This document shows positions 1-43,905 of a stretch of DNA of 43,905 bases, piece after piece (position 1 is the stretch's first letter; the number at the start of each line of letters is the position of its first letter). The DNA is from Synechococcales cyanobacterium PMM_0082 (lineage in GTDB: Bacteria > Cyanobacteriota > Cyanobacteriia > Pseudanabaenales > Pseudanabaenaceae): contig CASBQR010000174.1 in assembly GCA_949127865.1 (NCBI GenBank), positions 1-43,905 on the forward strand, written 5' to 3'. The translations under genes were made by a program, and so were the position numbers. Below the pieces are notes generated by a model. It was not told the origin of the DNA and did not search any database. It worked only from the letters and a program-made list of their open reading frames with translations.

Positions 1-152
1 GGATAAAAACGCCTTCCCCATTCTTTAGCATCTTTAAACTTTTTGGCAAACCATTTAACTTCCATCGAGCAACCTGACGGACATACCCTGAAGCAACCAA
101 AATCCTTAATATCATCTAACTCTGATTGACCAACAGACCTATATAACTTAAT
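1..152 (-). CDS. Partial small conserved protein, cut by the window edge, possible AUU start
   Basis: An open frame of 50 codons runs off the left edge of the window. Its first residues read KLYRSVGQSELDDIKDFG, followed by MEVKWFAKKF, which I associate from memory with small cyanobacterial proteins of unknown function that begin MKLYR. There is no ATG, GTG or TTG in the right place: the codon just before KLYR is ATT (152-150), overlapping the TAA stop of the preceding CPBP gene (150-148). That overlap suggests translational coupling from an AUU codon, or alternatively a gene that has lost its start. The next in-frame ATG is about 30 codons in. The family link is recollection, not a search, and the C-terminus is not visible, so confidence is low. 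Confidence 0.4.
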   Translation of the reverse strand, partial: MKLYRSVGQSELDDIKDFGCFRVCPSGCSMEVKWFAKKFKDAKEWGRRFY

Positions 153-972
153 TGCTATTTTCCCAAGTTTTGTTTTTTATCTTGATGCCTAGAGCGATCG
201 CTCCTAAAAATAATAAACCCATAATTCCCGCTAGAGGATTGCCCCCAATGCCCGTAACCCATGCAGGTACAACTTGATTTGCCTGAATCCAGTTAGTAGT
301 ATTGACAATATAAAAAGCTCCAACCAAACCACCATGCAGACCGATCGCTAAGCCTAGACTGCCATTTTGCGATCGCCTTGCCCAGATTAAAGTCATTCCC
401 AAAAGCATCAAGCCCGGAAACTGCACCAAACGGGAGATTAAAACAGAAATTGGCTCAGATTTTATAAAATGGGTAATCGCAAAAAAGCCACTATTGAACC
501 ACAGCGATCGCCCCATGCCATAATCTTTTTGCATCTCCGTCAGCAGCAATCCCCGAAATAATAACTCCTCGGCAAATCCAACTGCCAAGCCTGTTAAAAT
601 TCCTGAACCTACAGCACTAAGCCAATTTATATCAGACTGCCAACGGAGCCAACCCAGACTAACTTGCAGTTGCATCAGTAAAAATAAAGCAATAAAACCT
701 AAAACAAATCCTGTTAAAAGTTCTAAAAAAAATGAACGATTGCCCACCAACCCGTAGTAAATATAGGGACGAGCTTGACCTCCAACCCTGCGCCCCCAGA
801 ACCAAATTAAGCCTGTAAACAAGATATATATTAAGATGCCAAGAAATGCACTGCTAGCTTCTCGAAATATTAAATAAACAGGCAGAGCGATCGGTAGCCA
901 AAGAGCTAGTAAGATTCCGATAAATGCCCCAAGTCTTGGCAAAAATGGATATTTAGCTAATTTGTCCAGCAT
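148..972 (-). CDS. CPBP family intramembrane metalloprotease
   Basis: Polytopic membrane protein of 274 residues of the CPBP/type II CAAX protease (Rce1-like) family, which cleaves or processes substrates within the membrane. The diagnostic motifs are present in order: EELLFRG (EExxxR), FFAITHF (FxxxH) and a final conserved histidine in GLHGGL. About eight hydrophobic segments are visible. I chose the ATG at 972 (MLDKLAKYPF) because it overlaps the stop of the upstream site-2-protease-like gene as TAATG; an in-frame ATG at 1038 would add 22 residues lying entirely inside that gene. The shared base implies translational coupling, so the two membrane protease homologues are probably made together. 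The substrate is unknown. Confidence 0.85.
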   Translation of the reverse strand: MLDKLAKYPFLPRLGAFIGILLALWLPIALPVYLIFREASSAFLGILIYILFTGLIWFWGRRVGGQARPYIYYGLVGNRSFFLELLTGFVLGFIALFLLMQLQVSLGWLRWQSDINWLSAVGSGILTGLAVGFAEELLFRGLLLTEMQKDYGMGRSLWFNSGFFAITHFIKSEPISVLISRLVQFPGLMLLGMTLIWARRSQNGSLGLAIGLHGGLVGAFYIVNTTNWIQANQVVPAWVTGIGGNPLAGIMGLLFLGAIALGIKIKNKTWENSN

Positions 973-2438
973 TAACCACCTATACCCAATTTCTCCGCGA
1001 CCGTAGCCGTCATGGGTAGTAAGGTAATCAACATCCAAAATAAAGCAAATAAACCCAAGGCATCCCGATCGCCCTCTAATTCACTTAACTCATTGTGCAT
1101 CAGCCCTTCTTGATCCCGCAGCAAAATCAAAATAATGCCGCCCCAATACAGAGCTAAAGGATTAATCAAAGTAGCGATCGCCAAAACCAATAAAGTAAAA
1201 AATGTGGCAACCCCAGCCGTCCTTCTGCCATAAATTGCTTGCATAATTCTGCCGCCATCAAGCTGCCCCGCAGGTAAGAGATTTAAAGCGGTAATTACTA
1301 AACCGAGCCAACCCAAAACTACCAAAGGATGGATTTCCACTAAATTAATATGTAAGGCTCCCCCCAAGGCTAACTTGCCTAAAATCCCGACTAAAACCGA
1401 AGCTTGAAAAATTTGACTGGGAATTTCTAAATTGCCATCATGATGACCAGATAGAAACAAGCCCACTAGTAAGAAAGATAAGGATAAAAATCCACTACAA
1501 ATTGCGGGGGCGATCGCTAAATCAAACAAAACTTGACGATTAGGTAACGATGACTGAATCCGACTAAAAGCCCCAAATGCCCCCATCTGTGAAGAAGGCA
1601 AGAAAAACGGTAATCCCAGTTTGACATCATGCTTTTGTCCCATCCACCGCCAGCCCAGCTCACGCACTAGTAAAATTGCGCCGATCCCCAACCCAAAGGG
1701 TAATCCTGCCAAAAACTGCTCAGGATGCAAACCTAGATCAATATTTCCCAACTGAGCACCCAAAGACAGACAGGTGAGTAAAGTAGAAATAACTAAAACC
1801 AATGCCAAAATTTTCTGGGGATTTGTCTCAATTAGGGCTTCTCCTCGATTCGGTAAAATCATGACTACAGGTTTTGAGTCCTGACCATTTAGTAAAAATA
1901 GCTCATACTTATTGCCTAGGCGATCGCTCAAACTTTTAGATAAATAAGCATAAACTGCATCAGGTTCACCCCGCATATTGCCCTTAAATAACAATCCTTG
2001 TTGATAAGAGATCGTCTCAGTCGCATAAAAAGTCTCAATCCCAAAGATTCCCTGCATTTTTTTAATATCCTCAGGGTGAGGCTTTATATTTACGTTTAAA
2101 TCGGGCTGAATTTGCTTAGAATCAATTTTGGGGACAGCTACTTCTGTTTTCACACTGGTTAGATCTGGCTGATTAGCTCTAGCTTTACGGATTTCTCCAC
2201 CCACCCAAATATAAGCGATCGTAGAAATAGAGAGGAATAGAAGAAGTGTCGCAAGATTAATAAATATTCCCTGCAAAAATAAACCAAAATATATCAACCA
2301 AGGTAAAAGTATTATTAAAACTTGAAACCAAGTTAAAAAACTCAGCTTACTAAAACTCTGCGATCGCCGTAAATTCCAGCCTAAAACCAAGCAGGCAAAC
2401 CCTAAAACCAATAAGGGAAAAAAAGTATTTGAATTCAT
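972..2438 (-). CDS. Site-2 protease (M50) homologue with degraded zinc motif
   Basis: A 488-residue polytopic membrane protein related to cyanobacterial and chloroplast (EGY-type) site-2 proteases. Two N-terminal membrane segments (residues 8-75) are followed by a soluble domain (about 85-205) and a hydrophobic core. Family hallmarks are retained: FFLPSSQMGAFGAF (about 279-291), LPNRQVLFD, and NLLPAGQLDGG (386-396) carrying the third zinc ligand, Asp394. The HExxH zinc motif is instead R259-E-L-G-W263, so both zinc-binding histidines are missing while the glutamate stays. EGY3 in plants is a known example of a family member lacking this motif. I infer a non-proteolytic regulator or chaperone. 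It is first in a coupled pair with the CPBP gene. Confidence 0.85.
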   Translation of the reverse strand: MNSNTFFPLLVLGFACLVLGWNLRRSQSFSKLSFLTWFQVLIILLPWLIYFGLFLQGIFINLATLLLFLSISTIAYIWVGGEIRKARANQPDLTSVKTEVAVPKIDSKQIQPDLNVNIKPHPEDIKKMQGIFGIETFYATETISYQQGLLFKGNMRGEPDAVYAYLSKSLSDRLGNKYELFLLNGQDSKPVVMILPNRGEALIETNPQKILALVLVISTLLTCLSLGAQLGNIDLGLHPEQFLAGLPFGLGIGAILLVRELGWRWMGQKHDVKLGLPFFLPSSQMGAFGAFSRIQSSLPNRQVLFDLAIAPAICSGFLSLSFLLVGLFLSGHHDGNLEIPSQIFQASVLVGILGKLALGGALHINLVEIHPLVVLGWLGLVITALNLLPAGQLDGGRIMQAIYGRRTAGVATFFTLLVLAIATLINPLALYWGGIILILLRDQEGLMHNELSELEGDRDALGLFALFWMLITLLPMTATVAEKLGIGG

Positions 2439-2508
2439 TTAACAATTAACAATCTTGCTTATACCTAAGCTATCACGCCCATCTTTGATCTTCCCTTTAT
2501 CAATTAGC

Positions 2509-2967
2509 TTAGTTTAAATAAATATTCCCTTTAGGACTAATCCACAAACTAATGTGGTCAACATTAAAGTCAGCCGTTTGAGCTAGCTCCACCTCTAGTA
2601 CTCCATCAGCACTTGACTTAAGCACAGCTTTTAAAAAGCCGTTATCTTCCCGTCTAAAGGTCAAAGATACTGGAACTGGAAGATTTGCCGACTTTGATTC
2701 ACTTTTACCTTCAAGAATAATGGGACGAGTTTCACCCAAAAACTGGTATTTCACCTTAGCGTTACTCTTATTAATGATTTTGACCGTAACACTACCGTTC
2801 ACAGGAATAACAGTTCCATCTTTAGGTAAAACTTGATCGGGCGGAGCTACAAGAACAGGTGGAGCCACGGAGGGTAAAACTGGAATAAGTCCTTGGGACT
2901 TGGTACCCACAGGCAAGGCTGCCAATGAGAATAATAGTAAAAATGCGCTGATTATTGATCGATGCAT
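2509..2967 (-). CDS. Secreted hypothetical protein
   Basis: A 152-residue protein I do not recognise. Residues 1-24 form a typical signal peptide (hydrophobic core SAFLLLFSLAALPVG) followed by a proline-rich stretch (PVLPSVAPPVLVAPPDQVLP). The rest is rich in beta-prone segments (VTVKIINKSNAKVKYQFLG, VSLTFRREDNG), suggesting a small periplasmic or thylakoid-lumen beta-sandwich. It lies alone between the site-2-protease gene (same strand, 70 bases downstream) and the divergent psbB, with 291 bases of intergenic DNA on the psbB side. Function unknown. Confidence 0.7.
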   Translation of the reverse strand: MHRSIISAFLLLFSLAALPVGTKSQGLIPVLPSVAPPVLVAPPDQVLPKDGTVIPVNGSVTVKIINKSNAKVKYQFLGETRPIILEGKSESKSANLPVPVSLTFRREDNGFLKAVLKSSADGVLEVELAQTADFNVDHISLWISPKGNIYLN

Positions 2968-3175
2968 AGGAAATTAATAATTGGTAGATTTTGGCTGATC
3001 TCAGAGGTAGTTTACATCTGATAGTTCAAAAAAATAATAATTAAATCCAATTTATTTGTCAGTCTGTAGGGATTTTATAAACATTGCGATCGCTAAATCA
3101 TCCCTAAAATAACAGAATAACGATTCGCGTAAATCCACATAATTAAGGTAATATTAAGCAAATAAAGACTTCTTA

Positions 3176-3198
3176 AAATTGCTTTTTTATGGCAATTT
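3176..3198 (+). promoter_or_regulatory. Hairpin in the psbB upstream region
   Basis: The 291-base gap 2968-3258 between a minus-strand gene and psbB holds the psbB promoter and leader. Within it, AAATTGC (3176-3182) and GCAATTT (3192-3198) form a perfect seven-base-pair stem around a nine-base, T-rich loop, ending 60 bases before the psbB start. If the transcription start lies upstream, this would be a leader hairpin able to affect mRNA stability; otherwise it is chance. No convincing -35/-10 pair could be fixed by eye. Confidence 0.3.
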
Positions 3199-3258
3199 AG
3201 GTTTTCATCGGCATAAAATAAAAATCGTTAAGATCATTTATATAAAGGAAATTAGGAA

Positions 3259-4791
3259 ATGGGATTACCTTGGTATCGAGTACATACAGTTCTCCTGAAT
3301 GATCCAGGTAGACTGATTGCTACTCACCTAATGCATACTGCTCTAGTCGCTGGATGGGCAGGTTCAATGGCTTTGTACGAAACTGCAACCTTCGATCCTA
3401 GCGATCCTATCCTTAACCCTATGTGGAGACAGGGTATGTTCGTATTACCCTTTATGGCTAGGCTAGGAATTACAGATTCTTGGGGCGGTTGGAGTGTAAC
3501 AGGTGAAGCAGCAAAATATTCAGGTTTATGGACTTTTGAAGGTACAGCAGTAGCCCACATTGTCCTTTCAGGATTATTATTCCTAGCCGCCTGCTGGCAC
3601 TGGGTTAATTGGGATTTAGAGCTATTTAGAGACCCAAGAACAGGTGAGCCTGCCTTAGACTTACCTAAAATGTTTGGAATTCATTTATTTTTATCTGGCA
3701 TTCTTTGTTTTGGGTTTGGAGCATTTCACCTCACAGGTTTATTTGGACCTGGAATGTGGGTTTCCGATCCCTACGGTTTGACTGGTCACGTTCAGGCTGT
3801 AGCTCCAGAATGGGGACCTAACGGATTTAACCCCTTCAACCCAGGTGGCGTTGTTGCTCACCACATTGCGGCTGGGATTGTTGGTATATTAGCAGGTCTA
3901 TTTCACTTAACTGTGCGTCCACCTGAGCGTTTATACAAGGCGCTGAGAATGGGGAATATCGAAACGGTACTTTCCAGTAGTATTGCTGCTGTATTTTTTG
4001 CCGCATTTATTGTAGCTGGAACTATGTGGTACGGGGCTGCTACTACTCCGATTGAACTATTTGGACCTACTCGTTATCAGTGGGATAACAGCTATTTCCA
4101 ACAGGAAATTGATCGTAGGGTACAATCGGAGCTTAAGTCAGGCGCATCTCTAGCCGAAGCATGGGCAACTATTCCTGATAAGTTGGCTTTCTATGACTAC
4201 GTTGGTAATAGCCCAGCGAAAGGTGGCTTATTCAGGGTTGGTGCTATGAACAGCGGAGATGGTTTAGCTCAAGGGTGGGCGGGACATCCCGTATTTACCG
4301 ACAAAGATGGTAGTGAACTAACAGTACGGCGTTTACCTAACTTCTTTGAAACCTTTCCTGTGGTTTTACAAGATAAGGATGGAGTAGTTAAAGGTGACAT
4401 TCCTTTCCGTAGAGCTGAGTCGAAATATAGTTTTGAGCAAGCTGGTATTTCTGCAACCATTTACGGTGGTGAGCTTAACGGTCAAACATTTACTGATGCT
4501 CCGACGGTCAAGAAAATTGCTCGTCAGGCACAACTTGGTGAAGCATTCAACTTTGACGTAGATAAATTTAGTTCTGATGGTGTTTTCCGAACTAGTCCTA
4601 GAGGTTGGTTTACGTTTGCCCATGCAGTATTTGCGTTGTTCTTCTTCTTTGGTCACATTTGGCATGGGTCTAGAACTCTATTCCGTGATGTCTTCGCTGG
4701 TATCGATCCAGAGCTTGATACGGAACAAGTTGAATGGGGAGCCTTCCAAAAAGTTGGAGATAAATCTACTCGGGTTCAAGCTGAGGCTTAA
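3259..4791 (+). CDS. psbB: Photosystem II CP47 chlorophyll-binding protein
   Basis: CP47 is a core antenna protein of photosystem II; it binds chlorophyll a with six transmembrane helices and passes excitation to the D1/D2 reaction centre. The 510 residues match the usual length (about 507-510). The start [18 protein letters not shown] is the family N-terminus, histidine pairs in the hydrophobic helices ([28 protein letters not shown]) are the expected chlorophyll ligands, and the large lumenal loop (about 260-440) and the final helix with [16 protein letters not shown] are intact. AGGAAATTAGGAA precedes the ATG. psbT follows 30 bases downstream on the same strand, as in many cyanobacteria, so the two are likely co-transcribed. 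Confidence 0.98.
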
Positions 4792-4821
4792 TTAAGCATC
4801 AAACAATTAAGGTTTAAAATT

Positions 4822-4929
4822 ATGGAAACTATTACCTACGTTCTAATATTTGCTAGTCTAATCGGTTTATTTTTCTTTGCTATCTTCTTTAGAGAGCCAC
4901 CTAAAATTAATACTGGGAAGAAAAAATAG
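4822..4929 (+). CDS. psbT: Photosystem II protein T
   Basis: A 35-residue single-helix protein too short for most gene finders. It translates as METITYVLIFASLIGLFF followed by FAIFFREPPKINTGKKK. The helix (residues 5-23) and the FREPP box right after it are diagnostic of PsbT, a small subunit at the photosystem II dimer interface involved in dimer stability and repair. The N-terminus MET(I/V)xY and the basic tail agree with the family, whose usual length is 30-35. Its position 30 bases after psbB is the standard arrangement. Confidence 0.95.
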   Translation: METITYVLIFASLIGLFFFAIFFREPPKINTGKKK

Positions 4930-4968
4930 CCAGCACTAGTTAATTTACTAGTTATTTCTAAAAAAATT

Positions 4969-5012
4969 ACCCCTAATTGGAAATCTACCTTTTGGGGGTT
5001 TTAAGTTTTTTG
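4969..5012 (+). terminator. Probable terminator after psbT
   Basis: ACCCC (4969-4973) can pair with GGGGT (4995-4999), and the stem is followed by TTT, AAG and a second T run. The stem is short and the loop long, but the position between psbT and rimO fits the end of the psbB-psbT transcript. A weaker ACTAGT repeat lies just upstream (4935-4952). Confidence 0.45.
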
Positions 5013-5049
5013 CTCAGGATGAGCCACAATTTATTTCTTTAAGATATTT

Positions 5050-6378
5050 ATGATTCCAACAATTAAGCCAACGATCGCTATCTCTCATTTAGGCTGTGAA
5101 AAAAACCGTGTTGATACTGAACATATGCTAGGGCTTTTGGTACAGGCGGGCTATGGAGTAGATAGTAATGAGGAGATGGCAGATTATGTAATTGTTAATA
5201 CCTGTAGTTTTATTGAAGCCGCCCGTGAAGAATCCGTAAGGACTCTAGTGGAATTAGCAGAAATGGGCAAACGGGTCGTAATTGCTGGCTGCATGGCTCA
5301 ACATTTCCAACAGACTCTCCTTGATGAGATTCCTGAAGCAGTTGCTATAGTTGGTACTGGGGATTATCACAAAATCGTGAATGTAATTGAGCGGGCAGAA
5401 TTAGGAGAGAGAGTAACAGAAATATCCGAAGAGCCAACTTATATTGCCGATGAAACTGTACCGAGGTATCGAACTACTAATCAGTCTGTAGCCTATTTAC
5501 GCGTAGCTGAGGGTTGTGACTATCGTTGTGCTTTTTGTATTATTCCGCATTTGCGGGGCAATCAGCGATCGCGCTCCATCGAATCCATCGTCACAGAGGC
5601 TCATCGTCTTGCTGATGAAGGTGTAAAGGAACTGATCCTAATTTCCCAAATCACCACTAACTACGGATTAGATTTATACGGACAGCCCCGACTTGCCGAA
5701 TTATTAACAGCCTTGGGTGAAGTCGATGTACCTTGGATTCGGATGCATTATTCCTATCCCACGGGGTTAACGCCAAAGGTCATTAAAGCTATACAATCTA
5801 CGCCGAATGTATTGCCCTATTTGGATTTACCACTTCAGCATTCCCATCCTGATATGCTTAAGTCTATGAATCGTCCTTGGCATGGTCGAGTAAATGACAA
5901 AATCATTGAGCAAATTAAAACGGCGATCCCCGATGCGGTGATGAGAACCACTTTAATTGTAGGATTTCCGGGGGAAACTGAAAGCCAATTTCAGCACCTT
6001 TTAGAATTTGTCCAACGCCATGAGTTTGATCATGTGGGTGTATTTACTTATTCTGCTGAAGAAGGAACTCCTGCCTATAGTCTCCCCGATCAGATCCCAG
6101 AGGAAGTGAAGGAAGCTCGGAAAGATGCCATTATGTCAGTACAACAGGATATTTCTCTCCGCAAAAATCAAGCTGAAATTGGTAAGATTGTAGATGTTTT
6201 AATCGAGCAGGAGCATCCTGAAACTGGTGAATTGATCGGGCGATCGCCTAGATTTGCCCCCGATGTTGATGGCGTTGTCTACCTGAAAGACCCAGAAGGT
6301 AAAGCTAGTTTAGGTGACATTCTTAAAGTTCTCATTACAGGTGCCGATCATTACGATCTATTTGGAGAAATTAAATAA
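5050..6378 (+). CDS. rimO: Ribosomal protein uS12 methylthiotransferase
   Basis: RimO is a radical-SAM enzyme that methylthiolates an aspartate of ribosomal protein S12. The 442 residues show the three expected domains: the N-terminal UPF0004 domain with cluster cysteines in [14 protein letters not shown] and AGCMAQ; the radical SAM core with the CxxxCxxC motif CDYRCAFC (about residues 157-164) and [12 protein letters not shown]; and a C-terminal TRAM domain starting near [23 protein letters not shown] at the N-terminus is typical of RimO rather than MiaB. The next gene starts inside its stop codon (TAATG), so the two are translationally coupled. Confidence 0.95.
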
Positions 6379-7394
6379 TGCATGATGTGGTGGTGCTGGG
6401 TGCAGGTTTGGCGGGTTTAAGCTGTGGGAAGGAATTAAAAAAGGCGGGCTTAAATGTAAAAGTTGTCGAAAAATCTGCGGGAGTGGGCGGTCGTTTAGCC
6501 ACTCGTAGGCTACAGGATACTTGGGCTGATCACGGAGCGCAGTATATAAGCGTCCATGGTGAAGTATTTAGTAGATTTATTAACGATCTTCAGCAGCAAG
6601 GGATTGTCAAGGAATGGACACGCTCGGTAACTCAACTTACTCCCGAAGGTATTGAGTCTTCTGATTCAGCATGGTTTTATCCTCGTTATACCTGTCCCCA
6701 AGGCATGACAGCGATCGCTAAGCATTTAGCTACAGGTCAAGATGTTCTTCTAAAAACTAGAATTGTCAGTGTAAGAGTTCAAGACAGCAAATGGTACCTA
6801 ACTCCTGAGTCAGGTGAAGAGATTGCCACAGCAGCCATCATTTCTACTTTACCTGCTCCGCAATTTTTGGCATTATTTCAGAATGTTTTGAGTACATCAT
6901 CCCAGATGTTAAAAGCGGTGCAGTCCGTGAAATTTCATCCAAATATCACAATTATGGCGGGATACCCTAAAACTCAAATTATCCCTGATCATTGGAAAGC
7001 TTTCCGCTGCGTGGATGACTTTATCCTCAGCTGGATTAGCTGTGATAGTAGTAAACATCCAGAGCAAATCACACAACCAGTATTTGTATTTCAAAGTACT
7101 GCCCAATTTGCCACCCAATCTTTAGATGAGCCCGATCTAGAAAAAGTAGGTAAGCCCATGCTTAAAAAAGCAGGAGAGTTTTTGGGTGCGTGGCTGAGTC
7201 ATCCTGAATGGTGGCAGTTACAAAGATGGCGTTATGCCCTTGTGCAGGAACCTCTAGGTGTTGATTGTCTAACCACTAAAATCCCTTTACCCTTAGTTTG
7301 TGCAGGGGATTGGTGTGCAGGTAAAAATTTAGAAGGAGCATATACTTCAGGGCTAGCGGCATCTATTGCTGTACGAGAGCTAATTAATTGCTAA
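6378..7394 (+). CDS. FAD-dependent oxidoreductase (renalase/amine-oxidase-like)
   Basis: A 338-residue flavoprotein. The N-terminal dinucleotide-binding motif VVVLGAGLAGLSCGKELKK and the following VVEKSAGVGGRLATRR with DHGAQYI are those of the NAD(P)/FAD-dependent amine oxidase superfamily, closest in overall pattern to renalase-like bacterial proteins. The C-terminal flavin segment LPLVCAGDWCAGKNLEGAYTSG is also present. No signal peptide is seen, so it is cytosolic. The start overlaps the rimO stop by one base. Its gene end overlaps the convergent cbiT end by four bases. Substrate unknown; a nicotinamide-isomer or amine/desaturase role cannot be told apart here. Confidence 0.85.
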   Translation: MHDVVVLGAGLAGLSCGKELKKAGLNVKVVEKSAGVGGRLATRRLQDTWADHGAQYISVHGEVFSRFINDLQQQGIVKEWTRSVTQLTPEGIESSDSAWFYPRYTCPQGMTAIAKHLATGQDVLLKTRIVSVRVQDSKWYLTPESGEEIATAAIISTLPAPQFLALFQNVLSTSSQMLKAVQSVKFHPNITIMAGYPKTQIIPDHWKAFRCVDDFILSWISCDSSKHPEQITQPVFVFQSTAQFATQSLDEPDLEKVGKPMLKKAGEFLGAWLSHPEWWQLQRWRYALVQEPLGVDCLTTKIPLPLVCAGDWCAGKNLEGAYTSGLAASIAVRELINC

Positions 7395-7987
7395 CTAACC
7401 TTATCGCCACTCAGAATAAAAATAGGGTTAACCGCAGCGAATATTTGACGGTTGCCCTTGGTTTCTAGGCGATTAACTGCTGACTGCACTATTTCTATAT
7501 TGCGAATATGAAGCTGAGCAAAACTTTCAGAAATTTTATATAGCCCCTCTAAAGTGCTAGCCGTGGCAATTATGCGTCCACCGATCGCTAAACGTTGCCA
7601 ACAATAGATCAAAATTTCTTGAATAGATCGTCCACCTTCTATTAAGATTCGATCTGGGGTATCTGATAATACCTCTAAACATTCTGGAGCACTGCCATTG
7701 ATAATTTCCACGTTATTGACTGAAAATTTTTGACAATTCAAGGCAATTAAACCCGCTACATCTTGATCCCGCTCGATCGCTATAATTTTACAAGTTGGAC
7801 ATAATAACCCAACTTCTACAGGAATCGTCCCCGTTCCCGCCCCAATATCCCAAAACACAGAGTGAGATCGCAACCGCAAATGGCTAATGAGTAATAATCT
7901 CACCTCACATTTACTCATAGGAATACCGGGCAGCCGTTCAAACATATCGTCGGGAATGCCGGGAGTAGCGTAAGACCAAATTGCCAT
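7391..7987 (-). CDS. cbiT: Cobalt-precorrin-6B C15-methyltransferase (decarboxylating)
   Basis: CbiT is a SAM-dependent enzyme of corrin ring synthesis that methylates C15 and decarboxylates the C12 acetate side chain. The 198 residues begin with YATPGIPDDMFERLPGIPMSKCEVR, the characteristic CbiT N-terminus, followed by the Rossmann motif FWDIGAGTGTIPVEVG (motif I) and IIAIERDQ (motif II). It is the stand-alone C-terminal half of the CobL/CbiET fusion. It is last of four closely spaced minus-strand genes (9112 to 7391), three bases after the DUF948-like gene, so co-transcription with the envelope/stress-like genes is likely although no functional link is known. Confidence 0.9.
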   Translation of the reverse strand: MAIWSYATPGIPDDMFERLPGIPMSKCEVRLLLISHLRLRSHSVFWDIGAGTGTIPVEVGLLCPTCKIIAIERDQDVAGLIALNCQKFSVNNVEIINGSAPECLEVLSDTPDRILIEGGRSIQEILIYCWQRLAIGGRIIATASTLEGLYKISESFAQLHIRNIEIVQSAVNRLETKGNRQIFAAVNPIFILSGDKVS

Positions 7988-7990
7988 TAA

Positions 7991-8461
7991 TTAATCTTCC
8001 CTTGCTGTGGTGTCTAAAATATCATCATTGAATTGATTATTTGTGGGATTTTCCAAGTCTGATGACTCTATCAGTTGTTTTGGCGAGTTTTTGCGCTTAG
8101 GTTTGCTAAATGCTCTCCAGCCCGCCTTCAGTCCTGCTAAAGCACTACGGGTAGTTACAGATACGCTAATAGCTTGCTTTTTAACTCCCTTAATACTGTC
8201 ATTCACCTGTTTCACCGCTTCGCCCGCATTTTTCGCACCTTGGTTTAGTTCATCGCTTAATTCACTAATTTCTAGACCTGTTAATCGAATTGCTTCAAGG
8301 GTTGGCGGTAGCTCACGGGAAAGGGTATCAGCCAACTTTTGTACACTACGCCCAGCTTTTGCTAATTCTTGAAATGCAGGAATAGCCGTCACCAATAGAG
8401 CGGTTAAACTAACTGCCACCAATAAAATTGACAAACCTAACCAAAACAACGGCTCCATCAT
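7991..8461 (-). CDS. DUF948-like membrane-anchored protein
   Basis: A 156-residue protein with one N-terminal membrane helix (residues 5-28, LFWLGLSILLVAVSLTALLV) followed by a helical region (30-110) with repeated LxxxI/VxxL spacing, as in the DUF948/YtxG family. The C-terminal 45 residues are polar and probably disordered. Its start overlaps the stop of the YtxH-like gene by four bases (ATGA type), which indicates translational coupling. In Bacillus, ytxG and ytxH are neighbouring general-stress genes; this pairing parallels that arrangement. The molecular role is unknown. Confidence 0.7.
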   Translation of the reverse strand: MMEPLFWLGLSILLVAVSLTALLVTAIPAFQELAKAGRSVQKLADTLSRELPPTLEAIRLTGLEISELSDELNQGAKNAGEAVKQVNDSIKGVKKQAISVSVTTRSALAGLKAGWRAFSKPKRKNSPKQLIESSDLENPTNNQFNDDILDTTARED

Positions 8462-8790
8462 AGGTCATCATCATCACTAAGATTAGATACCTTTAGGGTA
8501 TTCAGCTCTTGCCGTAATCTTTGACTAGCATCTATGCCAACTGCGATCGCCTCTTGCATTCTTTCCACAGTATTATCAATGGTTCTTCCTGCTTGTTCTG
8601 AAAAGCGATCGGCTTGATACTGCACATTAGATGTGATTTCACTGGCAATTTCAGGAATGCTATCTGCAGATTTACGCAACAGTTTTCTGGTTTGTTTCCC
8701 TGTTTTAGGAGCAAATAACAAACCTAGAACCGTACCAACGGCACCACCAATTAGAAAACCACCCACAAATTTACCTGCGCCGTTTGCCAT
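8458..8790 (-). CDS. YtxH domain-containing protein
   Basis: A 110-residue protein with the YtxH signature: a glycine-rich membrane segment FVGGFLIGGAVGTVLGLLFAPKTGKQTRKLL at residues 8-38, followed by a long amphipathic helix (about 45-100). The FAPKxGxxxR box directly after the helix is diagnostic. It overlaps the DUF948-like gene downstream by four bases and the hypothetical gene upstream by 20 bases. Family members are associated with general stress in Bacillus; the mechanism is unknown. Confidence 0.8.
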   Translation of the reverse strand: MANGAGKFVGGFLIGGAVGTVLGLLFAPKTGKQTRKLLRKSADSIPEIASEITSNVQYQADRFSEQAGRTIDNTVERMQEAIAVGIDASQRLRQELNTLKVSNLSDDDDL

Positions 8791-9112
8791 AGCGATCGCT
8801 CCTTTTTAAATTCCCAGATTTACTTTTTAATTTACCTAAACCCTGCACCCGATTTACGATAGACAAAATCAATTGCACTCGTTTAATTTGAGGTAGCAAA
8901 TCCTTATATTTGATCTTGGCTGTGGCTGCACCTTTTTGGGCAATTAAAATTGCGGGGGGTGAAACCGATAGTCCTTGCTCGCAAGCTCTAGCATAACCAT
9001 TAACAGTAATAGCTACAGAATTTAATACTAATCTCAATTGCCAAGCCTGCCAACTAGCCCAAAGTAGCCCCAAACTCAGTAGCAAGTGTATGGTAACAAC
9101 AATCCAAACCAT
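8771..9112 (-). CDS. Small membrane hypothetical protein, first in the YtxH operon
   Basis: A 113-residue protein with an N-terminal membrane helix (IVVTIHLLLSLGLLWASW, about residues 4-22), a middle region with weak hydrophobicity and a strongly basic C-terminus ending KRSDRYGKRRR. I do not recognise a family. It overlaps the start of the YtxH-like gene by 20 bases and would be the first gene of the four-gene minus-strand cluster, so it probably belongs functionally with the YtxH and DUF948-like proteins. Confidence 0.65.
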   Translation of the reverse strand: MVWIVVTIHLLLSLGLLWASWQAWQLRLVLNSVAITVNGYARACEQGLSVSPPAILIAQKGAATAKIKYKDLLPQIKRVQLILSIVNRVQGLGKLKSKSGNLKRSDRYGKRRR

Positions 9113-9242
9113 AACTATCTTAAAATATTGTTTGATCTAATTCTTACATTCCAATATCAGTAATATCTGACTAGAAATCAAGATTTTTAAGCTATTAATA
9201 ACTGCTTCCATACTAAGCCCCAACGGTTAAGGAATTCAACTT

Positions 9243-10415
9243 TTAGCCGATAAAATTTCCAAGGCGATCGGCTGCTAGCTCTAAAATATGGGGTGGATGT
9301 ACTAACGCCAAGCGGACATAGCCTGCACCGTATTTCCCAAACCCAGTTCCTGGTGATAATGCGACCCCAGTTGCTTGCAGCAAATCCAAACAAAACTGCA
9401 CAGAATTATCAGCAAACCTTTCCCTAAGTTTTGGATGTAATTTTGCCCAAATATACATAGTTGCCTCTGGAACAGGTACATCCCAGCCAATTTGATGTAA
9501 GGCATTAACCATAACATCCCGCCGATTTTCAAATGTATTTACCACATCCAAGATTTCTGATGCGGGAGTGGATAAGGCGGCGATCGCTCCACGCATGATG
9601 CCTTGATATTGATTAAAATCTACCACAGCCTTGACTTGGCGCAGCCCTTGAATTAAATCCCGATTTCCCACCGCAAACCCCACCCGAAATCCGCCCATAT
9701 TATAGGACTTGGATAGAGTAAAAAATTCAATACTAACCCTCCGCTCTGGATCAGCTTGCAAAATTGATGGGGGCTGAGATTGATTAAAAACTAGATCAAG
9801 ATAGGGAAAATCATGAACTAAAACTAAATTATGGGTCTGACAAAATTCTACTGCTGACTTAAAAAACCCCAAAGAAGCGATCGCCGTGGTGGGATTATGG
9901 GGATAGCTCAACACCATCATTTTGGAGTTGGCTAAAACCTGCTTAGGTATATCTGTAAAAACGGGTAAAAAATTATTCTCAACTAACAAGGGCATTCCAT
10001 AAATTTGTCCACTTGCTAAGTGAATACCTCCATAATGGGAAGGATAGCCGGGATCTTGGAGCAAAGCATAGTCCCCAGGATTCAAGATCGCCAAAGGTAA
10101 ATGGGCTGTACCTTCTTGAGAACCAATTAAAGGTAAAATTTCAGTCTCTGGATCAACATTTAGATCAAATCGCTGTTTAATCCAGTCAGCAACCGCTACT
10201 CGAAAATCTTTAGTACTACCAAATAAAGAGTAGCCATGGGTACTAGGATCATTAAGGGCAGAGGCGATCGCTTGTAAAATTCTTGGAGAAGTCGGTAAAT
10301 CTGAAGAACCTAAAGATAAATCAATTAAGCTATGACCTTGAATCAGGCTCTTGGCTTTATCCATATCAGCAAAAACATTATTACTGATGGGCTTAAGGCG
10401 ATCGCTAAACTGCAT
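9243..10415 (-). CDS. Class I/II PLP-dependent aminotransferase (DapL/DapC-like)
   Basis: A 390-residue fold-type I aminotransferase. The PLP lysine lies in SKSYNMGGFRVGFAVGN, with SYPHNPTT and DFPYLDLVF supplying the usual cofactor-contacting Asn and Asp/Tyr residues, and a C-terminal arginine in YVRLALV binding the carboxylate. LSKSYNMGGFRxGF and the N-terminal IDLSLGSSDLP resemble aminotransferases annotated as LL-diaminopimelate or succinyldiaminopimelate transaminase, so a lysine/peptidoglycan role is likely but not proved. The start ATG at 10415 lies inside the extended reading frame of the upstream protease gene (73-base overlap), probably because that gene has lost its stop. Confidence 0.85.
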   Translation of the reverse strand: MQFSDRLKPISNNVFADMDKAKSLIQGHSLIDLSLGSSDLPTSPRILQAIASALNDPSTHGYSLFGSTKDFRVAVADWIKQRFDLNVDPETEILPLIGSQEGTAHLPLAILNPGDYALLQDPGYPSHYGGIHLASGQIYGMPLLVENNFLPVFTDIPKQVLANSKMMVLSYPHNPTTAIASLGFFKSAVEFCQTHNLVLVHDFPYLDLVFNQSQPPSILQADPERRVSIEFFTLSKSYNMGGFRVGFAVGNRDLIQGLRQVKAVVDFNQYQGIMRGAIAALSTPASEILDVVNTFENRRDVMVNALHQIGWDVPVPEATMYIWAKLHPKLRERFADNSVQFCLDLLQATGVALSPGTGFGKYGAGYVRLALVHPPHILELAADRLGNFIG

Positions 10416-11377
10416 GAATTCCTATTTTTTCTTAGTCTAGCAAGAACTCCCCAAATTCCTAACAAACCCAAGCCGATCACAGGCGAAAATTCAAACGGTA
10501 CAGGCGTGACTACGCCATCAATAAACCCAGTAAAACTCGAAACATCAGTAAAAACTCCCCCCGAACCAAACAATGGATTATTAAATCCATTAACGCCAAG
10601 TACGCCTGTACTAACGCCCACAATTTTTAAAGTACCATTATGATTAATAAAGTTGGGTGAGCCAGAGTCGCCGCCACCGTAGGTGCTTTCTAAATTATTG
10701 CCAAGGGTTAATCCACCACTAAAGCTAGTTGAATCATTAGTGCCATCAAAATCAAAACCAACTATGGCACTTCTATTCGCCTCCAAGATGCTAATGGTTC
10801 CAGTCTGCCCACTTTGGTTATAAAAATAGTCAACTACATTAAACCCAAGACGTTTAACATTAGGATCAAATCCGCCTATAGTCCCATTTACCCCATCCCC
10901 AAAAGCTCCAAATCCTACAAATTGAATTTGACTATCCAATGGTATAGGGTTCCGAAACAGCTCATAGATGGGAATATTACTAGCTAAACTTTGCCCTAGG
11001 GTAATTACTGCCACATCGTCAAAGGGGAAAACAGCACCTGGAAATATGGAAACCACCCCTGCATAGTCGGTATTATCAACGCGAAAAGTAACATTAGGAC
11101 TGCTGGGACTAAAACAATGTGCAGCAGATAGAACATGGGTGGAGGAAATTGCCGCACCTGTGCATCCCACACTAATACTACCTACACCTGCATATAAGGG
11201 AGCAGTTGTCTCTCTGTTACCAGGACTGTCTGGAGAAGAGCCAGCATAAACAGTCGGTTCAAGATTTGATACTGATAATGAACCTAGAGCAAATGCCGAA
11301 TTGCCGCCAGAAAAATTTCCCAGTATGGCGATCGCTAAACCCAAACTTTTGCTTTGATTGAAATGCCCTAGTTTCAT
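10343..11377 (-). CDS. Secreted trypsin-like serine protease with PFEFSP C-terminal sorting tag; frame-extended end
   Basis: An S1-family serine protease exported through a signal peptide (residues 1-30, cleavage near SAFA). The catalytic triad is visible: His87 in SAAHC, Asp121 in DDVAVITL and Ser238 in GGGDSGSP. Near the C-terminus TPVPFEFSP (292-299) is followed by a hydrophobic helix and RLRKN, the layout of a cyanobacterial PEP-CTERM-type signal handled by an exosortase. Such tags normally end right after the basic cluster, but here 28 more residues follow, 73 bases into the next gene. The run of six A (10425-10430 on the complement) would, with one more A, give RLRKK and stop at 10422. 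So the true end is probably 10422, through an indel, sequence error or slippage. Confidence 0.85.
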   Translation of the reverse strand: MKLGHFNQSKSLGLAIAILGNFSGGNSAFALGSLSVSNLEPTVYAGSSPDSPGNRETTAPLYAGVGSISVGCTGAAISSTHVLSAAHCFSPSSPNVTFRVDNTDYAGVVSIFPGAVFPFDDVAVITLGQSLASNIPIYELFRNPIPLDSQIQFVGFGAFGDGVNGTIGGFDPNVKRLGFNVVDYFYNQSGQTGTISILEANRSAIVGFDFDGTNDSTSFSGGLTLGNNLESTYGGGDSGSPNFINHNGTLKIVGVSTGVLGVNGFNNPLFGSGGVFTDVSSFTGFIDGVVTPVPFEFSPVIGLGLLGIWGVLARLRKNRNSCSLAIALSPSVIMFLLIWIKPRA

Positions 11378-11419
11378 TACTTTTTCTACTCGAAGTTAAT
11401 TCTTTGAGTCACACATCAA

Positions 11420-11629
11420 TTATTGATTACTAGCTATGTCACGAATTAAAGGAATGCGATCACTAATATAATCCCTCAAATCATCTTCTTGGTGGCGATC
11501 TAGGGATAGTTTTTGTCTGACTTGATCCTTTAGCCAACTTATCAGCTTTTCGTCCTCAAGGTGCAAAATAAGATTGGGCTGTGCTTGATATACTAAGTTC
11601 CAGAATAGACGCATAATCGATGGAGTCAT
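11420..11629 (-). CDS. Small conserved hypothetical protein
   Basis: A 69-residue acidic, helical protein with no membrane segment or signal. Key stretches are MRLFWNLVYQAQPNLILHL and a C-terminal YISDRIPLIRDIASNQ. An in-frame ATG at 11614 (MRLFWN) may be the true start. I recall similarly patterned small proteins in other cyanobacteria, but cannot name a family. It lies 42 bases upstream of the protease gene on the same strand and diverges from pgl; the 121-base gap (11630-11750) would hold both promoters. Confidence 0.5.
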   Translation of the reverse strand: MTPSIMRLFWNLVYQAQPNLILHLEDEKLISWLKDQVRQKLSLDRHQEDDLRDYISDRIPLIRDIASNQ

Positions 11630-11750
11630 AGAGCGGTACCTCGTCTTAAGATTTCACTAACAATTACCTTTTTCAGATTAAAGCATTGGTAAGCTTAAAG
11701 AGTCAAAGATTATACAAATTACTACAGTATATATAGATATATCTCAGGTT

Positions 11751-12461
11751 ATGACTAACAATATTAATACTTTCAGGAATTTTGAAACATTTAGCGATCG
11801 CCAATCATTAACAGCTAGAGCTTTAGAAATAGTTATAAATACTTACCAAGAATCAATCACTACAAACCACAGATTTACATTAGTAGCTTCTGGCGGTAGT
11901 ACTCCCAAACTGCTCTACGAAAAATTAGCAGAACAGAACCTAGACTGGGCTAAGTTTCATATCTTTTGGGGAGATGAGCGTTATGTACCTGTAACTAACC
12001 CCCAAAGTAACGAAGGTATGACACGAACAGCTTGGCTAGATCATGTTGCTATTCCTCCTGAGAATATTCACCCTATGCCTACGGATGAAGCAGATCCTGC
12101 GATCGCCGCTCAAAAGTATGAACTACACTTACAAAAATTTTTCAATATCGAAAAGGGTGAATATCCTAAATTCGATCTGATTTTATTAGGGCTAGGTGAT
12201 GATGGACATACGGCATCTTTATTCCCCCATACCAAAGCTCTGACTGTAGGCGATCGCCTAGTAATAGTAGGAGAAAAGGATAATCACCCCCGTCTGACAT
12301 TTACTGCCAATTTAATTAATCAAGGCAGGAAAATCTTATTTCTAGTCCAAAGTTCAGGTAAAGAGAATGCCCTTAATGCCGTGATGGCTGAATCAGAAGA
12401 TGCGGATCGTTATCCCGCTAGACTAATCACGCCTAATGCTACTTGGTTAATCACGCCATAG
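11751..12461 (+). CDS. pgl: 6-phosphogluconolactonase
   Basis: Pgl (DevB family) hydrolyses 6-phosphogluconolactone in the oxidative pentose phosphate pathway, a main route of dark respiration in cyanobacteria. The 236 residues match family length. Diagnostic segments are ASGGSTPKLLYEKLAE, FWGDERYVPVTNPQSNEGM (with the DERxVP signature) and LLGLGDDGHTASLFPHT, the phosphate/active-site loop. The start has AGGTT shortly before the ATG, and AT-rich promoter-like sequence (TATATATAG) lies about 20-30 bases upstream. It is a single gene, with a convergent DUF1816 gene 18 bases downstream. Confidence 0.93.
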   Translation: MTNNINTFRNFETFSDRQSLTARALEIVINTYQESITTNHRFTLVASGGSTPKLLYEKLAEQNLDWAKFHIFWGDERYVPVTNPQSNEGMTRTAWLDHVAIPPENIHPMPTDEADPAIAAQKYELHLQKFFNIEKGEYPKFDLILLGLGDDGHTASLFPHTKALTVGDRLVIVGEKDNHPRLTFTANLINQGRKILFLVQSSGKENALNAVMAESEDADRYPARLITPNATWLITP

Positions 12462-12479
12462 CAACTGCACTAGAGCAAA

Positions 12480-12776
12480 CTAACTAGTTTGACCACTTAA
12501 AACTAACCCATGGCTAGTAGCCAACGATTCATCAAATATTGTTAAATTCTGAGGTTTACAGCGTTTGACAACCATTGAAACAATTGTGGCACTCTCTGAC
12601 TCTAGATCTTCTCTATAACCAGTTTTTGCTATGCTTGCTTCACCAATACTAGAAAAAGGACCAAAGTAGTAGGTACAGATCGGAGATTCAGTAACTATTT
12701 CTACCCATACTGCCACCCCAATGGTGTCTACGAAGGAAATAAACATTTCCTTTAAGTTATCAGTCATTTCCATCAC
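12480..12776 (-). CDS. DUF1816 domain-containing protein
   Basis: A 98-residue cyanobacterial protein of the DUF1816 family. The conserved pattern is visible: VAVWVEIVTESPICTYYFGPFSSIGEA, then GYREDLESE and VKRCKPQNLTIFDE near residue 70-82. The family is small, soluble and restricted mainly to cyanobacteria; some members are linked to phycobilisome genes, but no such neighbour exists here. The start ATGATGGAAATG offers three in-frame ATGs within four codons. Function unknown. Confidence 0.85.
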   Translation of the reverse strand: MMEMTDNLKEMFISFVDTIGVAVWVEIVTESPICTYYFGPFSSIGEASIAKTGYREDLESESATIVSMVVKRCKPQNLTIFDESLATSHGLVLSGQTS

Positions 12777-12824
12777 TGAAATACCTTTTATAGAACTTTA
12801 CATCAATAATACACTAGGTATTTA

Positions 12825-14111
12825 TTACATTGTGTTCAAGTTTAACTTATTTACCCAACGCTGTCTAAATATCTCATACAATGCCATACCAGTAGCAACA
12901 GAGGCATTTAAACAATTAGTTTTTCCTTCAAGGGGAACCGAAACTAACATATCACAGGAGCGTTGAATGGATAAGCTTAAACCTTCGCCTTCTGCCCCAA
13001 CCACTAAAACTATAGCCCCCTCAAACTTAACCTTGTGTAAGGGCTGACCCGCATCAGCAGCAGTACCATAGATCCAAAATCCATCCGCTTTCAGTTGTTC
13101 TAAAGCTCGATTGAGATTAATCACCCTTGCTACTGGCAGGTTTTCTAAAGCACCTGCTGCCACCTTGGCTACGGCAGAAGTTACACCAACAGCCCTACGC
13201 TGCGGGATCACAATACCCTGCGCTCCTAAAGCTTCGGCGGAGCGAATAATTGCACCTAAATTATGGGGATCGGTAATACTATCAGCGACGATAATTACTG
13301 GTTGGCTAGATTTGGCTTTGGCTGTCGTAATTAGCTCTTCAAGTTCTACATACTCGTAGGCTGCCACCTGTGCCACGATACCTTGATGTTTAGCGTAGTT
13401 AGTAATTTGATTAAGGCGACTAATATCAACTTCATCAATTACAGCCCCGATCGCTTTAGCTGCGGTCACTAAGGGTAAAAAATCTGGAGCATAGCGCAGC
13501 TTAGGGGTAATCCAAATCCGATGAATTGAGCGGGAACCCTCGGAAATTGCGGAAGAAACAGCATGGCGACCATAGATTAAATCTGGATTTTCTTCTAAGT
13601 CATAGCTACTAGAATTTTGATTATCAAAATTTCCACGATCAGGTTTTTTATCTGATCTGTAATCTGATCTATAGCTTGTAACTCTCCGCCCTTCAGATCT
13701 GTCTGATTTGTATCCGCCCTGATCTTCAGATCTTGGACTTGAGGAACGACTTGAGTATTCTGAGTCACGGCTTCTAACAGGCTTAATTGGTGGCTCAAAA
13801 CTACGATCAAAACTACGATTGTCTTCTCGGCTAGAAGGCTTAAGTACAGGCTTACTAGGCTCATTACTGGTAGAGGGGCGATCAAACTGCTCCCGATCCC
13901 ATGTTTCTAAGGGTTTTCTTTGGGGGCGCGGCGGCGCGTATTTATTTGGTTTCTCTTCAGAGCGATCGCCTGCTCGATCAAATGAACGCTCAAAACGTTG
14001 AGGGCGATCGGGCTTTTCCCAGCTATCACCACGACCATACTGCTCTGAGCTAGAGGATTGGTCAGAAGAACGTTTAGGTCTACCTATAGAGGCTTTATTT
14101 TTAAATTTCAT
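12825..14111 (-). CDS. rlmB: 23S rRNA 2'-O-ribose methyltransferase (RlmB/TrmH family) with long disordered N-terminus
   Basis: A SPOUT-class enzyme that methylates the ribose of a conserved guanosine in 23S rRNA (G2251 in E. coli numbering). The catalytic part starts near residue 180 ([13 protein letters not shown]) with the substrate-binding domain, then the knot: [26 protein letters not shown] and [22 protein letters not shown]. Ahead of it sit about 170 residues almost free of hydrophobic amino acids and rich in Arg, Ser, Asp and Pro, with repeated RSFDR, YRSD and SSSR units; this extension is disordered and probably RNA-binding. The gene overlaps the end of mrnC by 11 bases, so rRNA maturation and modification enzymes are co-expressed. 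Confidence 0.92.
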
Positions 14112-14493
14112 GGTCTATTTGTTGAAAAATTTGATGCAGGCGATCGCGATCTGACAGATATAAGTAACCAACAAGAGCTTCAAAACCCGTAGCTTTTTGA
14201 TAAATAACTGGATCGATATGACGGGAGGAAGATCCAGAAGCATTACGACCTCTTTTTACCAGATCGAGTTCTGACTCTGTGAGAGTTTGTTGTTGGATGA
14301 GTCGATCAAGTTGCTGGGCTTGATTTTCGGCTCTAACTTTAGCCACTACAAGTTGGTGATATACTCCAGCCGTGCGGGGAGGACTAAGATAACACATTCT
14401 GATATGTAATTCATAGACAGAATCACCAATATAAGCCAAAGCATTAGTAGGAATTTCTGCGACTCTACCCGAAAAAGCTTCAAACAAAGTCAT
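14101..14493 (-). CDS. mrnC: Mini-ribonuclease III
   Basis: MrnC is a compact RNase III lacking the double-stranded RNA-binding domain; in Bacillus it matures 23S rRNA and in cyanobacteria it has a similar role. The 130 residues show [14 protein letters not shown] (the catalytic Asp/Glu-type helix with conserved D and E), [32 protein letters not shown] (the second acidic cluster with E in FEALVGYL). It ends inside rlmB (11-base overlap) and starts 11 bases after the STAS gene stop, so STAS-mrnC-rlmB looks like one operon. Confidence 0.93.
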
Positions 14494-14504
14494 GGAGGCA
14501 GATG

Positions 14505-14879
14505 TTAAGCAGGGTTACTAACGAGGTTTTCTAGGGCAGCCTCAACATTTGGTTGCAGAGACAAAAACTGTTCTAGCTTTACTAATTTTACGGTTTGAGT
14601 TACACGAGGATTGCTAATGACTTGGAGTTTACCATTTATGGTTTGGGTTTTCTTCGCCAATTGCACCAAGACACCAAGTCCTGAACTGTCAATGAAATCA
14701 ATTGCTGACAGGTCTAAAATTATGTTTATTGGTCCATCGTCGATACATTTACTGATAACCTTGCGAAAATCAGGTTCAGAGAAAGCATCTAATAAACCAG
14801 TGAGGCGAAATATTTGATAGTTTTCCTTGACATCGCGGCTGCCTCTCAAACTCACAGTCAGGTTTAGTTGTTCGGGAAT
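14505..14879 (-). CDS. STAS-domain anti-sigma-factor antagonist, likely AUU start
   Basis: A SpoIIAA/RsbV-like STAS protein, which relays partner-switching signals by binding an anti-sigma factor. The core reads FRLTGLLDAFSEPDFRKV, then INIILDLSAIDFIDSSGLGVL with the phosphorylatable serine in DSSGLG. GTG at 14855 would drop the residues PEQLNLTV, which I would expect in the first beta strand, and has no ribosome-binding site nearby. A perfect AGGAGG (14890-14885) lies five bases before an in-frame ATT at 14879, and an in-frame TAG (14891-14889) rules out anything farther upstream. I therefore place the start at ATT, giving 124 residues. CTG is the only other in-frame alternative. Confidence 0.8.
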   Translation of the reverse strand: MPEQLNLTVSLRGSRDVKENYQIFRLTGLLDAFSEPDFRKVISKCIDDGPINIILDLSAIDFIDSSGLGVLVQLAKKTQTINGKLQVISNPRVTQTVKLVKLEQFLSLQPNVEAALENLVSNPA

Positions 14880-14884
14880 AGCGA

Positions 14885-14890
14885 CCTCCT
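14885..14890 (-). promoter_or_regulatory. Strong ribosome-binding site deciding an AUU start
   Basis: On the minus strand the sequence AGGAGG stands five bases before ATT (14879-14877), the correct spacing for initiation there. The alternative GTG at 14855 is about 29 bases away, too far to use this site. This is one of the few full-consensus Shine-Dalgarno sequences noticed in the window. Confidence 0.7.
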
Positions 14891-15002
14891 AAAAGGCGAC
14901 AAGATGCCTTTGTTTGCGGATACATTGTATTTTGATTAACTGCTCTTGTCTAGCTATTCTTGTAAAGATTTAAGCAGATTCTTATAATTTTCTTTTTAAG
15001 TT

Positions 15003-15845
15003 TTAATCAAGTTGAGGTGCATATCTAGGCATACCTATGTCTTGTGGATTGGATATTATCCCTAAAGCTTTTCCCAGATTGGAATTTAAGTTGGCATGGG
15101 CTTCTCGAAATTCAGGTTTTAGAGATATAGCTGCTTCAAAACAGGCGATCGCTTCATCCAATCTATTAATTCTATTCAAGGCTATAGCTAAGTTATAGTA
15201 AACTTCGGCAAAATTTGGATCAATACTTAAAGCCTCATTAAAGCTAATAATTGCCTCCTTAAAACTGCCATATTGCAATAGAGCATTTCCTAAATTACAG
15301 TGGGCAGAGGCATAACTAGGCTCAATGGAGATGGCTTTTTGAAAACAGGCGATCGCTTGATCTAGCTGGTTTTGGTTAATATAAGCAATTCCCAAATCAT
15401 TAAAGTCTTTGCTATTAATTAGATCGAGATCAAATAACTCAGCCTGAGCATAAACTTCCCAAGCTTGATCTAACTTTTGCTGTTCAATTAAAGTCTCCAC
15501 CCAAGCTTGGTAGGCAGGTTTATAACTAGGATTAAGACCTATGGCTTTTTGGAAACAAGCGATCGCTTCGGTAATTTGCCCCCGATTTTTTAATAGCGTT
15601 CCTAAACTGAGGTGGGATGCAGGGCTATAACTACTGGGAGCCAATGATAGAGCTTTAATATATTGGACAATAGCTAACTCTTGCCAGCCTTGGGACTCTA
15701 AAACTCTTCCTAAATCACTGTAGGCAGGAGCATAGTTTGGATCTAGTTTAATAATTTGCTCATAGATAGCGATCGCTTCTAAAGGCTTACCCTGATTTAA
15801 GTAAGCCTCTGCCTGTATTCGCATATTATCCATACTGTTTGCCAT
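15003..15845 (-). CDS. Tetratricopeptide repeat protein
   Basis: A 280-residue soluble protein made almost entirely of TPR units of 34 residues. Clear repeats include EAIAIYEQIIKLDPNYAPAYSDLG, EAIACFQKAIGLNPSYKPAY, QAIACFQKAISIEPSYASAHCNLG, EAIISFNEALSIDPNFAEVYYNLA and EAIACFEAAISLKPEF, about seven in all; one central unit (residues 105-140) is degenerate. TPR arrays act as protein-binding scaffolds. No signal peptide or enzymatic domain is seen. It lies five bases after the DUF4214-like secreted protein gene, so the two are probably one operon. Confidence 0.85.
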   Translation of the reverse strand: MANSMDNMRIQAEAYLNQGKPLEAIAIYEQIIKLDPNYAPAYSDLGRVLESQGWQELAIVQYIKALSLAPSSYSPASHLSLGTLLKNRGQITEAIACFQKAIGLNPSYKPAYQAWVETLIEQQKLDQAWEVYAQAELFDLDLINSKDFNDLGIAYINQNQLDQAIACFQKAISIEPSYASAHCNLGNALLQYGSFKEAIISFNEALSIDPNFAEVYYNLAIALNRINRLDEAIACFEAAISLKPEFREAHANLNSNLGKALGIISNPQDIGMPRYAPQLD

Positions 15846-15850
15846 TTTTC

Positions 15851-16360
15851 CTAGTATCTCCCCCTTGCTTCAGGACTTCTAGCTAATTCTCGCCTCAGAT
15901 CGCTGATAGTTTTGCCACTGGCAAGATAGCGCTTATAGGTTTCCAAGCCCCCAGCATCAACATCTCTTCTCAGAATTTCTCGATAGGCTTGATTAATTAC
16001 TTGCTCAGACTCTCCAGAATAAGCTATATCACGACGCACTCTTTCTAAAGTCCAACCACTATTTAGAGCTTGAATATAAGTTCTTGCCCCATCTAAATCC
16101 GTTCTCCGTCCCAGAACTTGAATGTAAATCTCGTTAATTGCCCTGAGTCCATTGTTGTTGTCGTAACGCCTGTTATTTCCATTTCTATAGCCGTCATCAT
16201 AGTTTCTATTATTGTTGCGTAGGTTAAAACTGCCATAGCCTGGGCAGCTAATAACATTACGCTCTCGATAGCAGGTAATGCGTTCAGATCGTCTTTGGGC
16301 GGATGCGGGTAGAACGCCGACAATTAAGACTGCGATCGCCGCCAGTATGGATAACTTCAT
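15851..16360 (-). CDS. Secreted DUF4214-like protein with Asn/Arg-rich linker
   Basis: A 169-residue exported protein. Residues 1-21 are a signal peptide (ILAAIAVLIVGVLPASAQ). After two cysteines (CYRERNVISCPG) comes a low-complexity Asn/Arg/Tyr/Gly segment (residues 46-72), then two copies of a DUF4214-like helical unit: INEIYIQVLGRRTDLDGARTY and INQAYREILRRDVDAGGLETYKRYL, each with the LxRxxDxxG pattern. DUF4214 units occur in surface and secreted proteins. The role is unknown; the TPR gene follows five bases downstream. Confidence 0.75.
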   Translation of the reverse strand: MKLSILAAIAVLIVGVLPASAQRRSERITCYRERNVISCPGYGSFNLRNNNRNYDDGYRNGNNRRYDNNNGLRAINEIYIQVLGRRTDLDGARTYIQALNSGWTLERVRRDIAYSGESEQVINQAYREILRRDVDAGGLETYKRYLASGKTISDLRRELARSPEARGRY

Positions 16361-16453
16361 AGCTTCATCTCCAAGAAATTGGTATTAAGGGAAATTTTGA
16401 AGGTTGCGCAACCCATAGACCACAAGAGTATAGTTTTAACGAGATTGTTCCGA

Positions 16454-17146
16454 CTATTCTTTCCATAATGCTAACCCCCCAATTAGCCCAAATATATTAG
16501 GGACAATTTTTACATTTTCAGGAATTTTGGTTATGACTTTTTTGGCATTTCCACCACCAATATATAAAAAGTCATAGTTAAATAAACAGGCGATCGCTTC
16601 TATGGCTTTATTTAACCTGCGATTCCATACTTTTTGTCCCACCTGATCAAAGGCTCTCTGTCCTAAGCGATCTTCATAACTATCTCCGCCCCGCCAGCGA
16701 TGCTGCCCTAATTCTAGATTTGGAATTAATTTACCATCAATAAATAAAGCCGAGCCAAAACCTGTGCCAAGGGTAATAACCAACTCCGTACCTGCACCTG
16801 AGATCGCCGCTAGTCCTTGCACATCGGCATCATTAGCTATCCGTACAGGCTTACCCAACCGATCTAAAAGCACTGTGCCGAGATCAAAATTATCCCAGTC
16901 AGGATGAAGATTAATGGCACCTTTCGTAACTCCTTGGCGGACAACTCCCGGAAACCCAATAGAAACTCGATCAAAGTTGCCTTGGGTATTAGCTAAATGG
17001 GCGATCGCGGCAATTACTGGCTCTGGTTTAGCTGGTTTTGGAGTTTCAAGTCGAATATTTTGGGTATGAGGAGTGCCATTTTCTTTTAAAACCATTGACT
17101 TGATACCGCTTCCTCCCACATCAATTGCCAGAGTTAATTTTTCCAT
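16454..17146 (-). CDS. ppgK: ROK-family kinase, probable polyphosphate glucokinase
   Basis: A sugar kinase of the ROK/hexokinase superfamily. LAIDVGGSGIKSMVL is the phosphate-1 loop, SIGFPGVVRQGV the sugar-proximal segment, ANDADVQGLAAISG carries the catalytic Asp, and ITLGTGFGSALFIDGKLIPNLELGQH is the phosphate-2/ROK region. The pattern VGGSGIK and NLELGQH is like polyphosphate-dependent glucokinases; an ATP-dependent glucokinase is the alternative. It has 230 residues from ATG at 17146; a TTG three codons upstream is possible but less likely. It is a single gene between the DUF4214-like gene and the divergent DUF3067 gene. Confidence 0.8.
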   Translation of the reverse strand: MEKLTLAIDVGGSGIKSMVLKENGTPHTQNIRLETPKPAKPEPVIAAIAHLANTQGNFDRVSIGFPGVVRQGVTKGAINLHPDWDNFDLGTVLLDRLGKPVRIANDADVQGLAAISGAGTELVITLGTGFGSALFIDGKLIPNLELGQHRWRGGDSYEDRLGQRAFDQVGQKVWNRRLNKAIEAIACLFNYDFLYIGGGNAKKVITKIPENVKIVPNIFGLIGGLALWKE

Positions 17147-17231
17147 ATAATACAAATACAGCCTAGTTAAATCAAATTTGAGGCTATTTAATCATACTTT
17201 TAAAGTGTTATCCTAAATCTTCTATAACCCC

Positions 17232-17555
17232 ATGACTGGTAAAGACTTACACCAACTTATTCTCCATAAATGGGGGCACTCCTACGATTTGCAACTCCGC
17301 CGCAGCCAAGGCAGAATCTGGATTCAAGTTATGTGGCGCTATTTAGAGCAAAGATCATTCCCTTTATCAGAAACCGAATACTTAGATCACCTAGATACCC
17401 TTGCTACCCATCTGTCGGCATTGGGAGCGATCGCTCAGGTTCAAGATTTTATCTTAACCACCAAGGCAAAACCAAGACTAGGCAAGGCAGTGGGCTTTCC
17501 CCTCGAATTAAATTTAGGACTTAGATCTCTAGAATGGATGATAGACGAAAATTAA
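17232..17555 (+). CDS. DUF3067 family protein
   Basis: A 107-residue cyanobacterial/plastid protein of the DUF3067 family. Characteristic stretches are MTGKDLHQLILHKWGHSYDLQLRR, IWIQVMWRYLEQRSFPL, and FPLELNLGLRSLEWMIDEN at the C-terminus. No membrane segment. The gene stands alone and diverges from the ROK kinase gene with a 76-base gap. No function is known for the family. Confidence 0.85.
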   Translation: MTGKDLHQLILHKWGHSYDLQLRRSQGRIWIQVMWRYLEQRSFPLSETEYLDHLDTLATHLSALGAIAQVQDFILTTKAKPRLGKAVGFPLELNLGLRSLEWMIDEN

Positions 17556-17663
17556 ATATATTCTTCTTAAAATCATTGATTCAAAATTAAAAATAGAGTT
17601 ATCCTTACGGTTTGTAGCATTATCAACCCGTATGTGTTTTAGTATGTAATAGATACAGTCTTT

Positions 17664-17679
17664 TTTTTAAGCTTAAAAA
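17664..17679. repeat. Perfect 16-base palindrome upstream of the GAF gene
   Basis: TTTTTAAGCTTAAAAA is a perfect palindrome in the 196-base gap between the DUF3067 gene and the multi-GAF gene (start 17752). It might act as a weak terminator for the former or a binding site for the latter. The AT-rich sequence makes chance occurrence reasonable. Nothing else with clear meaning was seen in 17556-17751. Confidence 0.35.
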
Positions 17680-17751
17680 CTTAACTAAACTTTAAAAGTA
17701 AAGCTGTAGATTGAACTATCTGCCATGTAGAAGAGTTTAGGGCATAACTAT

Positions 17752-20532
17752 ATGACTCAAATTGGATCCAATGCCTGGGATCAGCAGCTTGTAAACTTGG
17801 GACGGGTACTAAGAACTCTTCGAGAGGAAGAGAATGTGGATATTTTAATTTCCACAACTCTTGACTATTTAAGGGATAGTTTTGATCACCAGCTAATTTG
17901 GATCGCCCTCTATGATCGCCCTAATCATCGACTGATCGGTAAAGGTGGAGTTACACCTGCGGGGGAAATCAAGTTTCTCAAAGAAAGATTTGTCCTTGAA
18001 CCTGGCGATTTATTAGATCAGGTAATAGTCATGAAAAAAGCTATACCTATTACTGATCTAAGGCAAGAAAAGCGCAGTGGTGAATGGCAAAAATTAGCTA
18101 TTAAGTTCGATATTCAAGGTACTTTATTATTTCCGATCTACCATAAAGACGTTTCCTGTGGTTTGGTGCTTTTAGGCTCTAGGTTATGGAATGTCTCTTC
18201 TAGGGCAGAAGAAAGAACACGTCTATCCATATTATTAGGAACCCTTGGCTCAACTTTATATCGACTGGAGTCAGACCTCCAGTATCAGCAGGTTAAACGC
18301 CCCGACGAACCTTTACTATCTTTATTAGATAAATTGCGATCGCTCCATAGCCTCAACGAAAGACTAGAGGAAGTTGTGCAAAAAACCCATAACTTTATTA
18401 TGCCAACTCGTACCCATGTGTACTGGTTTGAGCGTGAACATCAATACTTTTGGCGGCGGACAGTAAATAAGCAAAAAAACATATCATCAGGGAATCGCAA
18501 CGAAAATACAGCAGGGATTACTGTTCAAGAAGTTCCTGATCTCTATAAAGCTCTGGTTAAAGATCAATTAGTTATAGTATCCGATGCTCGAAATATGACT
18601 AAAGGCGAAATTAGCCCAAGAGTGATGGAGCAGTTTGGGGCAGAGGCTCTAGTTGCAGCACCAATCATATTTCAATCAGAGTTAATTGGTTTTGTTTGTA
18701 TTGAAAATGATGAGGCTAGACTATGGTCAGAAATCGAAAAAAACTATCTTAAAGGCGCAGCCCAGCTAATTGCCTTGACGGCACCCTTAGAAGAAATGGA
18801 GTCAATGGTACAACGCATTGCTTCAGATCAAGTTTTAACCGCAGGTATCGCTAAGGCAATTTATACAGACTCCGACTGGCAAGAATCTCTGCAAATGGCA
18901 GCCGAGCAATTATGCCAAAGACTAAATGCCGAAAGATTTTGGGTGGTATTACACAATAAAGATACTGGAGTCTTTGAAATCTATTTTCAGTATCATCCTA
19001 AAAATCGCCGTCCTATGCCTAAATCCTTTGAGGAGCTATCGACCGTAGATTGGCAGATGATGGAACAGTCGGCAGAAACAATCTCTATAGAAAACCTTGA
19101 AACCGACTATAGATTTATCTCTTGGCGACCAGTTTTAATGGACATGGAAGTGCAATCGCTTCTACTCAGTAGCACGGCAATTGGTAAACCCCTAGAAAGC
19201 ATCTTAGCTGTGGGACATGAATCCGCCCGCACTTGGTCACGTCCAGAGCGGGAAATTGTCCAAGCCGTAGCCCAACAGGTGGGACTGATTTTACATCAAG
19301 GCTACCTGCAAAGACAGGGGGACGATCGACAAAAATTGCATCAGGCTGTGCAGTTTGGCTTAGTAACTTTACAACAAGCAAATACCCTAGAAAAGCTTCA
19401 TCCCGCATCGGCACAGCTTCTAGCTCAGGTAATGCAGGCACCTTTGTCAGTTTTAATAACTTGGCTACCCGGTCGAGTGGGGGGACAAATTGCGGCTAGT
19501 TTTGCCAGCCACGAAGATTTTCGCCTAAATATTAATGAAACGCTACTGCCCATAGAAAGCGATCCTCTAGTCCAGTGGACAATTCAAACCGATGGCATAT
19601 TGCCTTTATCTATTCATGATCTTTTACCCCAAACCCTACAGTGGCTGAATGCAAAAGGTATTGGACAGATTTTGGCGATCGCCCTTAGAACTACCCCCGA
19701 ACATCAGCCCACAGGAATGCTATTAGTCGCAGATAAGCCTGGACGCAGATGGCTAGATCGGCAACTTCAGGCATACAGCATGCTTACCAACCAGTTGGCA
19801 TGGTCACGGCGACACTTAGTAATCGTGGAAACGCTCCAACACCATCGCACCGAACTAGAACGACTCAACTGGTACAAACAAAGACGAATCGAGGATATTT
19901 ATCGCTCCGTGGGCAGTGGAGTCCAAAGACTACTAGAGCTAGAATCTCGTAGTGATGGTAATGATGCCGTTGGTAATTTGCGCCTACAGCACTCCCTCAA
20001 ACAACTCCAAGCATCTCTATCTCCGCTCCCCCAAATTATTCGCAAAGAACAGTGGCGGCTGCGTCCTAGTTACGAAACGGCTCCATTAGCTGGTCTATTA
20101 AAGCGATCGCTAGAAAGAGTAGATGCAATTATTAAACAACGTCAAATGTGGTCACAGGTGCATAATCAAGCGGCTGTCGTGATTGCAGGAGACATTGCTA
20201 AGATTGAAATGATTATCCATGAATTACTACTGTTCGCCTGTGGACGTTCTGAGGTAGGAGGTAGAGTAGATATCTGGTGTCGGCAAATTGATGAGCGATC
20301 GCTAGAAGTTTCTATTACCGATAATGGCGAAATTGACCCAGTTTTATTAATGGAAATGCATGACGGGCGATCGCCTGATATTCTAGCTCCCTCAGTCTTA
20401 GATCAACCCCCTGGTCTGCATTTAGCAATTTGTCAAAGCCTGATGCAAGAAGCAGGAGGAGAATTGTCTTTGTATAAGCTCGAAGACAACCGTATTCTTA
20501 GCCGTTTGATTTTACCTGTATCCGCAAATTAA
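17752..20532 (+). CDS. Multi-GAF protein with degenerate histidine-kinase-like C-terminus
   Basis: A 926-residue cytosolic protein. GAF-like domains are visible at about 25-170 (EENVDILISTTLDYL...WIALYDRPNHRLIG), 200-345 (FGAEALVAAPIIFQSELIGFVCIE) and 365-515 (MAAEQLCQRLNAERFWVVL), with a fourth divergent one at about 530-700. A coiled segment (HHRTELERLNWYKQRRIEDIY) stands where a histidine kinase would have its HE-containing H box; none is present. The final 114 residues resemble a HATPase_c fold, but the N box reads ELLLFA (both Asn lost), G1 is DNGEID and G2 is PPGLHLAI. I infer a sensor or scaffold unable to bind ATP normally. No GAF bilin-binding Cys motif was recognised. Confidence 0.8.
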   Translation: MTQIGSNAWDQQLVNLGRVLRTLREEENVDILISTTLDYLRDSFDHQLIWIALYDRPNHRLIGKGGVTPAGEIKFLKERFVLEPGDLLDQVIVMKKAIPITDLRQEKRSGEWQKLAIKFDIQGTLLFPIYHKDVSCGLVLLGSRLWNVSSRAEERTRLSILLGTLGSTLYRLESDLQYQQVKRPDEPLLSLLDKLRSLHSLNERLEEVVQKTHNFIMPTRTHVYWFEREHQYFWRRTVNKQKNISSGNRNENTAGITVQEVPDLYKALVKDQLVIVSDARNMTKGEISPRVMEQFGAEALVAAPIIFQSELIGFVCIENDEARLWSEIEKNYLKGAAQLIALTAPLEEMESMVQRIASDQVLTAGIAKAIYTDSDWQESLQMAAEQLCQRLNAERFWVVLHNKDTGVFEIYFQYHPKNRRPMPKSFEELSTVDWQMMEQSAETISIENLETDYRFISWRPVLMDMEVQSLLLSSTAIGKPLESILAVGHESARTWSRPEREIVQAVAQQVGLILHQGYLQRQGDDRQKLHQAVQFGLVTLQQANTLEKLHPASAQLLAQVMQAPLSVLITWLPGRVGGQIAASFASHEDFRLNINETLLPIESDPLVQWTIQTDGILPLSIHDLLPQTLQWLNAKGIGQILAIALRTTPEHQPTGMLLVADKPGRRWLDRQLQAYSMLTNQLAWSRRHLVIVETLQHHRTELERLNWYKQRRIEDIYRSVGSGVQRLLELESRSDGNDAVGNLRLQHSLKQLQASLSPLPQIIRKEQWRLRPSYETAPLAGLLKRSLERVDAIIKQRQMWSQVHNQAAVVIAGDIAKIEMIIHELLLFACGRSEVGGRVDIWCRQIDERSLEVSITDNGEIDPVLLMEMHDGRSPDILAPSVLDQPPGLHLAICQSLMQEAGGELSLYKLEDNRILSRLILPVSAN

Positions 20533-20593
20533 TTATTTAAAATTTCTAACTTAGGGATATCAAAGGGCAAATATTCATAATTAAATCAACCAA

Positions 20594-20644
20594 TTTGTAT
20601 AGGCAGATTGAAGTAGATAAAAACCTATAGTCTAAATATACAAA
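20594..20644 (+). repeat. Inverted repeat upstream of the secreted DUF642-like gene
   Basis: TTTGTATA (20594-20601) and TATACAAA (20637-20644) are perfectly complementary, and within the interval TATAGG (20598-20603) and CCTATA (20624-20629) can pair in an alternative way. The structure lies 107 bases before the gene start at 20751, in a 218-base gap with no other recognisable content. It could be a leader structure or operator; the AT-rich composition keeps confidence modest. Confidence 0.35.
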
Positions 20645-20750
20645 CGGTTATTGAGTTTTCGACATGATCTCAAAATTAAATTACTTAAAGCTTGCATTTA
20701 CAAATACCTGTATGAGATACTGGCAACCACATACTTTATGAGTAATAACT

Positions 20751-21539
20751 ATGAAGGTTCACGCAAACAATATTCTTAAAAGCACTTTAGTCGCCACAAT
20801 TGGTGCTTTAGTTGCAGTATCTCCCTCCCTTTCTGCTAATCTTACTAACGGTACCTTTGAACTTAGCCCACTCGACACCCCAGAAACAACTACCACTGCG
20901 CTTGTTCCTGGACCTACTAATGTCGGTTTCAACTCAGCATTAGTAGGTGACACTACAACAGTCACAGGGTGGACAGCGATTGGTGGAGCCCAAAATGCAG
21001 GTTATTTATACCAAGGACAAAATCGCTTTGCTAACAATGGCATCCTAAGCAGAACTGTGCAACTAAACAGAGGTGGAGCTCAAGGTGGAATTTCTACTGT
21101 AATAACAGGGCTTAATATTGGAATTCAGAACATTGTTACAGTGTTTTTTGACTTTTCTGGAAATTTTAATTCACCAGATCCAACTACCATCGATGTTGCT
21201 TTAGGAACTGCACCAAGCCAACAATTTGTGCTTGGTGCACAAACTTCATCTGGTAATCCCATAAGGTTCTCCCCAGTTGCATTGCCTAATATTTCTGGTG
21301 CACAATTTAATCTTCAATTTGAAACTAGATCTGCAACCTTTATATTTACACCCTTTAATAATACTGCCATTCTTAGCTTTATCTCTAGGTCAGGTGAATC
21401 AACTGGTTTTGGTCCAATCATTGATAATGTCTCCTTGACTCCAATTCCATTTGAATTCTCGCCTCTAACTGGATTCATCGCTGGTGGTGTTTTGTTTGGT
21501 TCTTACAAGTTAATCAAACGTAAAAAGTCTGTTGCCTAG
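20751..21539 (+). CDS. Secreted DUF642-like protein with PFEFSP C-terminal sorting tag
   Basis: A 262-residue exported protein. Residues 1-29 are a signal peptide (STLVATIGALVAVSPSLSA). The mature part opens NLTNGTFELSP and continues with GWTAIGGAQNAGYLYQGQNRF, a layout like DUF642/choice-of-anchor beta-sandwich domains that bind carbohydrate. The C-terminus holds IPFEFSP (about 232-238), a hydrophobic stretch (GFIAGGVLFGSYKL) and IKRKKSVA, ending right after the basic cluster as expected for a cyanobacterial PEP-CTERM-type signal removed by an exosortase. The same PFEFSP box occurs in the protease at 10343-11377. A terminator follows at 21571. The role at the cell surface is inferred only. 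Confidence 0.75.
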   Translation: MKVHANNILKSTLVATIGALVAVSPSLSANLTNGTFELSPLDTPETTTTALVPGPTNVGFNSALVGDTTTVTGWTAIGGAQNAGYLYQGQNRFANNGILSRTVQLNRGGAQGGISTVITGLNIGIQNIVTVFFDFSGNFNSPDPTTIDVALGTAPSQQFVLGAQTSSGNPIRFSPVALPNISGAQFNLQFETRSATFIFTPFNNTAILSFISRSGESTGFGPIIDNVSLTPIPFEFSPLTGFIAGGVLFGSYKLIKRKKSVA

Positions 21540-21570
21540 TTCTTAATCCCAAAATATTTAAATATTAATC

Positions 21571-21607
21571 AAAACGTCTGTATGCTTTAAAACTATGGGC
21601 GTTTTTT
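21571..21607 (+). terminator. Rho-independent terminator after the DUF642-like gene
   Basis: AAAACGTC (21571-21578) pairs with GGCGTTTT (21598-21605), with one G-U pair, and the stem runs into a T tract up to 21607. It stands 32 bases after the stop codon of the secreted protein gene and before pyk. Confidence 0.65.
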
Positions 21608-21722
21608 AATGTCAAAATCAAAAGTAATATCGTAATTGTCTAATAGAATAATAGGCGAGCTTTTGTTTATGTATTTAATCATTCATGAACAGATCAGCCC
21701 TAAAATCCATTTAACATTGTAA

Positions 21723-23489
21723 ATGCAAGCTAAAGAACAAATTCGTCGTACCAAAATTGTTGCTACCATTGGACCTGCCACCAGTAGCCCTGAAATGATT
21801 CGTGCCTTAATTGAAGCAGGGGCAACTACATTAAGGCTCAACTTTTCCCATGGTACCCATGCCGATCATCATCGTAGTATTTGTAATATCCGCCAAGTTT
21901 CCGTAGAACTTAACCAGCCTGTAGCGATCTTACAAGATCTTCAAGGACCCAAAATTCGTTTAGGTAAGTTTACTGATGGGGCTATTACCCTTAAAAAAGG
22001 TGATAAGTTCACACTTACTAATCGCATAATTGCAGGTAGCCAAACCATTAGCTCTGTCACCTACGATAATTTGGCAATGGAAGTACCTGTTGGGGCAGTG
22101 ATTTTATTGGACGACGGAAAAGTTGAGCTTAAGGTAGATGAAATTGACCCAGAGGCAGGAGAACTGCGTTGTTCGGTGGTAATTGCTGGAGTTTTATCAA
22201 ATAATAAAGGTGTTAACTTTCCCAATGTTCATCTTTCTGTCAAGGCAATGACGGATAAAGATCGAGCTGATTTAGTATTTGGTTTAGCAGAAGGTGTAGA
22301 TTGGGTGGCATTGAGCTTTGTTTGTAATCCTGAAGATATTTTGGAACTAAAAGACTTAATTGCTAAAAGTGGCAGAAATGTGAAAGTCATCGCCAAAATT
22401 GAGAAACATGAGGCGATCTCTAAGATGCAAGAAATTCTGGAAGTTTGTGACGGAGTTATGGTCGCCAGAGGAGATTTAGGGGTAGAAGTACCAGCCGAAG
22501 ATGTGCCAATTCTGCAAAAACGCTTGATTAAAACTGCTAATCAGCTAGGTATACCCGTAATTACGGCGACGCAAATGCTAGACAGTATGTACAATAATCC
22601 CCGTCCTACTCGTGCGGAAATTTCTGATGTAGCCAATGCGATTATTGATGGTACTGATGCGGTGATGCTCTCCAACGAAACAGCTACAGGCAATTACCCG
22701 ATCCAATCGGTCGAAACTATGGCTAGAATTGCCATAAGAACGGAAAAAGAGCATAAATTTACCCCCATTGAAACCGTGGGCAAGTCTGTACCTAATGCTA
22801 TTAGTCAAGCTGTAAGTAAGATTGCCAGTCAACTAGAGGCATCAGCAATTGTGACATTAACTAAATCAGGGGCGACCGCCCGAAATGTCAGTAAATTTCG
22901 ACCTCCTATTCCCATCTTGGCAATAACCTCTCATGTCGATGTCGCAAGGCAGTTACAACTAGTTTGGGGTGTACATCCGCTCATGGTTTTATCATTACCT
23001 TCAGCTCGTCAAAATTTTGAAGCTGCGTTAAATTTGGCACAGGAGCAAAATTTGGTTGCCGCAGGTGATTTAGTCGTGATGACAGCAGGAACTTTGCAGG
23101 GAGTATCTGGCTCCACTGATTTGATTAAGGTCGAGTATGTATCTTCGGTAATTGGTAAAGGATTAGGTGTGGGCTCAGGCATAGCTACTGGTAGAGCGAG
23201 AGTAGCTCATAACTATTTAGATGTTAAAGACTTTAACTTAGGGGAAATTCTTGTCATTGAGAGTACTACTTCAGATTTTATCGATGTAATTCGTAAAGCC
23301 TCAGCAATTATTACTGAGGTTTCAGGTCTTGATTCCCATGCTGTGGTAATTGGTCGAAAGCTAGGTATCCCAGTTTTAATCGGAGTTAAGGATGCTACTC
23401 ACAAGATTCGAGATGGAGAACCTTTAACTGTAGATATCAAAAAAGGATTAATTTATACTGGCTCTCGTTTAGTAGAGGATATGGGTTAA
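21723..23489 (+). CDS. pyk: Pyruvate kinase
   Basis: Converts phosphoenolpyruvate and ADP to pyruvate and ATP in lower glycolysis. The 588 residues have the usual N-terminal KIVATIGPATSSPEMIRALIEAGATTLRLNFSHG, the active-site lysine segment VIAKIEKHEAI, and MVARGDLGVEVPAEDVP with ITATQMLDSM. Beyond the standard alpha/beta domain is an extra C-terminal domain of about 110 residues (ATGRARVAHNYL through SGLDSHAVVIGRKLGIPVLIGV) related to the phosphohistidine domain of PEP-utilising enzymes and including the conserved His; many cyanobacterial and Bacillus enzymes have this extension. A strong terminator follows. Confidence 0.95.
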   Translation: MQAKEQIRRTKIVATIGPATSSPEMIRALIEAGATTLRLNFSHGTHADHHRSICNIRQVSVELNQPVAILQDLQGPKIRLGKFTDGAITLKKGDKFTLTNRIIAGSQTISSVTYDNLAMEVPVGAVILLDDGKVELKVDEIDPEAGELRCSVVIAGVLSNNKGVNFPNVHLSVKAMTDKDRADLVFGLAEGVDWVALSFVCNPEDILELKDLIAKSGRNVKVIAKIEKHEAISKMQEILEVCDGVMVARGDLGVEVPAEDVPILQKRLIKTANQLGIPVITATQMLDSMYNNPRPTRAEISDVANAIIDGTDAVMLSNETATGNYPIQSVETMARIAIRTEKEHKFTPIETVGKSVPNAISQAVSKIASQLEASAIVTLTKSGATARNVSKFRPPIPILAITSHVDVARQLQLVWGVHPLMVLSLPSARQNFEAALNLAQEQNLVAAGDLVVMTAGTLQGVSGSTDLIKVEYVSSVIGKGLGVGSGIATGRARVAHNYLDVKDFNLGEILVIESTTSDFIDVIRKASAIITEVSGLDSHAVVIGRKLGIPVLIGVKDATHKIRDGEPLTVDIKKGLIYTGSRLVEDMG

Positions 23490-23502
23490 ATATCAAAATT
23501 CT

Positions 23503-23537
23503 CAAAAAAAATCTCCCAAACCTTGGGAGAAGACTAT
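23503..23537. terminator. Bidirectional terminator between pyk and a convergent membrane-protein gene
   Basis: TCTCCCAA (23512-23519) and TTGGGAGA (23523-23530) form a perfect eight-base-pair stem with a three-base loop. A run of eight A precedes it (23504-23511) and a T run follows (23534-23541), so it can stop transcription from pyk on the plus strand and from the minus-strand gene ending at 23562. Confidence 0.85.
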
Positions 23538-23561
23538 TTTTTAAGTTCTAATTTGAGAATC

Positions 23562-23864
23562 TTAAAGAGCAGGATTAAGCCCAGTTGGATTAGCTGGCTT
23601 TACATTCAAATTTTTAGTAGCCTTAGGTTCCATGGGCGAAATTTCAATGTGATTAAATAGGGTAGTCACGAAGGCAAATAGGAGGAAAGGTAAAGACACC
23701 ACCACTATGATCCCTACAGCAGCAAAGGAATAAATAGGCTGACTCATGAGTGCCAGTGCTGATGCTAAGCTGGCAAAAATTACGCCTAACCAAACTACAA
23801 CTTGCAGATAAATATCACCAAGAGTGAGATTGCATCTGAAACTATATTTACTAAGTTCATTCAT
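23562..23864 (-). CDS. Conserved small membrane protein
   Basis: A 100-residue protein with two membrane helices, about residues 18-42 (DIYLQVVVWLGVIFASLASAL) and 45-70 (YSFAAVGIIVVVSLPFLLFAF), then a polar proline-rich C-terminus. The pattern KYxFRCxLTxGDIYLQVVVW and LPFLLFAFVTTLxNHI looks like a small cyanobacterial family of unknown function that I recall only loosely. It shares a bidirectional terminator with pyk. Its upstream region 23865-24195 is AT-rich and holds nothing else recognisable. Confidence 0.6.
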   Translation of the reverse strand: MNELSKYSFRCNLTLGDIYLQVVVWLGVIFASLASALALMSQPIYSFAAVGIIVVVSLPFLLFAFVTTLFNHIEISPMEPKATKNLNVKPANPTGLNPAL

Positions 23865-24363
23865 CGGATTTACCTCGTTTTTTTAAAATTAATTTTTGTG
23901 ATTTTTATGAAATTTATTAGTTTAGGAATTTACTAACTAATATTTCTGAAGGATTAAATTAAAAGATTTATGTATACCTATTGTATTTAAATTGTTTAGG
24001 ATTTTTTTTACGTTTTGTAAGCAATCTATACGAATTAGTCATAAACATACAGTTGTAAATTTATAGATTCCCTTTTAGCTAGGAATAGTAAATACCTGAG
24101 ATATAGTACTGAGACCTTAGTGGTGCAGAAAATCGGAATAGTCTTAAGACGAGAAAACTCAATACGGAAATCTAATATGTTGCGCTTGGCTGTAACTATT
24201 TCTTGAAGGGGAAGGGGGTATCAATAAGACAATGAGTTATTTCTACGCTGCAAAATTGGATTTTCTTCTGCTTAAACAGGGCGACGATTTTGCATAGAGA
24301 TTCTTCGAGCTTTGTAGGCATTTTGACATTCATGGGCGATCGCTCTCTGGCAGAGGTTATGCA
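23865..24363. other. Long AT-rich stretch without a supported gene
   Basis: About 500 bases between the small membrane protein gene (its promoter side) and the terminator of the hli gene. A 45-codon minus-strand frame (24196-24333, MNVKMPTKLEESLCKIVALF...) has no recognisable similarity or ribosome-binding site, and a 21-codon plus-strand frame at 24232 is equally weak. I saw no tRNA, known small RNA motif or inserted element. Promoter signals for the flanking genes or an unannotated small RNA could be here. Confidence 0.5.
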
Positions 24364-24400
24364 TAAAAAAATAAGCCCCTACTATTAGTAGCAAGAGCTT
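24364..24400 (-). terminator. Strong terminator of the hli gene
   Basis: AAGCCCCTACTA (24373-24384) and TAGCAAGAGCTT (24389-24400) form a twelve-base-pair stem including G-U pairs around a four-base loop. On the minus strand it is followed by ATTTTTTT, a classical intrinsic terminator 24 bases after the Hli stop codon. Confidence 0.85.
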
Positions 24401-24424
24401 GAAGACTTAAATATGAAGCTAATA

Positions 24425-24577
24425 CTAGATGATGCCCCAGAAGTGAAGAACACCTTGTCCACTGACTAACTCGACTGCGATCGCAGCTACAAAACCGATC
24501 ATAGCTAGACGTCCGTTCCAGTTTTCAGCACCATTAGAAAATCCCCATGTCCAAGCGTTACGATTATCATTTTCCAT
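24425..24577 (-). CDS. High-light-inducible protein (Hli/SCP family)
   Basis: A 50-residue one-helix protein of the chlorophyll a/b-binding superfamily, missed by usual length cut-offs. It starts [20 protein letters not shown] and continues [20 protein letters not shown], ending GVLHFWGII. The chlorophyll-binding motif ExxNGRxAMIGF followed by a Glu eight residues later is complete. Hli proteins bind chlorophyll and carotenoid, protect photosystem II and chlorophyll synthesis enzymes and are induced by strong light and other stress. Alone on its transcript, with a strong terminator downstream and a 83-base gap to rsmI upstream. TGAAGGC upstream of the ATG may be a weak ribosome-binding site. 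Confidence 0.92.
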
Positions 24578-24660
24578 TGTTTTTGCCTTCAGTTAATTTG
24601 TTCACAATAAGAAATGTAACATAATGTTGAGCGATTTGCAATATACCTAAATGATTATTT

Positions 24661-25512
24661 CTATTGACTAATTTCTAAATCAATAGTTAAAGCCATTTGG
24701 TAAAGTTGGCGGCGGGGGATTTTTGTGATCTCAGCTAGTTTTCGACTTGCCTGCGATCGGGATATACCCTCTGCCATGATTGCTACTAGCTCTGATTTAA
24801 GCTGGGGTTCTGTCCACACTTTAGAATCACCCTTGGGTATTCCTGCCATGACTAGGGTAAATTCTCCCCTTGGCTCTTGATTTGTGTAGTGGGCGATCGC
24901 TTCTTTGAGATCTCCTCGCCAAAATTCTTCATGGAGTTTGGTTAATTCTCGCCCCAGCACCACCTGTCGATCTGCATTTAAGTATGCGCTCAAGTCTTGG
25001 AGAGTTTTCCGTAAACGATGGGGAGCTTCATACATAATGATCGTGCGTTGCTCAATTGCTAATTGTTCTAGTTGCGATCGGCGTTGGCTTGAATCCGTAG
25101 ATAAAAATCCTGCAAAGATAAAGCTATCGGTACTCAAACCTGAAGCCACTAGAGCAGTTGTACAGGCACTAACTCCTGGAATAGGGATGACATTAACTTG
25201 AGCGGAAATAGAGGCTTGAACTAATTCCAAACCTGGATCAGAAATACTAGGCATTCCCGCATCACTAACTAGGGCAATATTTTTCCCTTCTAGTAACAAA
25301 TCTAAAAGTTCAGGTATGCGGGCATAGCTATTATGGGTGTGATAACTGATTTGCGGAGTTTGAATCTCGAAGTGGTGCAGGAGTTTACCCGTATGGCGAG
25401 TATCCTCTGCGGCAATGAAGTCAACGGTTTGCAGGGTTTTAATTGCCCGCACCGTCATATCCTCAAGGTTGCCGATGGGAGTGCCAACTATGTAAAGTGT
25501 GCCTAACGCCAA
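24661..25512 (-). CDS. rsmI: 16S rRNA (cytidine1402-2'-O)-methyltransferase
   Basis: RsmI uses SAM to methylate the 2'-O of C1402 in the ribosomal P site. The 283 residues begin LYIVGTPIGNLEDMTVRAIKTL and contain AAEDTRHTGKLL, SDAGMPSISDPGLELV, IPGVSACTTALVASGL and YEAPHRLRKTL, all family signatures of this tetrapyrrole-methylase-fold enzyme. SDAGMPS has Met where Thr is usual. The start overlaps the end of the phasin-like gene by ten bases, so the two are co-transcribed. Confidence 0.94.
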   Translation of the reverse strand: MALGTLYIVGTPIGNLEDMTVRAIKTLQTVDFIAAEDTRHTGKLLHHFEIQTPQISYHTHNSYARIPELLDLLLEGKNIALVSDAGMPSISDPGLELVQASISAQVNVIPIPGVSACTTALVASGLSTDSFIFAGFLSTDSSQRRSQLEQLAIEQRTIIMYEAPHRLRKTLQDLSAYLNADRQVVLGRELTKLHEEFWRGDLKEAIAHYTNQEPRGEFTLVMAGIPKGDSKVWTEPQLKSELVAIMAEGISRSQASRKLAEITKIPRRQLYQMALTIDLEISQ

Positions 25513-25826
25513 TTTTTATTCTCCAATTCTCTGACTTGGCGCTCTAGGCGATCAATTCTGCCTCTAAGTTCGTCTACTTCATTTTGCCTAGGCACACCTA
25601 GGTCTTGGAGCGCATTACGAATTTGTTTTTGGATTAAGGTTTCAAAATTTACCTGTTCCGATTTAAAGCGATCGGCAAAGTCATTAATAAATTCTGATGC
25701 TTGATCTGAGTTGATTTTGCCATCTTTGACATATTCATCGGCGACTTCTTTGAGCTTTTCTACCATCAATGAAGTGGTGCCAACCCCAATCATTAATAAT
25801 TGTTTGAGTAAATTATTATTGTCCAT
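25503..25826 (-). CDS. Phasin-like coiled-coil protein
   Basis: A 107-residue protein starting MDNNNLLKQLLMIGVGTTSL at ATG 25826. Early hydrophobic residues (LLMIGVGTTSLMVEKL) are followed by a long charged helix and a C-terminal coiled coil (VDELRGRIDRLERQVRELENK). The pattern resembles small cyanobacterial phasin-family/PHA-granule-associated-like proteins, but the match is loose. The frame stays open to 25925, but that extra stretch lies in the end of an IS200/IS605-type element and reads like element sequence, so I reject the longer start. It overlaps rsmI by ten bases. Confidence 0.7.
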   Translation of the reverse strand: MDNNNLLKQLLMIGVGTTSLMVEKLKEVADEYVKDGKINSDQASEFINDFADRFKSEQVNFETLIQKQIRNALQDLGVPRQNEVDELRGRIDRLERQVRELENKNWR

Positions 25827-25899
25827 AGTTCTTGCAATATAAATTACTAATCTATTACATTTGACACTCCCACGTCTAAAGAGTATGGGATTCTTTAAG

Positions 25900-26220
25900 A
25901 GTCCAGAATCTGATTTCTCAGTCACTGTACCTTAAGGATGTAGTCAATACGCCCCTACCCATTCACGCTCACTGACTCTCGCCATGAGGCTTACGGCTAC
26001 TTTTTTTAATCTCGGAGCTTATCGTTCGCACTTTTCAACACTAGCCAGTTCGGTACACTCTATATCCTGTCTCTGCTTGCCTGTTCCTTAGTCTTTCCCA
26101 GCATGGCTGGTAGTTTCTTTCTGGCGGGAGTTTCACCGACCTAGGATATTTCAACGTGCAGTTGATACGCCTACTTGATTCAGCACAACTTAATTATAGA
26201 ATGGATTTGGTTAACTACTT
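25900..26220 (-). ncRNA. Candidate HEARO/omega-like structured RNA inside the IS element
   Basis: The roughly 300 bases between the element's end hairpins carry no reading frame but several perfect stems, read on the minus strand: TCAAC/GTTGA around five bases (26151-26165), CCAGC/GCTGG around three (26098-26110), GCC/GGC around TCAT (25981-25990), and a long-range ATATCCT/AGGATAT pair (26062-26068 with 26143-26149) that would close a multibranch domain. Segments such as GGTGAAACTCCCGCC match my memory of HEARO RNAs, the guide RNAs of IscB nucleases, which live in IS200/IS605 elements. No iscB gene follows. The family name is recollection and the ends are approximate. Confidence 0.5.
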
Positions 26221-26232
26221 ACCTACCTTAAC

Positions 26233-26272
26233 CCGCCTTATATCCCACGGCTAAAGCTAGTGGGTTTGGCGG
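26233..26272. repeat. Left-end nested hairpin of the IS200/IS605-type element
   Basis: An outer stem CCGCC (26233-26237) with GGCGG (26268-26272) encloses CCCAC (26244-26248) with GTGGG (26260-26264), and an inner GCT/AGC at the tip. This is the element end facing the DUF760 gene. Stretch 26286-26405 beyond it holds HIP1 sites and the presumed promoter of that gene. Confidence 0.6.
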
Positions 26273-26405
26273 CGATTTCTATAATCTTGACTTAGTTTAG
26301 GGCGATCGCCTCTTAGTTTGATCGGTTTTCTTCCCTAGATCAGGCGATCGCAATGTAAAAATATATAAATCCTTAATCAGAACTTTAACTTAGGAAAAAT
26401 CCAAA

Positions 26406-26759
26406 ATGTTTGAAATTCAAGATACAGGTTCTAATAACGCCTTACTCACCTATTTAAAAAATCAATCCCCAGAAGCACTTGAACAAGTAGCAAAGCACGT
26501 CAGCCCTGAAATTCGGCAAATTATTAATCAAAATATTCAAGGCTTAGTGGGAATGTTGCCTTCACCCCAGTTTCAGGTTTCCGTAACTACTAATCACGAA
26601 AATTTGGCTAATCTTTTGGGATCAGCCATGATGACAGGCTATTTTTTAAGTCAAATGGAAACTAGGATGAAGCTAGATCAGACTTTTGGTAGTAGTTTGC
26701 CCTTAACTTCAGAAGCTGATGATAAGGTTGATAAAAACTTCGATGAATCAGAGCCATAG
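26406..26759 (+). CDS. DUF760 family protein
   Basis: A 117-residue soluble protein of the DUF760 family found in cyanobacteria and chloroplasts. LLTYLKNQSPEALEQVAKHVSPEIRQIINQNIQGLVGMLP is the conserved N-terminal helical region, followed by FQVSVTTNHENLANLLGSAMMTGYFLSQMETRMKL. The last 25 residues are acidic and probably disordered. AGGAAAAATCCAAA precedes the ATG. In plants DUF760 proteins have been linked to chloroplast protein turnover; the cyanobacterial role is not known. It converges on crtR with a nine-base gap. Confidence 0.85.
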   Translation: MFEIQDTGSNNALLTYLKNQSPEALEQVAKHVSPEIRQIINQNIQGLVGMLPSPQFQVSVTTNHENLANLLGSAMMTGYFLSQMETRMKLDQTFGSSLPLTSEADDKVDKNFDESEP

Positions 26760-26768
26760 GTTGCTAAT

Positions 26769-27647
26769 TTATTTATGACCGTGGAAGCGAATCCCTAGAA
26801 AAACATCGTATAAAAATCCGCCGAAATCTTTAAGCTTTAATAGCCCTAGACTTTGAGGGGCATTATTAGCATCTAGCAAAGGCTTCATTTGAGTATAGGC
26901 ACTTTTATAGTTGTACCAAGGTACAGAGGGCCAGAGATGGTGAATCAGGTGGTAGTTCTGTCCTAGCAATAAAATATTGAGGAGACCACTGGGATACACT
27001 CGGGCATTTTGCCAACGGGAGGTTTCCTTAAAGGGACGATGGGGCAAATAATCAAAAAACAAGCCCAAAGCTAAACCCATGATAGCGGCGGGAACAAACC
27101 AATAATTAAGAATGTAGGGTAAAAAGTTAAATTCATAGCCAGCGATTAAAACACTGACCAATATTAGTCGGCTAATACCCCATTCTACTAATTCATATTT
27201 GCGCCAGAGCTTTCTTTGAAAGAAAAATATTTCATGGTAGAAAAATCTGACGGCAATTAACCACAGAGGACCACCCGTAGATACAAAGTGATCGGGATCA
27301 TTTTCGGGATCATTGACATTAGCATGGTGCTGCATATGAACACGAGTAAATACAGGGTAAACAAAACCTTGTAATACTGCGGAAATATGCCCTATTGCCG
27401 CATTTACCACTCGATTACGATGGGCTACGCCATGGGAGGCATCGTGGATCACCGTACCTAGGACGTATAGGGAAATAAAGTTAGCTATAAACACTACCCA
27501 GTGCGCCCAATGCCAGACCCAATAGCCAGTAGTTGAAGCGATCGCTAGAATAACAGAACCAATCAGCAGGCATAAAGTGGGGTTAAATCCTTGAGGGGCT
27601 CCCATTAAACCAATTGGTACAGTCAGGGTTTTCCCTGTCTGCTGCAT
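26769..27647 (-). CDS. crtR: Beta-carotene hydroxylase
   Basis: CrtR is a membrane di-iron enzyme of the fatty-acid-desaturase superfamily that hydroxylates beta-ionone rings, giving zeaxanthin and related xanthophylls. The histidine boxes are complete: HDASHGVAHRN (about residue 67), HMQHHANVNDPENDPDH (about 104) and HLIHHLWPSVPWY (about 236), with FFDYLPHRPF between. The 292 residues match cyanobacterial CrtR, and HLWPSVPWYNYK is a CrtR-specific stretch. Four or more membrane segments are visible. Monocistronic; the 180-base gap 27648-27827 to clpB holds only its promoter region and nothing else recognisable. Confidence 0.92.
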   Translation of the reverse strand: MQQTGKTLTVPIGLMGAPQGFNPTLCLLIGSVILAIASTTGYWVWHWAHWVVFIANFISLYVLGTVIHDASHGVAHRNRVVNAAIGHISAVLQGFVYPVFTRVHMQHHANVNDPENDPDHFVSTGGPLWLIAVRFFYHEIFFFQRKLWRKYELVEWGISRLILVSVLIAGYEFNFLPYILNYWFVPAAIMGLALGLFFDYLPHRPFKETSRWQNARVYPSGLLNILLLGQNYHLIHHLWPSVPWYNYKSAYTQMKPLLDANNAPQSLGLLKLKDFGGFLYDVFLGIRFHGHK

Positions 27648-27827
27648 GTTTATACTCCTGAAGTTATCTAATAAATTTTAAAGTTTTGATCGATATATTT
27701 TTGGAAAATTAGGTCTTGATAGCTCTAATATTCCTTTCGTAGTATAGGTCAATCTCTCTCATAATATATAGATTTGTTAAGGATTATCTGGGGTATAACT
27801 AATTTGCATAGTTTCACCAAATATAAT

Positions 27828-30461
27828 TTATTTTTTAGACTCAATGGCAATATTTTCATTAATTGCTGTTTTTCTAAAAGATAAGCGTTCGTTTTCCACA
27901 TCTACCAAAATGCGATCGCCTTCGACAAAATCTCCCCGCAAGATGGACTTAGCAATTTGTGTCTCTAATTGACGTTGAATCACCCGCTTGAGTGGACGCG
28001 CACCATAGACTGGATCGTAACCAACCTCGGCAATAAAATCTAAGGCAGATTCCGACAGATGTAAAGACATTTTGCGTTCAGATAGACGTTGTTCTAGGCG
28101 GAGTACTTGCAATTTCACGATTTCCCGTAACTCTTCTCGGCGCAGGGAGTGGAAGATAATAATTTCATCAATGCGGTTAAGGAATTCTGGACGGAAGCTA
28201 GAGCGCATTGCTTCCATCACGCGATCGCGCATTAATTCATACTTACTATCATCGCCACCGATATCCAAAATATATTGAGAACCTATATTACTGGTCATGA
28301 TAATAATGGCATTTTTGAAATCCACAGTCCGTCCCTGGGAGTCGGTAACTCTGCCGTCATCAAGGATTTGCAGCATGATATTAAAGACATCGGGATGTGC
28401 TTTTTCGATTTCATCAAACAAAATCACGGCATAGGGACGGCGGCGAATAGCTTCGGTTAATTGCCCTCCTTCGTCATAGCCCACATAGCCAGGGGGTGCG
28501 CCCACTAGACGGGATACGGAATGCTTTTCCATATATTCAGACATATCGATTCGCACCATTGATTCTTCGGTATCAAACAGATATTTGGCTAAAGCCTTTG
28601 CTAGTTCGGTTTTGCCTACACCTGTGGGACCAAGAAAAATAAAGCTAGCGATCGGACGATTGGGATCAGATAAACCAGCGCGCGATCGCTGAATGGCATC
28701 ACTAACCGCAGCCACAGCCTGACTCTGCCCAATTACCCGTTCGTGAAGTTCATCTTCTAGGTATAATAATTTTGCCTTTTCTGATTCCACCAGCTTTAAG
28801 ACAGGAATCCCAGTCCATTTGGAAATGATTTCAGCAATATCCTCTTCTGTAACTTCTTCTCTGAGCATGGGACGACTGGCGACTGTATGGCTTTCGGTTA
28901 GTCTCTCTTCTGCCTTTTTTAGCTCCCTTTGCAGATCTGTGAGTTTACCGTATTTCAGTTCTGCGGCTTTATTCAAATCATAGTCCCGTTCTGCTTGCTG
29001 AATTTCTAAGTTGACTTGCTCTATCTCTTCTTTGCGTTGGCGGACATTATCAATTACTTGCTTTTCTGATTGCCATTTAGCAGTTAGTGTTATCTGTTCA
29101 GCCTTAAGTTCAGATAGTTCTTTTACTAATTTTTCTACTCTTTCTTTGGAATCAGCATCGGTTTCTTTTTTTAAAGATAGCCGCTCCATTTCTAATTGCA
29201 GAATTTTGCGATCAATCTCATCTAGCTCTTCGGGTTTAGAAGTGATTTCCATTTTCAGTTTGGCGGCGGCTTCATCCATTAAGTCGATCGCCTTATCGGG
29301 TAGAAAGCGATCGCTTATATAACGAGTGGATAAAGTAGCAGCAGCAATCAAGGCATTATCGGCAATTCTGACTCCGTGGTGGAGTTCGTAGCGTTCTTTT
29401 AAGCCTCGCAAAATGGAAACCGTATCGGACACACTGGGCTGATCGACAAATACTTGCTGGAATCGGCGTTCGAGGGCAGCATCTTTTTCAATATATTTAC
29501 GATATTCGTCCAAAGTAGTAGCACCAATACAACGTAGTTCGCCCCTTGCTAACATTGGTTTGAGCAAATTACTGGCATCCATTGCCCCTTGGGTGGCACC
29601 TGCACCTACTACAGTATGGATTTCATCAATAAATAGGACAATTTGCCCTTGGGATTCCATTACTTCTTTGAGTACTGCCTTTAATCTTTCTTCAAATTCA
29701 CCCCGATATTTGGCTCCCGCAATCAAAGCTCCCATATCTAGGGCTATTAGCTTGCGATCGCGTAAAGATTCAGGCACATCTCCGCTTAGAATTCTTTGTG
29801 CCAGCCCCTCGGCGATCGCAGTTTTACCTACACCAGGCTCGCCAATTAATACAGGATTATTTTTAGTTCTTCTTGATAAAATCTGAATGGTTCGGCGAAT
29901 TTCTTCATCGCGACCAATGACTGGATCTAGTTTGCCTTGTCTTGCCCACTCAGTGAGGTCTCTACCATATTTAGTCAAAGCTTCGTATTTATTTTCTGGA
30001 GTTTGATCCGTCACTTTGTTATTTCCGCGAATTTGCTCAATGATCTTACGCAGTTTACTCTCATCTAGGCTAAATTCTTGGAGTAATGCTTTACCAAAGC
30101 GATCGTCCTTGGCAAAGGCTAAAACCAGATGCTCAATGGAAATAAAATCGTCATTAAAGGATTTGCGTGCCTGCTCTGCTCGATCTAAAAGCGTATCCAT
30201 ACTGCGTCCCAAATAGCCAGAGGCATTGCCGCCAGAGATTTTTGGTTGCCGATTAATAAATTCTTCGGTGCGATCGCGCAGTTTTTGGATATTGACACTT
30301 GCCTTACTGAAAATGCTCGTTGCTAAACCCTCCTCTTCTAAGAGGGACTTCATGAGATGTTCACTTTCAATCTGTTGATGCTGGGCAGCTTTGGACATTT
30401 CGGGCGTGCGGACGATCGCTTCCCAAGCTTTTTCCGTAAATTGGTTTTGAGTAGGTTGCAT
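27828..30461 (-). CDS. clpB: ATP-dependent chaperone ClpB
   Basis: ClpB is a hexameric AAA+ disaggregase that works with DnaK to rescue aggregated proteins. The 877 residues have the Clp N-domain (1-150, [15 protein letters not shown]), AAA-1 with Walker A GEPGVGKT (about 206) and [14 protein letters not shown], the coiled-coil middle domain (about 400-530) and AAA-2 with [15 protein letters not shown] and [13 protein letters not shown]. The N-terminus [15 protein letters not shown] and [17 protein letters not shown] look like the heat-inducible ClpB1 of cyanobacteria rather than ClpB2. No CIRCE element was found upstream. A short palindrome CTTAG-GTA-CTAAG lies at 30517-30529. Confidence 0.96.
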
Positions 30462-30586
30462 AATAATCAGACCTGTAAGGCTTGCTATGTGTCTAGAATG
30501 ATCTTAGGGGCAATACCTTAGGTACTAAGATCGGCTATACATCAATGTTTAGTGCGCTTTACCGTACAAGTTCAAAACTACTAACT

Positions 30587-30820
30587 TCAAGATTTAATAT
30601 AGGCGATCGCATGATGCCAAATTAACATCGGATGACTTTTCCCAGCCTGCGCGCCATCTATACCAATACAATTCTGGTCTATCCATTTCAAAGTGCCAGT
30701 AATGACATCGCCTGTAATTAACTTAACCTCGACAGTTGCTGAGTTGTCAGAGTTTTGTTGATCGCGAAGGATTTGGTGAACGTGGCGAATACTGGGCAGG
30801 GTAATATCAAGTTCTGTCAT
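30587..30820 (-). CDS. hfq: Cyanobacterial-type Hfq (Sm-like protein)
   Basis: A 77-residue Sm-fold protein. LPSIRHVHQILRDQ matches the N-terminal helix of cyanobacterial Hfq, VEVKLITGDVITGTLKWIDQNCIGI is the Sm1 motif, and the C-terminal HAIAYIKS replaces the YKHA signature of proteobacterial Hfq, as usual in cyanobacteria. In Synechocystis the homologue is needed for motility and binds the pilus ATPase PilB1 rather than acting as a classical RNA chaperone; the same role is plausible here. Compared with that protein it has an insertion after the helix (QNSDNSAT). Monocistronic, 125 bases from clpB. Confidence 0.85.
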   Translation of the reverse strand: MTELDITLPSIRHVHQILRDQQNSDNSATVEVKLITGDVITGTLKWIDQNCIGIDGAQAGKSHPMLIWHHAIAYIKS

Positions 30821-30868
30821 GGTTTTATTTTTAACTTGGGGTGAGTAATAAGCAAGTCTAAGTCAAGT

Positions 30869-31279
30869 TTACTGTACTAATCCGATGCCAATCGATCCTA
30901 AGTAAATTTGCAAAATCCTCTTACTGCTAATTAATTCTTGTTGGTAGGCAGTTAATGTTTTTACTTCTAAGTTACGACTTGCAAATATAGCGATCGCTTG
31001 CCAATCTTGAAGAGGTTTATATTGATTCAGGTAAATATTAATCTCTGTAATAAATTCCCAATAAAAATCTGGTTTATCTTAAAATTGCACTTCCACAAAA
31101 TAGATGGGTTGATCTAGGCGATCGGGTATAAAAATACCATCAAATCGAAAGGCTTTTTCTTTAACCTCGACAGACGTGAATTTATAGTGATTGGCATTTT
31201 CCACTGGTTAATTGAGCAGCTCAAACAGGAGGCTGTGAAAAGTCAGAAATAATTGATGAAAAATGGTATCGGTACGCAT
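30869..31279 (-). pseudogene. Broken DUF2887/Rpn-type nuclease gene with two in-frame stops
   Basis: A single reading frame of 137 codons from ATG 31279 to a final TAA at 30869 is broken by TAA at 31210-31208 and 31081-31079. Around them the translation is coherent: MRTDTIFHQLFLTFHSLLFELLN, stop, PVENANHYKFTSVEVKEKAFRFDGIFIP and DQPIYFVEVQF, stop, DKPDFYWEFITEINIYLNQY. This matches DUF2887, a PD-(D/E)XK/Rpn-like family common in cyanobacteria, with the catalytic FVEVQFQ segment at the second stop. Each stop stands where Gln (CAA) is expected, so two single C-to-T changes explain both. The rest of the gap, up to ureC at 31338, contains only its promoter region. Confidence 0.85.
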
Positions 31280-31337
31280 AGATGTATTCTATGGATTGAA
31301 GTAAAATAAAAATTAAAATAAATATCTGGAGCTAACT

Positions 31338-33047
31338 ATGAGCTATAGGATGAGTCGCTCTGCATACGCTGAAACCTATGGAATTACAGTGGGCGATCGC
31401 CTGCGGTTAGCTGATACCGAATTAATTATAGAAGTCGAAAAAGACTACACCACCTACGGTGAAGAAGTAAAGTTTGGTGGCGGTAAGGTGATTCGCGATG
31501 GTATGGGGCAATCCCCAATTACGAATGCTAATGGGGCGGTTGATGCGGTAATTACTAATGCTTTGATCTTAGATTGGTGGGGCATTGTCAAAGCAGATGT
31601 GGGGATTAAAGATGGTAAAATTTATAAAATTGGCAAAGCAGGCAATCCCTACGTTCAGGATAATGTGGATATTGTGATCGGACCTGGAACCGAAGCGATC
31701 GCTGGCGAAGGCATGATCCTAACTGCTGGTGGGATTGATGCTCATATTCATTTTATTTGTCCTCAGCAGATTGAAGTAGCGATCGCCTCTGGAATCACCA
31801 CAATGATTGGCGGTGGCACAGGCCCAGCCGCAGGAACTACTGCTACCACTTGCACTCCAGGGGTATGGAATATGTATAGAATGTTGCAAGCGGCTGATAG
31901 TTTTCCAATGAACTTAGGATTTTTGGGTAAGGGCAATTGCAGTCAGCCTGAGGGATTAGTAGAACAAGTAGAAGCGGGAGCGATCGGTTTAAAGCTCCAT
32001 GAAGACTGGGGAACTACGCCTTCGACTATAGATACTTGCCTGACTGTAGCTGATGAATATGACATTCAAGTGGCAATTCACACCGATACCTTAAATGAGT
32101 CAGGCTTTGTGGAAAATACGATCGCCGCATTTAAAAATCGAGTTATCCACAGCTATCACACCGAAGGAGCGGGCGGCGGTCATGCTCCCGACATTATTAA
32201 AATCTGTGGTGAGGTAAATGTGCTGCCTTCTTCTACCAACCCTACTCGTCCCTATACCGTTAATACCTTGGAAGAACACCTAGATATGTTAATGGTTTGT
32301 CACCACCTCGACCCTAGTATTCCTGAGGATGTAGCTTTCGCTGAATCTCGAATTCGCCGAGAAACCATCGCCGCCGAAGATATTCTTCATGATTTGGGAG
32401 CTTTTAGTATTATTTCCTCAGATTCGCAGGCAATGGGAAGAGTGGGAGAAGTGATTATGAGAACTTGGCAAACCGCCCATAAGATGAAAACCCAACGGGG
32501 CGAATTACCCCAAGATTCTAGCCGTAATGATAACTTTAGGGCAAAAAGATATATCGCTAAATACACTATTAATCCAGCCATTACCCATGGGATTTCTAAT
32601 TATGTCGGCTCGATTGAAGTGGGCAAGTTAGCCGATTTATGTTTATGGCGACCTGCTTTTTTTGGCGTGAAACCAGAAGTTGTAATTAAAGGTGGACTAA
32701 TTGCTTGGGCGCAAATGGGAGATGCCAATGCTAGTATCCCCACACCGCAGCCTGTATATATGCGTCCGATGTTTGGCAGTTTTGGCGGTGCTATGACTTC
32801 AACTTCTGTGACGTTTATGTCCCAAGTTGGTATAGAGCGAGGTGTTCCTAATCATTTAAACCTAAAAAAATCTGTGGTTCCTGTTAGTGGCATTCGTCAA
32901 TTGAGCAAACGGGACATGAAACTAAATGATACTTTACCGATTATGGAAGTTAATCCCGAAACCTACGAAGTCAGGGCTGATGGTGAACTCCTAACCTGCG
33001 AACCTGCCACAGTGCTACCTTTAGCACAGCGATATTTTTTATTCTAA
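31338..33047 (+). CDS. ureC: Urease subunit alpha
   Basis: The catalytic subunit of the nickel enzyme urease, hydrolysing urea to ammonia and carbon dioxide. The 569 residues match family length. Nickel ligands and catalytic residues are in [13 protein letters not shown], the lysine that becomes carbamylated is in [12 protein letters not shown], and the active-site flap histidine is in [26 protein letters not shown] lies about eight bases before the ATG. None of ureA, ureB or ureD-G is in the window; cyanobacterial urease genes are often scattered. No NtcA site of the form GTA-N8-TAC was found upstream. Confidence 0.96.
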
Positions 33048-33104
33048 TTTTGGGTTTAGGAGATTTTCAGATCACAGTTACTAGATTGACTTTGATATTT
33101 CGGC

Positions 33105-34133
33105 TTAGTTACTATTTTTTAACAGATCAATTCCCAAAATTAGATCTGATATTTTGTCCAAATTTTGAGAAGTGTCGGGACACCTGATCGAGATCTCACT
33201 GGTTCTAGGATAGGTATCAAGTATTTTTTTAAATTGATTTCTGTTAAAGCTGCGTGGATCAATACGGGAAGCAGAGCGATCAACAGCCCTGTGAGTAGTG
33301 ATCCGATTAAAGGGAACATCGGTTTTGGCAACTAGCCATGCCAAGGATTGATATTGTAAGTTGGTATAGCCGTTGTGACTAAGCCCGTCATGTATACCAC
33401 CACTAGGTGTCTCTAGGGCAATGTGGTAGGCAAAATTATTTACAGAACTGGCATAATTTGGATTGGTTTTAACGGCTTCCCGCCCTGATGCACTGACAAA
33501 AACGGAATTGCCTGCACCAAATGCGCGTTTATCAGGTGGCACAAAGTAAATAATTGAGCCATCAATGGTAATTAAGGTGTGATAGCTAACTTGATCTTCT
33601 TCGTAAGGTTGGAATGCTTGAAAATAACCGATTACACTATTGGTAGGCGCAACGGTTTCGTGGAGAACGATAATTGGCTTCAGATTCGCGGGCTTGCCCT
33701 TTAAGTCTTTGAGATAGCGATCGCCATAATTTGAATTTGCTGCCAAAGCTATAACTTCTCTGGGATTATAGGTATTTTGTGGGCGATCGCTGAGAAGTTC
33801 TGTTGGCAGGATAGGGAGAGGTCTACGAAATCGCTCTAGGGTAATTGGGGTCTTAGTTAATTTGGCTGCATAGGTAGGATTTTTGGGGGCTTGTAATTCA
33901 CATCCTTCTACGGGTGCAAAATTATTAAGCTCTGATAAAAAATAGATGGATTGCCGCCGTTGAGCAATCTGGGCTTGTGAATATTTGGGTAAATTTTTAA
34001 CTAGATTTTGGGTTTGAGCTTCAGCAAAGTTAATATCGGCGACACTTTTAGGCTTAGGAGATAATACCAGAGAGACTAACATTATTAGGGTTAAACAAAA
34101 AATGGCGATCGCTATTAATCTCTTTGTCGGCAT
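33105..34133 (-). CDS. N-acetylmuramoyl-L-alanine amidase (Amidase_2)
   Basis: A 342-residue cell-wall amidase that cuts the bond between muramic acid and the stem peptide. The N-terminal hydrophobic segment (residues 5-24) is a signal peptide or anchor. The AmpD/Amidase_2 domain (about 150-320) carries zinc ligands in IIVLHET, NFAYHIALE and THRAVDRSASRIDPRSF, and SYHTLITIDGSIIYFVPPDKRAFGAG is the usual substrate-binding region. About 120 residues of unknown function lie ahead of it. Monocistronic, converging on ureC with 57 bases between. Confidence 0.88.
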   Translation of the reverse strand: MPTKRLIAIAIFCLTLIMLVSLVLSPKPKSVADINFAEAQTQNLVKNLPKYSQAQIAQRRQSIYFLSELNNFAPVEGCELQAPKNPTYAAKLTKTPITLERFRRPLPILPTELLSDRPQNTYNPREVIALAANSNYGDRYLKDLKGKPANLKPIIVLHETVAPTNSVIGYFQAFQPYEEDQVSYHTLITIDGSIIYFVPPDKRAFGAGNSVFVSASGREAVKTNPNYASSVNNFAYHIALETPSGGIHDGLSHNGYTNLQYQSLAWLVAKTDVPFNRITTHRAVDRSASRIDPRSFNRNQFKKILDTYPRTSEISIRCPDTSQNLDKISDLILGIDLLKNSN

Positions 34134-34253
34134 AGCTAACTAATACTTTGCTCGTGAATTTAAAAATCATACACTTGACGGACGATTGTTTGAGTATACA
34201 GGTTTGCAGTTAACCGCATAAATACTTCCTTAATATTTAGAGCTACATTAATT

Positions 34254-36815
34254 TCATAGACCGCTACCAATCAAAACAAAACTAGACCAAAAATAAGGAT
34301 GGTTAAAATTAACTTTGTCTTTAGTTATCGGGGCTTTAATCATATTGATTTGAGAATTCCTCAGGGCATTGAGAATATTTTGGGTTTGGAAATTTTGATA
34401 AAAGCCATTCATTAATACCTGTGTACCTCCATCGGAAACTGCCCATAAAGAGGCGATCGCAGCCCTAGCCCCCGCCCGTTGCACCTGATAACCAAAGCCC
34501 AAAATCTCAGTTCCCGTTCCCAAAGAGCCAAAGGTGCCGATCGCTGTCTCACAAGCACTTAGTACCACCAGATCAGCATTTTTAAGTTGCCATTCGCTAA
34601 TTTCAGCTAGGGTAACTTTACTGCCATCGCCAAATAAAATATAGGAATCTAACGGATTTCCAGAATTAAACACAGCATGGGTCGCAAAGTGAATAATATT
34701 TTTACCAAGCACTTGCCCTCGGAAAGCTGAAGCTGTGAAGTTTGACTCGGTTAATTTAGCTACATTGGGAAAAATTTTACTAATATTCTCAACTTCGCCT
34801 ATGGTTGCAGGTAAACCTGTCCCTCCAAATCGAGTTTGCCCATTTTGACCACCAAAGGCTCCTGCGGCAATGTTGAAGTTCGTTCGGGGCTGAGAATTTG
34901 GATTAAAAAGACTATAGGCGATGAGATTATTGACCTGATATTTCTCGATTAACCACTGATTACCATCGTAGAGTGCGGATAGAGGTAGATAACGTAAAAC
35001 TCCATCGGGGGCATAGAGAATAGTGGTCGGCTTGAACGCTTTGAGGTCGGACTCAATCGGCTTAATCATCAGATCGTAGAGTTTTTTGCCTGAAATCTTG
35101 ACATCTTGGGACAAAGGATTTTGCAGATCGGAACGGAAGTCTAGGACTAATTCACTCAAGATTTTGGAGTTAATATTAACTTTGCGATTGATGGGAGGAT
35201 GGTTTGGTGAGAATAGAATAATTTCAAGGCGATCGCTCAAAATTAACGGATAAAGTAAAACTGCATTTTTAGGAATATTTTGTAAATACTTGGGAACTTG
35301 ATTAATTTTAGTTAGGGGAATTTGCTTGATCAATACACCTAAATCTCGATCAGTTTGAGTTAGTTCTATTAAGCTTGCCGCAGTTTGGAATGGGCGATCG
35401 TCAAGCTCTTGCTCTGAGATTAAAAAAGGGATTTTGAGGCTTGCAGTAAAATTAGCATTTCTTAGAAATTCCTTAAGTTCTTGAACTTTGAGTAGATCCA
35501 GAATTTGCAGGGCTTCCATAACTCGTCCTTGACTAAGTAAAAGATCGGCAAGACGACGATAGGTTTGGGCTACAGAATCCAGATAAGATGTTTGATCTTC
35601 TTTATTCAGTTTGGAAATATCTTTGCGAATAGATTCGGTGACTGCTATAGAGTTTTTGTAAGTATAAATTGCTAGATTAGTTAATTTAGGCTTGGCAAAA
35701 GTGGTGCCTAAATTATTTAGAGTTTTTCTCTCGCCTGTGCGATCGCCAATTTCTTGAAAAATACCTAATGCTTGCTGATAAAGCTTAATTGCTTTGGGAT
35801 ACTGGGCAGTCTCTCGGTAAGCTATACCCAGATTGGTTAACGTATTTCCTATTCCTGGGCGATCGGCAATTTGTGTTTGGATCACTAAAGCTTGTTCATA
35901 GAATCCAATTGCTTTTTGATATTGTTGCAAATAGAGATAGGAATTACCGATATTATTTAAGGAAGTCGCAATGCCATTACGATTACCCAACTCGGTTTCG
36001 ATCGTCAAGGATTGTTGCGAAAATTCTATGGCTTTTGGGTATTGCTCTAATGCTTGATAGGTATTGGCAATATTTTGGAAGGAAGTTGCTGCCCCGCCGC
36101 GATCGCTTAATTCTTGATCAATTAATAAAGATCGTTGAAAAAACTCTAACGCCCTTTGATACTGCCCCAAAAAGTAATAAGTATTACCTAAGCCATTGAT
36201 GGATGAACTCTCTCCATCTCGATGATTGAGTGTCTTAGAAATAGCTAAGGATTCTTGAAAACTAGCGATCGCTTTTTGATATTGCCCTAAGGAGTTGTAG
36301 GTATTTCCTAAATTTATGAGGGAGTATGCTGAATTAGCGCGATCGCCACTGGCTGTGGAAATTTTCAGAGCTTTTTGAGCGATCTCTACGGATTTTTGGT
36401 ACTGCCCTAATGCGTCATAGCTAACTGCCATAGAACTTAGCATACTTGCTAGCCCTTTAGAGTCTCCTGTTTCTGTAAATATAATTACTGATTGCTGATA
36501 GAAATCAATTGCTCTTTGGTACTCGCCCATAGCATTGTAGGCATAACCCAAACTACCAAGTAGGGCTGCTTCTCCTTGGCGATCGCCTATTTCCCGATAA
36601 AGAAATAAAGATTGCTGAAATGCTTTGAGAGCATCTGTAAATTTATTCGCACCAAAGTCACGGAATCCTTGCTTAAAGAACCGATTCGCCTCAGTCAACT
36701 GCTCGATCATTCCTTGAGCTTTTATTTCTTGGGCTAAGATGCGATCGCTAAATCCAAGCTGAACAGGCAAGCAAACCCCAACAATGATAAAGATCGATAT
36801 GAAAGATTTAGACAC
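34254..36815 (-). CDS. Exported TPR-CHAT protein (caspase-like)
   Basis: An 853-residue protein with a signal peptide (SIFIIVGVCLPVQLGFSDRILA, residues 5-28), about nine kinesin-light-chain-type TPRs of 40 residues (about 50-400, units such as QKAIGFYEQALVIQTQIADRPG) and a C-terminal CHAT domain (about 560-853). The caspase-type dyad is intact: His in IIHFATHAVF and Cys in VVLSACETAIG. CHAT-TPR proteins are abundant in cyanobacteria; some elsewhere act in programmed cell death or with CRISPR effectors. The signal peptide points to an extracytoplasmic role. GTG start at 36815 overlaps the stop of the Rpn gene as TAGTG. Adjacent TPR units are repeated at the DNA level. Confidence 0.88.
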   Translation of the reverse strand: MSKSFISIFIIVGVCLPVQLGFSDRILAQEIKAQGMIEQLTEANRFFKQGFRDFGANKFTDALKAFQQSLFLYREIGDRQGEAALLGSLGYAYNAMGEYQRAIDFYQQSVIIFTETGDSKGLASMLSSMAVSYDALGQYQKSVEIAQKALKISTASGDRANSAYSLINLGNTYNSLGQYQKAIASFQESLAISKTLNHRDGESSSINGLGNTYYFLGQYQRALEFFQRSLLIDQELSDRGGAATSFQNIANTYQALEQYPKAIEFSQQSLTIETELGNRNGIATSLNNIGNSYLYLQQYQKAIGFYEQALVIQTQIADRPGIGNTLTNLGIAYRETAQYPKAIKLYQQALGIFQEIGDRTGERKTLNNLGTTFAKPKLTNLAIYTYKNSIAVTESIRKDISKLNKEDQTSYLDSVAQTYRRLADLLLSQGRVMEALQILDLLKVQELKEFLRNANFTASLKIPFLISEQELDDRPFQTAASLIELTQTDRDLGVLIKQIPLTKINQVPKYLQNIPKNAVLLYPLILSDRLEIILFSPNHPPINRKVNINSKILSELVLDFRSDLQNPLSQDVKISGKKLYDLMIKPIESDLKAFKPTTILYAPDGVLRYLPLSALYDGNQWLIEKYQVNNLIAYSLFNPNSQPRTNFNIAAGAFGGQNGQTRFGGTGLPATIGEVENISKIFPNVAKLTESNFTASAFRGQVLGKNIIHFATHAVFNSGNPLDSYILFGDGSKVTLAEISEWQLKNADLVVLSACETAIGTFGSLGTGTEILGFGYQVQRAGARAAIASLWAVSDGGTQVLMNGFYQNFQTQNILNALRNSQINMIKAPITKDKVNFNHPYFWSSFVLIGSGL

Positions 36816-37594
36816 TAGTGTAGATTTTGGATTTGTTCGAGGGATAATCCCGTGAATTGGGCAATTAACTCTAGATCAATATTGGATTTAATCATATTTA
36901 GGGCAATTTGCGCTTTTTCTTCAGCCCTACCCCTAGCTTCACCTTTAGCTTCACCTTTAGCTTCGCCTTCGAGTAAAATTTCTTGAAAAATTACAGATTC
37001 TCGCATAATCTCGCTCCTTAATAATCTTTGAACAACTTTCCGATCTAATGCTAACCCAGAAATAATTGCAGTTGCTGCGGCTATATTACTTTGAACTTGC
37101 TTATCTTCAATTTTATCAATTAGTTTTGCCACATCTGCAAGGGTTTTTTCGGGGTTAGTAGTTTGAGACAGAGTTGCAAAGGGGAGCAATCCCAAACAGT
37201 TTTGAAAATTTTCGGTTGCTTGTTCCCATAGCCGAATTACCTGAAACTGATGGATTAATTTACCCAGATTAAATTCGGTTACATATACCAATGGTGACTT
37301 GCTGGGTTTGAGGTAGATAACCACTTGATGAACTTGTCTTTTAGGGAATTTACGATGGAGCCGAATTCGATAATCTGCCATGCGAAAGGGGATATTCTCG
37401 TTCAGTTCAGTTTGAAATTCAATATGTAAAATTAGCTCTTCTGACTCTAAGAACATTACTGAATCAGCCCGAATAGGCTCAACCGAAAGTTCTGAAGGTT
37501 CAAGCTTTGTTAGAGCGATCGCTGATCCTAATAACCATCTAGCAAAGTCATCGGAAAAGCTCTCAGCCAAAAATTTACAGGTATTATCGTACAT
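36815..37594 (-). CDS. Rpn family PD-(D/E)XK nuclease/putative transposase
   Basis: A 259-residue protein of the Rpn/YhgA-like family, whose E. coli members are DNA endonucleases that promote RecA-independent recombination. MYDNTCKFLAESFSDDFARWLLG is the family N-terminus. The nuclease core is at RADSVMFLESEELILHIEFQTE, with D...E-x-Q spacing (Asp in ADSV, Glu and Gln in HIEFQTE). A short repeat EGEAKGEAKGEARGRAEEKA (about 210-230) is followed by a helical C-terminus with IAQFTGLSLEQIQNL, typical of cyanobacterial members. It precedes and is coupled to the TPR-CHAT gene (TAGTG), and diverges from the TamB-like gene with a gap of about 67 bases. Confidence 0.85.
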   Translation of the reverse strand: MYDNTCKFLAESFSDDFARWLLGSAIALTKLEPSELSVEPIRADSVMFLESEELILHIEFQTELNENIPFRMADYRIRLHRKFPKRQVHQVVIYLKPSKSPLVYVTEFNLGKLIHQFQVIRLWEQATENFQNCLGLLPFATLSQTTNPEKTLADVAKLIDKIEDKQVQSNIAAATAIISGLALDRKVVQRLLRSEIMRESVIFQEILLEGEAKGEAKGEARGRAEEKAQIALNMIKSNIDLELIAQFTGLSLEQIQNLH

Positions 37595-37661
37595 CTCAGA
37601 ATTTTAGTGACTTAATAAACATTGGAAACATATTTTTTAAGAATTGGTATAACATTTGGAC

Positions 37662-40600
37662 ATGGATAGTGTGGGGAAAAAATCTGTGGAACAAATACCA
37701 CAACCTAAACCAAGACGTAACCAGTTTATAGCGATCGCTGCTTTAGGATTGACAGGCTCCTGTTTAGCAATATTTTTTTACGGTAAATATTTTCTGGAAC
37801 AACAGCTATCGCCCTTGGTGCAGGCAGAATTATCCAAGGCGTTAAATCGACCAGTGAGCTTAGGGGGAGTCGATCGCTTTAGTTGGAATGGGGTGAGATT
37901 TGGACAAACTGAAATTCCCAAAACCGCAACACAACCCAATTTTGCATTGACCGAAGCTATCGATGTCCAGGTTGATCTATGGAATTATTTCCAGACGAGA
38001 CAAATTGGACTTGATATTACTGTAGTTAAACCTCAAGTATTCCTGCGCCAAGATTTTATTAATGGGCAGTATTTACCGAAACTATTTAGTCCATCGATCT
38101 CCACCGAGACAGGAGCCATTGATCTTCGCACCGTTAGAATTGAGGAGGCAAATCTGACGCTCCAGCCCCTTAACTCCCAGACTGCCATCAGTGTAACTAA
38201 GCTCAATTTAGATAGTAACTGGCAAATCACCGATCCAAACCGTCAAGGCGTGCAATTTACGGGAGCGGGGCAAGTTATTAATACAAGACTGGTAAATTCT
38301 AATATTCCTACAGCCGATCAACTCAAAAAGGCGATCGCATCTCAATCTCCCAATGGCACTTTAAGTATTACCAAAGCGGAATTTAACCTAACTAATGGTG
38401 CGGGCAATATTCAATTGCGATCGCAAGATATAGGCGTAGCCGTAATTGATGGGTTTTTTCCCGACTTTCCAATCACACCGCTCCAAGGCAAAACTAATGG
38501 CACCGTGGGCATTAGGATCACTCCTGGTAGCGCTCAAGCGGATGTCGAAGGCAACATTAAAATCGAAGATGTAAATTTAAAAATTCGAGATGTCCCCAAA
38601 CCCATTAAAAATATTACGGGCGGGATTAAATTTAACGGCACAAATGCCACTTTACAAGGAATTTCAGGCAGCTACGGGACGCTAGTGGGCAAAGTTAATG
38701 GTAATGTCAGCCTCGAATCTGGACTAAATTTAGACGTAGCCGTTGCCCCTACGGATATTGCCAAAGCATTAACCAGTCTTAATCTAAAACCAGCATTGCC
38801 AATTTCAGGAGAGGTTAAGCTCAACGCCAAGATTACGGGTAAAAAGCCCCAAGTTATTGCTAGTTTTGCCTCCACTAAACCCATTACAGTGGATCGATTT
38901 GTGGTTCAGCAAATTCAAGGGCAGATTGAGAATAAAGATGATCGGTCTTTAGTGCTTAAACAAATTAAAGCCAACTCCGATGCCATTGGTAATCTTATAG
39001 GCGGCGGCATTGTGACCTTACAAGCCAATAATGCCCTTAGTCTTCAGCTTAATCTTGCCCTAGAGAATATTAATAGTGAAGCGATCGCCGCTCTTTATAA
39101 TACGAAACTCCCAGTTCCCGTTGGCGCAGTGTCCGCTCAAGTCCTGATCAATGGCGAAGCCACTAATCCGCAAATTCTGGCAAATTTTCAAGCTCCTCAA
39201 GCTCTATTTCCCACAAATGGCGAGGTGGAAATTATCGGTAGTACTGCTACCTTACGGAACACAAAAGTTCAGTTTCCTACGGGTAATGTGGAATTAGTTG
39301 GGACAATTTCCCTTGATGGCAAACGTCCGTGGCAACTAGAACTAGCTAATAATGGTACGCCCCTATCAATATTGGGGCAGAATCTTCCTGAGGCTTTGCG
39401 GGCAGGTAATCTTTTTGGTTTGTTAAAGCTGAGTAGTCCCCAAGGCAGTTTTGCGCTCACAGACATCACGGCTATGGGCAATTTGCGCTTACAGGGACTT
39501 CAGGAATTAGTTACTGCCACGATCGCTTTTGATGGCAAAAATTTGGCAATTCCGCAATTACAGGTTGGTAACTATGTGGGTGGTAATGGCGTGATTGGTT
39601 TGGATCGAAACCTTGCAGTCACTGGAATTAATTTTAATGTGCGATCGCGCTCACGGCAGCAAATTCAAAAATTTCAGGCTTTTTTACCCGCAAGTCTTAA
39701 ACTTAATCAACTTAATCAAGGCACCATTGATTTTAATGCCAAGATTACGGGGGCGTTAAATAACCTTAAATTACTTGCCAAGGTGAGTTTAGAAGAATTT
39801 GATATACCCGAATTAGTAGCTGTGGGTAGTAATATTAGCCCCAACTCTCAATCTCTGCCCAAGGGTAAAGTTGCTTTTGCAGGTGAAGTCAGTGGGGTAT
39901 TTAATGCGACCCTTAATCCTGCTCAATTTAGCCCTCAAGTTAAAGGCGTAGTCAAGTTAATAAATCTCGGTTTCAAGCAAAAGCAATTTGATCCACTGAT
40001 TACAGGACAACTAAGTTTTAACTCTAAAGAAGGCTTAACCACAGATCTCAAAGGTAAAACCGATCGCCTCGCCCTCCGCTTAGATCCTACCTTTCAGCCT
40101 ATAGATTTTCAGGTAAAGTTAGCGACTACTTCACTCATCGGTAAACGTCTAGACAATCAAAATCTTGACCTAAAATTACAAAATTTACCCCTTGCTCTAG
40201 TTAGTGCGATCGCTGGACAGCCTGAATTAGTAGATGGCAGTTTATCTAGTGATTTAGTAGTTAACCTCAAAAATCGGCAAGCGATCGGGGAAGTGGTAAT
40301 CATTAAGCCCAGATTCCGTCAAATACTAGGAGAGAAATTAGCAGTTAAGGTGAATGCTAGTAATGGCGGTGTGATTTTAAGTAAAGGACTGCTGAATATT
40401 TCTAAAGATCAAGAATCCCAATACAAATTCGATCTAGCTTACGCTCCATCTGCCGCCACAACTTTACAGGGCAGAGTAAAAATTGAGTCTGGATCGGTAG
40501 CCGAACTTTTTAGTCTTTTAAATCTGGAACAATTCTCAGATCTTACAAATTTATTTAATCCACCCCAATATGGTAAAGCATCAGCCCTAGCCTCTTTACC

Positions 40601-42689
40601 TAAAGTTCAAAATAATCAATCTTTCTACGAACAGTTACAATATTTTGCCCAAATTAAAGCTAGGAAGGATCAGCAAGAAAGTATAGACTCGCAAGCTAAC
40701 AATAACTTACCTGCCCTATCGGAATTTAAGGGTAGTTTAGATGGAGAAATTAGTTTTGCCTTAAAATCAGATGGCATCAAGGTCGGGTTTGCAGTAACGG
40801 GCAAAGGTTGGGATTACGGTAAATTTGCCATAGATGATGTCCAAGCTAAGGGCGATTTTAACAAGGATGTTCTGACTTTAGCTACGGTTAAACTGCAATC
40901 AGGCGATCGCCTTGGGCAGATTACCAATGCAAAAATCAGCTTACGGCAACTAGATGGTCAAATCCTGCTCGCTAACTTCCCCATCGAGTCCCTGCGACCA
41001 ATCCCTTTCTTTAATAATCTACCCGTGGATATTACAGGATTGGCTAATGGTTTTGCTAACTTAGGTGGTGGCTTATTTAACCCCAAAGCATTAGGAAAAA
41101 TTACCCTAGAAGATGCAACTGTAAACCGTCAACCCCTTGATTCTGTAGGCGGTAATTTTGATTATGCCAATGGTCGCTTTAAGTTTAATGGCAGAATTGT
41201 CACGACCGAATCTCAAACTGAACCCATTGCGATCGCTGCCGATATTCCCTACCAGTTCTGTCCAATCCCTGACGACAGCACCTTTAAGGTATTGTGTAAT
41301 CTGTCTGGCACCGTCAGTAAAGCTTTGAAAATCGATATAAGTGTCAAAAATGAAGGATTAGCATTTATTAATATTTTAAGTTCACCTGTACGTTGGCTAT
41401 CTGGACAGGGAGCAGCCATGGTCGAGATTGTAGGAACCTTTGCTGAACCTATAGTTAAAGGTAGTCTTACTCTGCAAGAAGCAGCTTTTCAAGTGGCAGG
41501 ACTACCTAGTGATATTACCGAAGTAGTCGGCAAAATTGATTTTAATTTTAATCGGTTTACGGCAGATTTGATGGGGCAGTTTAGTCAGGGGCAATTCACT
41601 GCCAATGGTGTAATGGCGATCGCTAATCCTAGTTTGATTAATACCAATGATCCTGACTTTAATAATCCCCTAACCATAGTTGCGAAAAGGCTCAATCTTG
41701 ATCTAAAAAATCTCTATACAGGTATTGCCGATGGGGTATTAGCCCTCCGTGGCTCCATATTATTTCCAGTAGTTTCGGGTAATATTGCTATTTCTGAAGG
41801 CAGAGTCATTGTGGGTGAAGAATCCCCAGCCGACGGCACCAATATCGAAAAAGATCAGTTTAATCTTGGCTTTGATAATCTTTTAGTTAGCCTTGGTAAT
41901 AGTGTCCAAGTTACGCGATTTCCCATACTTAACCTCCTAGCAAGGGGAGAGCTAAGGGTGAATGGTTCTTTAAATGATATTCGTCCTAGTGGCAGAGTCA
42001 GAATTGAACGAGGACAAATCAATATAATTTCTACCCGATTAAGACTAGATCGTGATTTTGAAAACTTTGCTGACTTTTTGCCCTCTCAAGGACTAAATCC
42101 GAATCTTAATATCCGAGTCTTAGGCACTATTCCTGAAGTAACACGCACGAATATTGTTAATGATTCCCTCTCTACCTTTAATCCTAGTAATGTTCCCATT
42201 AGCAATCTTGGGGCGCAACGCACTCTTCAAATTCAAGCTACGGTTACAGGTTCAGTCCAAAATCCTAATATTGAATTTCGTAGCAGTCCACCCCGAAGTC
42301 AGTCTGAGATTTTAACCCTGATTGGAGGAGGATTACTGCAGCAGGGAGGTAGTGATCCCACGGCGGTTTTAGCTAATTTGGCAGGAGGAACGATTATTGG
42401 ATTTTTACAAGATGCGATCGGTGATATCTTCAATTTATCAGAATTTAATCTTAGCCCTACAACTACAAGTACAACGGGTGGTGGATTAAGTGCCATAGGT
42501 GTAGCAGCAGAGGCAGCAATTTCTATTTCTCCCAGTTTTTCCTTTGCTATTCGCTCTGTACTTAACGATCCTAGCCAAAATACTAACTTCACTCTCCGTT
42601 ATCGGGTCGATCCGAATACCCTTGTTCTTACTAACACTGACTTGAATGGCAATAATAGTGTTTCGGTGGAATATGAATCTCGGTTTTAA
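37662..42689 (+). CDS. TamB-like translocation and assembly protein (DUF490)
   Basis: A 1675-residue bridge-like protein of the AsmA/TamB superfamily, which spans the periplasm and moves lipids or helps outer membrane protein assembly. A membrane anchor near residues 25-46 (FIAIAALGLTGSCLAIFF) is followed by a very long run of alternating beta strands such as GLNLDVAVAPTDIAKAL, and the conserved TamB/DUF490 domain at about 1230-1675. It ends VSVEYESRF, an aromatic-terminated beta signal like that of outer membrane proteins. I start at ATG 37662; a TTG two codons upstream is in frame. It converges, without any gap, on the coiled-coil gene at 42690. Confidence 0.9.
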   Translation: MDSVGKKSVEQIPQPKPRRNQFIAIAALGLTGSCLAIFFYGKYFLEQQLSPLVQAELSKALNRPVSLGGVDRFSWNGVRFGQTEIPKTATQPNFALTEAIDVQVDLWNYFQTRQIGLDITVVKPQVFLRQDFINGQYLPKLFSPSISTETGAIDLRTVRIEEANLTLQPLNSQTAISVTKLNLDSNWQITDPNRQGVQFTGAGQVINTRLVNSNIPTADQLKKAIASQSPNGTLSITKAEFNLTNGAGNIQLRSQDIGVAVIDGFFPDFPITPLQGKTNGTVGIRITPGSAQADVEGNIKIEDVNLKIRDVPKPIKNITGGIKFNGTNATLQGISGSYGTLVGKVNGNVSLESGLNLDVAVAPTDIAKALTSLNLKPALPISGEVKLNAKITGKKPQVIASFASTKPITVDRFVVQQIQGQIENKDDRSLVLKQIKANSDAIGNLIGGGIVTLQANNALSLQLNLALENINSEAIAALYNTKLPVPVGAVSAQVLINGEATNPQILANFQAPQALFPTNGEVEIIGSTATLRNTKVQFPTGNVELVGTISLDGKRPWQLELANNGTPLSILGQNLPEALRAGNLFGLLKLSSPQGSFALTDITAMGNLRLQGLQELVTATIAFDGKNLAIPQLQVGNYVGGNGVIGLDRNLAVTGINFNVRSRSRQQIQKFQAFLPASLKLNQLNQGTIDFNAKITGALNNLKLLAKVSLEEFDIPELVAVGSNISPNSQSLPKGKVAFAGEVSGVFNATLNPAQFSPQVKGVVKLINLGFKQKQFDPLITGQLSFNSKEGLTTDLKGKTDRLALRLDPTFQPIDFQVKLATTSLIGKRLDNQNLDLKLQNLPLALVSAIAGQPELVDGSLSSDLVVNLKNRQAIGEVVIIKPRFRQILGEKLAVKVNASNGGVILSKGLLNISKDQESQYKFDLAYAPSAATTLQGRVKIESGSVAELFSLLNLEQFSDLTNLFNPPQYGKASALASLPKVQNNQSFYEQLQYFAQIKARKDQQESIDSQANNNLPALSEFKGSLDGEISFALKSDGIKVGFAVTGKGWDYGKFAIDDVQAKGDFNKDVLTLATVKLQSGDRLGQITNAKISLRQLDGQILLANFPIESLRPIPFFNNLPVDITGLANGFANLGGGLFNPKALGKITLEDATVNRQPLDSVGGNFDYANGRFKFNGRIVTTESQTEPIAIAADIPYQFCPIPDDSTFKVLCNLSGTVSKALKIDISVKNEGLAFINILSSPVRWLSGQGAAMVEIVGTFAEPIVKGSLTLQEAAFQVAGLPSDITEVVGKIDFNFNRFTADLMGQFSQGQFTANGVMAIANPSLINTNDPDFNNPLTIVAKRLNLDLKNLYTGIADGVLALRGSILFPVVSGNIAISEGRVIVGEESPADGTNIEKDQFNLGFDNLLVSLGNSVQVTRFPILNLLARGELRVNGSLNDIRPSGRVRIERGQINIISTRLRLDRDFENFADFLPSQGLNPNLNIRVLGTIPEVTRTNIVNDSLSTFNPSNVPISNLGAQRTLQIQATVTGSVQNPNIEFRSSPPRSQSEILTLIGGGLLQQGGSDPTAVLANLAGGTIIGFLQDAIGDIFNLSEFNLSPTTTSTTGGGLSAIGVAAEAAISISPSFSFAIRSVLNDPSQNTNFTLRYRVDPNTLVLTNTDLNGNNSVSVEYESRF

Positions 42690-43055
42690 CTACTGATTTT
42701 CAATGATTTCGATTCTGCGGTTGCTAGCTCTAACTTCTTCTAGCAAGATATTGAAGCGTTGATCACTTTCCCGTTTCCATTGCTCATTTTCCAACCTACG
42801 TTGTTCGTTTTCTAACCTACGTTGTTCGTTTTCTCGTTTCCATAGCTCGTTATCACGCTTCCATAACTCATTTTCTCGTTTATATTGTTCATTTTCTAGT
42901 TTATATTGCTCGGTTTCTGCATGAAGGCGATCGCCACGAATAGCTGATTCAGTTAGCCGATTCATCCCAATCAATAATAATTGCATTTGTTCAGCCGTGG
43001 CTTCTAGTGCTGATTCGATCCGTTCAAATCTGGCTTCGGTTTCTTCAGGTGTCAT
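42690..43055 (-). CDS. Heptad-repeat coiled-coil protein
   Basis: A 121-residue protein, highly charged. Residues 1-45 form a helix (EARFERIESALEATAEQMQLLLIGMNRLTESAI) seen in many small cyanobacterial hypothetical proteins; residues 48-96 are seven near-identical heptads of the form NEQ(Y/W/R)(K/R)(R/L)E; the last 20 residues form a further helix. It lacks a signal peptide or membrane segment, so it is probably a cytosolic coiled-coil oligomer. It ends directly against the stop of the TamB-like gene (no intergenic base). Function unknown. Confidence 0.7.
   Translation of the reverse strand: MTPEETEARFERIESALEATAEQMQLLLIGMNRLTESAIRGDRLHAETEQYKLENEQYKRENELWKRDNELWKRENEQRRLENEQRRLENEQWKRESDQRFNILLEEVRASNRRIEIIENQ
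42768..42914 (-). repeat. 21-base tandem repeats encoding coiled-coil heptads
   Basis: About seven tandem 21-base units encode the heptads in the gene at 42690-43055. Neighbouring units are close at the DNA level, for example two adjacent copies reading NEQRRLE and two reading NELWKR, which indicates recent unit duplication. Copy number probably varies among strains. Confidence 0.8.
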
Positions 43056-43130
43056 ATATTTCCGATCTAGTATTTTTATCTTGCTATTTTTGAGTTGGCT
43101 TGCAGTAATTATATTAAATCTATCTCAAGC

Positions 43131-43168
43131 AAAAAGCCCCTATTTCAGATAAATCATAAAATAAGGGC
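43131..43168 (-). terminator. Rho-independent terminator downstream of ftsH
   Basis: GCCCCTATTT (43136-43145) pairs with AAATAAGGGC (43159-43168) over ten positions with one mismatch. On the minus strand the stem is followed by TTTTTGCTTG, giving a T tract 24 bases after the ftsH stop. The stem separates ftsH from the coiled-coil gene. Confidence 0.85.
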
Positions 43169-43191
43169 AGGTTTAAGTTTTTGAATTGAAT

Positions 43192-43905
43192 TTAAGGAGC
43201 TACTACTTGGGTTAAGTAAGTTTGGAGAAAATCACCTTCAATTACTTCAGTTTCTAGTAGTTTTTCGGAAATGGTTTCTAGGAGCGATCGGTTATGGTTG
43301 AGAATTGCTAACGCGCGATCGTGGGCTCCCTCCACAATCCCCTTGATTTCTTTATCAATCAGTTCCGAAGTATGAGCACTTAGGCTGCGCCCAGTATTCA
43401 TGCCGCCACCTAAAAAGTCATTACTCTTTTTTTGATAAGCTAAAGGACCTAAAACATTACTCATCCCGTAGCTAGTTACCATTTGTTCAGCCAGTTCTGT
43501 GGCTCTTTGCAAGTCATTTGCTGCACCTGTGGTAATGCTACCAAAGATAATTTCTTCTGCCGATCGCCCACCTAATAAAGTAGCAATCTGGGCTTGAATT
43601 TCTTCTTTGCTCAGTAGAAAACGATCTTCGGTCGGCACTTGCAAGGTATAGCCCAAGGCTGCCGCGCCACGGGGAATAATTGAGATTTTTTCAACTCTAC
43701 CGCTGCCAGGAGTCAATGCGCCAACTAGGGCATGACCAACTTCATGGTAAGCAACTATTTTCTTTTCGGTATCATTGAGAACTCGACTTTTCTTTTCTAG
43801 TCCAGCCACAACTCTTTCGACCGCTTCGGCAAAGTCGGCGGTTTTGACAGCATTGCGTCCTGCTCTAGCTGCTAATAAAGCTGCTTCATTTACTAAGTTT
43901 GCCAA
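43192..43905 (-). CDS. ftsH: ATP-dependent zinc metalloprotease FtsH, C-terminal part (cut by window edge)
   Basis: The C-terminal 238 residues or so of a membrane-bound AAA+ protease; the N-terminus, membrane helices and ATPase core lie beyond the window. What is visible begins LANLVNEAALLAARAGR (end of the AAA module), then AYHEVGHALVGAL with the HExxH zinc motif, KISIIPRGAAALGYTLQVP, and LLGGRSAEEIIFG plus GAANDLQRATELAEQMVTSYGMS with the third zinc ligand Asp. Cyanobacteria have about four FtsH paralogues; those that form heteromers degrade damaged D1 in photosystem II repair. Which paralogue this is cannot be decided from this part. Confidence 0.93.
   Translation of the reverse strand: MANLVNEAALLAARAGRNAVKTADFAEAVERVVAGLEKKSRVLNDTEKKIVAYHEVGHALVGALTPGSGRVEKISIIPRGAAALGYTLQVPTEDRFLLSKEEIQAQIATLLGGRSAEEIIFGSITTGAANDLQRATELAEQMVTSYGMSNVLGPLAYQKKSNDFLGGGMNTGRSLSAHTSELIDKEIKGIVEGAHDRALAILNHNRSLLETISEKLLETEVIEGDFLQTYLTQVVAP

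Follow-up and report, generated by a model that had tools for sequence, protein, structure and literature searches.

A gene-less IS200/IS605-type element of cyanobacteria with a predicted free-standing TnpB-type omegaRNA

We describe a compact IS200/IS605-type element that contains no gene and whose only product would be a free-standing guide RNA of the TnpB type, an omegaRNA. We put the probability of this reading, a non-autonomous element with this RNA as its sole product, at roughly three in four. The element lies in a stretch of 43,905 nucleotides (hereafter the window), which is contig 174 of a 232-contig, 2.72-Mb cyanobacterial assembly. It is intergenic, placed between divergent genes: a phasin-like gene on the minus strand, which adjoins an RsmI-type methylase gene, and a DUF760 gene on the plus strand. 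Comparison of its copies reveals a multi-copy, class-wide family with a predicted RNA whose stems covary, including an omegaRNA-type pseudoknot formed from the very last bases. Most likely, as judged from sequence, TnpA and TnpB both act in trans, the one mobilising the element and the other using its RNA. The initial annotation, made from the letters of the window, had already read the locus as a gene-less IS200/IS605-type element carrying a guide-like RNA, and the ends, the copies and the covarying structure bear this out. The features are collected in Table 1.

Table 1. Features of the element, in positions of the window
Feature	Position	Strand	Evidence
Whole element, 420 bp, ORF-less, IS200/IS605-type (PATE/MITE-like)	25861-26280	minus	boundaries from copies C60 and C81 and from the left end beside tnpA, own genome; empty site in G001
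Tetranucleotide TTAT left of the element: presumed TnpA target (C_L), would-be guide TAM	26281-26284	minus	same place in 5/5 own-genome and 7/7 G166 sites
Left-end hairpin CCCACTAGCTTTAGCCGTGGG	26244-26264	minus	sequence; left end (LE) 85% identical to the LE beside both tnpA 3' ends (C203, C76)
-10 box TATAAT, presumed RNA promoter	26193-26198	minus	28/34 non-redundant copies
Conserved 5' RNA module P1-P3, covariance model R1	26017-26183	minus	142 bits in the window; 26/390 class genomes
P1: UGCA(C) 26160-26157 with (G)UGUA 26057-26054	26054-26160	minus	96.3% of cells paired; double-sided changes in 3/4 pairs
P2: AUAUCCU 26149-26143 with AGGAUAU 26068-26062	26062-26149	minus	double-sided changes in 7/7 pairs; 90.3% paired; top pair of the structure-blind ranking
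P3 hairpin GG(U)CGG..CCGCC	26123-26141	minus	88.2% paired; double-sided changes in 2/3 counted pairs
Variable hairpin CCAGC-CAU-GCUGG	26098-26110	minus	perfect in the window; in other copies a hairpin with unrelated sequence
P4 long hairpin, start of the 3' core	25960-25995	minus	outer three pairs 94.8% paired, all three with double-sided changes; inner part weak
P5 stem, loop strand UUGAC 25947-25943; equivalent of ISDra2 stem 1 and pseudoknot strand	25937-25953	minus	A5 pairing test; ISDra2 structure in PMC10097598
Right-end signal GAAT (25893-25890) and hairpin (CCCATACTCTTTAGACGTGGG, 25889-25869); equivalent of ISDra2 stem 4	25869-25893	minus	nearly all copies; 85.3% paired, double-sided changes in 4/5 pairs
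Terminal GUCAA: end of the right end (RE) and pseudoknot partner of 25947-25943; guide would begin at 25860	25861-25865	minus	98.2% of cells paired; terminal pair CG 28, AU 4, UA 2
Flanking DNA ATGTAATAGATTAGTAATTTATAT: expected guide if the RNA serves as omegaRNA	25837-25860	minus	inferred position, by analogy with TnpB omegaRNAs; flanks vary at every copy

The element is an insertion with IS605-type ends. In a genome of the same genus (G001) both flanks align at 81-82% identity, over 1152 and 1385 bp, and the aligned flanks enclose 464 bp in the window versus 73 bp in G001, which is thus an empty site; the RNA model R1, described below, finds no match in G001. Within the own genome, BLASTN detects two more compact copies (C60 and C81), so that a second copy with these ends exists, as the initial reading implied, and there are more in genomes beyond. 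The same search finds copies of the LE at two contig ends, adjoining tnpA 3' ends (C203 and C76; translation SDTIKKYIENQKIK*), and a copy of the RE beside a tnpB 3' end (C208; 74% identical), where the reading frame still encodes the TnpB tail NADCNGAANIIRKVATTLGL... The own genome encodes a Y1 transposase TnpA (three PF01797 matches). Lack of an ORF, ends held in common with autonomous copies and presence in multiple copies are the properties of a PATE or MITE.

The termini are those of the IS200/IS605 group, with subterminal hairpins, a GAAT guide and a TCAA cleavage site at the right end. The matching end hairpins described initially, with the shared core CCCACG-x-CTAAAG (read on the plus strand), are found at both ends, and the right end finishes on the minus strand with TCAA, as part of GTCAA. 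In nearly all copies the right end consists of GAAT, a hairpin and TCAA, which we take to be the arrangement of IS608. Insertion occurs 3' of a fixed tetranucleotide and without target duplication: TTAT precedes every left end in the own genome as well as each of seven near-identical copies that occupy seven sites in G166, and other genomes have TCAT (G294 and G199) or, for most G379 copies, TTAC. The right flanks are unlike each other from copy to copy. The element had been drawn from 25861 to 26285; its right end at 25861 stands, whereas the left end is shifted slightly, to 26280, by comparison with the own-genome copies, all of which begin TTAT/AGxAATxGCCG (the slash marks the boundary). 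As annotated, the element has no reading frame of its own, and the sole listed ORF that touches it (25503-25925) belongs to the neighbouring phasin-like gene. The first ~33 codons of that ORF enter the right end of the element (window 25830-25925) and are not conserved in the congener, the alignment of which begins at codon 33; the listed N-terminus is probably wrong.

The evidence for the stems of the predicted RNA is comparative and does not come from free-energy folding, which was uninformative for the single sequence (z = -0.26 and -0.03). For a structure-blind ranking of pairs, 35 non-redundant copies were aligned by sequence only (MAFFT) and scored with a background-corrected G statistic; pairs from P2, P1, P3, P4, the pseudoknot (235-298) and the RE hairpin were among the highest. 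An explicit structure was also scored on alignment A5, which holds 34 non-redundant sequences, from one of which the structure was partly drawn. In A5, 81.2% of cells pair, versus 69.6% after shuffling and 37-45% after sliding. Double-sided compensatory changes occur in 35 of the 43 base pairs and occupy 199 cells, versus 78 in the shuffled and 42-74 in the slid alignments; kinship among the sequences inflates such counts, and the structure-blind ranking is the fairer test. The initial annotation had staked its reading on compensatory changes in the stems across homologous loci, and these 35 pairs supply them. Likewise, the long-range seven-base stem that it singled out is P2, all seven pairs of which are compensated in the 34 homologues. 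P1, P2, the outer part of P4 and the pseudoknot are the best helices; the inner part of P4, P5 and P6 are less well paired (49-72%). The window copy itself forms 37 of the 43 pairs. Most copies, L063, L067, L069, L074 and L078 among them, have a second palindrome (e.g. GTGCGGCTTCAGCCGCA), placed after the left-end hairpin and ahead of the -10 box; it too has compensating changes between copies.

The RNA probably has its own promoter, because a -10 box stands at a fixed place before P1-P3. A match to at least five of its six positions falls within 24 nt at the module start in 28 of 34 copies, versus 10.6 in shuffled sequences and 2.8 in control windows, and the box is usually 7-10 nt upstream of the P1-P3 module. 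Many copies have a weak -35 box or none, and in most it is not clear; a promoter scan of the minus strand of the window found none above chance at the right place.

The last ~130-145 nt of the element form a core that is homologous to the 3' end of tnpB, the core of the window and that of C208 being 74% identical. At the protein level, the cores of compact elements can be aligned with TnpB C-termini (RGDLSAPVRLKLWS...) at up to 85% over 20 aa (tblastn, E 3e-6), and the core model R2 matches both compact and tnpB-bearing elements in the carrier genomes. Within this core the terminal GUCAA pairs with UUGAC in the P5 loop, with the RE hairpin in between, and the pairing covaries. Variants in an independent set follow the same rule: copies that end in GTATCAA carry TTGAT, and those that end in GTTCAA carry TTGAA. 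In the omegaRNA of ISDra2, the loop of stem 1 supplies the partners, -103A to -105G, of positions -5U to -3C beside the guide; stem 4 comes before the guide, and the 5' half is dispensable (PMC10097598).

The predicted RNA is thus like the TnpB omegaRNA, or reRNA, of ISDra2 (PMC10097598) in that its scaffold stops exactly at the TCAA of the RE, its terminal bases pair with the loop strand of an upstream stem, the RE hairpin stands just before the guide and the core has its homologue in a tnpB 3' end. It differs in that the element has no tnpB, and hence no overlap with a tnpB 3' end of its own, in its longer 5' part with the conserved P1-P3, and in that it is probably made from its own promoter, whereas a TnpB omegaRNA is processed from tnpB mRNA. 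On the strength of its predicted anatomy, the RNA is a stand-alone relative of the TnpB omegaRNA rather than a canonical cis omegaRNA. If it works as TnpB omegaRNAs do, its guide would be expected at the right end, in keeping with the earlier idea that the adjoining DNA gives the target. We propose that P1-P3 stands in for the part of the omegaRNA that is shared with the tnpB coding region in elements that have tnpB. None of the tnpB elements examined in the searched genomes contains P1-P3, and the R1 matches examined are compact elements. An origin of P1-P3 as degenerate tnpB coding sequence was not supported, as tblastn with 44 TnpB-like proteins reached essentially the 3' core only; a single weak and patchy match enters the P1-P3 module (L114, 27%, E 0.009).

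The family extends across the class. The relative in which a conserved middle was first noticed (L055) belongs to another family of the class, and the covariance model built on that middle (R1, ~165 nt, 165 positions) matches in 26 of 390 class genomes, among them G033, of the same family as the source genome. Copy numbers per genome reach 48 in G166, a genome of 2.66 Mb, followed by 22 in G379, 16 in G199, 13 in G294 and 10 in G163. A degenerate DNA pattern run against ~85,000 bacterial and archaeal species genomes gives 34 loci, all titled cyanobacterial, among them Planktothrix, Nostoc, Dolichospermum, Nodularia, Microcoleus, Pseudanabaena and others. As a check on carriage by phages, two pattern scans of viral contigs gave no match. 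In 59 of 67 loci the RE lies no more than ~210 nt from the module, which leaves no room for tnpB in such copies; the remainder are contig ends or altered ends. TnpA is encoded in 25 of the 26 carrier genomes and so is TnpB, which is common in cyanobacteria, so that its presence may be no enrichment; given this distribution, both proteins could act in trans. One genome that is 95% complete (G077:C311, L078) has the RNA element and TnpA and no match to PF07282 (TnpB). The suggestion that the guide had been domesticated is not indicated, as the family is mobile, with dozens of copies in G166, and the window copy is absent from the congener.

Other compact elements were also seen. A second, shorter type lacks P1-P2 (L172, L181 and L191 in G166, and G000:C59 about 7730-7924, L012); it has a covarying hairpin (GTCGCC/GGCGAC or CTACC/GGTAG) around CTTGGTGAAAAACCCA, beyond which the omegaRNA core and RE are the same. 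Further compact elements of about 200-560 bp (L036, L045 and L052, in G105 and G075) have similar ends and unrelated middles. Compact forms of IS605 in cyanobacteria thus seem diverse.

A question remains, could these elements be passive, PATE-like remnants? This is the main rival: the element would be an ends-only deletion derivative of a tnpB element, an ordinary PATE that TnpA moves in trans, and its RNA structure an idle leftover of decay. Such a product has a precedent in Halanaerobium, where a 271-nt ends-only IS605 element retains a complete RE along with the final 58 nt of tnpB (PMC7290912), and the resemblance of the core to TnpB C-termini at the protein level is what decay would leave. 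Like the PATE, our element is ORF-less, has the ends of a complete IS605 element and is presumably moved by TnpA in trans. However, the PATE is a single chance deletion, whereas our element is one of a family that spans the class, reaches 48 copies in a genome and has an RNA that is conserved and covaries. Against a leftover speak a P1-P3 module of ~165 nt that occurs in no tnpB element examined and yet is conserved across families and covaries, a pseudoknot beside the guide that is kept in 98% of cells, and a -10 box kept at a fixed place. We therefore consider decay unlikely.

Less probable still is that the RNA has ceased to guide a nuclease and serves as a regulator, antisense or as a TldR-like repressor guide, adopted by the element or the host. 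A promoter-like box of its own would suit a regulator, as would conservation of a module that known ISDra2 activity does not require, the 5' part of that omegaRNA being dispensable (PMC10097598). Yet the high copy number, the varying flanks and recent transposition suit a selfish element, and there is no conserved genomic context.

The initial annotation had taken the RNA for an orphan guide that may use enzymes encoded elsewhere. That part is supported, with transposase and nuclease genes present elsewhere; its choice of IscB as the nuclease, and with it the assignment to the HEARO RNAs, gives way to the anatomy of TnpB RNAs. Stand-alone copies of HEARO are known, and our element resembles them as a structured, orphan guide RNA in an IS200/IS605 setting. 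However, the search with the HEARO covariance model (RF02033) that had been put forward as a check gave no match in the region at the gathering or the relaxed threshold, none in 20 related loci, and none in the whole genome, a scan run without a positive control; moreover, the pseudoknot and guide junction lie at the right end, as in TnpB RNAs and opposite to the guide of HEARO, and the 3' core is homologous to tnpB 3' ends. We regard an orphan HEARO RNA (an IscB or IsrB omegaRNA) as very improbable. The same low standing goes to an IStron-like element, in which the RNA, as a self-splicing intron, would clear the element from transcripts: IStrons, of the IS605 type, join a ribozyme, a group I intron, to a tnpB-type right end, and our element likewise has an RNA domain within IS605-type ends, but it bears no intron signature, neither a group I or II core nor an Rfam intron match even at the relaxed threshold, and the window copy lies outside genes, in the gap between two divergent ones. 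More generally, no Rfam family, with HEARO, IMES and both intron groups included, matched the window element or three relatives at the relaxed threshold, or the 20 related loci at the gathering threshold. Elsewhere in the window, at 31496-31779, the Rfam model 5_ureB_sRNA, a Helicobacter antisense sRNA, matches with 94.8 bits antisense to the urease alpha gene, where it probably just recognises conserved coding sequence.

For a free-standing omegaRNA used in trans, the simplest course would be as follows. The RNA would be transcribed from its own promoter near 26193, and the transcript would pass the right end into flanking DNA, which would become the guide. A TnpB encoded elsewhere would bind this RNA, and a TnpA encoded elsewhere would excise the element and insert it at TTAT/TTAC-like sites. 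After excision, TnpB with the RNA may cut the resealed, empty donor site, and repair from a sister copy would then bring the element back. TnpB is thought to aid the persistence of transposons by cutting the empty site after excision; such TnpB-driven retention would give a gene-less element reason to keep an intact guide RNA.

PATE-like IS605 remnants (PMC7290912) and TnpB omegaRNAs are already known. What appears to be new is a class-wide, ORF-less family with a predicted stand-alone, covarying omegaRNA that is probably promoter-bearing and has a new 5' module. The family is not in Rfam 15, and the literature searched holds no ORF-less omegaRNA elements, although a prior description is possible; nearest in that literature are the PATE in Halanaerobium (PMC7290912) and MITEs in Anabaena sp. 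90. We lean, at odds only slightly better than even, towards the broader view that a class-wide family of 'guide-RNA-only' transposons exists in cyanobacteria. Its members would be omegaRNAs that drive their own transcription and carry a new structural module at the 5' side; with TnpA to move them and TnpB to protect them, both in trans, a single nuclease would serve dozens of gene-less elements, each with a guide derived from its flank.

Elements that have no gene and yet keep their guide RNA intact and covarying, together with its pseudoknot, would be natural evidence that the guide RNA alone is worth keeping, apart from the nuclease gene. With 48 copies in one 2.66-Mb genome, a single TnpB may have many guides at its disposal, much like a dispersed guide array. 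The elements are a source of natural omegaRNAs that are compact and have a 5' module still to be explored, and they allow the role of the RNA to be tested directly, with the RNA alone altered and TnpA and TnpB unchanged.
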